From Halomicronema sp. CCY15110 (lineage in GTDB: Bacteria; Cyanobacteriota; Cyanobacteriia; Phormidesmidales; Phormidesmidaceae): DNA of 48,675 nucleotides. Numbering within the stretch: the stretch's first letter is position 1; each line of letters begins with the position of its first letter. Location of the stretch: positions 1-48,675 of the forward strand of contig NZ_JACSWC010000422.1 in the NCBI RefSeq assembly GCF_016888165.1, written 5' to 3'. The notes under the pieces were generated by a model. That model was not told the DNA's origin. It did no database searches and saw only the letters and a list, made by a program, of their open reading frames with translations. This document shows, one piece after another, positions 1 through 48,675 of the stretch. A program made the translations under genes and the position numbers.

Positions 1-171
1 AGGATTCTCCATCTCGATGACCCCATGTTTTCTGGCAGCATCCTACTACAACATGACTTGTGTGTACTTAGTAGCTCAAAAGCTGAGAAAGATAGGCAAC
101 TAGCCGTAGTTGGTCCCGTCACAATCAACTACGGCGCAGTCGCCTGCCCACACCGTCAATATTTAGTTGCT

Positions 172-687
172 CTATCGGATCGCGCCACCGGTTAATTCCA
201 CGCGAGTGACCTGTTGGTCAATCTCGTTGTAGAAACAATCGGCTGTATTGCCAGTGACAGTATTGCGCATGGAAAGAACCCGGACTCCATTTTCCGGATC
301 AACGGGTCCGATCGTAACCACTTCAATATCCGCAGCCCTGACCACCATTTCTTCCGCTGTACGTTGGATACAAGCAGCTTCCTGCGTGGGTGCAGAGGAG
401 GAATCGGCCAATTCCACGCGTATCACCTGCTCGTCAATCTCGTTATAGAAACAATCCGCTGTACTGCCAGTGACAATATTGCTCATGGACAGCACCCGAA
501 CTCCATTTTCTGGATCGACCGGTCCAGTCGCGACGACGGCAACATCATCGGCCCTGACCACCATGGCTTCTGCCGTACTTTGAATACAAGCATTTTCCGG
601 AGAGGATGACGACGAAGGGGGGCTTGTACAGGCTGTAGTTCCCACAACGAAAGCTAATAAACAGATACTTTTAGAAAATGAGCGCAT
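172..687 (-). CDS. Putative lipoprotein built of two tandem repeats
   Basis: I do not recognise the family. The 171-residue product starts with a basic stretch and a hydrophobic signal segment, followed by Cys20 in a lipobox-like context (TTAC, with an atypical Thr at -3). It is therefore probably an exported lipoprotein. After a Ser/Pro linker come two near-identical units of about 60 residues (about 33-93 and 105-165). Each begins ACIQ.TAE.MVVRA, contains GPVDPENGVRVLSM, and ends with TADCFYNEIDQQV. Each unit has two cysteines that could form a disulfide. The similarity is also visible in the DNA, so the duplication is fairly recent. The ATG at 687 is the only start that leaves a complete signal peptide. 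The function is unknown. Confidence 0.7.
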   Translation of the reverse strand: MRSFSKSICLLAFVVGTTACTSPPSSSSSPENACIQSTAEAMVVRADDVAVVATGPVDPENGVRVLSMSNIVTGSTADCFYNEIDEQVIRVELADSSSAPTQEAACIQRTAEEMVVRAADIEVVTIGPVDPENGVRVLSMRNTVTGNTADCFYNEIDQQVTRVELTGGAIR

Positions 688-789
688 TTTTCCTCTTATT
701 TTAGAAAATGAAAATCACTCGCATGGTTGTGTTGTAAACATCGGTTTAAACCACGTCTAAGTTGAAAACTGGCGTGATGCTTAGCCATC

Positions 790-927
790 AAAACCTCACC
801 TAACCACTCCTTGAGAAGGAGAGGAACCAGATTGTCATTAAGTCTCTCCTTGAGAAGGAGAGGTGCCGCAGGCGGTGAGGTCGGACAAATGTCAAAACTC
901 CACTTCTGAAGCTGGATGAGGTTTAGA
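790..927. repeat. Dispersed non-coding repeat, copy 1
   Basis: This block of about 138 bases recurs at 1351-1490 with few changes. Each copy holds two short palindromes of the form CTCTCCTT-GAG-AAGGAGAG, which would fold as hairpins. The central part is nearly identical in both copies, and both end in a GGATGAGGTTTAGA-like sequence. The shared tract TTGAAAACTGG lies about 20-30 bases upstream of each copy, so the unit may be slightly longer. There is no ORF inside. It looks like a MITE or REP-type element. Confidence 0.65.
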
Positions 928-1350
928 ACCAGAAAATCATCAGAGTCTTGACCTTATTAGATCACCCAAGTTTACATCCCACTGAGACATTTATTATGCA
1001 GGAAGTGTTCCGGATTAAAGAGATCGAAGTACTTAATTTATTGTAAATTTATTGCACTTGTATTTCGCCCTGTTATGTTGAACGCAGCCAGGAGAATCGT
1101 ATTCATATTCTCTCGGGGAATTCACAACAAGCAACTTGTCTCTTTGTACATATTATTCAAGCTTGAAACCTGAACCTGGCTTAGCTAGTCCGGTTTGGCG
1201 TGCTTTTTTGGCCCATTTGCCCTCACCCTTAATCCCTCTTCCAAGTTTGGATAAGGAGGATCGGCGGCGTTAAGTACCAGGTACCTTTTGTCCGTCCCTT
1301 GTCACTGCTAAACCCAGTCCAATTTGAAAACTGGGGTTTTGCGTGTTTGG
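928..1350. other. Non-coding stretch between repeat copies; possible small RNA
   Basis: No gene is visible. A weak promoter-like pair (TTGCAC at 1052, TATGTT at 1074, 16-base spacer) is followed by a GAGAAT/ATTCTC hairpin. Further on, AACC/GGTT pairing around 1170-1195 leads into a T-run at 1203-1209. Together these could bound a small plus-strand RNA of about 130 nt. This is inference only. Confidence 0.25.
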
Positions 1351-1490
1351 AAAAACCTCACCTAACCTCTCCTTGAGAAGGAGAGGAACCAGATTGTCAT
1401 TAAGTCTCTCCTTGAGAAGGAGAGGTGCCGCAGGCGGTGAGGTCCGAGCAGATGCGGCGACTCCACTTCTGCCTCTGGATGAGGTTTAGA
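1351..1490. repeat. Dispersed non-coding repeat, copy 2
   Basis: This is the second copy of the element at 790-927, in the same orientation, with both internal CTCTCCTT/AAGGAGAG hairpins kept. It ends about 40 bases from the 3' end of the PIN-PhoH gene. The copies differ mainly in the last 45 bases, which suggests the palindromic core is the conserved part. Confidence 0.65.
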
Positions 1491-1531
1491 TGCTGTCTAA
1501 AAGCAGAGAATGAACCGATGCACACGACTAA

Positions 1532-2860
1532 CTACAGCAAGGTGGCAGCCCGTTCGGCGAGCAGCGATCGCTCGCCTTTCATCAATGTCATGTGCCCCCC
1601 CAGCGGATCGGCTTTGAACCGCTCCACCACGTAGGAAATACCGTTGCTGGCCGCATCCAAATAGGGGCTGTCGATTTGGTCAACATCGCCCGTGAGCACG
1701 ATTTTGGTGCCCTCCCCAGCGCGGGTGAGAATCGTCTTGACCTCATGGGGCGTCAGGTTTTGGGCCTCATCAATAATCAAAAATTGCTTAGGAATGCTGC
1801 GCCCGCGAATGTAGGTCAGCGGTTCGATTTGCAGCAACCCTCGTTCCATCAATTCTTCGTGGCCGCGTCGCCAGTGGGAAGGCTTATTCGTGGCGTCAGC
1901 GGTGCCAAAAATCAGGTCAAAATTGTCGTAGAGCGGCTGCATCCAGGGGCTCAGCTTTTCGCCAATATCACCGGGTAAATACCCCAGATCGCGCCCCATG
2001 GGCACAATCGGTCGCGAGATCAACAGCCGCGTATAGTGCTTTTCGTTGAGGACTTGATGGAGCCCTGCGGCGATCGCCAGCAGGGTTTTACCCGTCCCGG
2101 CCTTGCCTTCTAATGTCACCAGCGGCACCGCGTCATTGAGCAGCAGTTCCAGGGCAAAGGCTTGCTCCCGGTTACGCGGGCGAATTTGCAAAACCCCCTC
2201 TTTGGGCAGGCGGGTCAGGGGGTTGAGTGACTGGCCCCGACTATCGGCAATCGCGATCGCGGTGTGATCCGGCTTCGTGAGATCCACCAGCGTCACCGCC
2301 TGATGGGGATATACAGCTTCGGGTAGATCCAGACGTTTGTTGGCAAAAAATTGGTCGATTTGATCTGGGGTCGCCGAGACCTCGCAGGCACCGCTATACA
2401 GCTCCTCGACATCGACTTTATCGGTCTCATAATCTTCGGCGGCCAACGCCAGGGCATCGGCTTTAATGCGCAAGTTGGTGTCTTTACTGACCAAAACTAC
2501 GGGACATTGGCACTGCTGTTTCAGTTCCAGCCCCACCGCCAAGATCGCGTTGTCGCCTTTGTCGCCTTCCAGCTCTACCGGCAATTTTTGCAGCGTCTCG
2601 CGGTGGCACAACATCACCTTGAGGGTGCCGCCCGCTGGGGTAATGGGAATGCCGTCCGTCAAATTGCCGGTTTGCCGCAATTCGTCCAAGAGGCGCGAGG
2701 TATGGCGGGCATTGCGACCCACCATGTCCGGCTGTTTTTTGAAGCGATCGAGTTCCTCAATCACAGTGATGGGCAACACCACATCATTATCTTGGAACCG
2801 CCGCATGGCCTCTGGATCATGCAGCAGCACATTGGTATCTAACAGAAAAACCTTTTTCAT
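1532..2860 (-). CDS. PIN-domain PhoH family ATPase/ribonuclease (PhoH2/YlaK type)
   Basis: This 442-residue protein fuses an N-terminal PIN nuclease domain to a C-terminal PhoH-type P-loop ATPase, as in the PhoH2/YlaK family. The PIN part shows the opening acidic motif LLDTNVLLHD (Asp8) and further acidic positions (EELDRF about 35-40, KGDNAIL about 101). The ATPase has Walker A GKAGTGKT at about 252-259 and Walker B LIIDEAQN at about 361-368, followed by the PhoH signature LTPHEVKTILTRAGEGTKIVLTGD region. PhoH2 proteins of this fusion type are known as RNA helicase/RNases. The gene starts 10 bases after the LOG-family gene on the same strand, so the two are probably cotranscribed. The length is normal and no defects are seen. 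Confidence 0.92.
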   Translation of the reverse strand: MKKVFLLDTNVLLHDPEAMRRFQDNDVVLPITVIEELDRFKKQPDMVGRNARHTSRLLDELRQTGNLTDGIPITPAGGTLKVMLCHRETLQKLPVELEGDKGDNAILAVGLELKQQCQCPVVLVSKDTNLRIKADALALAAEDYETDKVDVEELYSGACEVSATPDQIDQFFANKRLDLPEAVYPHQAVTLVDLTKPDHTAIAIADSRGQSLNPLTRLPKEGVLQIRPRNREQAFALELLLNDAVPLVTLEGKAGTGKTLLAIAAGLHQVLNEKHYTRLLISRPIVPMGRDLGYLPGDIGEKLSPWMQPLYDNFDLIFGTADATNKPSHWRRGHEELMERGLLQIEPLTYIRGRSIPKQFLIIDEAQNLTPHEVKTILTRAGEGTKIVLTGDVDQIDSPYLDAASNGISYVVERFKADPLGGHMTLMKGERSLLAERAATLL

Positions 2861-2870
2861 GGGTAATTAA

Positions 2871-3611
2871 TTACAGCTCCGAACGCTTTTGCCACTGGGC
2901 ATGGGAGGCTTTGAGGAGGGCGATCGCCGCCTCGCAGTCGGCCACACATTTTGGAATCGATAAATCTGCCGGATCCGCCAGCGCCGGAGCCGCCTGAACC
3001 ATATAACGATCGACCCAGCTCACTAAGTCAGCCCACATATCACCGACAAAGATCAGCGGCGTCTCGTGCAGCTTGCGCACTTGCAGAAGCTGCCAAATCA
3101 TTAGCGCTTCCAAACTCGTACCGATGCCACCAGGCACCACCACAAAGGCATCAGAAAGGAGGACGAAGTGGTGCAGCCGCGAAAAAAATGTCCGGTGACT
3201 ATACATTTCTTCGATAAACGGATTGCCCGCTTGCTCAAATTCCAGCGCCACTCGAATCCCAATCGAGCGGGTGAGATCTTCAGGATCCGCGATGACACTG
3301 CCTTCGTTCGCAGCTTGCATCAGGCCAGGGCCACCCCCGGTAATAATGTCGCAGCCCATCATCGTGAGTTCACTCGCGAGCTGACGAACACCCGCATATA
3401 ACTCATCTTCTGGTTGCATCCGGGCCGAGCCAAAAATACTAACCCGATAGCGATCGCGTTTCGCAGGCCGAATCCGAGTGAGATTATTCACCACTTCCCA
3501 CAACCCGAGCACTGATTCCTGAAGAATATCGAACGTCGCCTCATGATCTTGGATGGGCACCGTTTCCGAGACTGGACGGGGCAAGTTTTCGGGCGGGGGG
3601 GACTGACTCAC
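2871..3611 (-). CDS. LOG family protein (lysine decarboxylase-like, TIGR00730 type)
   Basis: The product has 246 residues and the Rossmann-like LOG fold. It carries the two diagnostic motifs: GGGPGLMQAANEGS at about 92-105 and PGGIGTSLE at about 160-168. Related enzymes hydrolyse cytokinin riboside 5'-monophosphate or AMP to the base and ribose 5-phosphate. Many were first mislabelled lysine decarboxylases. The substrate here cannot be read from sequence. The start is a GTG at 3609-3611 without an obvious Shine-Dalgarno. No good ATG lies between it and the conserved core, so the GTG is accepted. It is the first gene of a likely two-gene unit with the PIN-PhoH gene. Confidence 0.88.
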   Translation of the reverse strand: MSQSPPPENLPRPVSETVPIQDHEATFDILQESVLGLWEVVNNLTRIRPAKRDRYRVSIFGSARMQPEDELYAGVRQLASELTMMGCDIITGGGPGLMQAANEGSVIADPEDLTRSIGIRVALEFEQAGNPFIEEMYSHRTFFSRLHHFVLLSDAFVVVPGGIGTSLEALMIWQLLQVRKLHETPLIFVGDMWADLVSWVDRYMVQAAPALADPADLSIPKCVADCEAAIALLKASHAQWQKRSEL

Positions 3612-3956
3612 AAACTTTGACGCTATTTAGGACACATTATGGAGGCTGACCTTCGCTTAGGGCGGGCAGCGCCACGATTTGTAACCGACGATGCTGGCGG
3701 CCTCTAAGGGCTGAGGGACGTCGCTGATCCGTCCGGAACTTGCTAAGTTAATCACCAGAGTGGCAAGTCCTTTGCCCACTTTGGTGTGCCCCCAGGTGCG
3801 CGTGCGATCGCGACGACTGCGGCCCACCGTTGAGCCTTAAAATTGGTTGATTGCTGGGGATTGCGGTCATGAGGCTAATCGGCGATCGCAGGGCGTTCGC
3901 CCCCCGGCCAGAGCCCCTTTCTCTTGGCAGCCTGTTTGTATCGATGGACGTTTGCT
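3612..3956. other. Intergenic region between divergent genes
   Basis: No gene was found. The stretch separates the minus-strand LOG gene from the plus-strand cysteine hydrolase and should hold both promoters, but no convincing -35/-10 pair stands out. Two HIP1-like GCGATCGC-related sites are present. Confidence 0.4.
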
Positions 3957-4988
3957 ATGCCCTCTTTTACCGCTTTCCCTGTTCCTGATTTTGTCCAGGC
4001 TGACCACGTCGCGCAGGTATATCGCGTACCTTATCAAACACGGGCGATCGCGGCCCGCACCTGGGCGCAGCAGTATGCCATCACCCCAGCCAGTCAGGAT
4101 GCCCTCCGGCTGTGCCTCTTGCTGATTGATGTGCAAAATACGTTTTGCCTGCCTGAATTTGAACTGTACGTCGGTGGCCGCTCCGGCCAGGGAGCCTTGG
4201 ATGACAACCGACGGCTTAGCCAATTTATTTACCAAAACTTAGGCGTCATCACGGCGATCGCCCCCACCCTCGACACCCACACCGCCGCCCAAATCTTCCA
4301 CCCCTTGTTCTGGATTGACAGCCAGGGGCAGCCCCCAGCCCCCATGACCATGATCAGCTATGACGAGGTGGGGGCGGGCAAATGGCAGGTGAACCCGGAG
4401 ATGGCACCCTACATGGCCGTGGAAGACTTGCAAGAGTTTGCGCTGCACTACACCCGTCGCCTTACCCATGACAGCAAATATCCCCTCACCATTTGGCCCT
4501 ACCATTCCATGCTGGGCGGCATTGGTCACGCCCTGGTTTCCGTGATTGAGGAAGCCTGTTTCTTCCACTCGGTAGCGCGCCACAGTCCCACCCTGTATGA
4601 AATCAAAGGCGACAACCCCCTCACGGAAAACTATTCCGTACTGAGTCCAGAAGTGCTGGAAGACGGCCAAGGAACCGCGATCGCTGCCAAAAATCAGCGG
4701 TTTACTGACCAGCTGCTGAACTTTGATGCGATCGTGGTGGCCGGTCAGGCCAAGAGCCACTGCGTCGCCTGGTCGGTCGAGGATCTGCTCACCGCAATTA
4801 ATGCCCGTGATCCGCAACTGGCGCAGAAAGTGTATCTGCTCGAAGACTGCACCTCTCCGGTGGTGGTGCCCGACGTGGTGGACTTTACCAATGCGGCTAA
4901 CGAAGCTTTTGAGCGGTTCGCCGCTGCCGGGATGCACCGCGTCACCACCGAGATGCCGCTGGCGGACTGGCCGGGACTCGCCCTGTAG
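3957..4988 (+). CDS. Isochorismatase-superfamily cysteine hydrolase (nicotinamidase-like)
   Basis: The 343-residue product belongs to the isochorismatase/nicotinamidase fold. The catalytic Asp is in LLIDVQNTFCLPEFE (about residue 58). A DTHTAAQIFHPLFW segment matches the metal/active-site DxHxxxxxxH area of nicotinamidases. The nucleophilic Cys is in AGQAKSHCVAW (about residue 269). A WPYHSMLGG stretch corresponds to the WPxH region of nicotinamidase. It is longer than a typical nicotinamidase (about 200 aa), mainly through its N-terminal leader and inserts, so the substrate may be different. The frame is open back to a TTG at 3924, but the ATG at 3957 is the better start. It stands alone between divergent and convergent neighbours. 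Confidence 0.82.
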   Translation: MPSFTAFPVPDFVQADHVAQVYRVPYQTRAIAARTWAQQYAITPASQDALRLCLLLIDVQNTFCLPEFELYVGGRSGQGALDDNRRLSQFIYQNLGVITAIAPTLDTHTAAQIFHPLFWIDSQGQPPAPMTMISYDEVGAGKWQVNPEMAPYMAVEDLQEFALHYTRRLTHDSKYPLTIWPYHSMLGGIGHALVSVIEEACFFHSVARHSPTLYEIKGDNPLTENYSVLSPEVLEDGQGTAIAAKNQRFTDQLLNFDAIVVAGQAKSHCVAWSVEDLLTAINARDPQLAQKVYLLEDCTSPVVVPDVVDFTNAANEAFERFAAAGMHRVTTEMPLADWPGLAL

Positions 4989-5006
4989 CCGTTCCCATGA
5001 GCCGCT

Positions 5007-5702
5007 TTAGGAAGAGCGCTCGGCAGCCCGCAGGCGATTTTGCTCCAACGTCAGCTGCACATCCACCAGTTCAGATAGTTGTTCGGTCAGGCGATCGCTC
5101 TTTTTTTGCGCCGCGACTTTGCGATGCAGGGCGGCGCGGGCTAGGTCTTCGCGATCGCGCTGCAAGGCGGCGGTCGCCACTCGTTGCCAGGTATCCACGT
5201 CCTGACGGGCTTTGTCATACTCCTGCTTGAGGGTTCGGTGGGCGGCGGCGATGTTGCCCAGGGCGTCGTGAAATAAGGAAATCGCTTCTTCCGGGGCGCG
5301 ATCGCTGACCGTTCCTTCGATCAAACGGCGCAAGTCCGGCAGGTTGTAGCGATCGATTTGCAACCCAAAGCCGGCGAGTTGCTCACAGTCGTTGCGGCCC
5401 GTTTTACACCAGTTAGCAAAATGTTCGCAGTTGTTAGTCAGCAGATCATAGCGCTGTTCGCCCAGCCGACTGTTCGCCCGCTGCACCACAATATGAGGCA
5501 AAAAGGCGAGCGATCGTGGCTTCACAAAGATCCTGCTCCCCCGCGCAAATAAATCTCGGGGGGTGCTGATAATTGTGGGCACCTCGCCCCCCTTGTAGTA
5601 GTGAATGATGGCGTCTGAGCCACAGTCAATGCCGTGGTGCTCATACACGCCCAGCACTCCAGCGACTTCGCGCATGGCATAGACCTGATCACCTAGCGCC
5701 AT
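5007..5702 (-). CDS. LRAT/NlpC-P60-like domain protein with C-terminal coiled coil
   Basis: The N-terminal 115 residues match the lecithin:retinol acyltransferase (LRAT) fold, a circularly permuted papain-like domain. The candidate catalytic residues are His22/His23 in YEHHGID and Cys92 in LLTNNCEHFANWC. A GDQVYAMR start is typical of the family. LRAT-like proteins act as acyltransferases or thiol hydrolases on lipids. From about residue 120 the protein becomes a long charged helix (KQEYDKARQDVDTWQR, EQLSELVDVQL), probably a coiled coil. The gene lies 30 bases downstream of an FHA gene and is likely cotranscribed with it. The substrate is unknown. Calling an LRAT fold is fairly safe; any activity is inference. 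Confidence 0.78.
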   Translation of the reverse strand: MALGDQVYAMREVAGVLGVYEHHGIDCGSDAIIHYYKGGEVPTIISTPRDLFARGSRIFVKPRSLAFLPHIVVQRANSRLGEQRYDLLTNNCEHFANWCKTGRNDCEQLAGFGLQIDRYNLPDLRRLIEGTVSDRAPEEAISLFHDALGNIAAAHRTLKQEYDKARQDVDTWQRVATAALQRDREDLARAALHRKVAAQKKSDRLTEQLSELVDVQLTLEQNRLRAAERSS

Positions 5703-5732
5703 GATTCGCCCTCCAGATCACAATCTTGAGTG

Positions 5733-6209
5733 TCAAGACTGCACGGATGGCGGGCTCTCGGAGGTCGTTCGGTGCTCCGGATCAATGCGGGTCGGATGCA
5801 CATCGGCAGCCTCCGGCTCGGCGGCGTCAAACTCGACTTTGGTGCGACTCTCGACGTTCGTCTGCAGCTTGCGTAAGGCACTCATCGAGTCGGGAGCCTC
5901 TTGGCTGATGTTGATCTGAATGTTGGGGCCAGAGCGCGCCAACCGAATCACCATGCCGTCTTCTGCGGCCGCCTGGGCCACTCGCTTGCCATCCAGGTAA
6001 GTACCGTTCGTACCCAGATTCACAATTTCCCAACCCGCATCAGTCTGTCGTAATTCAACATGATGGCGAGAGACCACGGCACTGTAGAGCACCACTTGAT
6101 TTTCAGTAGAGCGACCAATTCGAATGACGGAGTCTTCTTCGAATGTCCAATGTTGGACGGGCTTCTTATTCAGAGGATGTAGTAGCGAAAGAGTAATCAC
6201 ATCTCTCAA
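5733..6209 (-). CDS. FHA domain protein
   Basis: The 158-residue product is mostly one forkhead-associated (FHA) domain, a phosphothreonine-binding module. The diagnostic residues are IRIGRSTENQVVL (GR), SRHHVELR (SxxH) and NLGTNGTYLDGKRV (N-G). The last 50 residues are a charged, probably disordered tail ending in a Ser/Pro-rich segment. It sits between the zinc-ribbon FHA gene upstream and the LRAT gene downstream, all on the minus strand with short gaps, so an operon is likely. FHA proteins usually act as adaptors for Ser/Thr kinases. No kinase is in the window. Confidence 0.88.
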   Translation of the reverse strand: MRDVITLSLLHPLNKKPVQHWTFEEDSVIRIGRSTENQVVLYSAVVSRHHVELRQTDAGWEIVNLGTNGTYLDGKRVAQAAAEDGMVIRLARSGPNIQINISQEAPDSMSALRKLQTNVESRTKVEFDAAEPEAADVHPTRIDPEHRTTSESPPSVQS

Positions 6210-6267
6210 CCTATAGGCGATAGCAAACTGCTGGCATTAGCTGGGAATTAGCTTAAGGGTAAACCAC

Positions 6268-7110
6268 TTAGCCAGACTGGAAAATAAAAGTAACTTTATC
6301 TCCTTTACCCAGGGCGATGCGATCGCCCGCACGGAGCCGGTGGCGATTACCCGGCGGCAACGGCATATTGTTGACATAGGTGCCGTTCGAGCTACCTACA
6401 TCTTCAATGTAGTAAATGTCGCCCTCAACCCGAATGTTGGCATGTACCCGCGAAACAATTTCTGAATCAGGAAACCCTGACACATCAATGGTGGGGGGAA
6501 TGCGATCGTTCGGTTTCCCCAGGTGAATGATCGTTAACTGATGAGGCAGTTCTAGAGGCGTGTTGGTCTGAACGTGTAATAGCTTCGCCTGATTAACTTG
6601 CAGTTGCGTTGACCCCAGATTCGCCGCACCTGCCCCTGGCCTCGCTGGCAAGGGCGGTGGCGGGGTCGCGGCCGCCGTCAGCTCACTGGCATTACTTTCT
6701 AGCGGAGCCACAATGTTGGGCGGCGACGTGGGTAGGGGCGGCGGCGGCCCTGGGGCGGTGGTAGCATCGGGCGCGTTGACTGCCGGATTAGTGGTGATCA
6801 AGGGCTCGGGCGGCAACAATTCCGGAATCTCGACGTCGTCGTCAATGCCGGGAACGGTGGCCTCATAGTCGGGCTCGCTGGGGCTCTCGGGGCTAGTCGC
6901 TATCGCTACGGGTGCGGGGCTCGCCGATTCGCTGGCAGGGGCACTCACTGCCCTTAAGTCAAACCCACATTGCCCACAAAAGCTGGCATCCGATTGCACT
7001 GTCGCTTGGCAACTGGGACAAGTCGCCAACACTGGCAAGGGAGTGTAGCAAGCCTCGCACTGGACTGCACCATCAGGATTTTGATGATTACAGTTAGGGC
7101 AAACGATCAT
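6268..7110 (-). CDS. Double zinc ribbon and FHA domain protein
   Basis: The 280-residue product starts with two zinc-ribbon units. The first is CPNCNHQNPDGAVQCEACYTPL and the second is CPSCQ...FCGQCGF, all within the first 53 residues. A long Pro/Ala-rich linker (about 55-170) follows. A C-terminal FHA domain comes last, with IIHLGKPNDRIPPTIDV, SRVHANIR and DVGSSNGTYVNN. The linker is probably disordered. This architecture is common in cyanobacteria and suggests a phosphopeptide-binding scaffold. It is followed 58 bases later by the single-domain FHA gene. The start ATG at 7110 begins the zinc ribbon directly, so no upstream extension is needed. Confidence 0.88.
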   Translation of the reverse strand: MIVCPNCNHQNPDGAVQCEACYTPLPVLATCPSCQATVQSDASFCGQCGFDLRAVSAPASESASPAPVAIATSPESPSEPDYEATVPGIDDDVEIPELLPPEPLITTNPAVNAPDATTAPGPPPPLPTSPPNIVAPLESNASELTAAATPPPPLPARPGAGAANLGSTQLQVNQAKLLHVQTNTPLELPHQLTIIHLGKPNDRIPPTIDVSGFPDSEIVSRVHANIRVEGDIYYIEDVGSSNGTYVNNMPLPPGNRHRLRAGDRIALGKGDKVTFIFQSG

Positions 7111-7286
7111 GACAGTACCTTGTGTCTGGTGATCATCGTCAAAGAGCGTACCCGCAGCACGTACCGAAACTGGGCGGCAGTGTGGCAGCGACGCCTCATC
7201 TTGTGCACATAAATGATAGGCGAAAACGACAGTTCTGCTACAAGGAGACGGCGCGATCGCGCCAAAAAAACTTTCCGTCAGCCGAG

Positions 7287-7868
7287 CTACGACTTCATTT
7301 GTCGCTTCAGATCTTCGAGTTCGGCTTCCGTTTCCCAGCGCTGAAAAGTCTCTTCGAGCGGATCCAGCGGTTGATTGAAATTATGGGGTATGTTTTGTTG
7401 CCACCCCGCCGTTTGCTCATTGGGACTGGTGGCAGTGGTGGCCGCGCGATTGGCCTCAGCTGCGGCAATTTTGACCTTCAACTCGCGGCGGCGATCGTGA
7501 ATCTGCCGCTGTAACTGGCGGGTCTTTTCCATCTGCTCTTTGACGCCCTGCATTTGCCCCCACAGGTGATTGCCCTCGCGTAGTAGGGCGGCTTCTCGAG
7601 CTTGGGCGGGCTGGGCCAGGTCTTCGCGGTTGGCGGCTTGGGCTTTCTTGATGCGCTCATGCCAGCGCTGAATTTCTTGAGCAGTGGCTAAGATGCTGTC
7701 TTCTAATTGCTGCTGTCGCCGCTTGAGCGTACCGAGCAAGTTAATGGCATCTTCTTCCTGCCCCCGGAGTTGCTCTTCCAGAGCCATCAATTCCAGGTGC
7801 GGATTGGCCTTCAAAAATTCATCTAAGCGATTTTCTAAAAATCGGCTTAAATCTTCAAACAGTCCCAT
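7287..7868 (-). CDS. Cyanobacterial coiled-coil protein (resembles TIGR04376 family)
   Basis: The 193-residue product is mostly helical and rich in Glu, Gln and Arg. Its opening, MGLFEDLSRFLENRLDEFL followed by a PHLELMALEEQLRGQEED segment, matches what I recall of the cyanobacterial TIGR04376 family, whose function is unknown. The middle (about 35-135) has heptad-like spacing consistent with a coiled coil. The last third is less ordered and ends EEAELEDLKRQMKS-like. There is no signal peptide or membrane segment. It sits upstream of the FHA cluster, 176 bases away, and may be separately transcribed. The family name is from memory and should be confirmed by search. Confidence 0.72.
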   Translation of the reverse strand: MGLFEDLSRFLENRLDEFLKANPHLELMALEEQLRGQEEDAINLLGTLKRRQQQLEDSILATAQEIQRWHERIKKAQAANREDLAQPAQAREAALLREGNHLWGQMQGVKEQMEKTRQLQRQIHDRRRELKVKIAAAEANRAATTATSPNEQTAGWQQNIPHNFNQPLDPLEETFQRWETEAELEDLKRQMKS

Positions 7869-7999
7869 GTCGCCGACTCCTTGGGTGAACTGTTTTCACT
7901 GTAAGCGATGATTTGCAACCATTCTGCGCGATCGCCCCCCAAAGTGATGTTGCCCTAAGTGCTTGCTCCCCTTGGCCACGGAGGCATGACTCAACTGAT

Positions 8000-8023
8000 C
8001 AATGATTGCCCTGGCAATCATTG
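8000..8023. other. Perfect 11-bp inverted repeat
   Basis: CAATGATTGCC and GGCAATCATTG are separated by only 2 bases. The site lies between two minus-strand genes and has no T-run on either side, so it looks more like an operator or a processing hairpin than an intrinsic terminator. Confidence 0.5.
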
Positions 8024-8088
8024 CCCTCAATCAGTGAAGATTGCTTAGGATCTGCATCGATGGTCAAATCCGCTGATGGCTGTTGATT

Positions 8089-9144
8089 CTAGAATTCTTG
8101 ACCAATGTAGAGGGTCCGCACTTCGCCATTGCGACGGACGACCGCCTCTTCATTGGCGACTGATACGAGCAGCCAACCACTGTTGCCTACGCGCTCGCCA
8201 ATGTAGACCCGCTGCGGCACCCCGGCAATTTCAAACAGGGCGGCGGAGCGATCGCCCAATTCCAGCACCCCTAAGAGGGTTTGGGTATTGACTGCCGCCG
8301 GGGTGGGGTTACTGCTCACCCCGTTGGTTGTGGGATTGTAGGCGGTATTGGGCGCGGCGGTGGGGGCAGGCACCGTTGCCGCCTGCGAGGCGGGATAAGG
8401 GACATAAACCCGCTCAATGACGTTGACGGGACCAGGAACGCTGGGAACGCCATTGGGCGCTCCGGGGGACAGCACGTTATTGCCCATCGGCGGCAGGCCA
8501 GCGCCATTGCCACCATTCAGCGCGACCGCCACATCACCCACGTTGCTGGCCGCCGTTGGGGTGGCGGTCGTCGCATTTTGAGTGATCACTTCTAGCGATC
8601 GCCGCAAATACTCTAAAAACTCGGCATTCGCATTCGCCATGGGCACTTCCGTCGGTACGGTCGTGGGGGCAACCGCCGCTAGTTGCGCGGTTTGCCGTTG
8701 CTGCATCCAGACCCCCAACGTCGCGAGCACCATTAGCCCCGCAGCGCCGAGCAACGCCCGATTCACCGTCCAAAAACTTTTCGCCGGAGCCGGGGCCGTC
8801 GAGTCAGTCGCCGGAGCCTTGTCGCCCTCATCTGCCATCACTGGCACCAATGGCGTTGATGTAGTTGCCAGGTCAGTCGAGATCGCCGCCGTCGCTGGAT
8901 CTAGTAACTCCGCAGCTGAGTCTCCAGCCTCAAAGCTGAGGGGCATCGCTGCGACTGGGGCTGGTTCGGCTAGGGGCGGCTGGGCCAGCTTCGCCAGCGC
9001 CTCTTCATCCCCTTCTAAAGCCCGCTCAACATCGCCAAACAGCTCGCTCATTAATTGATCCGCCGAAGCATCCGCCATCTGAATCGGATGCGACGACTCA
9101 GATAAAGATTGAGAATCGAGTGGAGGAACTTTGCTATCAATCAT
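8089..9144 (-). CDS. Membrane-anchored protein with PilP/GspC-like C-terminus, function unknown
   Basis: The 351-residue product has an acidic cytoplasmic N-terminus of about 125 residues. One membrane segment follows (ALLGAAGLMVLATLGVWM). Then comes a long Pro/Ala/Asn-rich linker, and finally a compact C-terminal domain of about 65 residues (LLGVLELGDRSAALFEI ... RVYIGERVGNSGW ... VRRNGEVRTLYIGQEF). That final domain resembles the small beta domain of PilP/GspC-type secretion or pilus proteins. This similarity is by pattern only. The frame is open to a TTG at 9183, but the ATG at 9144 is preferred. No pilus genes lie nearby. Confidence 0.62.
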   Translation of the reverse strand: MIDSKVPPLDSQSLSESSHPIQMADASADQLMSELFGDVERALEGDEEALAKLAQPPLAEPAPVAAMPLSFEAGDSAAELLDPATAAISTDLATTSTPLVPVMADEGDKAPATDSTAPAPAKSFWTVNRALLGAAGLMVLATLGVWMQQRQTAQLAAVAPTTVPTEVPMANANAEFLEYLRRSLEVITQNATTATPTAASNVGDVAVALNGGNGAGLPPMGNNVLSPGAPNGVPSVPGPVNVIERVYVPYPASQAATVPAPTAAPNTAYNPTTNGVSSNPTPAAVNTQTLLGVLELGDRSAALFEIAGVPQRVYIGERVGNSGWLLVSVANEEAVVRRNGEVRTLYIGQEF

Positions 9145-9484
9145 GCTGTAATTCCGCAGAATAACCGTGCTCAATTTAGTCAATTATGGTCGAGACCACC
9201 CCAAGCATTTAAAAGCCTGCATAGACGTTAACAAGCCAGCTTCAGATGCCACCTATCCACGCCAAATTGCTAAGAAAGTTAACAACTTGGCGGCCAGGGT
9301 TGACGCCTGAAAAAACACAGTCGTGTTTTTAGATGCCGAGGCTACGGCTCAATATTAATCGCGCTTGGCAGAAACGGCACTGCTGAGGCGCTTTTTTTCG
9401 GCAACACAGGGGGTGTCCAACTGCGGGCCAGGCTGCGGGGGCGATCGCTCAGCGCACTGTGTTAGTATGCTGGGTGTCTGTAAA
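9145..9484. other. Intergenic region with a small hairpin
   Basis: No gene was found. AAAAACAC (9311-9318) and GTGTTTTT (9323-9330) form an 8-bp hairpin with a 4-base loop ending in a T-run, so it could act as a terminator in either direction. No transcript clearly ends there. The region should also hold the promoter of the downstream tRNA-Pro and of the upstream minus-strand gene. Confidence 0.4.
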
Positions 9485-9558
9485 CGGGATGTAGCGCAGC
9501 TTGGTAGCGCGCCTGCTTTGGGAGCAGGATGTCGCAGGTTCGAATCCTGTCATCCCGA
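9485..9558 (+). tRNA. tRNA-Pro (anticodon TGG)
   Basis: A 74-nt cloverleaf can be drawn by eye. The acceptor stem is CGGGATG/CATCCCG with discriminator A. The D arm is GCGC..GCGC, the anticodon stem is CCTGC/GCAGG with loop TTTGGGA giving anticodon TGG, and the T arm is CAGG-TTCGAAT-CCTG. The 3' CCA is not encoded. Confidence 0.95.
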
Positions 9559-9892
9559 TTGAATTGAGCACATGGCCGATTTACTCAGTGGACTAAGGGG
9601 TCATTGTGAGGCGGTCGAAAGTTGCTAGCATAATTTTCAACATGGTAACTACTAGGCCGTGGCTCTCCGGCGACAATCGCTGCTTGAGTGAGGGGAATGC
9701 TGGTGCAGCATTGAAATGATGATCGCGAGCGGTGGCTCTCTAGATACTGGAGTGTCCCCAAGCGATATCGCTCGGTCAACCGAAATCAGCGTGATTAAAC
9801 TTTCGGTTAATGTGGCGACTCTGTGCGGGTGCCTCATGTGGCCCCACTGCCAGCCCCAAATTGTTGTTTTTAAGGATGGATTAGAGGCTTTT
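9559..9892. other. Intergenic region upstream of the Tic22-like gene
   Basis: No gene was found. The Tic22 reading frame is open through part of this stretch (from 9716), but the sequence before 9893 does not look like protein and the signal peptide begins at 9893. Confidence 0.5.
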
Positions 9893-10621
9893 ATGCAAGG
9901 AATTTTTCGCCAATTGGCTTCCACAGGTCTGACTGGACTGGCGATCGCCGGCTGTGCGTTGATGGCTCCAGCTCCGGCATTAGCCTTGTCGGAACAGGAA
10001 ATTCTGGAAAAGTTAGAGTCCATCCCGGTTTTTCTCATCGTGAACGGTGACGGGCAATCGCTAACGGCCAGCGTCGGCGAGACAGAAGAGGAGCAGGTAC
10101 AGGTACCGCTGGTGTTCATCAATTCCACGGAGGCCGAGAATTTCTTGACCGCAGCCGCAGAAGAGGATTCGCCTATTGCTGAGGGGGCACAGTTAGCGGT
10201 CTTGCCCTTAAATCAGGTATATTCCCAAGCGAGTTCTCAGCTCGACAGTCCAGAGTCGCTGGTTTATGTCCCCAGTGTTCAATCAGTGCAGGAAGCATCA
10301 CAAATTGCTCAGCAAGAATTTCAGGGGGTGCCCTTATACGCAGCGGTCAATCTAGAGGAGGGACAATATCTGCTCACTAGCGACAACACGCTGCCGATGT
10401 TCTTTTCGCTGGCAGATTTGCAGTCACAGGTGTCAGCGCTGATCGATACCAATCCGGCAATTGAAGAGGTGATCGGCGTTGAGGTCACAACCTTCGAAGG
10501 CATTTTGAGCAATATGGCGGCGAATGACCCAGATATTGATGAATTTTTAGAGCTGGTACAGTTTGTGCCGTCATCTCAGACGTTGCAGTACCTGGATTCT
10601 TTGTCGACCGGGGCGAATTAA
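9893..10621 (+). CDS. Tic22-like family protein
   Basis: The 242-residue product has an N-terminal signal peptide (hydrophobic GLTGLAIAGCALMAPAPALA) and would be exported, probably to the periplasm. The mature part shows the Tic22 pattern: a two-fold repeat of sections such as EKLESIPVFLIVN.DG, PLVFINSTEAENFL, VAVLPLNQVY-like and VPLYAAVN..... PMFFSLADLQ. Cyanobacterial Tic22 is a periplasmic chaperone-like protein linked to outer-membrane biogenesis; the plastid homologue works in protein import. The frame extends upstream to 9716, but ATG 9893 gives the signal peptide directly. A strong hairpin terminator follows at 10660. Confidence 0.85.
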   Translation: MQGIFRQLASTGLTGLAIAGCALMAPAPALALSEQEILEKLESIPVFLIVNGDGQSLTASVGETEEEQVQVPLVFINSTEAENFLTAAAEEDSPIAEGAQLAVLPLNQVYSQASSQLDSPESLVYVPSVQSVQEASQIAQQEFQGVPLYAAVNLEEGQYLLTSDNTLPMFFSLADLQSQVSALIDTNPAIEEVIGVEVTTFEGILSNMAANDPDIDEFLELVQFVPSSQTLQYLDSLSTGAN

Positions 10622-10659
10622 ACGCTCTGCGGCTGAATCACCTCCCTAAACAACCCGGT

Positions 10660-10706
10660 TTCGGCGGCGCTCAACCTTCCAGCTACAAGAGTTGAGCGCC
10701 GCCGAA
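10660..10706 (+). terminator. Long hairpin, copy A of a two-copy hairpin family; likely terminator
   Basis: A perfect 16-bp stem (10660-10675 with 10691-10706) encloses a 15-base loop and is followed by TTTT. It ends the Tic22-like gene. A related hairpin with the same stem ends but a different stem centre is found after queA at 39803-39853. Confidence 0.7.
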
Positions 10707-10829
10707 TTTTGATCTCGATTTACCAGGATTGTATTTTCAAACGAGCCACTACTCGGTTGAAGCAGGCTCATCATGATTAATGACGGCCCGGACTGAGAGC
10801 CCATTGAGGAGACCGATCACTTCGTTGAT

Positions 10830-10878
10830 CAATGAATAAGGGCGATCGCCGCTCAGTCGTGGTCGCCCTTATTCATTG
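10830..10878 (-). terminator. Inverted repeat at the 3' end of the MerR gene
   Basis: A 16-bp perfect stem (10830-10845 with 10863-10878) encloses a 17-base loop. Its right arm contains the stop codon of the minus-strand MerR gene. The AT-rich outer part of each arm could give a bidirectional terminator between the convergent Tic22 and MerR genes. Confidence 0.6.
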
Positions 10879-11288
10879 GCATGTTCAATGATGGGGCAGT
10901 AGTCAGCATCCATATTTTGGCGTTGATCAGCTTCCCGAATTAGGACTTGTAGCTGCTGTTTCAATGCCTGTAGCTGTTGAATGCGATCGTCAATTTCAAC
11001 GACTTTTTCTTGGAACTTATGGCGCACATTTTGACAAGGCCGCTGGCCCGAGTCGGCAATCCCCAAAATATCTTGAATGTCATTGAGGCTTAGCCCCAGG
11101 GCCTGCGACTGACGAATAAAGCTCAGGCGCGGCAGCACGGATGGCGCAAACAAACGAAACCCCCCAGACGTGCGCTTGGCAGCTTCAATCAGGCCGCGCT
11201 CTTCATAGAAGCGAATTGTTTTGACGGGTAATTGACTCTGGGCACTGACCTGACCAATTTTGAGTAATTCGGGTTGGGCCTGTAACAT
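10869..11288 (-). CDS. MerR family transcriptional regulator, likely metal-responsive
   Basis: The 139-residue product has the MerR winged helix-turn-helix at the N-terminus (LLKIGQVSAQSQLPVKTIRFYEERGLI) with the usual GFRLFAPSVLPRLSFIRQSQALGLSL continuation. A dimerisation helix follows. Two cysteines match the metal-binding positions of ZntR/CadR-like members: Cys85 in RPCQNVRHKF and Cys131 in DYCPIIEH near the C-terminus. This argues for sensing a thiophilic metal such as zinc, cadmium or lead; the metal cannot be fixed from sequence. No efflux pump lies next to it. A dyad upstream (11337-11352) may be its own operator. Confidence 0.85.
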   Translation of the reverse strand: MLQAQPELLKIGQVSAQSQLPVKTIRFYEERGLIEAAKRTSGGFRLFAPSVLPRLSFIRQSQALGLSLNDIQDILGIADSGQRPCQNVRHKFQEKVVEIDDRIQQLQALKQQLQVLIREADQRQNMDADYCPIIEHANE

Positions 11289-11336
11289 TTCGCTTTCCCC
11301 CCTAACCTGCGTTCGTTCACTAAGCCTACCTTCTAT

Positions 11337-11352
11337 CTCTAGTGAACTGGAG
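11337..11352 (-). promoter_or_regulatory. Putative MerR-type operator
   Basis: CTCTAGT-GA-ACTGGAG is an interrupted dyad (CTCnAGT/ACTnGAG) of the kind bound by MerR-family regulators, about 50 bases upstream of the merR-like start. The -35/-10 elements are not obvious, so autoregulation is inferred. Confidence 0.4.
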
Positions 11353-11553
11353 GGTGCGTGGTGTTTCGTAACGTCTTGCGCGGCAATCGGGACTTGTACA
11401 ACTTAGCAAGTTAGGCGTCCCTGATCAGGCGACAGGCGACAGAATTGGGCACCTGAGGATCGTCAAAAGTGAATGACCCGGAGCGGCACATCCCCCATGA
11501 CCAGCTTGATCACTCCCCTCTCACGTCCGATGTCGACCGCCAAAAAGCAAGTG

Positions 11554-12282
11554 CTACGGATCTTCCGACGATAACGGCTCTGGGGCACTGTCTAACAACC
11601 CTAACAACGGGCCGATAATCGCCCCAAAGACAAAGCCCCCGGCATGGGCCCAGTAGGCAATTCCCCCCTCAGCCATGCCGATGTTGGCAGGGGCATTGAG
11701 ACTAGCCAAGCCGTAAGATGCCTGCTGCAAAAACCAAATACCCAAGTAAAACATCGCGGGAATTCGCAAGGGTAGAAAGAAGAAGCCTAGAGGCACGATA
11801 GTCAGGATGCGGACATCGGGAAATCGAAAAATATAGGCTCCCATAATGCCCGCGATCGCTCCACTCGCGCCGAGAGACGGCACCTCGGAATACATGCCAA
11901 AGAACCACTGCGTCAACGTTGCCAGAATGCCGCAGATTAAATAGAACAACAAAAAGCGGGCATGGCCGAGCTCTTCTTCAACGTTGTTCCCAAAGATCCA
12001 CAGGTAGAGCATATTGCCACCCACGTGCAAAAACCCCGCATGCATAAATTGTGCCGAAACCAGGGTGAACCACTCATGTGCCGTAAAGATGGTGAACCCG
12101 CCGGGGGCTTGCAGCGCCTGTGTGAGCTGTTCTGGAACCACCGCCCAAGTGCGAAAGAACGTCATCAGTTCCATCGGGGACAGCGTTAACTCATAGAAAA
12201 ACACCAGTAAATTGACGGCAATCAAGCCATAGGTCACATAGGGCGTAATCTTGATCGGGTTGTCATCTTTGAGAGGAACCAC
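11554..12282 (-). CDS. Rhomboid family intramembrane serine protease
   Basis: The product has about 242 residues and at least six hydrophobic segments. The serine nucleophile is in GASGAIAG (about residue 140) and the catalytic histidine in WAHAGGF (about 213). The first luminal part has the rhomboid signature HAGFLHVGGNMLYLWIFGN. It would cleave membrane proteins within the cytoplasmic or thylakoid membrane. The frame reaches a TTG at 12318, but relatives usually start near (M)VPLKDDNP, so GTG 12282 is preferred. No clear Shine-Dalgarno supports either. It is a stand-alone minus-strand gene, divergent from the riboswitch locus. Confidence 0.85.
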   Translation of the reverse strand: MVPLKDDNPIKITPYVTYGLIAVNLLVFFYELTLSPMELMTFFRTWAVVPEQLTQALQAPGGFTIFTAHEWFTLVSAQFMHAGFLHVGGNMLYLWIFGNNVEEELGHARFLLFYLICGILATLTQWFFGMYSEVPSLGASGAIAGIMGAYIFRFPDVRILTIVPLGFFFLPLRIPAMFYLGIWFLQQASYGLASLNAPANIGMAEGGIAYWAHAGGFVFGAIIGPLLGLLDSAPEPLSSEDP

Positions 12283-12559
12283 AGCACACCAATAATCTTT
12301 CAATTGGCAAGTTATCAAATGCCGCCCCCCTGCACGACCATCAACCGGATGATTCTGCTTGGGACGCTCATGACCACCGTCTCAGGGCTTCACCACGACT
12401 GACGCTTTGCTGGGTATTGAGGGGAGTGCTTGGGTGAGCCGCAAGAGCCGAAAATACAGATCCAGAGGGCGATGCAGACCTGCTTTGCGATCGCCAGTCA
12501 TCTCTTACTCACTCATGTTTACGTTGAGTCATAATTCGCCCACGATGATGATGAGACAC

Positions 12560-12588
12560 TTGACAAAAGCAAAAAATAACCGTATATT
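12560..12588 (+). promoter_or_regulatory. Sigma-70-type promoter of the DUF4278 triplet
   Basis: TTGACA (12560-12565) and TATATT (12583-12588) are separated by exactly 17 bases, near the ideal. Transcription would start about 12595-12600, a few bases before the first riboswitch. No other promoter fits between the units. Confidence 0.75.
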
Positions 12589-12595
12589 TATATAC
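12582..12595 (+). promoter_or_regulatory. NtcA-binding box (GTA-N8-TAC) over the -10 element
   Basis: GTA (12582-12584), 8 bases, TAC (12593-12595) is a full match to the NtcA consensus. It overlaps the -10 rather than sitting near -41, the position expected for repression rather than activation. Nitrogen limitation would therefore switch the locus off. Confidence 0.7.
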
Positions 12596-12605
12596 AGAAA
12601 GCAAA

Positions 12606-12670
12606 TCGTTCATCCGACCAGCACATCTGGACAGGACGGAAGTAAGAGAGTAATTCTCTGAAGGAACGCG
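12606..12670 (+). ncRNA. Glutamine riboswitch (glnA RNA / Downstream-peptide type), copy 1
   Basis: The sequence matches the glutamine aptamer pattern: CGTTC (12607-12611) pairs with GAACG (12664-12668) as P1. CC..GG pairing encloses a CCAG/CTGG hairpin. The conserved GGACGGAAGTAAG follows, then a small variable hairpin (AGAG/CTCT), and GAAGGAACGC closes it. Just after P1, CGCCTC (12669-12674) can pair with the Shine-Dalgarno GAGGCG (12710-12715), giving translational control of the next gene. Confidence 0.88.
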
Positions 12671-12720
12671 CCTCTTTCACTACACGATCAACATCACTGT
12701 TGTCATTTGGAGGCGAGATT

Positions 12721-12891
12721 ATGAGCTTACGTTATCGTGGTGCAGATTACGAACCCTGCCAGACTGGTTTCAACTACTTTGAAGAAGTCATTGGTACTTA
12801 CCGAGGTGCAGTTGTGACTCGTCGAGTTGCGACTAATGCTCCTAACCAGCATATCGATGGTTTAACCTATCGCGGTGCCAAGGTTAAGTAG
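12721..12891 (+). CDS. DUF4278 small protein, PirA-like (copy 1)
   Basis: The 56-residue product is made of the DUF4278 pattern: LRYRGADYE at the start, IGTYRGA in the middle and GLTYRGAKVK at the end, three YRG motifs in all. Synechocystis PirA, a small PII-binding regulator that limits activation of N-acetylglutamate kinase and so arginine synthesis, is, as I recall, a DUF4278 protein; the function here is inferred from that. The start ATG follows a good Shine-Dalgarno (GGAGG, spacing 7). A longer frame from TTG 12700 is unlikely because it would include the ribosome site. It differs from copies 2 and 3 mainly in residues 9-22 and 34-46. Confidence 0.85.
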   Translation: MSLRYRGADYEPCQTGFNYFEEVIGTYRGAVVTRRVATNAPNQHIDGLTYRGAKVK

Positions 12892-12908
12892 TCTGTTCAC
12901 TCATCCAA

Positions 12909-12973
12909 TCGTTCATCCGACCAGTGCATCTGGACAGGACGGAAGTAAGAGAGTAATTCTCTGAAGGAACGCG
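12909..12973 (+). ncRNA. Glutamine riboswitch, copy 2
   Basis: The aptamer is nearly identical to copy 1: CGTTC (12910-12914) pairs with GAACG (12967-12971), and GGACGGAAGTAAG and the AGAG/CTCT hairpin are kept. CGCCTCT (12972-12978) is complementary over 7 bases to AGAGGCG (13002-13008), which holds the ribosome site of the second DUF4278 gene. Only 17 bases separate it from the previous stop codon, so it has no promoter of its own. Confidence 0.88.
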
Positions 12974-13016
12974 CCTCTCGATTCATTGCAAACCATTCGC
13001 AAGAGGCGAAAATATC

Positions 13017-13187
13017 ATGACTTTACGTTATCGCGGCGTTGAATACGACACTCACACTCCTCAAGTGCAGTTGGCGGAAGAAGTAATTGGTCAATATCGG
13101 GGCGCAACCGTGACCCGCCATGTGGCTAACAACTTGCACGCCGACCACGTTGATGGTCTAGTCTATCGCGGCGCAAAAGTTCGCTAA
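13017..13187 (+). CDS. DUF4278 small protein, PirA-like (copy 2)
   Basis: The 56-residue product has the three YRG motifs of DUF4278 (LRYRGVEYD, IGQYRGATVTR, GLVYRGAKVR). It differs from copy 3 at only 7 positions, so these two arose by recent duplication; copy 1 is more distant. The ATG follows AGAGG at a spacing of 10. That ribosome site lies within the strand that pairs with the sequence after the riboswitch. It is too short for many gene callers and may be missing from existing annotations. The function is inferred as for copy 1: PII-dependent control of nitrogen metabolism. Confidence 0.85.
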   Translation: MTLRYRGVEYDTHTPQVQLAEEVIGQYRGATVTRHVANNLHADHVDGLVYRGAKVR

Positions 13188-13202
13188 TTTCTGTTTCGTT
13201 AA

Positions 13203-13267
13203 TCGTTCATCCGACCAGTGCATCTGGACAGGACGGAAGTAAGGGCACAACGCCTTGAAGGAACGCG
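13203..13267 (+). ncRNA. Glutamine riboswitch, copy 3
   Basis: CGTTC (13204-13208) pairs with GAACG (13261-13265), and the aptamer core is conserved. The variable hairpin has changed from AGAG/CTCT to an AAGG/CCTT-type stem: the sequence is different but pairing and total length are kept. CGCCTCT (13266-13272) can pair with AGAGGCG (13295-13301) over the next ribosome site. It starts 15 bases after the copy 2 stop codon. Confidence 0.88.
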
Positions 13268-13309
13268 CCTCTCATTCACTGCAAACCATTCGCAAGAGGC
13301 GAAAATATC

Positions 13310-13480
13310 ATGACTTTACGTTATCGCGGCGCTGAATACGACACTCACACTACCGAAGTGCAGTTGGCGGAAGAAGTAATTGGTCAATATCGGGGCGCAA
13401 CTGTAACCCGCCATGTCGCTAAGAACTTGCACGCCGAGCACGTCGATGGCTTGATCTATCGCGGCGCAAAAGTTAAATAG
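13310..13480 (+). CDS. DUF4278 small protein, PirA-like (copy 3)
   Basis: The 56-residue product has LRYRGAEYD, IGQYRGATVTR and GLIYRGAKVK. Compared with copy 2 the changes are V8A, P15T, Q16E, N38K, D43E, V49I and R56K, all mild, which suggests the protein is under constraint. The ATG at 13310 follows AGAGG. It is the last gene before a strong terminator at 13541. As with copy 2, its length of 56 residues means it is easily overlooked. It probably acts with its two paralogues on PII or a related partner; whether the three differ in target is unknown. Confidence 0.85.
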   Translation: MTLRYRGAEYDTHTTEVQLAEEVIGQYRGATVTRHVAKNLHAEHVDGLIYRGAKVK

Positions 13481-13540
13481 TTGAGACTTGTTCTCTAGGC
13501 CATGTTGTTTAGCGTGGCCCAGGAGTAAGAGTTAAGGAGC

Positions 13541-13588
13541 GGCGTATCTCATTGCGGCATTAAGCCAAAGATGAGATGCGCCCTTTTT
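13541..13588 (+). terminator. Rho-independent terminator of the DUF4278 triplet
   Basis: A 12-bp stem (13541-13552 with 13571-13582, one T-G pairing position) encloses an 18-base loop and is followed by CTTTTT. It closes the three-unit transcript. Confidence 0.8.
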
Positions 13589-13841
13589 ATTGGCAAACTG
13601 TCTTGGTTGGCTTCAGCAATTCTAAGGATGGCTTTCTTGGGGACTGAGCAAGCCAGTAACGCTCAGGCTGAGCAATTGCTCTAGAGCTTCGCACCGGGGT
13701 CAGACCTGAATGAAACGATAGGTTGTGTGTGCGGCCCGAAATTGGCAGCGCTGGGTCACCTCAACTGTTGTCGGAGGACAGTACAGGCAGAGATCCTGGG
13801 CTAGTAGCGCCGAACAGCGATGCGGGAAGGGGCTGAGCGTT

Positions 13842-14354
13842 TCACAGCAGTAGCTGGGGGGGAGCGAGCCAAAACAGGGTGCTGTGACCAATCGCGTCCT
13901 TGGCGGGGGGCACCTCGACCCCAATGACACCCGTTTTTTTCAGTCGCCAGTTGTGACTCCCCTGGCCATGCACGAGGAGTTGCGCCCAGTGGCTCAGATC
14001 TGGCTCATGGCCAACCAGCGCTAGACGACTGACAGGATGGGCCATTTGCCAATCGGTGAGCCAGGACAACCAGTGTTGTAACTCACCGCCAGGAGCCAGC
14101 ACCTCTAGCGTTGCCGAGGTCGGAGCTAGATCGGCTTCGAGCAAAATTTGGGTGGTTTGGTGAGCGCGCACGAGGGGGCTGGTCAGGATGAGTTCGACGC
14201 GACAACCTAGCTGCACCAGGCGATCGCCGATCGCTCGGGTGCGCAACCGGCCTTTCTCCGTCAAGGGGCGCTCCCTGTCCTGGGCATAGGTTCCCCGGTT
14301 GGCGGCGATGCCATGACGGATGAAATAGAGTTCAGTCTGTGGAGATGAGTCCAT
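13842..14354 (-). CDS. sixA: SixA-type phosphohistidine phosphatase
   Basis: The 170-residue product belongs to the histidine phosphatase superfamily. The RHG motif (Arg13-His14-Gly15 in YFIRHGIAANRG) supplies the phospho-accepting histidine. LTEKGRLRTRAIG and LTSPLVRAHQTTQIL are typical of SixA, and the second catalytic His is in LALVGHEPDL. SixA removes phosphate from phosphohistidine in HPt domains and related phosphotransfer proteins. The gene overlaps the end of the DHH phosphoesterase gene by 23 bases, so the two are translationally coupled. The size is typical of the family. Confidence 0.85.
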   Translation of the reverse strand: MDSSPQTELYFIRHGIAANRGTYAQDRERPLTEKGRLRTRAIGDRLVQLGCRVELILTSPLVRAHQTTQILLEADLAPTSATLEVLAPGGELQHWLSWLTDWQMAHPVSRLALVGHEPDLSHWAQLLVHGQGSHNWRLKKTGVIGVEVPPAKDAIGHSTLFWLAPPQLLL

Positions 14355-15570
14355 CTTCAGGATTTACGAGTCGCCAGAGCTTTTGTTTAATCTGCATATC
14401 GAAGACTTCCCATTTTAGACGGTTGTAGTCGCTGTTTTCGTAGAAACCAGACAGGAAACCGACTGGAATACCAAAGCCGCCAGCAGTGGTACGCCCCCCG
14501 CCAAAGAACCGCCCTTCTAAATCTTGACCAAAGGCTTCTTTGATAAATTCGTCGGGGTCAAGGGTGATTTTGCTGGTGCGTAGAGACCCAATCACCACTT
14601 CGCGCTCTTCATCTTCGTCGTGGACGATGCCGTACACCACTGCCGTATGGATGTTTTCTTCGGTGACGAGAAAGTCAGCGGCTTGGGGAATGGCGTCGCG
14701 ATCGTCATAGCGCAAATATCCCACACCCGCGATGGAAACGTTATTTTGGATGGTGCGGTTGCGCAGCGATCGCTCAATCACATCCATCACTCGTTTCGAA
14801 CGCGAGGCTCGGAGGATGGCCCCCAACAGTTGTGGATCATAAAAATTGCTGAGATATGCCGCCGCCATAAAGTCCGCTTCGGCGGCATGCATCAGGTTAT
14901 TGGTGTCTGATCGCAGGCCGTGCATCAGCGCGGTAGCACATTTCACATGGGTACTGTTGCTGCGATCGAGAGTGAGCAGCACCTTGCTCTGTAGATATTG
15001 CGTGAGAATGGTTGCCGTCGCCCGAATGTGGGGCCGCACGTCAATCAGCGTGGCGTTGATGTCTTTTTGCGGGGCATGGTGATCGACCACGAGAAACAGC
15101 GACAAGTTTGCTTCTTCGACTTGCCGAGTCAGTTGGGAGGTCGCGCCCTGGGTATCGAGCAGCACGTAGGCTTGGTACTTGCTCAAGTCCGGGCCGGTCT
15201 TCGTTTGGGGGTTCCAGCGGCGGGCAGGCAAGCCTGAGAGCCGCACCAGCGCAATGTTTTCCTGATGGCTCAGGGTACCGCCGTAGTAGATATCGCAGTC
15301 AATATCATATTGCTGACAGATGAGGCGATAGGCCCACGCTGAAGAGAGGGCATCGGGATCGGGGAAATCCTGAATCAGAACTAAATGGCGATCGCCCGAG
15401 CGCTGTGACAGCAACTTATCCAGCCGTTCAATTAGATTAATGCGATCGCGCTGGCTGGTCGTGCCGCCGGCTGCCTTGCCCACCGTCGCCGGCACGGCAT
15501 GCACAGGGCCGTGCCCCATGGCAGACATGGGGGCGGAGCCATTGGCGGGAGCAGAAGTCGAATCAGTCAC
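14332..15570 (-). CDS. DHH family phosphoesterase (NrnA/RecJ-like)
   Basis: The 412-residue product has the DHH phosphoesterase fold. Metal ligands are visible in LIQDFPDPDALSSAWA (about 65-80) and in the name-giving VVDHHAPQKD (about 168-172). The DHHA1-type C-terminus has GRFFGGGRTTAGGFGIPVGF, which binds substrate phosphate. Related enzymes degrade nanoRNA or c-di-AMP/pApA, or act as exopolyphosphatases; the substrate is not certain. The first 40 residues are low-complexity (Ala, Pro, Gly, Ser). The start is a GTG at 15570. The 3' end overlaps sixA. Confidence 0.85.
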   Translation of the reverse strand: MTDSTSAPANGSAPMSAMGHGPVHAVPATVGKAAGGTTSQRDRINLIERLDKLLSQRSGDRHLVLIQDFPDPDALSSAWAYRLICQQYDIDCDIYYGGTLSHQENIALVRLSGLPARRWNPQTKTGPDLSKYQAYVLLDTQGATSQLTRQVEEANLSLFLVVDHHAPQKDINATLIDVRPHIRATATILTQYLQSKVLLTLDRSNSTHVKCATALMHGLRSDTNNLMHAAEADFMAAAYLSNFYDPQLLGAILRASRSKRVMDVIERSLRNRTIQNNVSIAGVGYLRYDDRDAIPQAADFLVTEENIHTAVVYGIVHDEDEEREVVIGSLRTSKITLDPDEFIKEAFGQDLEGRFFGGGRTTAGGFGIPVGFLSGFYENSDYNRLKWEVFDMQIKQKLWRLVNPEDGLISTD

Positions 15571-16224
15571 AGTTATTCCGGAGTGTCTATTATTACGATA
15601 GCTCTCCCCTTCGCTCTCCGCACCCTTTCGACCCTGGAAAGAGGTGCTGGATTATCTGCCCATATGTGGCCCAAGGCCGTCGGCAAAGAATGGGCAAAGA
15701 GCAAACCATTGGTATTTTACAACGACTCGAATCAGGCCCTTGCACTGCTACCAATCGATTTCAGCGATCGCCGCTCGGCAGCCATCGCTGAAATCGCTGA
15801 AATCGATTAAAATGAGACGTACATACGTCATCGCCAATCGTCGCTTAATCGGCTAAACCGTTGGGATGAATCGCCCTATCTGAGGTTTGGATATTCAGAC
15901 CCAAACGTCAGTCTGAGTAGGGAGATGCCACTCCACCAGCAACTTGTCGGTTAACCGAAGGTAAATTCATGTGTACATCTCGGTTTCGTGTGTTATCGTG
16001 ACCAAGTGAAAATCAAATACGTGATTCAGCCACAGTTTCAACGGCTGTTTGGAATTTTTTACCCGCTTTAAGTTCATACGTCACAGAGTCAACTAGCAAT
16101 ACGTTTTGAGGGCTAGTGTTTCTGGGTATAGGGTTTGGCGAATAATTGACTTCTCAAACGGCGAATTTAGTGGCCTGAGATCGCGATTTAACGACGTTTT
16201 TTTGGAATTTTTTCGATTTTGAAT
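15571..16224. other. Intergenic region with two inverted repeats
   Basis: No gene was found. Two structures stand out. One is a perfect 13-bp stem (15756-15768 with 15784-15796, loop 15) that is followed by a partial third copy of the CTGAAATCG word. The other is the short dyad GACGTA-CA-TACGTC at 15816-15829. The first may be a terminator-like hairpin or a HIP1-rich repeat; the second looks like an operator. The last 200 bases are AT-rich and probably hold the promoter of the next gene. Confidence 0.5.
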
Positions 16225-16458
16225 ATGAGTGAAACGCTGACCAGCCGCCAGGTTGCCCACCCCATGGTGAAATTTCAACGACAGGTAAACTCTTTGGTCA
16301 AACGCGACATTGTGCAGCCCGAAGACAGTATTTGGAAAATCGCGCTTTTGTTTGGTGACGAATGGGCTCACTGGAAACGCGAACTGGAAGAATTTGAATT
16401 TTCCACCAAAGATCCCATTAGCGACCTAATCGCGGTGGAATCTTGGGAAGAAGAGTAA
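16225..16458 (+). CDS. Small conserved cyanobacterial protein (DUF4327-like pattern)
   Basis: The 77-residue acidic protein has no signal peptide or membrane segment. It shows a spaced pattern, with VKFQRQVNSLVKRDIVQP, then WKIALLFGDEWAHWKRELEEF, and ends DPISDLIAVESWEEE. This recalls the DUF4327 family of small cyanobacterial proteins, which also end in a D.I.DLI..E.W pattern; I am not sure of the assignment. The ATG at 16225 is preferred to the TTG at 16219. It is transcribed alone and faces the convergent purU gene. Confidence 0.7.
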   Translation: MSETLTSRQVAHPMVKFQRQVNSLVKRDIVQPEDSIWKIALLFGDEWAHWKRELEEFEFSTKDPISDLIAVESWEEE

Positions 16459-16550
16459 ATCCCCATCCAGAGATGTCTCAGGGGACGGTTTCTATTGAGT
16501 TGAACAGGCCCTGCTTCCACTCTGGCCCTAAGGAGTCGTTCCCTGAGTTT

Positions 16551-17417
16551 TCAGGCAAACACTACCGTCCGGTTGCCGTAGACCAAAACGCGGTTTTGCA
16601 AATGCAGTCGGACGCCCCTAGCGAGAACAATGCGTTCTAAATCTTTGCCTTTGCGGATCAGGTCTTTCACATCGTCGCGATGGGTAATGCGCACCACATC
16701 CTGCTCGATGATTGGCCCCGCATCTAAGTTTTCGGTCACATAGTGAGCCGTTGCCCCGATAATTTTAACCCCGCGTTCATGGGCGCGATGATAGGGTTGT
16801 GCGCCCATAAACGCGGGCAAAAATGAGTGATGAATATTGACCACGTTGGGAAACTGCACTAGAAAATCCCCGCTCAGAATTTGCATATATTTGGCCAGCA
16901 CCACCAAGTCGATGTTGTATTGCTCTAGCAGCGCTAGCTGCTTGGCCTCTGACTCGGCTTTGGTATCGCGGCTCATGGGCACGTGGTGAAAATCAATGCC
17001 GAACTGCTCGGCAATGGGCCTGAGGGTTGCATGGTTGCTCATGATGAGGGGAATATTCGCGGCGAATTCTTTGGCCTGATGTCGCCAGAGCAAATCAAGC
17101 AGGCAGTGGTCTTGACGGCTCACCCAAATGGCAATGCGCGGTACCGCGTCGGAAAAGCACAGTTGCCAGTCAGCCCCCAAGGGTTGGGCGATCGCATTAA
17201 AGGCTGGCCCAATCAACTCTTGGGGCAGGTTAAAGCCCCCCAAACTCCACTCAATTCGCGACAAAAAGAGTCCGCTGGCTTCGTCGCGATGTTGATCGGC
17301 GTGGATAATATTGCCACCGTTGGCGTAGATGAAGTTGGCGATTTTAGCCACTAGGCCTTGCTGATCGGGACAGGAAATTAGCAAGGTCGCCGACGGATAT
17401 CGGGTAGATTGTGTCAT
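16551..17417 (-). CDS. purU: Formyltetrahydrofolate deformylase
   Basis: The 288-residue product hydrolyses 10-formyl-tetrahydrofolate to formate and tetrahydrofolate, balancing one-carbon pools and feeding formate to purine synthesis. An N-terminal ACT domain (LLISCPDQQGLVAKIANFIYANGGNIIHADQH) precedes the formyltransferase-fold catalytic domain. Diagnostic pieces are SNHATLRPIAEQFGIDFHHVP, VLAKYMQILS, the NIHHSFLPAFMGAQPYHRA motif with the catalytic histidine, and GATAHYVTENLDAGPIIEQD with the catalytic aspartate. The length is typical. It is a single gene, preceded downstream of the start by the ABC operon end at 17500. Confidence 0.95.
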   Translation of the reverse strand: MTQSTRYPSATLLISCPDQQGLVAKIANFIYANGGNIIHADQHRDEASGLFLSRIEWSLGGFNLPQELIGPAFNAIAQPLGADWQLCFSDAVPRIAIWVSRQDHCLLDLLWRHQAKEFAANIPLIMSNHATLRPIAEQFGIDFHHVPMSRDTKAESEAKQLALLEQYNIDLVVLAKYMQILSGDFLVQFPNVVNIHHSFLPAFMGAQPYHRAHERGVKIIGATAHYVTENLDAGPIIEQDVVRITHRDDVKDLIRKGKDLERIVLARGVRLHLQNRVLVYGNRTVVFA

Positions 17418-17499
17418 TACTCAAAAGCGATATGGAAGATCTCCGACACCGAGCAACGTCAGAGCAAGAGGATTTTGCTTCATCGGTTGTATCGGCATT

Positions 17500-18225
17500 T
17501 TAGCGATCGCCGTCAGACTCTTCAGCATTATTCCTCGGGTCTTCCGAGTCTCCAGCGTCCGTATTTGCCCCATCGTCAGGGTCGGTGTTGGTGTTGGTGT
17601 CGTCTGAGTTCTCATCAGGCTCTGAGGCGTCTTCAGCAGGACTGTCTTCAACCACCGCTTGCCATTCTTCCAGGGGGCGATCGACACCGTTGAAAATGTT
17701 CTCACCGACGATCGCCACCTCGATATCACTCACCTCATCAGTCAGCGGAAACGTTGCTGGGTCAATTAAGGCGTAGTAGTTCTGCCCGCTGAAATCAGGA
17801 TCACCCAAAATCAGCTGGTGGGTAGTGCCATCGGCCAGGGTCAAGTCTACGATCGCAAACGGCTCATCCAGGCCGAAATCAGCGGGACTCGCCGCCTCAA
17901 TCGTCGTGGTGTTGACCAAGCCATCTGTAACCAAGCGGCTCAACAGAAAGGCGATCGCGGCTTCTTCGGCAGGCTGCTCGGTCGGTTCCAGCATTTGCCA
18001 AAACCCGTCGGCGTCCTTTTCAAACACGACCGTTTGCGCGGCGGTCGCAATTTGCAAAAACACGACATCAGCTTCCGCGAACTCATAAACCGGGGTGGCA
18101 GTCCTGTCACTGGGCTCGGTCGTGGCTGAATTGGAGTCAGACTGCCGGGACTGGGTCACCAAAACGATCCCGCCCAACAGCAAAGCGGCGGCCACCAAAA
18201 TTACTGTGCTGCGCTGAAGTTTCAT
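17500..18225 (-). CDS. DUF4340 domain protein, fourth gene of the Gld-type ABC operon
   Basis: The 241-residue product has one N-terminal membrane segment (STVILVAAALLLGGIVLV) and a periplasmic part matching DUF4340. Recognisable pieces are VVFEKDADGFWQMLEPTEQPAEEAAI, LVNTTTIEAASPADFGLDEPFAIVDL and LILGDPDFSGQNYYALI. The last 60 residues are very acidic and Asp/Asn-rich, probably disordered. DUF4340 proteins commonly follow GldG-like genes and are thought to work with them. The frame is open upstream into GldG to 18402, but the ATG at 18225, five bases after the previous stop, is the natural start. It is the distal gene of the operon. Confidence 0.85.
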   Translation of the reverse strand: MKLQRSTVILVAAALLLGGIVLVTQSRQSDSNSATTEPSDRTATPVYEFAEADVVFLQIATAAQTVVFEKDADGFWQMLEPTEQPAEEAAIAFLLSRLVTDGLVNTTTIEAASPADFGLDEPFAIVDLTLADGTTHQLILGDPDFSGQNYYALIDPATFPLTDEVSDIEVAIVGENIFNGVDRPLEEWQAVVEDSPAEDASEPDENSDDTNTNTDPDDGANTDAGDSEDPRNNAEESDGDR

Positions 18226-18230
18226 GTGCT

Positions 18231-19979
18231 CTACCGTCTCCGCAACGCCATCAAAATTGCCAGGGCAATGCCCGTTAAGGGCAGCACCAGCAGCGAAAAA
18301 ATGCCTAACCCCCAGGCTTGCTGTCCCGTCATTTGCAAGCGGCGATCGGTCGTCGCCTTGGGCCGAATCGACAAGGTGGCGTCGGCTTCCTGACCTAACC
18401 AATTCACCGAATTCAGAAACACATCGCCATTCAACTGTTGGTTAAATGAGCCATCTGCCGCAAAGGTGGAATTGCCAATCACCACCAATCGCGATTCCTC
18501 CGCCTGATTTTCCTCAGCATTCGGATCGGTGAGGGCCGCCGTATCGTCTGCGGCGAAATCAGTCTGATCAGCATCAGCGTCAGCGGTACCAGTCTCTGCA
18601 TCAGCCGTCACGTCCTCGTCAGACAACTCCTCGTCTTCGGTATTTTCTGCTGCGGCGGCCTCATCGGCATCAGACACGTCCTCGGGACTCTCCACTGCCT
18701 CGCGACTTAGGGCCAGCCCCAAGACAAACGGGCCTTCTGGCGGCGCATTGGGGTCAAAGGTGAGGTCACCCTCGTCGGTAATGGCTTCGGCGCGGCTCTG
18801 GGGATTGGTCAGCAGCAGCGGTGACGTTTCCGTATCGGGTAGTTCACGCCCATCGACCGGACGCGCCAAGGGAAAAAACGATCGCCCCTCGCCAAAGTCT
18901 CCGGTAATGGGGTGGTCGCCGTAGGTAGTCACAATCGGCGCAGCGGGGCCTAACCCGACAAATTGCCCCGCCCCCGACGTATCCAACACGAGGCGATCGT
19001 CCAAAATCACCCCCCAGTCATCCAAGAGTGCATTCAGGCCGCCATCCAGCCGCGGGTCAAGCATTAACAGAACGCCCCCGCCCTCGTTGAGATAGGTCTC
19101 CAGCGCTGCCACCTCCGCCGGAAAGAAGTCTTGGGTCGGCCCAGCAACCACGACGACATTGGCGTCCGGGGGAACGGTTGCCGCTTCCGCCAGGTTCAGG
19201 GGTTCAACCTGATAATTTTGGTCGGTGAGTCCTTGCACCGCCTCTAACAACCCCGCCGCCTCACCGTTGATGGCAGGCTCGCCGTGGCCCTGCGCAAAAT
19301 AGACAGTCAGGGTCAGATCGCTGCTGAGCTGTGCCAGGGCATTCGTCAGGTCTTGTTCTGACAGGGGTTGAGCGGTGCCGAGAGCCTGCGCATCCGCCGT
19401 GGTGCCAATAGTTTGCAAAAAGCGGCGATCGCCCCGCGCTTCCAAAAACACCATGCCCGGTTGAGTGGCCCCAAACGCTTCTGCCAGTCGCGGATTGGCA
19501 AAGGGATCGACGTATTCAAACTCAAAGTTGTCACTCTCTTGGCGATAGCTTTCGAGCAGTTGCACGTCCTGGGAATTTTGCACCGAGTCAAACACCACCA
19601 CGCGCACGGGTTCTTCTAAGCTCTGCACCACCTGCTGGGTCGCAGGGGCCAGGGTAAAGAGTCGAGTTTCTGTCAGGTCGTAGCGGCCGACATTTTGCAC
19701 CGCCAGGAAATTGATTAATCCCAGGATGACCAGCACCGCGATCGTGGCGACCACCGCATTGGTGCCGCTTTGGGTCGATCGCTGTTGCCAAAAGGCTCCA
19801 GCCGTCTGTCCCGTAAAGCTGAGGCCCAATAGCAATAAACCGATGCCAAAAATCATCAGTGCCGTGGGCAGCAGTGGCCAGCCGGACAAACTGCCCGCCA
19901 CGAGCCCCGCCGTGGCGCAGGCTAACCCCGGCCAGGTGAGAAATTTCAGCCATTTTGCAGAAAATGCCAACCGTTTCAT
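18231..19979 (-). CDS. GldG-like ABC transporter auxiliary protein
   Basis: The 582-residue product has two N-terminal membrane segments, a third after residue 80 (NAVVATIAVLVILGLINFLAV), and a large periplasmic domain of the GldG/IFT52-like type. This contains YDLTETRLFTLAPATQQVVQSL and VNVVVVAGPTQDF-like strands, and GGGVLLMLDPRLDGGLN. A C-terminal membrane anchor (LGIFSLLVLPLTGIALAILMAL) follows. Between about 430 and 500 there is a strongly acidic low-complexity insert rich in Asp, Glu and Ala. In Flavobacteria GldAFG form an ABC transporter needed for gliding; in cyanobacteria the role is less clear. The gene is flanked by the permease and the DUF4340 gene with short gaps. Confidence 0.85.
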   Translation of the reverse strand: MKRLAFSAKWLKFLTWPGLACATAGLVAGSLSGWPLLPTALMIFGIGLLLLGLSFTGQTAGAFWQQRSTQSGTNAVVATIAVLVILGLINFLAVQNVGRYDLTETRLFTLAPATQQVVQSLEEPVRVVVFDSVQNSQDVQLLESYRQESDNFEFEYVDPFANPRLAEAFGATQPGMVFLEARGDRRFLQTIGTTADAQALGTAQPLSEQDLTNALAQLSSDLTLTVYFAQGHGEPAINGEAAGLLEAVQGLTDQNYQVEPLNLAEAATVPPDANVVVVAGPTQDFFPAEVAALETYLNEGGGVLLMLDPRLDGGLNALLDDWGVILDDRLVLDTSGAGQFVGLGPAAPIVTTYGDHPITGDFGEGRSFFPLARPVDGRELPDTETSPLLLTNPQSRAEAITDEGDLTFDPNAPPEGPFVLGLALSREAVESPEDVSDADEAAAAENTEDEELSDEDVTADAETGTADADADQTDFAADDTAALTDPNAEENQAEESRLVVIGNSTFAADGSFNQQLNGDVFLNSVNWLGQEADATLSIRPKATTDRRLQMTGQQAWGLGIFSLLVLPLTGIALAILMALRRR

Positions 19980-20031
19980 ACTGTCTATGCTGTCGTCGTG
20001 ATGATTACTCTAAGGGACTGGCCCGCGGGCA

Positions 20032-20850
20032 CTAATTACGCTGAAACCGGAGCGCTTCAATGGATTGCGCCGTGAGGAATAGCCCCAACAGACCGTAAGA
20101 CACAAACAACACCACGCTACTGGTATCCAAAATGCCTTGGGTAAAGCCGTTGAAATGTTGCAGCATCGATAAATGATTGAGCGCGTCGCCCAACCAACCG
20201 GGCACGGCCCGCGCCAACGCATCCACAATCCACAAGAAAATCACCAGGGCAAAGGTCAGGATGGCGGCGACCACGGTGCTGCTGGTGAGGGATGAAAGAA
20301 ACATGCCGAGGGACAACACACTGGCGGCCAGCAAAATGAGTCCCAAATTACCGACCAGTAGGAGGTTGGGCGAGACGGCGGGTTCGGCGGTGCCGAGGGC
20401 GATCGCCACACACAGCATCAGCGGCAACACCATGCCGATGTAAAACGTGACGACCGCCAGCAACTTGCCTAGCGCCACGACCCAGTTCATCACCGGCGAG
20501 GTCGCGAGCAGTTCCAACGTCCCCTGTTTGCGCTCCTCGGTGTAGAGCCCCATCGAGAGAATGGGCAGCACAAACATCGAGAGCGAGCCGATCACCCCAA
20601 AATAGCCCTGCAAAAATTCGTAGGCGACATCCAGCGGCGGCAGCGTCATCCCCATTTGCAACACCTGATCGCGGCGGGCCACCTGGGCCAGCAAGCCCTC
20701 TGGACTGAACAAAATCACCACCAGGAAAAAGCCCCCCAACAGCCAAAAGATCGCGGCAATCACATAGGCCAGGGGCGAGGCCAAATAACTTTGCAGCTCC
20801 CGACGATAAATCGCCAGCACATTTCCCAACACAGTTCGCAACGCGGTCAT
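20032..20850 (-). CDS. ABC-2 type transporter permease (GldF-like)
   Basis: The product has about 272 residues and six hydrophobic segments, with the typical opening LGNVLAIYRRELQSYLASPLAYVIAAIFWLLGGFF. This is the permease of the ABC-2/GldF type and would pair with the ATPase encoded just upstream. TEERKQGTLELLATSPV is the usual cytoplasmic coupling motif. The frame allows a GTG at 20862, but ATG 20850 follows a purine-rich GAAGAAGG and is preferred. The order ATPase, permease, GldG-like and DUF4340 is a standard four-gene unit. Confidence 0.87.
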   Translation of the reverse strand: MTALRTVLGNVLAIYRRELQSYLASPLAYVIAAIFWLLGGFFLVVILFSPEGLLAQVARRDQVLQMGMTLPPLDVAYEFLQGYFGVIGSLSMFVLPILSMGLYTEERKQGTLELLATSPVMNWVVALGKLLAVVTFYIGMVLPLMLCVAIALGTAEPAVSPNLLLVGNLGLILLAASVLSLGMFLSSLTSSTVVAAILTFALVIFLWIVDALARAVPGWLGDALNHLSMLQHFNGFTQGILDTSSVVLFVSYGLLGLFLTAQSIEALRFQRN

Positions 20851-20877
20851 AGCCTTCTTCACTCACACCTGCAATGG

Positions 20878-21951
20878 TTAGCTGTCCGTTTCTGGGGGGA
20901 CTGGATCGTCTGTGTTATCCGCAGCGCTGGCCCCTTCAGGCATCACAGCAGGGCTGGCGGCATCGGCGTCATTTGCCAGTTCCGTGACCGCAGCCTTGGC
21001 CATGTCCTCGGTCGGTTCTTCCGTCGTCAAATTGAGGAAGACATCTTCCAGACTGGCCTGGTGTCGCCGCAGCTCGTACAGTCCGAATCCGGCTTGGACG
21101 ATCGCCGCCGCGATCGCCTCGCCGGGGTCGGTATCGCCCGCCTTGAGTTGAAACCGATATCGCGACTCATGATCCGGGAGTTGCCCCACCGACTCAACGG
21201 CGGCGACTCCGGGGACGGCCCGCAGGGTGTGGTGGATATCCTCTAAGCCGCCGCGCACCTCCAGGTCGTAGCTCACGGCCCCCGTGAGCTGTGCCATCAA
21301 GGTATCGAGCTTACCCGCCGCCACTAATTGCCCGCGATTGATGATGGCCACGCGATTACAGGTGGCATTCACCTCCGGCAGAATGTGAGTGGACAAGATG
21401 ATCGTGTGGTCGCCCGCCAGGCTGCGAATGAGCTGCCGCACTTCGTTGTTTTGGCGCGGATCGAGGCCCGAGGTCGGCTCATCGAGCACAATCACGGGCG
21501 GATCGTGGACGATCGCTTGGGCAATGCCCACCCGCTGCCGAAACCCTTTCGACAGCTTGCGAATGATGACGGCGTGTTTTTCTTCCAAACCGCAGCGCTG
21601 GATGGCGTAGGTGACCTGAGCGGGGCGATCGCCAGCAGACACCCCCTTGATGCGGGCGACGAAATGCAAAAACGCCTCCACCGTCATGTCGAGGTAGAGC
21701 GGGGGCCGTTCGGGCAAATAGCCGATGCGCTGGCGCACCGCCATCGAATCCGCATGAACGTCGTACTCGGCGACTTTGGCCGTGCCGCTGGTGGCGGGCA
21801 AATAGCCGGTCAAAATTCGCATGGTGGTAGTTTTGCCCGCACCATTCGGCCCGAGAAATCCTAAAATTTCCCCCGGTTCCACCGCAAAAGACACATCGTT
21901 CAAGGCCACGGTTGAGCCATACACTTTATGAAGATGATCAACTTCAATCAT
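20878..21951 (-). CDS. ABC transporter ATP-binding protein (GldA-like)
   Basis: The 357-residue product has Walker A GPNGAGKTT (about 35-43), signature LSKGFRQRVGIAQA (about 138-151), Walker B VIVLDEPTSGLDPRQ and the switch His in LSTHILPE. After the ATPase domain (about 1-220) comes a C-terminal extension of the DUF4162 type, with a low-complexity Ala/Asp/Glu tail. This is the energising subunit for the permease that follows after a short gap. It is the first gene of the minus-strand operon, so the promoter should lie in 21952-22158, shared with the divergent gene. Confidence 0.92.
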   Translation of the reverse strand: MIEVDHLHKVYGSTVALNDVSFAVEPGEILGFLGPNGAGKTTTMRILTGYLPATSGTAKVAEYDVHADSMAVRQRIGYLPERPPLYLDMTVEAFLHFVARIKGVSAGDRPAQVTYAIQRCGLEEKHAVIIRKLSKGFRQRVGIAQAIVHDPPVIVLDEPTSGLDPRQNNEVRQLIRSLAGDHTIILSTHILPEVNATCNRVAIINRGQLVAAGKLDTLMAQLTGAVSYDLEVRGGLEDIHHTLRAVPGVAAVESVGQLPDHESRYRFQLKAGDTDPGEAIAAAIVQAGFGLYELRRHQASLEDVFLNLTTEEPTEDMAKAAVTELANDADAASPAVMPEGASAADNTDDPVPPETDS

Positions 21952-22158
21952 GGGCGTAACGACCGTTCTCCTTTACATTCGAGGGGGTGAATCCGGAACA
22001 GACTGACCGACGAGCGATCGAGATCGCCGTTCCCGAACCCGCTGATTTGTCAGCAAAGACTAACACTCTAGCGCTCATCGGCGGCAAGTTGATGGCTGCC
22101 CCCTCGCCAATAAACACCAGAAGATCATAAAGTCTGATTTGCGACTTTCAAAGACCCC

Positions 22159-22632
22159 ATGACCCAACCCTCTGATCCCCAAAATTCGGCAGACCTGAGC
22201 TTAGACGATGAGTTGCCCATTGGCCCCGGCACCAGCTTCACGTTTCTTTACTATTTTGCGACTGCGGGCGTGATTACCTGGCTGTTTGTCGCCCGTTTAT
22301 TTGGGGTCGGCCTGATGACCACGCTGCCGGAGGAAATAGGGTTAGTAGGTGGTGTGCTCTTCGGGCTGGTCGGCATTCTCTTCAATCGCTCCACCACGCT
22401 GGAAATTCCCTTCACCAGCAAAAAGAAATTTCGCCAGCAGCTCAGCGATGTGATGGCGAGCATGGGGTACGCCCTGGACACGACCGAAGGCTCCGTCGAT
22501 CGCTACCAAAAACCCAAGGCCAGTCGATTTTTCGCGGGGGATATTTTTGTGCAGCAGCGTAGCCAGTCAGCCATTTTTATCAGCCGCGTCAGCAATATTC
22601 GGACGCTCAAACGCCGCTTTGAGAAAAGTTGA
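22159..22632 (+). CDS. Conserved membrane protein with two transmembrane segments
   Basis: I do not recognise a named family. The 157-residue product has an acidic N-terminus and two hydrophobic helices (about 28-48, FTFLYYFATAGVITWLFVA, and 62-78, LVGGVLFGLVGILF). A soluble tail of about 75 residues follows, with the pattern KKKFRQQLSDVMASMGYALD and DRYQKPKASRFFAGDIFV. The layout recalls small cyanobacterial or plastid membrane-assembly proteins such as the CCB type, but no motif proves that. The start ATG is well placed. It diverges from the ABC operon and converges on cysH. Confidence 0.7.
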   Translation: MTQPSDPQNSADLSLDDELPIGPGTSFTFLYYFATAGVITWLFVARLFGVGLMTTLPEEIGLVGGVLFGLVGILFNRSTTLEIPFTSKKKFRQQLSDVMASMGYALDTTEGSVDRYQKPKASRFFAGDIFVQQRSQSAIFISRVSNIRTLKRRFEKS

Positions 22633-22673
22633 GGCACCCCGCCTTGCTGGGGCCAATTCAACCGCTAACCGGG

Positions 22674-23402
22674 CTACCGGTGGATGCCACATTCCGTTTT
22701 CTGAGACCCACGCCAACGACCAGCGCGCTCATCTTCTCCCGGTTGCACTGGGGTCGTGAGCGGCTCGTCACCGATGCTGGCATAACCGCGATCGTGCAGC
22801 GGATTGTAGATGACATCCTGCTGGAACACATAGCCCCACAGTTCTTTGCGCGTCCAATTGGCCAGGGGATTAATTTTCAATCGCCCGTCGCTGTCCGGTT
22901 CCAAAATGGGCAGCGCCTGACGGGTCGTGGACTGGTCACGACGGCGACCCGTCACCCAAGCCTGCACGTCCACCGCTTGCAGCGCCCGCTGCAGGGGTTC
23001 CACCTTCGTCAAGTAGTGAAACTGGTCAATGTCTCGCTGCCACAATGCGTCGCCATAGCGGTTGGCAAACCCTTGCCGGGTCGTCGCCCCGGCGGCTTGG
23101 TAAACGTGTAAATCCAGGTCATACCGCTGACGGGCGCGCTCGGCGGTCGCCAGGGTTTCCTCAAAATGATGCAGGGTATCGAGGAAGATCACCGGCACCC
23201 GGACGGGGGGAGACAACTCTGCATACAGCATGTGGATGGTGACCGGAATGCTGAAGGAACTCGTCTGGGCGAGCCCGGTAGGAAAGGTGCGAATCGCCCA
23301 GCGCAAGATCGCTTGGGGCGTCGCCGTTTCAAATTGCTGATTGAGCGCGGCGAGATCAAGGGAGTCCGCGATCGCGGCGGTGGAAGTCATGCACTGAACC
23401 AT
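22674..23402 (-). CDS. cysH: Phosphoadenylyl-sulfate (PAPS) reductase
   Basis: The 242-residue product reduces PAPS to sulfite with thioredoxin or glutaredoxin in assimilatory sulfate reduction. PAPS-binding stretches are SSFSIPVTIHMLYAEL and FLDTLHHFEETL. GRRRDQSTTRQALPILE and KINPLANWTRKELWGYV are family signatures. The C-terminal ECGIH carries the catalytic cysteine. The paired cysteines of the iron-sulfur APS reductases are absent, so it is a PAPS-type enzyme. Two starts are plausible, ATG 23402 and ATG 23390. The first has AGG ten bases upstream and is used here. An IS630 copy sits about 250 bases upstream of its start. Confidence 0.92.
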   Translation of the reverse strand: MVQCMTSTAAIADSLDLAALNQQFETATPQAILRWAIRTFPTGLAQTSSFSIPVTIHMLYAELSPPVRVPVIFLDTLHHFEETLATAERARQRYDLDLHVYQAAGATTRQGFANRYGDALWQRDIDQFHYLTKVEPLQRALQAVDVQAWVTGRRRDQSTTRQALPILEPDSDGRLKINPLANWTRKELWGYVFQQDVIYNPLHDRGYASIGDEPLTTPVQPGEDERAGRWRGSQKTECGIHR

Positions 23403-23646
23403 AAGTTCGTTACCTGTGTTGCGTATCGACAGTGCCAAATTCAGTTATACACCGTGCCCGTGCAGATAAACACACATAATCCGGTCGGGATTTCGGGGAT
23501 TCCGATTTTGCCGTGCCCTCAGCCTTTGCCACAGGCCCATTCTCAATTTGATAAGAATTTGCTGAGACCGTGCCTCTCTGGGCTCGTGAATGCTGCGCGA
23601 CAGCTGCGGGAGTTTCTAAGAGGAGTCCCCAAACATACAGCGTTTC

Positions 23647-24186
23647 TCACTCTAGTGAGGTACAGTAACAGCAATTTGTGAACCAGTTTTCAATATCTTT
23701 CAAAGAAACTTCCTCGAATGCCTTTTCCAAGGCTTTTGCTAAGTCGGGATACGTTCTTGCTTCGAGTGACCGTAGTATCGACTTGACCTTTGACCAGAAA
23801 TTCTCAATCGGAGAGAACTCGGGTGAGTAAGGTGGCAGATAAATGAGCGAGGCTCCAGCCTGATGAATCATGTCCTCAATCTCTTTACCTAAATGAATGG
23901 AGCAGTTATCCATAATCACACAAGCTCCTGGCCATAATTTAGGCACTAGTCGCTGAGAGATAAAAGCCTCAAAAGTCAAGCCATCAAAGGCCCCCATGAT
24001 ACTGACACTGGTCAATAAGCCAGTTAAGCTGAGGGCTCCGACAATGGAAACATTCTGTCCTCGTTTCTGAGGACGCTTGCCGTGGGCTCGTTGCCCTTTA
24101 GGGGCACGAGCCTGTAGCCGAGTTAATGCTAGATTGACCCCCGATTCATCGATGAAGATGAGGTGTTTGGCTAAAATGCCTCGCAC
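23647..24186 (-). CDS. IS630 transposase, catalytic part (orfB)
   Basis: This frame holds the DDE catalytic domain: FIDESG (first Asp), VIMDNCSIH (second Asp) and YSPEFSPIENFWSKVK (Glu). The listed start (179 residues) is only the first possible codon. The frame is open upstream through KTFHADEKESERVQ-like sequence to the slippery site at 24254, so it is normally made as a fusion with orfA. The stop codon at 23647-23649 lies outside the left inverted repeat, so the last few residues come from host DNA. Confidence 0.82.
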   Translation of the reverse strand: MRGILAKHLIFIDESGVNLALTRLQARAPKGQRAHGKRPQKRGQNVSIVGALSLTGLLTSVSIMGAFDGLTFEAFISQRLVPKLWPGACVIMDNCSIHLGKEIEDMIHQAGASLIYLPPYSPEFSPIENFWSKVKSILRSLEARTYPDLAKALEKAFEEVSLKDIENWFTNCCYCTSLE

Positions 24187-24209
24187 CAGTTGCCAGAACT
24201 CTACTCGTT

Positions 24210-24605
24210 TTAGCTGGACACGCTCACTTTCTTTCTCATCGGCATGGAACGTCTTTTTTTTAATGTCAGATCTAGCTTCTTGAGGGCTCGGTCAATGGTT
24301 GAACAACTGACCCAGATGTCAGTTGCCGCCGCGAGTTGGGCGCGCAGTTCGTCCAACGTCGCATCATTTTGGGCTTCTACCAACCGTCGAAGCACCGCCA
24401 GATGTTCTGTCGTCAGCTTTGAGGGTGTTTGCTGCGTCCGTATTTTGGGTGCTAAGGAATCGGTTTCTCGATATTGCTTCAACAACTTCTGAACAAAGCT
24501 CGGGGCGATACCAAATCGTCGTGCCAACTTTCGTTGCGAAACTGATTCATCTTCATGAGCTTTGATGATTTTTCGACGAAACTCGATGGAATAGGCTTTC
24601 ATCAC
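24210..24605 (-). CDS. IS630 transposase, DNA-binding part (orfA)
   Basis: The 131-residue product carries the helix-turn-helix half of the transposase. MKAYSIEFRRKIIKAHEDESVSQRKLARRFGIAPSFVQKLL is the first HTH; the second recognition region is LTTEHLAVLRRLVEAQNDATLDELRAQL. It ends shortly after LDLTLKKRR. At that point a run of eight A residues (24254-24261 read on the minus strand) permits a -1 shift into orfB. The full fused transposase would be about 319 residues, the usual IS630 size. The start ATG at 24605 is 42 bases inside the right inverted repeat. Confidence 0.82.
   Translation of the reverse strand: MMKAYSIEFRRKIIKAHEDESVSQRKLARRFGIAPSFVQKLLKQYRETDSLAPKIRTQQTPSKLTTEHLAVLRRLVEAQNDATLDELRAQLAAATDIWVSCSTIDRALKKLDLTLKKRRSMPMRKKVSVSS
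24254..24261 (-). other. A8 slippery site for -1 frameshifting
   Basis: Eight consecutive A on the minus strand (codons TTA AAA AAA AGA in frame 0) allow a shift to AAA AAA AAG. Downstream, the -1 frame reads KTFHADEKESERVQ and continues into the catalytic domain, while frame 0 stops at 24210. This is programmed ribosomal or transcriptional slippage rather than decay. Confidence 0.75.
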
Positions 24606-24779
24606 GATATCTCAGCGTGACTTTAATAAGTATTAAGTGTACCTCACTAGCCTGGATAAGGCTATAATCGTTCCTCGTCATGTCAGATGTTGCGACTCCG
24701 CTGCGTGGCACTCAAAATGATCGGTCGTGTCATGCCGACCAACGGGAGGAGTCTCGGTTGGATAACTTTTTACTTGGAA

Positions 24780-24870
24780 CCCGCTAAGAAAAAGCACCCA
24801 ACCGGTAGGGACGCAAAGCCTGCGCCCTTGAGAGGAAGCTTGCTCCTCGACGGGCATGACCTGGCAAACC
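24780..24870 (+). ncRNA. Candidate c-di-GMP-I-like (GEMM) riboswitch
   Basis: GGGACGCAAAGCC (24808-24820) matches the most conserved block of the GEMM/c-di-GMP-I aptamer, preceded by a CCAACC block and followed by a long GCCC...GGGC hairpin (tip GAGGA/TCCTC). GACC then follows, as expected for the 3' side of P1. The left P1 strand is not clear and the P2 hairpin is very short, so this is a candidate, possibly a degenerate one. The next gene, a glycosyltransferase about 110 bases on, would be a sensible c-di-GMP target. Confidence 0.35.
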
Positions 24871-24978
24871 GCTGAATGCGAAACAGGCCAGACCTAAATT
24901 CATATTCGGGACAGCCCAAGCGAGAGCGACGCTCTGGGCTTTGGTATAACGAAGAGATGCCGTCCCCACTGTTCAAAC

Positions 24979-26538
24979 ATGACCACCGAATCGTATTCGT
25001 CTACAAACTCTGTAGTATCTTCGCGGTGGTTAACTCCCTGGCCGTACCAACTCCTGACCTGGGGAGCTTTGGTCTATGGCGTAGTGTTGCGTCTAGGGTA
25101 TTACAGCACTAACCGCTCGCTCTGGCATGACGAAGCGGCAGTGACCCTGAATATTCTCAATCGCAGCTATGGGGAGCTGTTGCAGCAGCTTGATTACGGC
25201 CAGGCAGCACCCCCTTTATTTTTATGGGTACAAAAGGCCGTCACTCAGATTCTAGGCCCCAGTGAATATGCGTTACGGCTGTTGCCCCTAACGGCCAGTT
25301 TGCTCTCCCTCGGGCTCTTCTACCAACTCTTGCAGCGGTATGCCTCTCCCCTGGCCCGGCCCCTGGCCATGGCTCTATTCGCCACCATGGGCTACGTTCT
25401 CTACTTTGCGGCGGAGGTGAAGCCCTATGCCAGTGATCTGGCGATCGCCCTGGCGATATTTCTGCTCCTGATGCCCCGGTGCGATCGCCCCTTTTCCCGT
25501 CGTCAGCAGGTCAGTTTCAGTCTGCTAGGGGCGGCGGCCATATGGCTGTCTTACCCCAGCGTTTTTATGCTGGCAGCGACGGCGGTTGCCACTGCCATCT
25601 ACACTCCACGGTCTCGCCGCTGGCCGCAATTCCAGAATCGGTTGCCAGTCTACGGGGTCTGGCTGGTGAGCTTTTTGGGACTTTACTTTGGCGTCATTCA
25701 AAATACGTTGGAAACGGGGGAACTAGAGGCGGTCTTTGAAAGCCGGTTTCCCAGTTCTGTGTTTGATGTTTGGTGGCTGGTGGATGCCTTGGGGCGGTTT
25801 TTCTACCGTCCCCTGGGTTTTTTGGGGATTCCCGAGGGCTTTGCCGCGATCGCTTGTCTCACTGGTGGCGTCTGGCTTTACCGCTACCAGCGTCGCACCT
25901 TAATCCTGCTGCTGCTGCCGATTGGCACCACATTACTCGCCGGATATTTGCAGCAATATCCCTTTCGCGATCGGTTGATTTTGTTTCTGGCCCCCTTGGG
26001 CTACTTACTAATTGCCGAAGGCATTGCCTGGCCCCTGCGACAGCCGCGCTGGTGGGGGCCAGCATGGGGCTGGCTGCTGATTCTAATCCTGCTGGTGCCG
26101 GTGACTTGGCGAACGACGACCCAGGCGTTTCAAACCGATTCGACCCCCTTGTTCCATTCCTTCGCCATCCGCCCGGCGGTGCAACACATCCACACCCACT
26201 GGCAGGAAACGGATGTGGTGTTTGTGGAATCGCGGGGCCGGCGACCCTTTCAGTACTATGCTCAGATTCTTGGCTTTCAGTCCGATCAGCAGGTGCTGAG
26301 TGACGCTCGTCTGCCTGCCGCCGAGAATGTCAACGTCGACTATTTCGCGGAACTGTTGCAGCCCTTTGCCAATGCCCCGCGACTCTGGCTCTTCTTTGTG
26401 CTTCAGAATGAATCGACACCCGCCCCAGACGAGTTGATCACAGTTCTAAATGCTCATTTTCAAAGTGAACCCTTGGATGTGCTCAAAACGTCCAACACCT
26501 TAACCTGCCTTTATCAGTCGGCTTCGGCCACGCCCTAA
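24979..26538 (+). CDS. GT-C fold membrane glycosyltransferase (family 39/ArnT-like)
   Basis: The 519-residue product has about ten hydrophobic segments. Near the first external loop it has the GT-C catalytic acid pair in NRSLWHDEAAVTLN (Asp-Glu) and the nearby QAAPPLFLWVQK. Such enzymes move a sugar from a polyprenyl-phosphate donor to lipid, protein or polysaccharide on the outer face of the membrane. The soluble C-terminal part (about 390-519) has a beta-rich look and VFVESRGRRPFQYY. The acceptor is not known. It is followed by a glutaredoxin-like gene on the same strand. A candidate riboswitch precedes it. Confidence 0.8.
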   Translation: MTTESYSSTNSVVSSRWLTPWPYQLLTWGALVYGVVLRLGYYSTNRSLWHDEAAVTLNILNRSYGELLQQLDYGQAAPPLFLWVQKAVTQILGPSEYALRLLPLTASLLSLGLFYQLLQRYASPLARPLAMALFATMGYVLYFAAEVKPYASDLAIALAIFLLLMPRCDRPFSRRQQVSFSLLGAAAIWLSYPSVFMLAATAVATAIYTPRSRRWPQFQNRLPVYGVWLVSFLGLYFGVIQNTLETGELEAVFESRFPSSVFDVWWLVDALGRFFYRPLGFLGIPEGFAAIACLTGGVWLYRYQRRTLILLLLPIGTTLLAGYLQQYPFRDRLILFLAPLGYLLIAEGIAWPLRQPRWWGPAWGWLLILILLVPVTWRTTTQAFQTDSTPLFHSFAIRPAVQHIHTHWQETDVVFVESRGRRPFQYYAQILGFQSDQQVLSDARLPAAENVNVDYFAELLQPFANAPRLWLFFVLQNESTPAPDELITVLNAHFQSEPLDVLKTSNTLTCLYQSASATP

Positions 26539-26676
26539 CGCCGAACAGGGAGCTGGAACATTCTGCAACTCCATTGGGATGAGACCGAGCGATCGCGGCC
26601 CTGATCGCCGGACTGGAGCGTGACCTGTCATAGTAAATGAATTGACCACTGACAGTTTTTGGACGGGAGAAGCAGG

Positions 26677-26961
26677 GTGAAGTTAGTGCTCTACAGCAAA
26701 CCGGGCTGCCACCTGTGCGAAGGGCTAGAGGAAAAATTGGCGACGTTGTCTCACCTCGACTTTGACCTAGAGATTCGCGATATCACGACCCAAGACGATT
26801 GGTTTCAGCGCTATCAATACGAAATTCCGGTGTTGTGCCGAGTGGTGGAAACCCCAGCGGGACAACGGGAAGCAGCGCTGCCCCGACTCTCCCCCCGCGC
26901 CCCGATCGCGCGAGTGGAGCAAATGTTACAGACATATTTGGAACCGAATAAGGCAAAATAA
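26677..26961 (+). CDS. Glutaredoxin family protein
   Basis: The 94-residue thioredoxin-fold protein opens KLVLYSKPGCHLCEGLEEKL, so the redox-active CxxC is CHLC at about residues 10-13. YEIPVLCRVVE supplies the conserved cis-Pro (IPV). It probably reduces protein disulfides or glutathione adducts in the cytoplasm. The true start is a GTG at 26677 with GGAG seven bases upstream; the longer TTG frame from 26659 is unlikely. It lies 30 bases before murE and may be cotranscribed with it, although no functional link is evident. Confidence 0.85.
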   Translation: MKLVLYSKPGCHLCEGLEEKLATLSHLDFDLEIRDITTQDDWFQRYQYEIPVLCRVVETPAGQREAALPRLSPRAPIARVEQMLQTYLEPNKAK

Positions 26962-26991
26962 GCGCAATCATTTTTGTGAGAGGTTGCTGAC

Positions 26992-28500
26992 ATGGATTTG
27001 CAGGGCTTGCTAGCGCAGTTGGCAAAAGTGGGCATGGTTCCCGCAGTGGCTCCATCCCCCGATCATCCGGCCCTCTCGCAGCCGATCAAGCGCTTGTGTA
27101 CCAACTCCCAAGCCTGCCAACCGGGGGATCTATTTATCGGGATGCCGGGCACACGGGTGGATGGCGGCGACTTTTGGCCAGGGGCGATCGCAGCGGGGGC
27201 GATCGCGGCCTTCGTGTCTCCCCAAGCGGCTAAAAACCGACCCCCCGAGGCGCACCATCCCGCTGCTCTGGTGCTGCCATTCACCGATCTGGCGCTGGTG
27301 TGTGCGGAGGCGGCAGTGGCCTTTTACGACGCGCCGGGGCAAGCCATGCAACTGGTGGGCGTCACGGGCACCAATGGCAAAACCACAACCACCCACCTAA
27401 TTGAAGCGTTGCTCCAGCAGGGCGATCGCGCCACGGGGTTGCTCGGCACCCTCTATGCCCGCTGGCCGGGTCACGATACCGTCGCCCTGCACACCACCCC
27501 CTTTGCGGTGGATTTGCAGGCGGATCTGGCCGCCGCTCGCGATGCGGGCTGTCAGGCGTTGGTGATGGAAGTGAGTTCCCATGCGCTACACCAACGGCGG
27601 GTGTGGGGCTGTTCCTTTGAGGTGGCGGTGTTTACCAACCTGACCCAAGACCATCTCGACTATCACGAGACGATGGACGCTTATTTTGAGGCGAAGGCCC
27701 TGCTGTTTAGCGAGGATTATTTGCGGGGACGGGCGATCGTGAATTGGGACGATCCCTATGGTCAGAACCTGGTCGAACGGTTGGGCGATCGCGCCTGGAG
27801 CTACAGCGTCGAAAATTCCCAGGCGGATTTGTACACGTCAGCGCTGACCTATGGAGCCAACGGCGTGCAGGGACAGTTGCACACGCCCCAGGGCACCATT
27901 CCCTTCAGTCTGCCGCTGGTGGGGCAATTCAATCTGTCAAATATGCTGGCGGCGGTCGGCGCGGCGCTGCACCTGAGCATCACGTTGGAGCAGGTGGGGG
28001 CATGTTTGCCTCAGTTTGGTGGGGTACCCGGCCGCATGGAGCGCGTGGTGATCAGGCCCGACCAGTCCGTGAGCGTGATTGTGGACTATGCCCACACGCC
28101 GGATAGTTTGCAAAATGCCCTGACCGCCGCCCGCCCGTTTGTGACCGGTCGGTTGATTTGCGTATTTGGCTGTGGCGGCGATCGCGATCGCACCAAGCGC
28201 CCGCAAATGGGCAAAATCGCCTACGACTTGGCCGATGTGGCGATCGTCACCTCCGATAATCCCCGCACGGAAGATCCCCAGCGCATCCTCCATGACATTC
28301 TCGAAGGCATTCCCGCCCAATTGCCGGACGAACAGGTGGTGTGCGATCGCGCGGCCGCCATTCAGGCCGCCATTGCCCAAGCCCAACCCGGCGACTGCGT
28401 CCTCATTGCGGGCAAAGGCCACGAAGATTACCAAATCCTTGGCACCGAAAAAATCCACTTCGACGATCGCGAACAAGCCCGCGCCGCCCTGAGCGCTTGA
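26992..28500 (+). CDS. murE: UDP-N-acetylmuramoyl-L-alanyl-D-glutamate--2,6-diaminopimelate ligase
   Basis: The 502-residue Mur ligase adds meso-diaminopimelate to UDP-MurNAc-Ala-Glu in peptidoglycan synthesis, in the cytoplasm. The ATP site is GVTGTNGKTTTTHLIEALL (about residue 121). EVSSHALHQRRVWG and TNLTQDHLDYHETM are Mur signatures. The DNPR motif in TSDNPRTEDPQRIL (about 422) selects diaminopimelate. GKGHEDYQILG near the C-terminus is also typical. The length matches the family and there are no breaks. Confidence 0.96.
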   Translation: MDLQGLLAQLAKVGMVPAVAPSPDHPALSQPIKRLCTNSQACQPGDLFIGMPGTRVDGGDFWPGAIAAGAIAAFVSPQAAKNRPPEAHHPAALVLPFTDLALVCAEAAVAFYDAPGQAMQLVGVTGTNGKTTTTHLIEALLQQGDRATGLLGTLYARWPGHDTVALHTTPFAVDLQADLAAARDAGCQALVMEVSSHALHQRRVWGCSFEVAVFTNLTQDHLDYHETMDAYFEAKALLFSEDYLRGRAIVNWDDPYGQNLVERLGDRAWSYSVENSQADLYTSALTYGANGVQGQLHTPQGTIPFSLPLVGQFNLSNMLAAVGAALHLSITLEQVGACLPQFGGVPGRMERVVIRPDQSVSVIVDYAHTPDSLQNALTAARPFVTGRLICVFGCGGDRDRTKRPQMGKIAYDLADVAIVTSDNPRTEDPQRILHDILEGIPAQLPDEQVVCDRAAAIQAAIAQAQPGDCVLIAGKGHEDYQILGTEKIHFDDREQARAALSA

Positions 28501-28532
28501 GCGGGATCATCAGAGCGGCTAGAGGTTGAGGC

Positions 28533-29177
28533 TCAACGGCTGACCAGCGCGTCGTAGTAGCCCGTGATGCCATTGAACACATACTGCACCGCCAGCGCCG
28601 CCAAAATGATGCCCAACACGCGAGTGAGAATGCTGACCTTGCTTTCTCCCAACAGCGTGATGAGGCGATCGCTAGCATACAGAATCGGCCACGAAATCAG
28701 GTAAGTGATACCCATCACGATCGCTAATAAAGCAATACGCAGCATGTCACTGCCTGCCTGAGTCGCCAACACCAGCACCGTCGCCAGGGTGCCGGGGCCA
28801 GCCAACAGCGGCAGCGCCATCGGAAACACCGCTACGTCTTCCCCGGAATTGCTGGAATCGCCCTTTTCCGGGGATTGGATGGACGATCGCTCCCCAAACA
28901 GCGTCGGCAACGCCAGGAGAAATAACAGCATGCCCCCGCTAACAGCAAAGGCATGGGTCGTCACGCCGAGATAAGAGAGCAGCAGCCGTCCGGCAAACAA
29001 AAAGAATAAGGTCACAGAAAACGCAATGATCAGCGATCGATTCAAGATGCGCCGCCGTTCGCTCAGTCTCATGCCACTGGTCAGCGAAACGAAGACCGGG
29101 GCCACCGCAACGGGATTGACCACCACGATCAGCATGACGAAGGCTGTGATAATAAATTGCGACAGGCTTTGATCCAT
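28533..29177 (-). CDS. MarC family integral membrane protein (UPF0056)
   Basis: The 214-residue product has six predicted membrane segments. The opening FIITAFVMLIVVVNPVAVAPVFVSLT and the loop RRRILNRSLIIAFSVTLFFLF are characteristic of MarC proteins. Their transport role is still unclear despite the old multiple-antibiotic-resistance name. The central loop (ERSSIQSPEKGDSSNSGEDVAV) is hydrophilic. The gene faces murE in a convergent arrangement. Confidence 0.9.
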   Translation of the reverse strand: MDQSLSQFIITAFVMLIVVVNPVAVAPVFVSLTSGMRLSERRRILNRSLIIAFSVTLFFLFAGRLLLSYLGVTTHAFAVSGGMLLFLLALPTLFGERSSIQSPEKGDSSNSGEDVAVFPMALPLLAGPGTLATVLVLATQAGSDMLRIALLAIVMGITYLISWPILYASDRLITLLGESKVSILTRVLGIILAALAVQYVFNGITGYYDALVSR

Positions 29178-29352
29178 CTAAAATTTGCCCCTATGGCTCC
29201 AGCAGAACAGCCGCAGTATATCCCGCACGGGTTGGACAAACTGTGCCGTGCAGCCAACGCGCCAGTTGCCACGGCCATGCCCCAGCCGCACAACCCAAAA
29301 GGCGAGGTGCGGCCCGTGCGAGCAGTGCAGTGCATCAGCACCGGATGCTCGG

Positions 29353-29616
29353 TTAAGAGTTAGCCACCTGGAGCACAATTTTGCCAATGTGCTGCTTGGT
29401 CAGAAAGATTTTTTGGGCCGCCACAATCGCCTCTAGGGGAAAGACCTGGGCCACCAGCGGGCGAATCTGCTGCGCTTCTATGTGCTTGATCAGATTCGGA
29501 AACACTTCCGGCTCCAGCACCGTGCAGCCAAAGAAACTCAAGTCTTTCAAATACAGCGTGCGCAAATCGAGCTCCACTAGCGGGCCAGCGATCGCTCCGA
29601 AAACGACCTGGGTCAT
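29353..29616 (-). pseudogene. Zinc-type alcohol dehydrogenase/quinone oxidoreductase remnant
   Basis: Only the last 87 residues of a medium-chain dehydrogenase remain: VVFGAIAGPLVELDLRTLYLKDLSFFGCTVLEP and the usual tail PLEAIVAAQKIFLTKQHIGKIVLQV. The complete enzyme would be about 330 residues. The GroES-like and nucleotide-binding parts are missing, an in-frame TGA sits directly before the ATG at 29616, and the DNA upstream does not continue the protein. It is therefore a truncated remnant, perhaps left by a rearrangement. Confidence 0.75.
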
Positions 29617-29749
29617 TCACAACTATCCTGGTTCCGGCTGAGTTGGCATTCATCAAGTGTTCTCCCCAAGGAAAAGTCCTATCAACCAAGCGTTCTAACT
29701 TGAGGTATGCTGCCGTCAAGGAAATGTCGTTGCCACACTTCAGACGCCA

Positions 29750-30439
29750 ATGGTGAACCCTTATCTTGCCGCCATTCAGCAGCTCTACGGTCAACGTGCT
29801 AATGCAGAACAGGCGCTCCCGATGCAGCAGTACATGCGGAATCAGTTTGAATTTTTGGGCATCAAGCGTCCGCAGGCTCAGGCGCTATTTAGGCAACTTA
29901 AGGCTGAACACGGATTGCCAGAGTTAGATCAGCTCGCCCCCATCGTGCGAACTTTGTGGGATTGGCCCGAGCGAGAATATCAGTACTTGGCCCTGACGCT
30001 GTTAGACAAGTCTCAAAAGCGGCTGACCCCAGACTTTTTGCCCTTACTGGAATGGTTGATTACCACCAAATCTTGGTGGGATACGGTGGACGCGATCGCC
30101 AGTCATCAGGTGGGCCAGCTGCTGCGCCAATATCCAGACCGGCGCGATCGCACCCTCACCCCGTGGCGACAATCGGCTAATATCTGGCTCCGCCGCACAA
30201 CCATTCTGTTCCAGCTAGGCTACAAGTCCGAGACGGATGCCGAGTTATTATTTGCGATCGCTGCTGAAAATCGCCAATCCTCTGAGTTTTTCATCCAGAA
30301 GGCGATCGGCTGGGCCTTGCGCGAATACTCCAAAACGGCACCTGATGCCGTCCACACCTTTGTCTCCACGGTCGAACTAGCCCCCCTCAGCCAACGAGAA
30401 GCCTTGAAATGGTTAAAAAAGCATCCGCCAAACAATTAA
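29750..30439 (+). CDS. DNA alkylation repair protein (AlkD-like)
   Basis: The 229-residue product is built of helical HEAT-like repeats of the AlkC/AlkD family, which excise alkylated purines such as N7- and N3-methyl bases. Visible signatures include PMQQYMRNQFEFLGIKRPQ, a WWDTVDAIASHQVG segment with the catalytic-area Trp/Asp, NIWLRRTTILFQL and FFIQKAIGWALREYSKT. The length matches AlkD. The start ATG follows no strong Shine-Dalgarno. It is the last gene before the AT-rich region. Confidence 0.88.
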   Translation: MVNPYLAAIQQLYGQRANAEQALPMQQYMRNQFEFLGIKRPQAQALFRQLKAEHGLPELDQLAPIVRTLWDWPEREYQYLALTLLDKSQKRLTPDFLPLLEWLITTKSWWDTVDAIASHQVGQLLRQYPDRRDRTLTPWRQSANIWLRRTTILFQLGYKSETDAELLFAIAAENRQSSEFFIQKAIGWALREYSKTAPDAVHTFVSTVELAPLSQREALKWLKKHPPNN

Positions 30440-31089
30440 TCAGCATCGCTATCGAGATTCTGGTTGGAGAACAGCGATCGCTGATCGCATTTTGCAACGG
30501 GTATGGTCATACCCTAACGATCTCGCTAACCGGACGGAGATCATCTTTAGAAACGCCACAGACAAATTCTGTTTCGTTCCCGTTCAGCCCCTTGGTTCGG
30601 CGGCTCAATGCAAAATGGTAATGTGTGTTACAGTTAGGCGGCCTAGGTTTAAGGCAAAACTCGACTAGGACTTGAAGTTTTCGCCACAGACTCGACATCA
30701 CTTAGGCTTTTAAAAAGATCTGTCTCTTCAGAATAAAGTCCGCTAGTTTACTGTCTTTCTAACTGAAACCCTTGCGGGACAAGTTTTTCAGTCTAATAGT
30801 AAATTGGGAAGGGCTTTGTCTTAGCAAATCCTTGCCCAACAAGGACTTAATGAATTTTCAAAATCAAATGATCAGATGCAGTCTTGAAGCAACAAATAGT
30901 TTCTAAACTGCTCAGCTTTCACTGCACATCTTTTAAGTAAAAACAAATAAATTTTGGGTTTCAAATTAGGTGGTTTGAAGCCTAGCTGCTGCCTATCAAT
31001 AAAGTTTGAATCTTAGAGAACTTCACCTTTGCAGAGAAGTTCTTGATGTTTTTTAGAATCCTCAGATATAAATTGAAGGAATTGATTGA
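30440..31089. other. AT-rich intergenic region before the racemase cassette
   Basis: No gene was found in about 650 bases. Base composition falls clearly below that of the core genes, and HIP1 sites disappear after about 30490. Only a ribosome site (GAAGGA at about 31075) for the next gene is clear. It marks the left edge of a probably acquired segment. Confidence 0.6.
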
Positions 31090-32217
31090 ATGAAAATCGC
31101 CCAAAAAACAGCTCTAGTTTACTGTGAGAAAGAATTTGGATTGGTGGATGGAAAAACTGCCGCAGGACTCGTTAGACATTCTGAAATCTATGCTCTAGTT
31201 GGGGTGATTGATAGTTCGCTAGCCGGTCAAGATGCGGGAGAAGCATTAGGCGACAAGAAAAATAATATTCCTATTTTTGCCACCTTAGATGAAGCCTTGA
31301 ACAATCTTGCAGAGATTCCGGATTGTTACATCTATGGCAAAGCCCCCCTAGACACCTACATCTCGATAGAAGAAAGATTTCTGATCCTAGAAGCGATGGA
31401 AAAAGGAATGGATATCATCAATGGTCTGCATCAATTCTTCTCCGAAGATGAAGAATTTGCCTATATGGCTGCCAGATACAATATCCAAATCAAAGACATT
31501 AGGAAACCGCCAACATTAAAAGATTCCCATGTCTTTACCGGTCAAATATCCAAAGTAAATGTTCCGGTGATTGCGATGCTAGGCACCGATTGTGCCTGTG
31601 GCAAAATGACTACCGCAGTGGAACTCAACAAAGCCTTAAACAAATTAGGGCTGAAATCGATCATGATCGCGACAGGGCAGACCAGCTTAATGCAGGGGGC
31701 GAAGTACGGTGCATCGATGGATGCTCTGATTTCCCAATTTGCGATCGGTGAATTAGAAAATGCAGTTGTTCAGGCGTTTGAGCACGAAGATCCTGACGTC
31801 ATTTTAGTCGAGGGACAAAGTGCGGTCAGCCATCCTGCCTTTATGAGTTCGATTGGTATTTTGAAAGGAAGTGTTCCTGATGGGATTATCTTGCAGCATC
31901 CGCCTGCTCGGAAATTTCGTTGTGACTTTCCTGATTTAGTGATGCCTACAATTGAGGAAGAAATCCAACTGATTGAAGCCATCTCGCAATCTCAGGTAAT
32001 TGCGATCGCGCTCAATCATGAAGACCTGTCAGGCAAAGAGCTTTCGAATATCATCGACGATTATGAAGACCGTTTTGGTTTGCCGACGACCGATGTCTTG
32101 AACTACGGCTGTCAAAAACTTGTGCGAGCTTTGAGCGATCGCTTTCCAGAGTTGCATCAAAAGATTACGCGAAGACGTTTAGAAAAAATGCCTCTATTGG
32201 CAGTGCGATCGGCATAA
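31090..32217 (+). CDS. DUF1611 family protein (DgcN-like)
   Basis: The 375-residue product has a Rossmann-like N-terminus (KTALVYCEKEFGLVDGKTAAGLVRH). A P-loop-like GTDCACGKMTTAVELNKAL at about 165-183 follows, then ILVEGQSAVSHPAFMS and GIILQHPPARK. This is the DUF1611 pattern. A DUF1611 member, DgcN, takes part in D-glutamate catabolism as an N-acyltransferase in marine bacteria. A role on D-amino acids fits the racemase-like gene 19 bases downstream, but that is inference. Codon use is AT-richer than in the core genes, suggesting transfer. A Shine-Dalgarno GAAGGA precedes the ATG. Confidence 0.82.
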   Translation: MKIAQKTALVYCEKEFGLVDGKTAAGLVRHSEIYALVGVIDSSLAGQDAGEALGDKKNNIPIFATLDEALNNLAEIPDCYIYGKAPLDTYISIEERFLILEAMEKGMDIINGLHQFFSEDEEFAYMAARYNIQIKDIRKPPTLKDSHVFTGQISKVNVPVIAMLGTDCACGKMTTAVELNKALNKLGLKSIMIATGQTSLMQGAKYGASMDALISQFAIGELENAVVQAFEHEDPDVILVEGQSAVSHPAFMSSIGILKGSVPDGIILQHPPARKFRCDFPDLVMPTIEEEIQLIEAISQSQVIAIALNHEDLSGKELSNIIDDYEDRFGLPTTDVLNYGCQKLVRALSDRFPELHQKITRRRLEKMPLLAVRSA

Positions 32218-32236
32218 AGTGCTGGAACAAATATAA

Positions 32237-33319
32237 ATGAAAGCGTTAATGCCCAGAATAGAAATCACGCTATCTCAGATACGGCATAATGCTCGGACTC
32301 TATCTGAATTTTATGAGCCAAAAGGAATTTCCTTGATGGGCGTTTCTAAAGCAACTTTAGGAGATCCAGCGATCGCTAAGGCAATGATTCAAGGTGGCGT
32401 AAAATTCATTGCCGACTCCCGCATTGAAAATATCCAAAAAATGAGAAATGCCGGAATTTCAACTCAGTTTGTGCTTCTCCGTACGGCGTTAAGTCAGGCA
32501 GAAGCGGTGGTCAAAAATGTGGATATCAGTCTCAATACGGAACTTGCGACGGTGAGAGAGCTTTCCAACTTTGCTAAGTTACACAATACGCTTCACCAGA
32601 TTATTGTCATGGTCGAGCTAGGCGATTTGCGAGAGGGCGTACTACCTCGTGATCTTCCCCAATTCATTAAAAAAACGATTGACTTACCTAATATTAAAAT
32701 CATTGGGATTGGCTGTAATTTAGCTTGTTATGGTGGCGTCAAGCCCGACAAGCACAATATGCATCAGTTATGTGAGTTGGCTGATGCGATCGAAAAAGAG
32801 TTTCAGATTAAATTAGAGATCATTTCGGGCGGCAATTCTGCTAATTATGAATGGTCTGAATCCGCGCAACCGATCGGAAGAATCAACAATCTACGGTTGG
32901 GTGAAGCGATTCTTTTGGGATGTGAAACCGTTAATCGGAAAGCCATTCCAGGCTTGCACACCAGCGCTTTCAGGCTAATTGCTGAAGTGATCGAATCAAA
33001 GGAAAAGCCTTCTTTACCTTTTGGAGAGATTTGTCAGAATGCTTTTGGTAGTGTGCCTACGTTCATCGATCGCGGCATTCGTCGCCGGGTGATTATTGCT
33101 CTGGGAAGGCAGGATATTTTAGTATCTGGCTTAAAACCTAATAATAATTTGGAAATACTAGGATCTAGCAGCGATCATGTTGTCCTTGATAGCAACAACT
33201 ATAATTGTGAGATCGGCAGTGAGGTAAAGTTCAACTTGGATTATGGTGGACTGCTCTCAGCCATGACGTCTCCTTTCATTGCAAAACAATTTATCGGCAA
33301 TAGTCATACCGCTGCCTAA
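32237..33319 (+). CDS. Alanine/ornithine racemase family PLP-dependent enzyme
   Basis: The 360-residue product has the fold-type III PLP architecture. An N-terminal barrel holds the likely PLP-lysine Lys38 in SLMGVSKATLGDP, followed by FIADSRIENIQKMRNAG, QFVLLRTALSQAE, MVELGDLREGV and IGIGCNLACYGGVKP. A C-terminal beta domain closes the protein. The SRIENI and MVELGD segments fit ornithine-racemase-like members better than alanine racemase of cell-wall synthesis, so the substrate may be a basic or other D/L-amino acid. It is cotranscribed with the DUF1611 gene (19-base gap). Codon use is AT-rich like that of its partner. Confidence 0.82.
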   Translation: MKALMPRIEITLSQIRHNARTLSEFYEPKGISLMGVSKATLGDPAIAKAMIQGGVKFIADSRIENIQKMRNAGISTQFVLLRTALSQAEAVVKNVDISLNTELATVRELSNFAKLHNTLHQIIVMVELGDLREGVLPRDLPQFIKKTIDLPNIKIIGIGCNLACYGGVKPDKHNMHQLCELADAIEKEFQIKLEIISGGNSANYEWSESAQPIGRINNLRLGEAILLGCETVNRKAIPGLHTSAFRLIAEVIESKEKPSLPFGEICQNAFGSVPTFIDRGIRRRVIIALGRQDILVSGLKPNNNLEILGSSSDHVVLDSNNYNCEIGSEVKFNLDYGGLLSAMTSPFIAKQFIGNSHTAA

Positions 33320-33529
33320 CCATTGATTAGAAAGATGCGTTCCACATAACTCCCATATATAAGCATATCGGGAAGGCATATCGGGAGAAATCTTGCAGTC
33401 TCATCAATAGATTCGGAAGTGCTAGGTAGAAATCTGTCTGCCTGCCCCCTCTATGTGGACGATTAGGTTGACGGGTTCAGGATAATGATTCTTCAGTCCT
33501 GTAGAGGTTGCACACGTCTCAGCCACGGG

Positions 33530-33780
33530 CTAAATTTCATGACTTTCCACCCAGTCTTTGAGGTTTTCCAGAAAAGCCAAGGCCGATCGCCCAAAGTCGG
33601 TGAGCTCATAGGTCACGGCAATGGGGCGATCGCTCACAACTTCCCGCTTCACCAAACCCGCTTTCTCCATTTCGCAGAGGCGTTGAGTCACCATCTCTTT
33701 ACTCGCGCCATCCAACTGTCAAGCTAAGTCGTTAAAGCGGACGGGGCCATCTTTCAAATGCCGAGGAAAATTCCCTCGTA
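33530..33780 (-). pseudogene. HxlR-type regulator, broken
   Basis: The C-terminal half reads DGASKEMVTQRLCEMEKAGLVKREV... DRPIAVTYELTDFGRSALAFLENLKDWV, a clear HxlR winged-helix with dimer helix. Upstream in the same frame, NFPRHLKDGPVRFNDLA is the matching first helix, but a TGA at 33719-33721 separates the two. Frames before 33780 contain further stops. The 5' end is also missing. It is a decayed gene at the end of the acquired segment. Confidence 0.7.
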
Positions 33781-33999
33781 AAAATCCTTTTCATTAGACT
33801 TGTTGCGAAATAACGAAGCAAATCGCTGAAATGATTGCACGGAAAGGGCTTCAAGGATTCTTGGCGAGAATCACTGAAATCCTTTCCATATGACGGTTAT
33901 AAGGATTTTGAAGGCTAATTCACAACAGCTCTATTGTAAATGCCCGCGAAGAGTATCCATTTTCTCCTGGCAGGACAGCCGCCGCTTGGCCCATAGACA

Positions 34000-34176
34000 T
34001 TACCGTCCCACCTCGCGATTGACCACAAGCGCCCCAATGGCGCTGGCATGCCAACGGCTGAGGGGTTGCGGATCAGGGATGAACGATCGCACGGGGCGCG
34101 GCGTAGTCACATAGGCCAACCATCCGCCCAGCATGATGCTACCGATCACAGCGGCGATGACCAATATCCGGTTCAT
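34000..34176 (-). CDS. 58-residue single-span membrane protein after secA
   Basis: The ORF is below 60 residues and easily missed. It has a strong ribosome site (GGAGG, spacing 9) and starts 21 bases after the secA stop on the same strand. The product has one hydrophobic helix right at the N-terminus (ILVIAAVIGSIMLGGWLAYV), followed by a short basic and Pro-rich tail (TTPRPVRSFIPDPQPLSRWH). It ends with ALVVNREVGR. Function is unknown. The position suggests cotranscription with secA and perhaps a link to membrane insertion or secretion; that is inference. Conservation in relatives would decide whether it is real. Confidence 0.6.
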   Translation of the reverse strand: MNRILVIAAVIGSIMLGGWLAYVTTPRPVRSFIPDPQPLSRWHASAIGALVVNREVGR

Positions 34177-34197
34177 GCGGGGAACCTCCAGCCCAGA

Positions 34198-37100
34198 TTA
34201 GCTAACTTCCTGGGAAGTTTTGACCTGGGGCTTAGTCTGCGGCTGGAACTGGAACATGGTGTAAACCACGTTGCGGCGAATGCCCGTCATCATATCGAGA
34301 AAGACTTCGTAGCCCTCGCTCTTGTACTCAATCAGCGGATCTTTCTGGCCATAGCCGCGCAAGCCCACAGTTTCCCGCAGGGCATCCATTTGCTGCAGGT
34401 GCTCACGCCAGAGGGTGTCAATCTGCTGCAAGATGAAGAACCGCTCGGCTTCGCGCATGAGCCCCGGTTTTGCCTGATCCACTTGCGCTTCCTTCATGTC
34501 GTAAGCCGTCCGCACTTGTTCGTGCAAGAAGGTCTTGATTTCCCCGAAGGACAGGTCTTCGAGCTGGCTAGGTTCCAGGTCAGCTAAGAGATAGACAAAT
34601 TCCTTCACCTTGTCGACCATCTCCGACAGCTTCCATTCTTCGGGGGGCAGTTCCGGGTTGATGTAGGCGTTCACAATGTCATCCATTGTCCGCACCGCGT
34701 AGGTGATCACGAGTTCCTTGAGGTCTTGCCCCTCCAGCACTCGCCGCCGCTCGGCGTAGATGGCCCGCCGCTGGTTATTCATCACTTCGTCGTATTCAAA
34801 GACCTGCTTCCGGATGTCGTAGTAGTAAGTCTCAACTTTTTTCTGCGCCCCTTCTAAGGAACGGGTCAACATACCGGATTCGATGGGCATGTCTTCTTCT
34901 ACGCGGAACATGTTCATCAGGCCCGCGACGCGATCGCCGCCAAAAATCCGCAGTAGGTTATCTTCCAAGCTGAGGAAGAAGCGGGTGGAACCGGGGTCAC
35001 CCTGGCGGCCCGCCCGCCCTCGCAGTTGGTTATCGACCCGGCGCGATTCGTGACGCTCAGTGCCAATGACGTGTAGACCGCCCGCCTCAATCACCTTTTC
35101 ATGTTCGGCATCGGTGTAGGCTTCGTACTCTGCCAGCACCCGGTTGTAGGCTTCCCGCAGCTTTTGTAGAACGGGGTCTTCGGTCGGGGCTTTTTCTGCC
35201 GCGATCGCAACTTTATCTTCCGCTACTAGCTCTGGCAAACTGCGATCACCATAGGTTTCGACCGCCAGATCGACAGTCTCTTTCAAAAAGTTTTCGGTCT
35301 CTGAGGACAGCTCAGTGGGGAAGATATCCGGGGAGGCTTTCCAGGTTTTGACCTTCTTTTTGCCATCGCCAAAGCCCTGGGCCTTGTTGCGCGCTTTCGC
35401 GGTACCCGGCACAGAAACCATCAGTTCTTCATCGTCTTCGGGTTTCACAATGCGGGGCATGAGGTATTCCCGCACTTTCAGCCGCGCCATGTAGTCGGCA
35501 TTACCGCCGAGAATAATGTCTGTACCCCGACCGGCCATGTTGGTGGCGATCGTCACTGCCCCGCCGCGTCCCGCCTGGGCGACAATTTCGGCTTCCCGCT
35601 CCACATTTTCGGGTTTCGCATTCAGCAAGTTGTGGGCGACCCCAATTTGCGCTAGTAAACTCGACAGTAGCTCGGACTTTTCAACACTGGTAGTGCCGAC
35701 AAGCACAGGCCGATTTTTCTCATGCATTTCCTTACATTCTTTAGCAATTTGCAACCACTTGCCTTGAATGCCGATGGAATAAATATCCTTGATATTGCTC
35801 TGGATCAGAATTTCAACATCACTACTAGCGGTTAACGTCACGTTGCCAGGCTTTTTAGCCCAACCAAATAGTTCAGCTTGTGTAGCAAAAGTTTCGGCAA
35901 TACGAGAGAAATCTTCGCCTAAACTCGAATCCAAAATTTGCTTAATCCGCCGCACCTTTTCTAAGTCACTGCTGCGGATCAAAATGGGTTTCTGAGCTTG
36001 CACCTGCTCAAGACATTCGCTAGCAATCCTTTGGGGATCGCCAGATTCAGTTTTGTAAACTACGTCGGCCAAATCTTGCCGCCGCGACGGCTTGTTAGTG
36101 TCAATGACGGTGACTTCCAGCTCGTAAATCTTTTCGAACTCAGCCTCTTCGGTTTTCGCGGTACCGGTCATGCCCGAAAGCTTGGGATACAGCAAAAAGA
36201 AGTTCTGATAGGTAATGCTGGCTAAGGTTTGGGTCTCGGGCTGAATATCGACATGCTCTTTCGCTTCGATCGCCTGATGCAAGCCGTCACTCCAGCGCCG
36301 CCCCGGCATCACGCGCCCGGTAAACTCGTCCACAATCACCACTTCGTCATTGCGCACGATGTAGTTAACGTCTTTGACAAACAGTTCCTTACCTTTAATG
36401 GCGTTAAACATGTAGTGCGCCCAGGGATCTTTGGGATCGAACAGATCCTGAACGCCCAACAGATCTTCTGCCAGAATAAAGCCTTCGTCAGTCAGTAGGA
36501 CATTACGAGCCTTTTCATCGACCTCGTAGTGATCATCACCATTGAGCTGGCTAGCGACCTCGGCGGCTTTGGTGTACTTCTCGCTGGGACGCTCGACTTG
36601 ACCTGAGATGATCAGCGGCGTCCGGGCTTCATCAATCAGAATCGAGTCAACTTCGTCGATCACGCAGAAATTGAAAGGACGCTGCACGACATCCTCAATG
36701 GACGTGGCCATGTTGTCGCGCAGGTAGTCAAAACCGAACTCGCTGTTGGTGCCGTAGGTGATGTCGCAGCCGTAGTTCTTCTGGCGCTCAGCGGGACTCA
36801 TTCCCTGCTGAATCAAGCCCACGTCTAAGCCCAAGAAGCGGTGAACTTGGCCCATCCACTCAGCGTCACGCCGGGCCAAATAATCGTTCACAGTGACGAC
36901 ATGGGCACCTTTGCCGGTGAGCGCGTTCAGATAACTGGGCAGAGTTGCCACCAGGGTTTTCCCTTCACCCGTTTTCATCTCGGCGATTTGGCCTTCGTGG
37001 AGCACCATGCCGCCGATAAGCTGCACATCAAAGTGGCGCATGCCTAAGACGCGACGTGACGCTTCACGGACGACGGCAAAGGCTTCGGTGAGGATATCGT

Positions 37101-37269
37101 CGAGGGATTCGCCCTGGTCTAGGCGCTGCCTAAATTCCCCGGTCTTGGCGGCCAAATCTTCATCTGACAGCGGCTGGATTTCTTCTTCCAGCAAGTTGAT
37201 TTCCACTACGTCGGGCTTGTAGCGCTTGAGTTTACGAGCGTTTGGATCACCAAGCAGAGCTTTGAGCAT
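34198..37269 (-). CDS. secA: Preprotein translocase ATPase SecA, with an extra ~93-residue segment
   Basis: The 1023-residue motor drives proteins through SecYEG at the plasma and thylakoid membranes. NBD1 has Walker A in [15 protein letters not shown] (about 97-111) and Walker B-like [18 protein letters not shown] (about 202-219). The preprotein-binding region follows, and NBD2 has [13 protein letters not shown] and [13 protein letters not shown] (about 578-590). The HWD/scaffold domains include [23 protein letters not shown]. Cyanobacterial SecA is usually about 930 residues. Here about 93 residues are inserted between VVYKTE and GKW (about 408-502), and they look like a decayed copy of the following NBD2 part. 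The start ATG and the rest of the protein are normal. Confidence 0.95.
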
Positions 37270-37848
37270 ATGTCCGGAGACGATGAGTTGACAGAATCTT
37301 TAGTAAAACGAAAATATCTGCACTGCACAAGGGGCGATCGCCGCACCTGATTAAGTGCAATCCTTTCTATTTACAATTTAGTTGATCCTACCACTTGAGT
37401 TTCGGGATGAGGAAACGGTGACTTTTTCGCCAAGCCTTCATGCCCATTTGGAAAACTCTGTGCTTAAAATATGTTCACAGAAAACTTTTTGGCCTTCAAG
37501 GGATTAATTCGTTTATGACCTTAAATGTCCTCCAGGGTACGGACAGTGCGCCGCAGCAATGGCTGGTGTGGCGGCGATGGCACCTAACTGGAGTAAACCG
37601 AGTGACCCACACCCAGGCCAGAATGCGATCGCAACGCCAGGCCGGCGGGCGACGATGACTCTGGACGCTTTCACGTTTGAGGCAAGGGGATGATTGCCGA
37701 ACACCGGGCTAGTCACCTCCGAGCCCCTCTAATCCTGACCGCTCACCAGAGCACCGCAAGCTTTCGACTCCTTCACTATTTCTCATTGCCAGTGCCGTAA
37801 TTGCTGGAGTTTCGCATCGTGTCATTCTTAAATATTTACTCATCACCT
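37270..37848. other. Intergenic region between secA and the GNAT gene
   Basis: No gene was found. The region should hold the secA promoter (near 37300-37400, AT-rich) and the promoter of the divergent GNAT gene. No strong -35/-10 pair or repeat was seen. The GNAT reading frame is open upstream to 37801. Confidence 0.45.
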
Positions 37849-38337
37849 ATGGACTGTAGTCACATTCAATTTCGGTATACCGACACTCTCGACGCTGCTC
37901 AATTGCAGCAGCTTATCGCGCTCTTTCAGGACGCGGCGTTTTGGGCCAGAGATCGCACCGCCGAGGAGATGGCGATCGCGATCGCTCACAGTCATCCCGT
38001 CGTCACCGTGTGGGATCATGAGCGCCTGATCGGCTTCTCACGGGCCACGTCGGACGGTATCTTTCGTGCCACCATCTGGGATGTGGTGATTCACCCCGAC
38101 TACCAGGGGGCCGGGCTCGGTCGCAAAGTGGTACAAACCGTGCTCAGCCATCCCCTCATGAGCCGCATTGAGCGGGTCTACCTGATGACAACCAACCAGC
38201 AGAACTTTTACGAACGCATTGGGTTCGAAGCCAATCAGACCACGACCATGGTGCTCTTCCATCGAGAAATCGAACCCGTGCCCAGCTTATCGACGGTGGA
38301 AGTGGGGGCACGCGAACAATGGGCCGAAGTGGAGTAA
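37849..38337 (+). CDS. GNAT family N-acetyltransferase
   Basis: The 162-residue product has the acetyl-CoA-binding motif of GNAT enzymes (IHPDYQGAGLGRKVVQTVL) with the QGAGLG loop. The preceding beta-strand is ATIWDVV. The late strand YLMTTNQQNFYERIGF matches the C-terminal part of the family. The acceptor amine cannot be read from sequence. ATG 37849 is the best start; the frame continues upstream but gives only a non-conserved leader. The product is cytosolic. Confidence 0.85.
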   Translation: MDCSHIQFRYTDTLDAAQLQQLIALFQDAAFWARDRTAEEMAIAIAHSHPVVTVWDHERLIGFSRATSDGIFRATIWDVVIHPDYQGAGLGRKVVQTVLSHPLMSRIERVYLMTTNQQNFYERIGFEANQTTTMVLFHREIEPVPSLSTVEVGAREQWAEVE

Positions 38338-38689
38338 GACGAAACGTGCGATCGTGGAGATAGGGGGATGATGGCGGGCGCGGCGCTCGTCTATCCCCAC
38401 AATATTGCTGACGGTCAGATGCTTAGACGCTTCTAGGAAGACTTATGTAATGAGGCAAAATAATATCCCTAACTGTTTAGGGCAGGCAGCTTGTCTGCCT
38501 TGGAACCGCCGAGACGGCTATCCCAACTTATGCCGTGCTCATTCCCGAGCTTTATTGGCACTGACAGGCAGCTTGAGGACTGCCACACGATTCGGCATCA
38601 TAGAGGCAAAGTATCGGTTTTGACGCTTTAATCCTCACAGATCTGGCGTTAAGAGCCTTGCTTGCCCTCTTACGTTAGTGCCTTCATCC
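38338..38689. other. Intergenic region upstream of queA
   Basis: No gene was found in about 350 bases. Small direct repeats and HIP1-free AT-rich patches only; nothing with a clear function was seen. Confidence 0.45.
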
Positions 38690-39766
38690 ATGGGTATGCC
38701 TGATAACCCCGACTTCCAACTCTCGGCCTACGATTACGAACTGCCGCCCGATCGCATCGCGCAAAACCCCGTCGAGCCTCGGGATCATGCCCGTTTGTTG
38801 ACCATTACCTCAGCTCATGACCACGAGCATCGTCATGTCTACGATCTCCCCGCGCTGCTCCAGCCGGGAGATTTGCTCGTCCTCAACGACACCAAGGTGC
38901 TACCCGCTCGTTTATTTGGGCGAAAAGTGGGGGGCGCAGCGGTGGAAATCTTACTGCTGGAAGAGCGGGCGTCGCTGGAATGGCTCGCCTTGGTCAAGCC
39001 GGGGAAACGCCTCAAGCCAGGGGCGCAAATCCACTTTGGCGAAAATCTGGATCAGCCGACGCTGATGGCGGATGTCGTCGCCTCCGATCCAGAAACGAAT
39101 GGCCGAATTCTCAAATTTACAATTCCTGGTGGCGAGTCGTTTTACGAGGTGTGCGATCGCCTTGGCAAAATGCCCTTGCCCCCCTACATCACCGAGTCCA
39201 CCGCCCCCGACGATCGCTACCAAACCATCTACGCCGAGAAGCTGGGAGCCGTCGCCGCCCCCACAGCGGGACTGCACTTCACCCCCGAGCTGTTTGCCCA
39301 GCTAGAGGAACGGGGGATCGATCGCACCTTTATTACCCTGCACGTGGGTGTCGGCACCTTTCGCCCCGTCGAAGCAGCCACCATCACCGATCACACCATG
39401 CACGCGGAATGGCTAGACGTGCCCACCGCCACGGTGGAGAAAATTCGCCAAACCAAAGCGCAGGGGGGGCGCATCATTGCCGTTGGCACCACGGTCACCC
39501 GCGCCCTAGAAGGCGCAGCTCAAACCGGCGAGTTGGAGCCCTTCCAAGGCAAAACCAACCTGTTTATCTATCCCGGTTATCAGTGGCAAGTACTGGATGG
39601 CCTGATGACCAACTTTCACCTACCAGAGTCCAGTCTGATGATGCTGGTCAGCGCCATGATCGGTCGTCCACGCCTGCTCGATCTCTATGCGGAAGCCGTA
39701 CGCCAGGACTATCGTTTCTATTCTTTTGGTGACGCCATGCTGATTTTGCCCGAGGCGCGGGGCTAA
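38690..39766 (+). CDS. queA: tRNA preQ1(34) S-adenosylmethionine ribosyltransferase-isomerase
   Basis: The 358-residue enzyme transfers and isomerises the ribosyl moiety of SAM onto 7-aminomethyl-7-deazaguanine in tRNA, the penultimate step of queuosine synthesis. Family signatures in order are [73 protein letters not shown] and [16 protein letters not shown] 38690 is chosen; another ATG follows six bases later and a GTG lies at 38678. No strong ribosome site is visible. A long hairpin follows at 39803. Confidence 0.95.
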
Positions 39767-39802
39767 GGGATCTGCAACTAAATAAAGTACCCGTTCAATC
39801 CG

Positions 39803-39853
39803 GTTTCGACTTCGCTCAACCTAGCAGTATCGAGAGTTGAGCGGAGTCGAAAC
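39803..39853 (+). terminator. Long hairpin, copy B of the hairpin family; likely queA terminator
   Basis: An 18-bp stem (39803-39820 with 39836-39853, one G-T pair) encloses a 15-base loop. Flanks and outer stem match the hairpin after the Tic22-like gene (10660-10706), while the inner stem has changed on both arms so that pairing is kept. Confidence 0.65.
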
Positions 39854-39857
39854 TCGG

Positions 39858-40198
39858 TTCATGGGGATCTTTTTTACGCGCAAGTCCCTAAATGCGGGGG
39901 CCAGGTGGTCGGTTTTCCCAACTTCCCTGGCTCGGCCTCAACACTTCGACATGAAACGGGTAAGGCGGTCGATAGCGCAGCGATAATAGAACTATCAGGA
40001 ACCGGGGAAGCTCCCCAGCGGTGCCGCCACCGTCAGGCGATGGAGGAATACCGTTTAGTCTCCGAGGATGTGCCCCGGCTGTCCCATGCGCTGACGCAGC
40101 ATTGCCCATCCCAGGTAACTGGCTGAGGGCCAGGGGCAGACAGCAGATTCGCCCGTTCTATCCTGATGCCGATTGCCAAGCGCGTTTGGGAGGTTGCC
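39858..40198. other. Intergenic region downstream of queA
   Basis: No gene was found. The stretch is GC-rich with several short complementary segments (for example around 40000-40040). They do not match a riboswitch family that I could confirm. Confidence 0.4.
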
Positions 40199-40402
40199 AT
40201 GACGACAGAGACTGGCTTTGAATGCCCGCGCTGTGAACACAAAGAGTTGGTGCGCTTAAACAGTGAAAGCGATATTTTTGAGTGTCTCTACTGTGGCTAC
40301 ACAAGAGACTTAAGCCGCGATGTGGGGCTAAGGGGGACAAGTTGGTTGGTTGCCAGCTTACTGGGCATCTTATTCACCCTGGCGATGATTATGGGAGTCT
40401 AA
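40199..40402 (+). CDS. Small zinc-ribbon membrane protein
   Basis: The 67-residue product has two CxxC pairs, FECPRCEHKEL and FECLYCGYTR, forming a zinc ribbon, followed by one membrane helix (SWLVASLLGILFTLAMIMGV). It would sit on the membrane with the ribbon outside or in the cytoplasm. The ATG follows GGGAGG at good spacing, so the start is sound; the longer frame from 40166 is not needed. Function unknown. Its last four bases overlap the end of the opposite-strand gene. Confidence 0.72.
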   Translation: MTTETGFECPRCEHKELVRLNSESDIFECLYCGYTRDLSRDVGLRGTSWLVASLLGILFTLAMIMGV

Positions 40403-40632
40403 GCGTCATCATGGCGATGGCGATCGCTCGGCGGGTCGCCAATCTCTTCGCTCCGGCCCCGCACTGGGGGAAGTTTATCGACTAATCCCATTTCAAAAGC
40501 GGTGTCAGGGAGCTCGCCCGCAAGATACTTACCCGGTTCAAACATGCGACCAGACGTAAGGCACAGTTGCCGGAGTTCGACAACTTCGTTTTCGAGAAAC
40601 ATGGCGCGGGAAAGGCGACGTTCGAGGGGCAT
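40399..40632 (-). CDS. Small hypothetical protein
   Basis: The 77-residue product reads like real protein in its first two-thirds: ENEVVELRQLCLTSGRMFEPGKYLAGELPDTAFEMGLV has an even mix of residues. The C-terminal third is Arg/Asp/His-rich. There is no signal peptide or membrane segment, and no clear Shine-Dalgarno. It lies 74 bases after raf1 on the same strand and could be cotranscribed with it. I do not recognise the family. Confidence 0.5.
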   Translation of the reverse strand: MPLERRLSRAMFLENEVVELRQLCLTSGRMFEPGKYLAGELPDTAFEMGLVDKLPPVRGRSEEIGDPPSDRHRHDDA

Positions 40633-40706
40633 GGAAGGAAGGGGGTGATTGAGTGGCTGGGTAGGGGGGTGGCGGTGAGGCGTGGGAGCCTGGGTGTCGC
40701 CGTGCT

Positions 40707-41780
40707 CTAGTCGTCAAACTGCATGAGTTCGCGGGTGTAGTTTTCGTCGAGAATGCGTTTGGGCCGCATGACGACGAGAAGTTTACCCAGCAGTTGGCGA
40801 TCGCTGGGTTCCGGTAGCCATTCGACGGCGACGGTGTCGCCTTGTGCCGTCAGGCAGTAACTATCTGCATCCCAGTCACGCTGAGCGCGATCGATCACCA
40901 GCAGTACCGTTTCCGGATTGTCCGGATTTTGCACATTCGGCAGATGCTTAGGCTTAGCCAAAATGCCCACCGGGTCTTCGGCTTGTAACACAACCTGCCA
41001 ACCCGGAACGGGCACCCACGCCGCCGGGCCAGCGGTTTTCACGATCCCAAAAGGTTCCTCTGGCTCGATCACAGGAACGGCTTGAAAGTCTTCAGTACTC
41101 AGAGGGAGCACCCCCGCCAAAGGCACCACTAAGGGTAATTCTGAGTCAGTTTCGAGGCGGTAGGTGGGCAACGTAGGGACCGGGCGTGATTTCACCACCG
41201 TCAAATCGGTGAGCAACGACTCTACCTGTTGACGGGCCATCTCACTGGTGGCAAATCTCAAGGCTTGGGCAATGAGGCGCGATCGCGCGGCTAAGTCCGA
41301 CTGTTGTCGAGCCAGCTTCCAATAGGTATAAGCGATGGCATCGCCAGCGGTGTCGCTAAACCCGGACGGCGGCTCTTTAAAATAGGCGTATTCTTTCAGC
41401 GCCTTAGCCACATCTTTAATCGTGTCGGCATCCAGCCCCTGTTGGCGGGCGAGCTCCGCTGCGCGGGCGCGATCGCGCTGCGTCAAGATGCGCAGCTCAT
41501 ACAAAATATCGCTGCCCCGCTGCTCAAAATGAGCCAGCACCGGGGCGGGCGTCCCAGCAGCCACGATCGAGTCATAAACCTGTGCTCCCACAATGACCTG
41601 ATTTTGCTGGGGCGGCTCAAACCCAGTCCGTTCAAAGATTTCCTGCGGCCTCAGACCTGATTTTTGGAGGGCCTGGCAGGCTTTTCCCCATTCCACCCAA
41701 GTCCCCGCTTTGTGGCGGAGTTGGGTCACCAGTTGATCGATGTCTACAGGCGAGTTGGTCACGGAATCAGAGGAGGCCAT
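40707..41780 (-). CDS. raf1: RuBisCO accumulation factor 1
   Basis: The 357-residue chaperone binds RbcL dimers and helps assemble the RbcL8 core of RuBisCO. The N-terminal helical domain (QLVTQLRHKAGTWVEWGKACQALQKSGLRPQEIFERTGFEP ... ALKEYAYFKEPPSGFSDTAGDA) and the C-terminal beta domain (AAWVPVPGWQVVLQAEDPVGIL ... VLLVIDRAQRDWDADSY ... VAVEWLP) match the Raf1 layout. The linker between (about 205-245) is Pro-rich. ATG 41780 is preferred to TTG 41792. It is a core gene lying just outside the element integrated at the adjacent tRNA-Ala. Confidence 0.92.
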   Translation of the reverse strand: MASSDSVTNSPVDIDQLVTQLRHKAGTWVEWGKACQALQKSGLRPQEIFERTGFEPPQQNQVIVGAQVYDSIVAAGTPAPVLAHFEQRGSDILYELRILTQRDRARAAELARQQGLDADTIKDVAKALKEYAYFKEPPSGFSDTAGDAIAYTYWKLARQQSDLAARSRLIAQALRFATSEMARQQVESLLTDLTVVKSRPVPTLPTYRLETDSELPLVVPLAGVLPLSTEDFQAVPVIEPEEPFGIVKTAGPAAWVPVPGWQVVLQAEDPVGILAKPKHLPNVQNPDNPETVLLVIDRAQRDWDADSYCLTAQGDTVAVEWLPEPSDRQLLGKLLVVMRPKRILDENYTRELMQFDD

Positions 41781-41908
41781 AGGTACAGTCAAAGGGATGC
41801 GATCGGTCTCTCTGACTCTAGCGCGTTCATTCCTTCATCAGCGTTAATTTCTTTATAGTGCTTGACGCTGGTGCCCCTCTCAGGGCATGATCATAGTCGC
41901 ATTTATGC

Positions 41909-41981
41909 GGGGCTATAGCTCAGTTGGTAGAGCACTTGAATGGCATTCAAGGGGTCAGCGGTTCGAATCCGCTTAGCTCCA
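41909..41981 (+). tRNA. tRNA-Ala (anticodon GGC); integration target
   Basis: A 73-nt cloverleaf can be drawn: acceptor GGGGCTA/TAGCTCC with discriminator A, D arm GCTC...GAGC, anticodon stem CTTGA/TCAAG with loop ATGGCAT (anticodon GGC), and T arm CAGCGG-TTCGAAT-CCGC-like. The 3' CCA is not encoded. The integrase gene begins about 135 bases downstream, so the 3' end is the probable attachment site. Confidence 0.93.
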
Positions 41982-42116
41982 TTAGGTTTTAGAAAGTAAA
42001 GTCACTGTTTTCAGGTATTTTTAGCTTTCTAGTACAGTCATACTCAGACACATTTAGACACCTTTGGCAGTGTTTTGGGTGTGCAATTGGGCGTTACCAG
42101 AATTAAGGCATAATTT

Positions 42117-43319
42117 TTAGTCATCTAATGGTGCCCACGTGAATCGGGGCACCATAGGCTGTTTGTCAAGGTGGCCATAGTGTTCTGTCACCATCCGTGT
42201 GGTCTTGTGTCCCATCCAGTAGGCTGTTTGTTCGTCTGGCATACCGTTTCGCTTTGCCCACGTTGCAAAAGTATGGCGTGCAGCATAGGGCGGGCGGTAT
42301 AAATCGATACGGGCTTCTCTGAGGATGCCATGCCAGCTGCGATTACAAAAATTGTGGTCATCGATGGCTAGTCCCTCGGGACTAGGAAACACCAAGCTAT
42401 CTGGCTTGGCGTCTGGGTATTTTTTGCGCTGGTAGGCAAAAATCTGAAGTTGCTCGCTCCCTAGCGGTAAAGTGGCAACCTCTCCGGTTTTGGTTTCTTT
42501 ACGTTTGCGGGCAGCACTAGAAGTCTTGCCGTCTTCTCCCCGACTTAATGACTCAGCGATGACAAGGCTGCGGCCCTCAAGGTCAATACGCTTCCACTGG
42601 AGCCCGATCAGTTCACTGGGACGGAGTCCCAGAAAGAACATTGCTGAGACGTACCCGTAATAGTGGCGATAGTAGCGGCTCAGCTGAAGACTTGACAGTA
42701 TGAGATCGCGTTCCTCATCGGTGAAGGCTTCCCGGCTGGCGCGGTTCTTTTCAGTGCGAACGGTTTCACACTTTCGGAAATGGTCAGTTTCCCAGTGGTC
42801 ATAAGCGATCGCCCACTGGGAAAAGCGACGCAGCAGTGAGGTGTATTTATTGAGGGTGCGATCGCTGATTGGTTTTGCTGCGGTGGCACGCAGCTCCCCC
42901 ATCTTGAGTTTGCCGATAAATTCCAGCGCGCGATCGCTGCTGTCGATGGTGCCAAACCGCTGCAAGTATCGCAGCATCGTCCCGTAGACTTCATGGAGAT
43001 TGTATTCACCACTGCCTTGCTGACGACGGGATTCAATGAACTGCTCGAACAGTTCTGCCGTGGTAACGGGTTGGGTGTCCTTATCCTGATGGGGCTGTTG
43101 GCGGTACTTTTCGAGGGTTTCGTCAAAATTCCCATAGGCCATGTCCTTTTCAATGTCGTTAGCAAGTTCTTGGGCCTTAAGTCGCCATTGCAATATGTCA
43201 GGTTTTCCATAGTAGAGGGTGTGTCGCCGGCCCTCATGTCTCCATCGGAGTTGTAACAGTCCCCTACGTGCAGTGACTGATACTGATCCTTTTTTTGCTC
43301 TCGCGCTCTTTCGTGGCAT
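42117..43319 (-). CDS. Tyrosine recombinase (integrase)
   Basis: The 400-residue product has an N-terminal arm-type DNA-binding segment, a SAM-like core-binding domain (about 85-185) and a catalytic domain. The catalytic set is visible: Arg in FFLGLRPSELIGLQW, RHTFATWAK (Arg348-His), GHKTTRMVTEHYGHLD with His and the nucleophile Tyr381. It is complete. The gene lies directly beside tRNA-Ala and points toward it, the normal arrangement for an island integrase that uses the tRNA as attachment site. Start ATG at 43319. Confidence 0.93.
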   Translation of the reverse strand: MPRKSARAKKGSVSVTARRGLLQLRWRHEGRRHTLYYGKPDILQWRLKAQELANDIEKDMAYGNFDETLEKYRQQPHQDKDTQPVTTAELFEQFIESRRQQGSGEYNLHEVYGTMLRYLQRFGTIDSSDRALEFIGKLKMGELRATAAKPISDRTLNKYTSLLRRFSQWAIAYDHWETDHFRKCETVRTEKNRASREAFTDEERDLILSSLQLSRYYRHYYGYVSAMFFLGLRPSELIGLQWKRIDLEGRSLVIAESLSRGEDGKTSSAARKRKETKTGEVATLPLGSEQLQIFAYQRKKYPDAKPDSLVFPSPEGLAIDDHNFCNRSWHGILREARIDLYRPPYAARHTFATWAKRNGMPDEQTAYWMGHKTTRMVTEHYGHLDKQPMVPRFTWAPLDD

Positions 43320-43614
43320 CTTTCTTTCACTCTTAATTTTTTGATTGACTGCTGGTATTCATCGGACCTCATGCATTCGCCTAAGTTCTGATACCCAGAA
43401 ATGGAATGTTGAGCAGCAGTTGCCTTACTCAGGATGCTCTAGCCTATGGCAACGCTATGGTGATGACTCTAAAAGCTCTAGTCAGGACAGTGGAGCTACA
43501 AGATGACTAGGAATCTGGTTAAGAACGTAGTTGCCCCGTGCAGGCAAGAGTTGAGTGCTCACTATCATTATCCCAACCCATCAGAATGGATAAGGCTAGA
43601 AAAGCTGTTGCTGT

Positions 43615-43802
43615 TAGCGTCACTCACGTCATTAGCGTCACGGTATTACTCAAGACCTAGTTGCAGAGGCATTTCATCATTGACGCTAGGTGACGCTATA
43701 GGATTAGCGATGGTGTTAGCGTCACGGATAGCGTACGACCTGAAATACTAATCTGTAAGGGTTGTGAGCGATTAGCTGACGCGAGTGATGCTAATGACGC
43801 TA
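43615..43802. repeat. Iteron-like cluster of TAGCGTCA words
   Basis: Six exact copies of TAGCGTCA occur in both orientations: 43615-43622, 43633-43640 and 43717-43724 forward; 43681-43688, 43691-43698 and 43795-43802 reverse. Two near copies also occur (43729 and 43777). The last overlaps the stop codon of the primase-like gene. This pattern recalls iterons of a replication origin or a multi-site operator. Confidence 0.6.
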
Positions 43803-45740
43803 CAGGAATAATTTTTCTAAGATGTGTTGACGCCTATTTTTGCCCTCACCCTTAGACCAGTTGATACCGCAGCCTCTTAAATCTGGGGCAAGACGTCGAA
43901 GTTCTTTGCTTAAACGGGTTGCGTCTCCCGGCCAACGTCTAGACTTTACGGTTCTCTCGTCTACAAAACTAGCAAGCTCGTCAAGTAGTTCAGTCGAGGT
44001 GCCTTGCCAACGTAACCGCCCCTCCATAAGTCGCTGAATGGCTGTTCCGAGTGGCGACGACTCCAGAGCAATTTCATGGTGCTCTTCAGAGTTGCCTTGA
44101 ATTGCGGCCATGAAGACCCCGGCAGGAATGCCCATTGCAGGTTCGGCAGCGATGGCGAAACGGGCAAAGTCTGCCATGCGTGGTAGATGATCCGGTTTCA
44201 CCTCGGGCAGTACCGCTAGGGTTTGACTCACTGCTGTCAGCAAGGCACCCAGCAGGCGAGGGCGATTGGCATCGAGATGTTTTTCAAGGTCTGCTTCCCC
44301 TATACGATTATTGGTGGGAATGGGTTTAAGGTTCACCAGAATCGAGCGTTCCAGGAGGTCGCCCCTAGTGGCCAGAGAGTCAATACCTGTGAGCAACTGT
44401 GGCCGGACAAACTCAAAAACCGTCTCCTCATCATTTTCGTAGAGGGTTCGAATGGTGAATCCAGCCCCGGTAGAGGTACGACAGATGGCGTCACTTTGGT
44501 CTGAAGCAATGCCACTAAGGTTGTCATAGACAACTAGCCAGCGTCGGCCCAGGGTGATGGCCTGCTGTCTCAGATCCGAAATTGCGGGAATAAGGGGGGA
44601 CTTACTGGGGTCAACTAAACTTTTGAGTAACCGAGCGGTGGAACTTTTACCACTGCCCTGTTCACCATGTAGGATCAGCACTGGATGAGGATGCTTGGGA
44701 TAGAAACAGAACAGCAACCAAGCCAGAATCAACACCCATGCATCATCTTCGACGTTCAGTAGGCTGCGCAGTTCTGATACATGATCCCCATACTCTGGAA
44801 CAGGTAAGGCAAGCTGAGTGTCAGGGCGGAGAAACCTAACCGGACATTGCTGGGATGGAATGGGTGTCCAACCATCGGCCCGGATCTGAATAACTGTCCA
44901 GTCATCGCGGCCCAAGTCGAGATACAGGTTACCGGCATGCTCTGCAATACGTAGGTAAACATCTCTCTGGGCACCGTCGAATATCGCGATCGCTTCCAAT
45001 AGTCCCAGCGTGTCTTGCATAGTTTGGGTTCCAACTGCTTTTTGCTCAGACTCAAAATAACGATGACTTAACCATTGACGGAATTGCTTGCGACGGATGG
45101 GTAGCGTCTGGCGGACTCCATTTATCACCACGTCAGCAAAGGTATTTTTACTCGGTGTGTGGAACAAGGTGCATTCATTGAGGGCAATTTCTCTCAGAAT
45201 ATCCGCCGCTGTTTTCTTGCCAGGATTAAGCCCAACAGCCTTTGCCCGTTCTTTCATCAACTGTCTGGCGGCAAACTTATCGTGTCCATGTTCTTGGCAC
45301 CAACCTGCCAACTCGACGATGGATTCTTCGTAGGTTTGCAATTCCTCTTTTACCATCACCAACAAATGGTCGACCTGCACTTCAACTTCTGCAGCATTGA
45401 GTTGCGCATTCCGATTTTTCTGAGTGGTCGACCTACGCGGTTTACACCGGCGGTTAGATTGTCGAGTTTCTTTCAAGGGAGCGATCGCTTCCCGAATTTG
45501 GCGTTTACCCTCATCGGTGTCGGCGCAACCACACGCGAAAGCACTATATGCTCCGGTTTGCAGATTGACCTTGAAGTTTTCTTCCCCGCACAGAGGACAG
45601 TGGTATTCACCGTCCGCCTTACCCTTAACGGGAGTTAATTTGTCGAGATGCTCAAGGATATTGAAGTTACTAGATGGTGGTTGATTTCCTTGCGAGAATT
45701 GTCTCTTAGAGTTATATTCCATAAGTGAACTTAGCCTCAT
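43800..45740 (-). CDS. Primase/helicase-like P-loop ATPase of the island
   Basis: The 646-residue product starts with a zinc-finger-like segment (EYHCPLCGEENFKVNLQTGAYSAFACGCA, about 43-71) of the kind found in phage and plasmid primases. A long charged helical part follows. The C-terminal half is an ATPase with Walker A HGEQGSGKSSTARLL (about 356-370) and Walker B RRWLVVYDNLSGI. LLERSILVNLKPI and a final winged-helix-like part are also seen. A role in replication of the excised element is inferred. Starts at 45740 or 45722 are both possible. It ends in the iteron-like cluster. Confidence 0.75.
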   Translation of the reverse strand: MRLSSLMEYNSKRQFSQGNQPPSSNFNILEHLDKLTPVKGKADGEYHCPLCGEENFKVNLQTGAYSAFACGCADTDEGKRQIREAIAPLKETRQSNRRCKPRRSTTQKNRNAQLNAAEVEVQVDHLLVMVKEELQTYEESIVELAGWCQEHGHDKFAARQLMKERAKAVGLNPGKKTAADILREIALNECTLFHTPSKNTFADVVINGVRQTLPIRRKQFRQWLSHRYFESEQKAVGTQTMQDTLGLLEAIAIFDGAQRDVYLRIAEHAGNLYLDLGRDDWTVIQIRADGWTPIPSQQCPVRFLRPDTQLALPVPEYGDHVSELRSLLNVEDDAWVLILAWLLFCFYPKHPHPVLILHGEQGSGKSSTARLLKSLVDPSKSPLIPAISDLRQQAITLGRRWLVVYDNLSGIASDQSDAICRTSTGAGFTIRTLYENDEETVFEFVRPQLLTGIDSLATRGDLLERSILVNLKPIPTNNRIGEADLEKHLDANRPRLLGALLTAVSQTLAVLPEVKPDHLPRMADFARFAIAAEPAMGIPAGVFMAAIQGNSEEHHEIALESSPLGTAIQRLMEGRLRWQGTSTELLDELASFVDERTVKSRRWPGDATRLSKELRRLAPDLRGCGINWSKGEGKNRRQHILEKLFL

Positions 45741-45808
45741 CAGATGGGTGTGGTTATGTGTTTTCGCAAAGTTTTTCAGCCCCTGCTGTGGTTTAGCGGG
45801 GGCTATTT

Positions 45809-46075
45809 TTATGCAGTAGCTCTACTGGATGCTAGTGATTCCAGATAGGCGTTTATGGCACGTTTGTGGGCATCAGGATTGGTCTGGTTATGCAGGAAAT
45901 CCCGCAGGAGTTCGAGGTTGTAGAGAGTTTTACGGGGTCCCACGCGCAGCCAGTGGACGCCCTCAGTCAATTTGGGCCGTTGCCCGTCACGGCCCAACCG
46001 CCAATACTTGAGAGTACTCGGCGAAATCCCCAATTCAGCTTGGATTACTCGCTTTGAGACAAGTTGATTAGTCAT
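45809..46075 (-). CDS. Small helix-turn-helix protein, possible excisionase
   Basis: The 88-residue product begins with a MerR/excisionase-like winged helix: LVSKRVIQAELGISPSTLKYWRLGRDGQRPKLTEGVHW with the recognition helix at about 18-28. A loop and a helical C-terminus with YNLELLRDFLHNQ follow. Size and place (between the primase-like gene and an unknown gene, on the island) fit an excisionase or transcriptional switch protein. It lies 68 bases upstream of the primase-like gene on the same strand, so cotranscription is possible. Confidence 0.72.
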   Translation of the reverse strand: MTNQLVSKRVIQAELGISPSTLKYWRLGRDGQRPKLTEGVHWLRVGPRKTLYNLELLRDFLHNQTNPDAHKRAINAYLESLASSRATA

Positions 46076-46175
46076 CGCAGTTAACGGCCCTTAACAGCCG
46101 TAGTTGGTTTAACTGCGATAACAATGTCACTCAGAAAACTGGGCAAACGAAAATGGATCTAGATTTGAAGTTTTG

Positions 46176-46970
46176 TTAACTACCTTCTGAGTAAGTTTTT
46201 GTCTTAGGATTCCAAGGCACTTTTTTGCCATCTATCCAGGCAAATGAGCCAGAAAATATGAGTGCCCACTCTCCCCGTCGTCTATAGCCTGGCAAATAGA
46301 AATCCCGAATAAGCGACTCTTGAGCAGTCTTACAGTTTTTAAGGCTCTGCGAAGTGAGTTGACGATTTGGGCACTGGGGCTGTTGCAATGCAGATGCGGC
46401 TAGGGTGCGAATCATAAATGCGTCCCAACACCAGCCAGAATATTGGTTTTGATTGCAAATCTGTCGCATTTCTGGCAACTGTTGTGGGATAGAGCTGCCC
46501 AGGGGTAAATCTGTAAGTTTATCTAAGGTGTATTTCAACCTTTTTCTTATTTTCCAGCTGCTAATTTCCTTGTAAGGATGGAAGACATCGTCAACTGATT
46601 TGATCACTTCCTCAAGTAAAACATTCACAAAAAGTTCAGCTCGAGAATTAAATGGGAACTCGCCAAACAGTCTATCTGCTTCCATTTCTATGGCGGGATA
46701 TCCTTCATAAGTAAGCAGCATAAGTTTTTTGTACAAGTCGGACAAGCAAAGTATGGAGTCCTCGAACTTTACATGGGAGACTTTTATATAGCCAGCCTTA
46801 AATGGATCTGCTTGATCTGAGTAGAAGCTTTCTAGACAACGTGAAATCGCGTACCAATATCGCCGAATCTTAAGAGTCTCACATTGCTGATCTTCAGTTA
46901 AGGATACTGATTTATTCGACAACTCTAGACTGATTTGATCAGCCAGTATCTTTGGCAGCCTTCCCATCAT
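46176..46970 (-). CDS. Island gene of unknown function
   Basis: I do not recognise this 264-residue protein. It looks like a soluble, mostly helical protein with several aromatic residues and cysteines, no signal peptide and no membrane segment. It contains segments such as IRRYWYAISRCLESFYSDQ and YSGWCWDAFMIRTLAASALQ, and ends WALIFSGSFAWIDGKKVPWNPKTKTY. Two adjacent ATGs (46970, 46967) follow GAGG; the second has the better spacing. It sits upstream of the HTH gene on the same strand. Sequence searches are needed to classify it. Confidence 0.6.
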   Translation of the reverse strand: MMGRLPKILADQISLELSNKSVSLTEDQQCETLKIRRYWYAISRCLESFYSDQADPFKAGYIKVSHVKFEDSILCLSDLYKKLMLLTYEGYPAIEMEADRLFGEFPFNSRAELFVNVLLEEVIKSVDDVFHPYKEISSWKIRKRLKYTLDKLTDLPLGSSIPQQLPEMRQICNQNQYSGWCWDAFMIRTLAASALQQPQCPNRQLTSQSLKNCKTAQESLIRDFYLPGYRRRGEWALIFSGSFAWIDGKKVPWNPKTKTYSEGS

Positions 46971-47326
46971 TCACCTCGCTAGATGTCTTGAAACACTCAG
47001 GACACTTGCCCTCAAGGAATAAAAGCTATGGAACATCTGCGATCTTCCAGAACTATCACTCACTTCACCTACAGTTGAAAGCATCCTAAATACATCAGTA
47101 TTGTAATACACGGATACTGACCTAGTTGGATATAGTGAGTTTTTGTTAATGATTGATAGTCGATTTTGTGGCTTGACATTCAAATATAGGGTGCCATCCT
47201 GAAGATAAATTTAATTTCAAAGCTTTTTGGGAAAGCTCAAAATCATTCTTCTGCGTTCTCGTCTGCCCAGATAGAAGAAGAGAATTGCCAATTCAGCAGT
47301 TGATTCATAGACCAAGGATTCTAACG
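46971..47326. other. Non-coding gap on the island
   Basis: No convincing gene. A frame of 70 residues runs up to the stop directly before the 46970 gene, but its composition and lack of ribosome site argue against it. The promoters of the two divergent genes should lie here. Confidence 0.4.
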
Positions 47327-47569
47327 ATGGCAACTCCAGGCATTAAATCTATGCGAGGTCGGCCAGAGGCGTTTGACGAACCCAAGATTCCGACTTGTTT
47401 GAGTCTGACTCAAACAGCACGAGAGTGGCTGCACACAACTGCAAAGGGAATAAATACATCCAAGAGCGACTTAATAGAGCAGATGGCTAGAGGAGGTATA
47501 TATGTATCTTTTACAGAGTCAGATGAGGTCTCAAAACGACAGATTAATTCAGAAAGCCTCAAGTCCTAA
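47327..47569 (+). CDS. Small ribbon-helix-helix-like protein
   Basis: The 80-residue product has an N-terminal basic part (SMRGRPEAFDEPK), then a beta strand TCLSLTQTAREWLHTTAKGINTSKSDLIEQMAR. This fits a ribbon-helix-helix (CopG/Arc type) DNA-binding fold, in which the first strand contacts DNA and the two helices dimerise. The ATG follows AAGGA at a good distance. On an island it could regulate neighbours or act as an antitoxin; no toxin partner was recognised next to it. Confidence 0.62.
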   Translation: MATPGIKSMRGRPEAFDEPKIPTCLSLTQTAREWLHTTAKGINTSKSDLIEQMARGGIYVSFTESDEVSKRQINSESLKS

Positions 47570-47797
47570 GTGGCTCGTTACTTAGCCCGTATATAGGAAA
47601 AGGTGTAATAAACGAATATAGCGCCTCAATATTACGTTGAATTATTTATATATTGTCTAAAGCCCTATTCACTAAAGGTTCCAAGTCTTCTATTAGCAGC
47701 GATAAACCGACCAAAGCCTTTGATAAGCTCACCGAAATCATTCAATAAATATGTAATATAATTTCAGTCATAAGGATTTTTTGAGGGAGGTTTCTAA

Positions 47798-48607
47798 ATG
47801 AATGGGCCTCAAATAAAGATTGAAAACCTGCTGGATGCATTCTCAGCATACGAAGATTATCTGCAGCAAAAGCAGAGTCATAAACAAGCAAAAAATTCTA
47901 TTAACAAGCTCAAAACAGGACTTGTTCGCTTCACTTTGCCTGGCTGGGGATATCCGTTAAAGCTGACGGGCCGCTTGACTCCTGAGGAAATGTTGAGAGG
48001 TATAGAATTTATGGCTTCGGTGTCTCTTTTACAGGCTAATCAAGCTTTAGAAGTTCAAGAAAGTTTATTCCAGCGCATGGGCGACCTGGTCTCAGATGCC
48101 TCTAAACGAGTCTACCGGTCTGCTGTGAGGCAATTTATCGAGTACTGTCAATCTCTGGCTGCGTGGCCCACGTACCGACGTCCGGGTTTGCCTCCCACCG
48201 CCTACATCTATGGCAAACCCAAAAAGGTTTGGCACCACTTTGGATTACGCAGTCAAGACGTCCCCCCTGCATTGCAGGCCGAGCTCAATGAATACGCTGA
48301 AGCCCTTTCGAGTCGGACTCCTCCCTTGAGTCCTTCCTCCATTCAACGGCAGACCAGGGGCGTTCGTAAGATCTTGGGTTGGCTCCATAGGACGAAGAAT
48401 ATTGCCGTCGAAGAGCTGACCCTTTTCCAGATTGTGCCGGTTGAAGCGCTATTTGAAGAGGCCGCAGCGGCAAAAACGATGAGCTTGCTGCAAGAATACC
48501 TGGACTGGCTGAAATCGCGTGAAGAGCATATCCATTCTTTGAAGCAGGCGTTTATGCACTTTCTCTATTTGACTGAGTATGCCCATCATGTCTATCTCAA
48601 CTATTAG
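47798..48607 (+). CDS. Recombinase-like protein without visible catalytic domain
   Basis: The 269-residue product contains stretches like the core-binding (SAM-like) domain of tyrosine recombinases: KRVYRSAVRQFIEYCQSLAAWP and SSIQRQTRGVRKILGWLHRTKN, with LLQEYLDWLKSREEHIHSLKQAFMHFLYL near the end. No Arg-His-Tyr catalytic set is visible before the stop at 48605. It may be a decayed recombinase, a DNA-binding accessory protein, or the first half of a gene split by a stop. A ribosome site (GGAGG) precedes the ATG. Similarity is by pattern only. Confidence 0.55.
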   Translation: MNGPQIKIENLLDAFSAYEDYLQQKQSHKQAKNSINKLKTGLVRFTLPGWGYPLKLTGRLTPEEMLRGIEFMASVSLLQANQALEVQESLFQRMGDLVSDASKRVYRSAVRQFIEYCQSLAAWPTYRRPGLPPTAYIYGKPKKVWHHFGLRSQDVPPALQAELNEYAEALSSRTPPLSPSSIQRQTRGVRKILGWLHRTKNIAVEELTLFQIVPVEALFEEAAAAKTMSLLQEYLDWLKSREEHIHSLKQAFMHFLYLTEYAHHVYLNY

Positions 48608-48675
48608 ACGACAATGAGCCTGTCGGCTGACGACAACTAGAGAGGCGGATTTATTGATTTCGTCATCTGGATCCA

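Follow-up and report, generated by a model that had tools for sequence, protein, structure and literature searches.

The DNA at positions 12,560 to 12,596 of the stretch analyzed here raises the question of whether a GTA-N8-TAC box that lies on a -10 element, just ahead of a glutamine riboswitch, is an operator for NtcA or an accident of base composition. The whole stretch, called the window below, is 48,675 nt long. A sequence-only reading of it had described a full box over the TATATT element of a near-ideal promoter serving a riboswitch operon, and both parts of this description were borne out. The box, GTATATTTATATAC, is an exact match at 12582-12595, and the promoter (TTGACA, a 17-nt spacer, and TATATT) has 11 of 12 consensus bases, with the entire -10 element under the box. 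Nine nucleotides separate the box from the first of three glutamine riboswitches, all of which score above the RF01739 gathering cut-off of 35 bits.

Promoter and operon layout

The locus contains the following features.

12560-12565, + strand: -35 element TTGACA, read from the sequence; five of six homologous promoters have TTGACA at this distance too
12582-12595, + strand: NtcA-type box, exact GTA-N8-TAC, covering the -10 element (motif match, position-specific enrichment, six homologous promoters)
12583-12588, + strand: -10 element TATATT, inside the NtcA-type box (promoter scan)
12596, + strand: putative transcription start, the A that follows the box (A at this position in all 114 boxed promoters, and the gifB precedent)
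12605-12672, + strand: glutamine riboswitch aptamer 1 (RF01739, 49.8 bits; covariance model)
12669-12674, + strand: anti-Shine-Dalgarno CGCCTC, copy 1 (fold prediction)
12709-12715, + strand: Shine-Dalgarno GGAGGCG, copy 1, of which 12710-12715 is predicted to pair with 12669-12674 (sequence, fold prediction)
12721-12891, + strand: 56-aa DUF4278-only protein, copy 1 (PF14105, 38.6 bits), from the ATG at 12721; the open reading frame list has an upstream TTG at 12700
12908-12975, + strand: glutamine riboswitch aptamer 2 (RF01739, 49.8 bits; covariance model), no box in front
12972-12977, + strand: anti-Shine-Dalgarno, copy 2, predicted to pair with 13003-13008 (fold prediction)
13003-13008, + strand: Shine-Dalgarno GAGGCG, copy 2 (fold prediction)
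13017-13187, + strand: 56-aa DUF4278-only protein, copy 2 (PF14105, 48.2 bits; open reading frame, profile match)
13202-13269, + strand: glutamine riboswitch aptamer 3 (RF01739, 45.6 bits; covariance model), no box in front
13266-13271, + strand: anti-Shine-Dalgarno, copy 3, predicted to pair with 13296-13301 (fold prediction)
13296-13301, + strand: Shine-Dalgarno GAGGCG, copy 3 (fold prediction)
13310-13480, + strand: 56-aa DUF4278-only protein, copy 3 (PF14105, 46.2 bits; open reading frame, profile match)
13541-13588, + strand: probable intrinsic terminator, predicted to fold into a 12-bp outer stem with one G-T pair (13541-13552 with 13571-13582), then a T-run

The layout suggests that the three modules are carried on a single transcript. 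Gaps of only 16 and 14 nt lie between a stop codon and the next aptamer, and promoter scans covering 12200-13500 and 12890-13720 turned up nothing promoter-like between one copy and the next. The hairpin at 13541-13588 went unreported in a simple terminator scan that allows loops of 3-8 nt only, probably because of this loop limit. A full riboswitch leader precedes each copy as if each were independent, which could mean that copies 2 and 3 have promoters of their own inside the upstream genes and do not form one operon with copy 1. The short gaps, the empty promoter scans, and the lack of a box before internal copies (0 of 7 among the genomes described below) make this arrangement unlikely, and a single mRNA is the reading that we carry forward.

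A transcription start at the A that follows the box would center the box at -7.5. The -10 element of some related promoters may sit further right in the box (e.g., TACTAT), in which case the start would shift by a few bases and the overlap with the box would remain. Activating NtcA sites are centered near -41.5, as stated in the relevant passages of PMC8092223. The sections of the review by Bolay et al. (PMC6316151) on Synechocystis place NtcA sites at -30.5 for gifA and at -7.5 for gifB, and report that both genes were expressed whatever the nitrogen source in a non-segregated ntcA mutant. The precedent that the sequence-only reading had named, repression by NtcA over the core promoters of genes for glutamine synthetase inactivating factors, is thus in print in that review. 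The box at 12582-12595 overlaps the core promoter at its -10 element and lies away from -41.5, which is the placement found in NtcA-repressed promoters of the gifB type.

Association of the box with glutamine riboswitches

As a motif alone, GTA-N8-TAC is within chance in the window: five exact matches are found versus 2.77 ± 1.43 in shuffles, and 9 of 100 shuffles have at least five. The position of the box relative to the riboswitch was therefore tested. Among 59 genomes of the phylum, 51 have matches to RF01739, and the genome rows sum to 152 matches. We examined 150 loci, including the three in the window; the other two matches are in G006 and G034. From the 150 we left out G030:C428, with 20 nt of upstream sequence, and G002:C672, with 62 nt, and kept the 148 loci with at least 150 nt upstream. 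The zone tested, with the box centered 10-30 nt upstream of the aptamer, was picked after a first listing had been viewed, a post hoc choice that is immaterial given the size of the margin.

Counted over these 148 loci from 50 genomes, which are related and so not independent, an exact box lies in the zone 114 times. Dinucleotide shuffles of the same loci give a mean of 0.8 boxes in the zone and a maximum of 4 in 200, and equally wide zones further upstream that are clear of this one contain 0 to 7. At least one boxed riboswitch locus occurs in 46 of the 50 genomes (none in G009, G029, G045, or G048), and outside the window's own family the box is present at 21 of 26 loci and in 13 of 15 families. 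The spacing between GTA and TAC is specific: N8 is found 114 times, N3 23 times, N15 7 times, and none of the other spacings between 4 and 14 more than 4 times. When all 64 trinucleotide dyads with N8 are compared, GTA scores 114 and the next best 13. The position of the box relative to the riboswitch is beyond chance.

The box also distinguishes the first riboswitch of an operon from later ones. Exact boxes precede 114 of 141 first-in-operon loci and none of the seven internal tandem copies. Among the 27 first-in-operon loci that lack an exact box, 16 have five of the six box bases in the zone; mononucleotide shuffles yield 17 of 141 loci with at least five. With downstream genes classified by a YRG-type motif rather than by Pfam, the box precedes 97 of the 106 first-in-operon loci with a DUF4278-like open reading frame and 17 of the 35 with other genes. 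Box and riboswitch are strongly coupled at DUF4278 genes and less so at other genes with riboswitches. All of these riboswitches are of type 1; the type 2 model (RF01704) matched in 0 of the 59 genomes of the phylum, and also found no match in 14 controls.

The 111 distinct boxed promoters follow the pattern AAAAC-N-GTA-N8-TAC-AGAAA. All 114 boxes are followed directly by A, and in 100 of the 114 the end of the box falls inside the sequence ACAGA. An element resembling TTGACA, with at least five of six bases, is present in 86 of the 114 boxed promoters and absent in 28, and the first base of 73 of these 86 elements lies 17-23 nt before the box. The distance from box to aptamer varies, giving a putative leader of 6 to 19 nt. 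Because of this variation, the box is a DNA module that lies outside the aptamer, and the possibility that it forms part of the RNA is ruled out.

Six homologous promoters, of which the more distant are assumed to be orthologous, retain the box and ACAGAAA but vary at other bases. In five of the six, TTGACA-N16 stands before the box, and the sixth, in G013, has TTGACT-N15. The gene triplet itself also occurs in G001 and G005, which belong to the same genus, G013 has a pair of copies, and one copy is found in the stretches examined from G004, G011, and G012. Within a given triplet, copy 1 is 65-69% identical in nucleotide sequence to copies 2 and 3, which are 85-92% identical to each other. In the window, aptamers 1 and 2 are 97% identical whereas their genes are 65% identical, and this difference suggests gene conversion of the riboswitch between copies 1 and 2.

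NtcA is encoded in the same genome (L186, 379 bits versus a cut-off of 245). Upstream of this genome's own glnA gene lies GTAAAAACTGATAC-N22-TAGGAT, a GTA-N8-TAC box followed by N22 and a -10 element, which on sequence is an activator layout. It could be argued that some other dimeric regulator with the same dyad uses the boxes at riboswitch promoters, in that the NtcA model also picks up four more of the genome's proteins at scores below the cut-off (34.5-58.7 bits) and the conserved flanks AAAAC and AGAAA fall outside the consensus. We consider this very unlikely, since GTA-N8-TAC is the published NtcA consensus and since gifB, which shares this design and has been studied, is described as NtcA-controlled (PMC6316151).

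Even less credence can be given to the idea that the box arose by chance within an AT-rich -10 region and that the riboswitches alone regulate the operon. TATA-like letters do favor such a match, and the window holds somewhat more boxes than expected, yet chance would have to place the box at the same location in 114 of 148 loci where 0.8 are expected, with N8 specifically, and preserve it in six homologous promoters. Equally hard to accept is that NtcA activates this promoter in nitrogen shortage while the riboswitch opposes it, because NtcA, though commonly an activator (PMC8092223), would here act from the -10 element rather than from near -41.5, the genome's own glnA shows the activator layout, and gifB, with its box at -7.5, is reported to be repressed (PMC6316151). 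A repressor-type placement of an NtcA site, as the sequence-only reading had proposed, is supported by the position of the box on the -10 element, its retention in the six promoters, the presence of NtcA, and the contrasting layout at glnA. Binding and repression by NtcA at 12582-12595 are thus probable on these comparative grounds.

The riboswitch layer and the proposed gate

Fold prediction pairs the Shine-Dalgarno GAGGCG of each of the three leaders with a CGCCTC located directly after the aptamer stem, with an unpaired probability of 0.005-0.015. Each leader is therefore predicted to be capable of hiding its ribosome binding site. Similar pairing is common elsewhere: 78 of 112 distinct leaders have at least five Watson-Crick pairs between anti-Shine-Dalgarno and Shine-Dalgarno, versus a mean of 17 and a maximum of 28 in shuffles. 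Duplex energies were compared by swapping partners among the 69 distinct leaders whose start codon lies at least 36 nt after the aptamer. In this comparison, which ignores kinship among the leaders, own duplexes average -12.41 kcal/mol and swapped duplexes -11.04 kcal/mol, and 0 of 500 swaps were as strong. The same holds for the 21 leaders without CGCCTC (-9.54 versus -7.60 kcal/mol; 0 of 500 swaps as strong). By the stricter criterion of exact matching, 7 of 40 non-consensus anti-Shine-Dalgarno sequences pair with their own Shine-Dalgarno, compared to a mean of 4.4 and a maximum of 9 with others, so that covariation shows no significant excess by this count.

The folds predict that the aptamer stem P1 and the Shine-Dalgarno hairpin coexist. 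Therefore, secondary structure alone does not explain how glutamine would open the hairpin, and we infer the switching step from gifB, whose 5′ UTR contains a glutamine riboswitch in which glutamine binding promotes IF17 synthesis (PMC6316151). By the same analogy, the switches in the window would be turned ON by glutamine.

These elements fit a mechanism in which the core promoter of the three-gene operon carries a putative NtcA operator at 12582-12595. When nitrogen is short, NtcA activated by 2-oxoglutarate, together with PipX, would occupy the -10 element and keep RNA polymerase off. In nitrogen excess, NtcA would leave, and one mRNA with three leader-gene modules would be made. On this mRNA, a hairpin would hide each Shine-Dalgarno until glutamine binds the aptamer just upstream. 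Protein production would require both low 2-oxoglutarate and high glutamine, which amounts to a coherent AND gate. We hold this explanation as a whole, an NtcA operator on the -10 element followed by three glutamine-gated DUF4278 genes, to be highly probable. The earlier proposal that two layers act in the same direction gains support from the comparison of genomes, in which the box is N8-specific and accompanies 114 of 141 first-in-operon riboswitches and 0 of 7 internal ones.

Two-layer control by NtcA and a riboswitch is already known in kind from Synechocystis gifB, the gene for IF17, which according to PMC6316151 combines an NtcA site at -7.5 with a type 1 glutamine riboswitch in its 5′ UTR and encodes a DUF4278 domain. 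The operon in the window resembles it in each of these respects, with the box over the -10 element at what is presumably the same position. It differs from what is described for gifB in having three tandem riboswitch-gene modules after one promoter and in encoding proteins without the IF7-like C-terminal part. Prochlorococcus PMM1846 likewise is described as a small DUF4278 protein with a glutamine riboswitch and an NtcA motif in its promoter (PMC6316151). Its aptamer appears from context in that source to be of type 2, whereas those in the window are of type 1 and arranged as a triplet. Another small nitrogen-excess protein gene, pirA of Synechocystis, is repressed by NtcA near the core promoter, but its sites are at -33.5 and -48.5, its protein is a different one, and the passages on pirA in PMC8092223 mention no glutamine riboswitch of its own. 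Tandem glnA RNAs also have more than one glutamine aptamer in a row, which Weinberg et al. (PMC2864571) associate with control that is more digital; in the window, each aptamer is followed by a gene of its own.

Nowhere in the passages returned by our literature search is an NtcA box described as a general companion of glutamine riboswitches, nor is an operon with this three-riboswitch design. Within the reach of that search, two things are apparently new: how widely box and riboswitch are coupled, and an operon in which three riboswitches each precede a DUF4278-only gene. We are inclined, with reservations, toward a broader view in which box and riboswitch together make up a two-input gate that is standard in cyanobacteria and has been kept in evolution. 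The majority of type 1 glutamine riboswitch transcripts would then come from promoters with an NtcA operator on the -10 element, and the nitrogen-excess regulon would extend beyond IF17 to DUF4278-only proteins, an IF7-like protein, and part of a family of membrane-type peptides. The window would represent an extreme form, wherein one NtcA promoter feeds three separately glutamine-gated paralogues.

If this is true, the single-gene precedent of gifB becomes a rule applicable to sequence data: an NtcA box on the -10 element together with a glutamine riboswitch would mark a nitrogen-excess gene. Such a rule would list small proteins, DUF4278-only proteins among them, as candidate inhibitors of nitrogen assimilation. 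The three-module operon would also make it possible to test cleanly what effect several riboswitches have when they share an mRNA.

Small proteins of riboswitch-associated genes

DUF4278 corresponds to the N-terminal part of IF17 (PMC6316151). The three 56-aa proteins have this N-terminal domain and lack the C-terminal IF7-like part. Because their sequences end after DUF4278, they are not IF17, and an assignment of their genes as gifB is ruled out. They are basic (pI 8.1-9.4). An AlphaFold model made with 12 sequences consists mostly of strands and has a mean pLDDT of 59.8, too weak for a fold search, and a sequence search of the PDB with a 56-aa protein gave three matches only, at E values of 0.19 or worse. 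By analogy, these proteins could be inhibitors like the IFs, and a small inhibitor of a nitrogen-assimilation enzyme is our best guess for their function.

A separate 149-aa protein with DUF4278 is encoded on C203 of the same genome, and 149 aa is the size given for Synechocystis IF17 (PMC7760959). Its C-terminal part is 42% identical over 67 residues (E = 4e-15) to an 80-aa protein of G040. We take the 149-aa protein to be IF17-like and the 80-aa protein to be IF7-like, labels assigned from size and sequence features rather than from a family model. The gene for the 80-aa protein is itself preceded by a glutamine riboswitch and an NtcA box (L159, G040:C1:1849552-1849633). Given the resemblance of its product to the C terminus of an IF17-sized protein, IF7-type proteins may also be under glutamine riboswitch control.

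Several other loci deserve mention. A DUF4278-only gene at L179 (G000:C325) has no riboswitch match; its box, GTATAAGTCGCTAC, at locus position 612, is a GTA-N8-TAC with TATAAG inside and ends ~46 nt before the start codon. At L156 (G040:C1:78234-78290), a riboswitch and an NtcA box precede the gene for an 89-aa protein that has no Pfam match.

Glutamine riboswitches also precede genes for membrane-type peptides without DUF4278, such as those at L177 (G000:C181:23689-23779) and L175 (G000:C225:22932-23009). For three members tried against each collection, neither Pfam nor NCBIfam gave a match. By eye, seven stretches around such genes showed no shared neighbor, except for two same-genus pairs. 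These peptides are ~38-53 aa long, contain a single hydrophobic stretch and a motif resembling SPILCWVLPDR, and look like an undescribed family. A motif search places the class at 25 of the 148 riboswitch loci in 23 genomes; 14 of these 25 loci have no exact NtcA box, and 11 have one.
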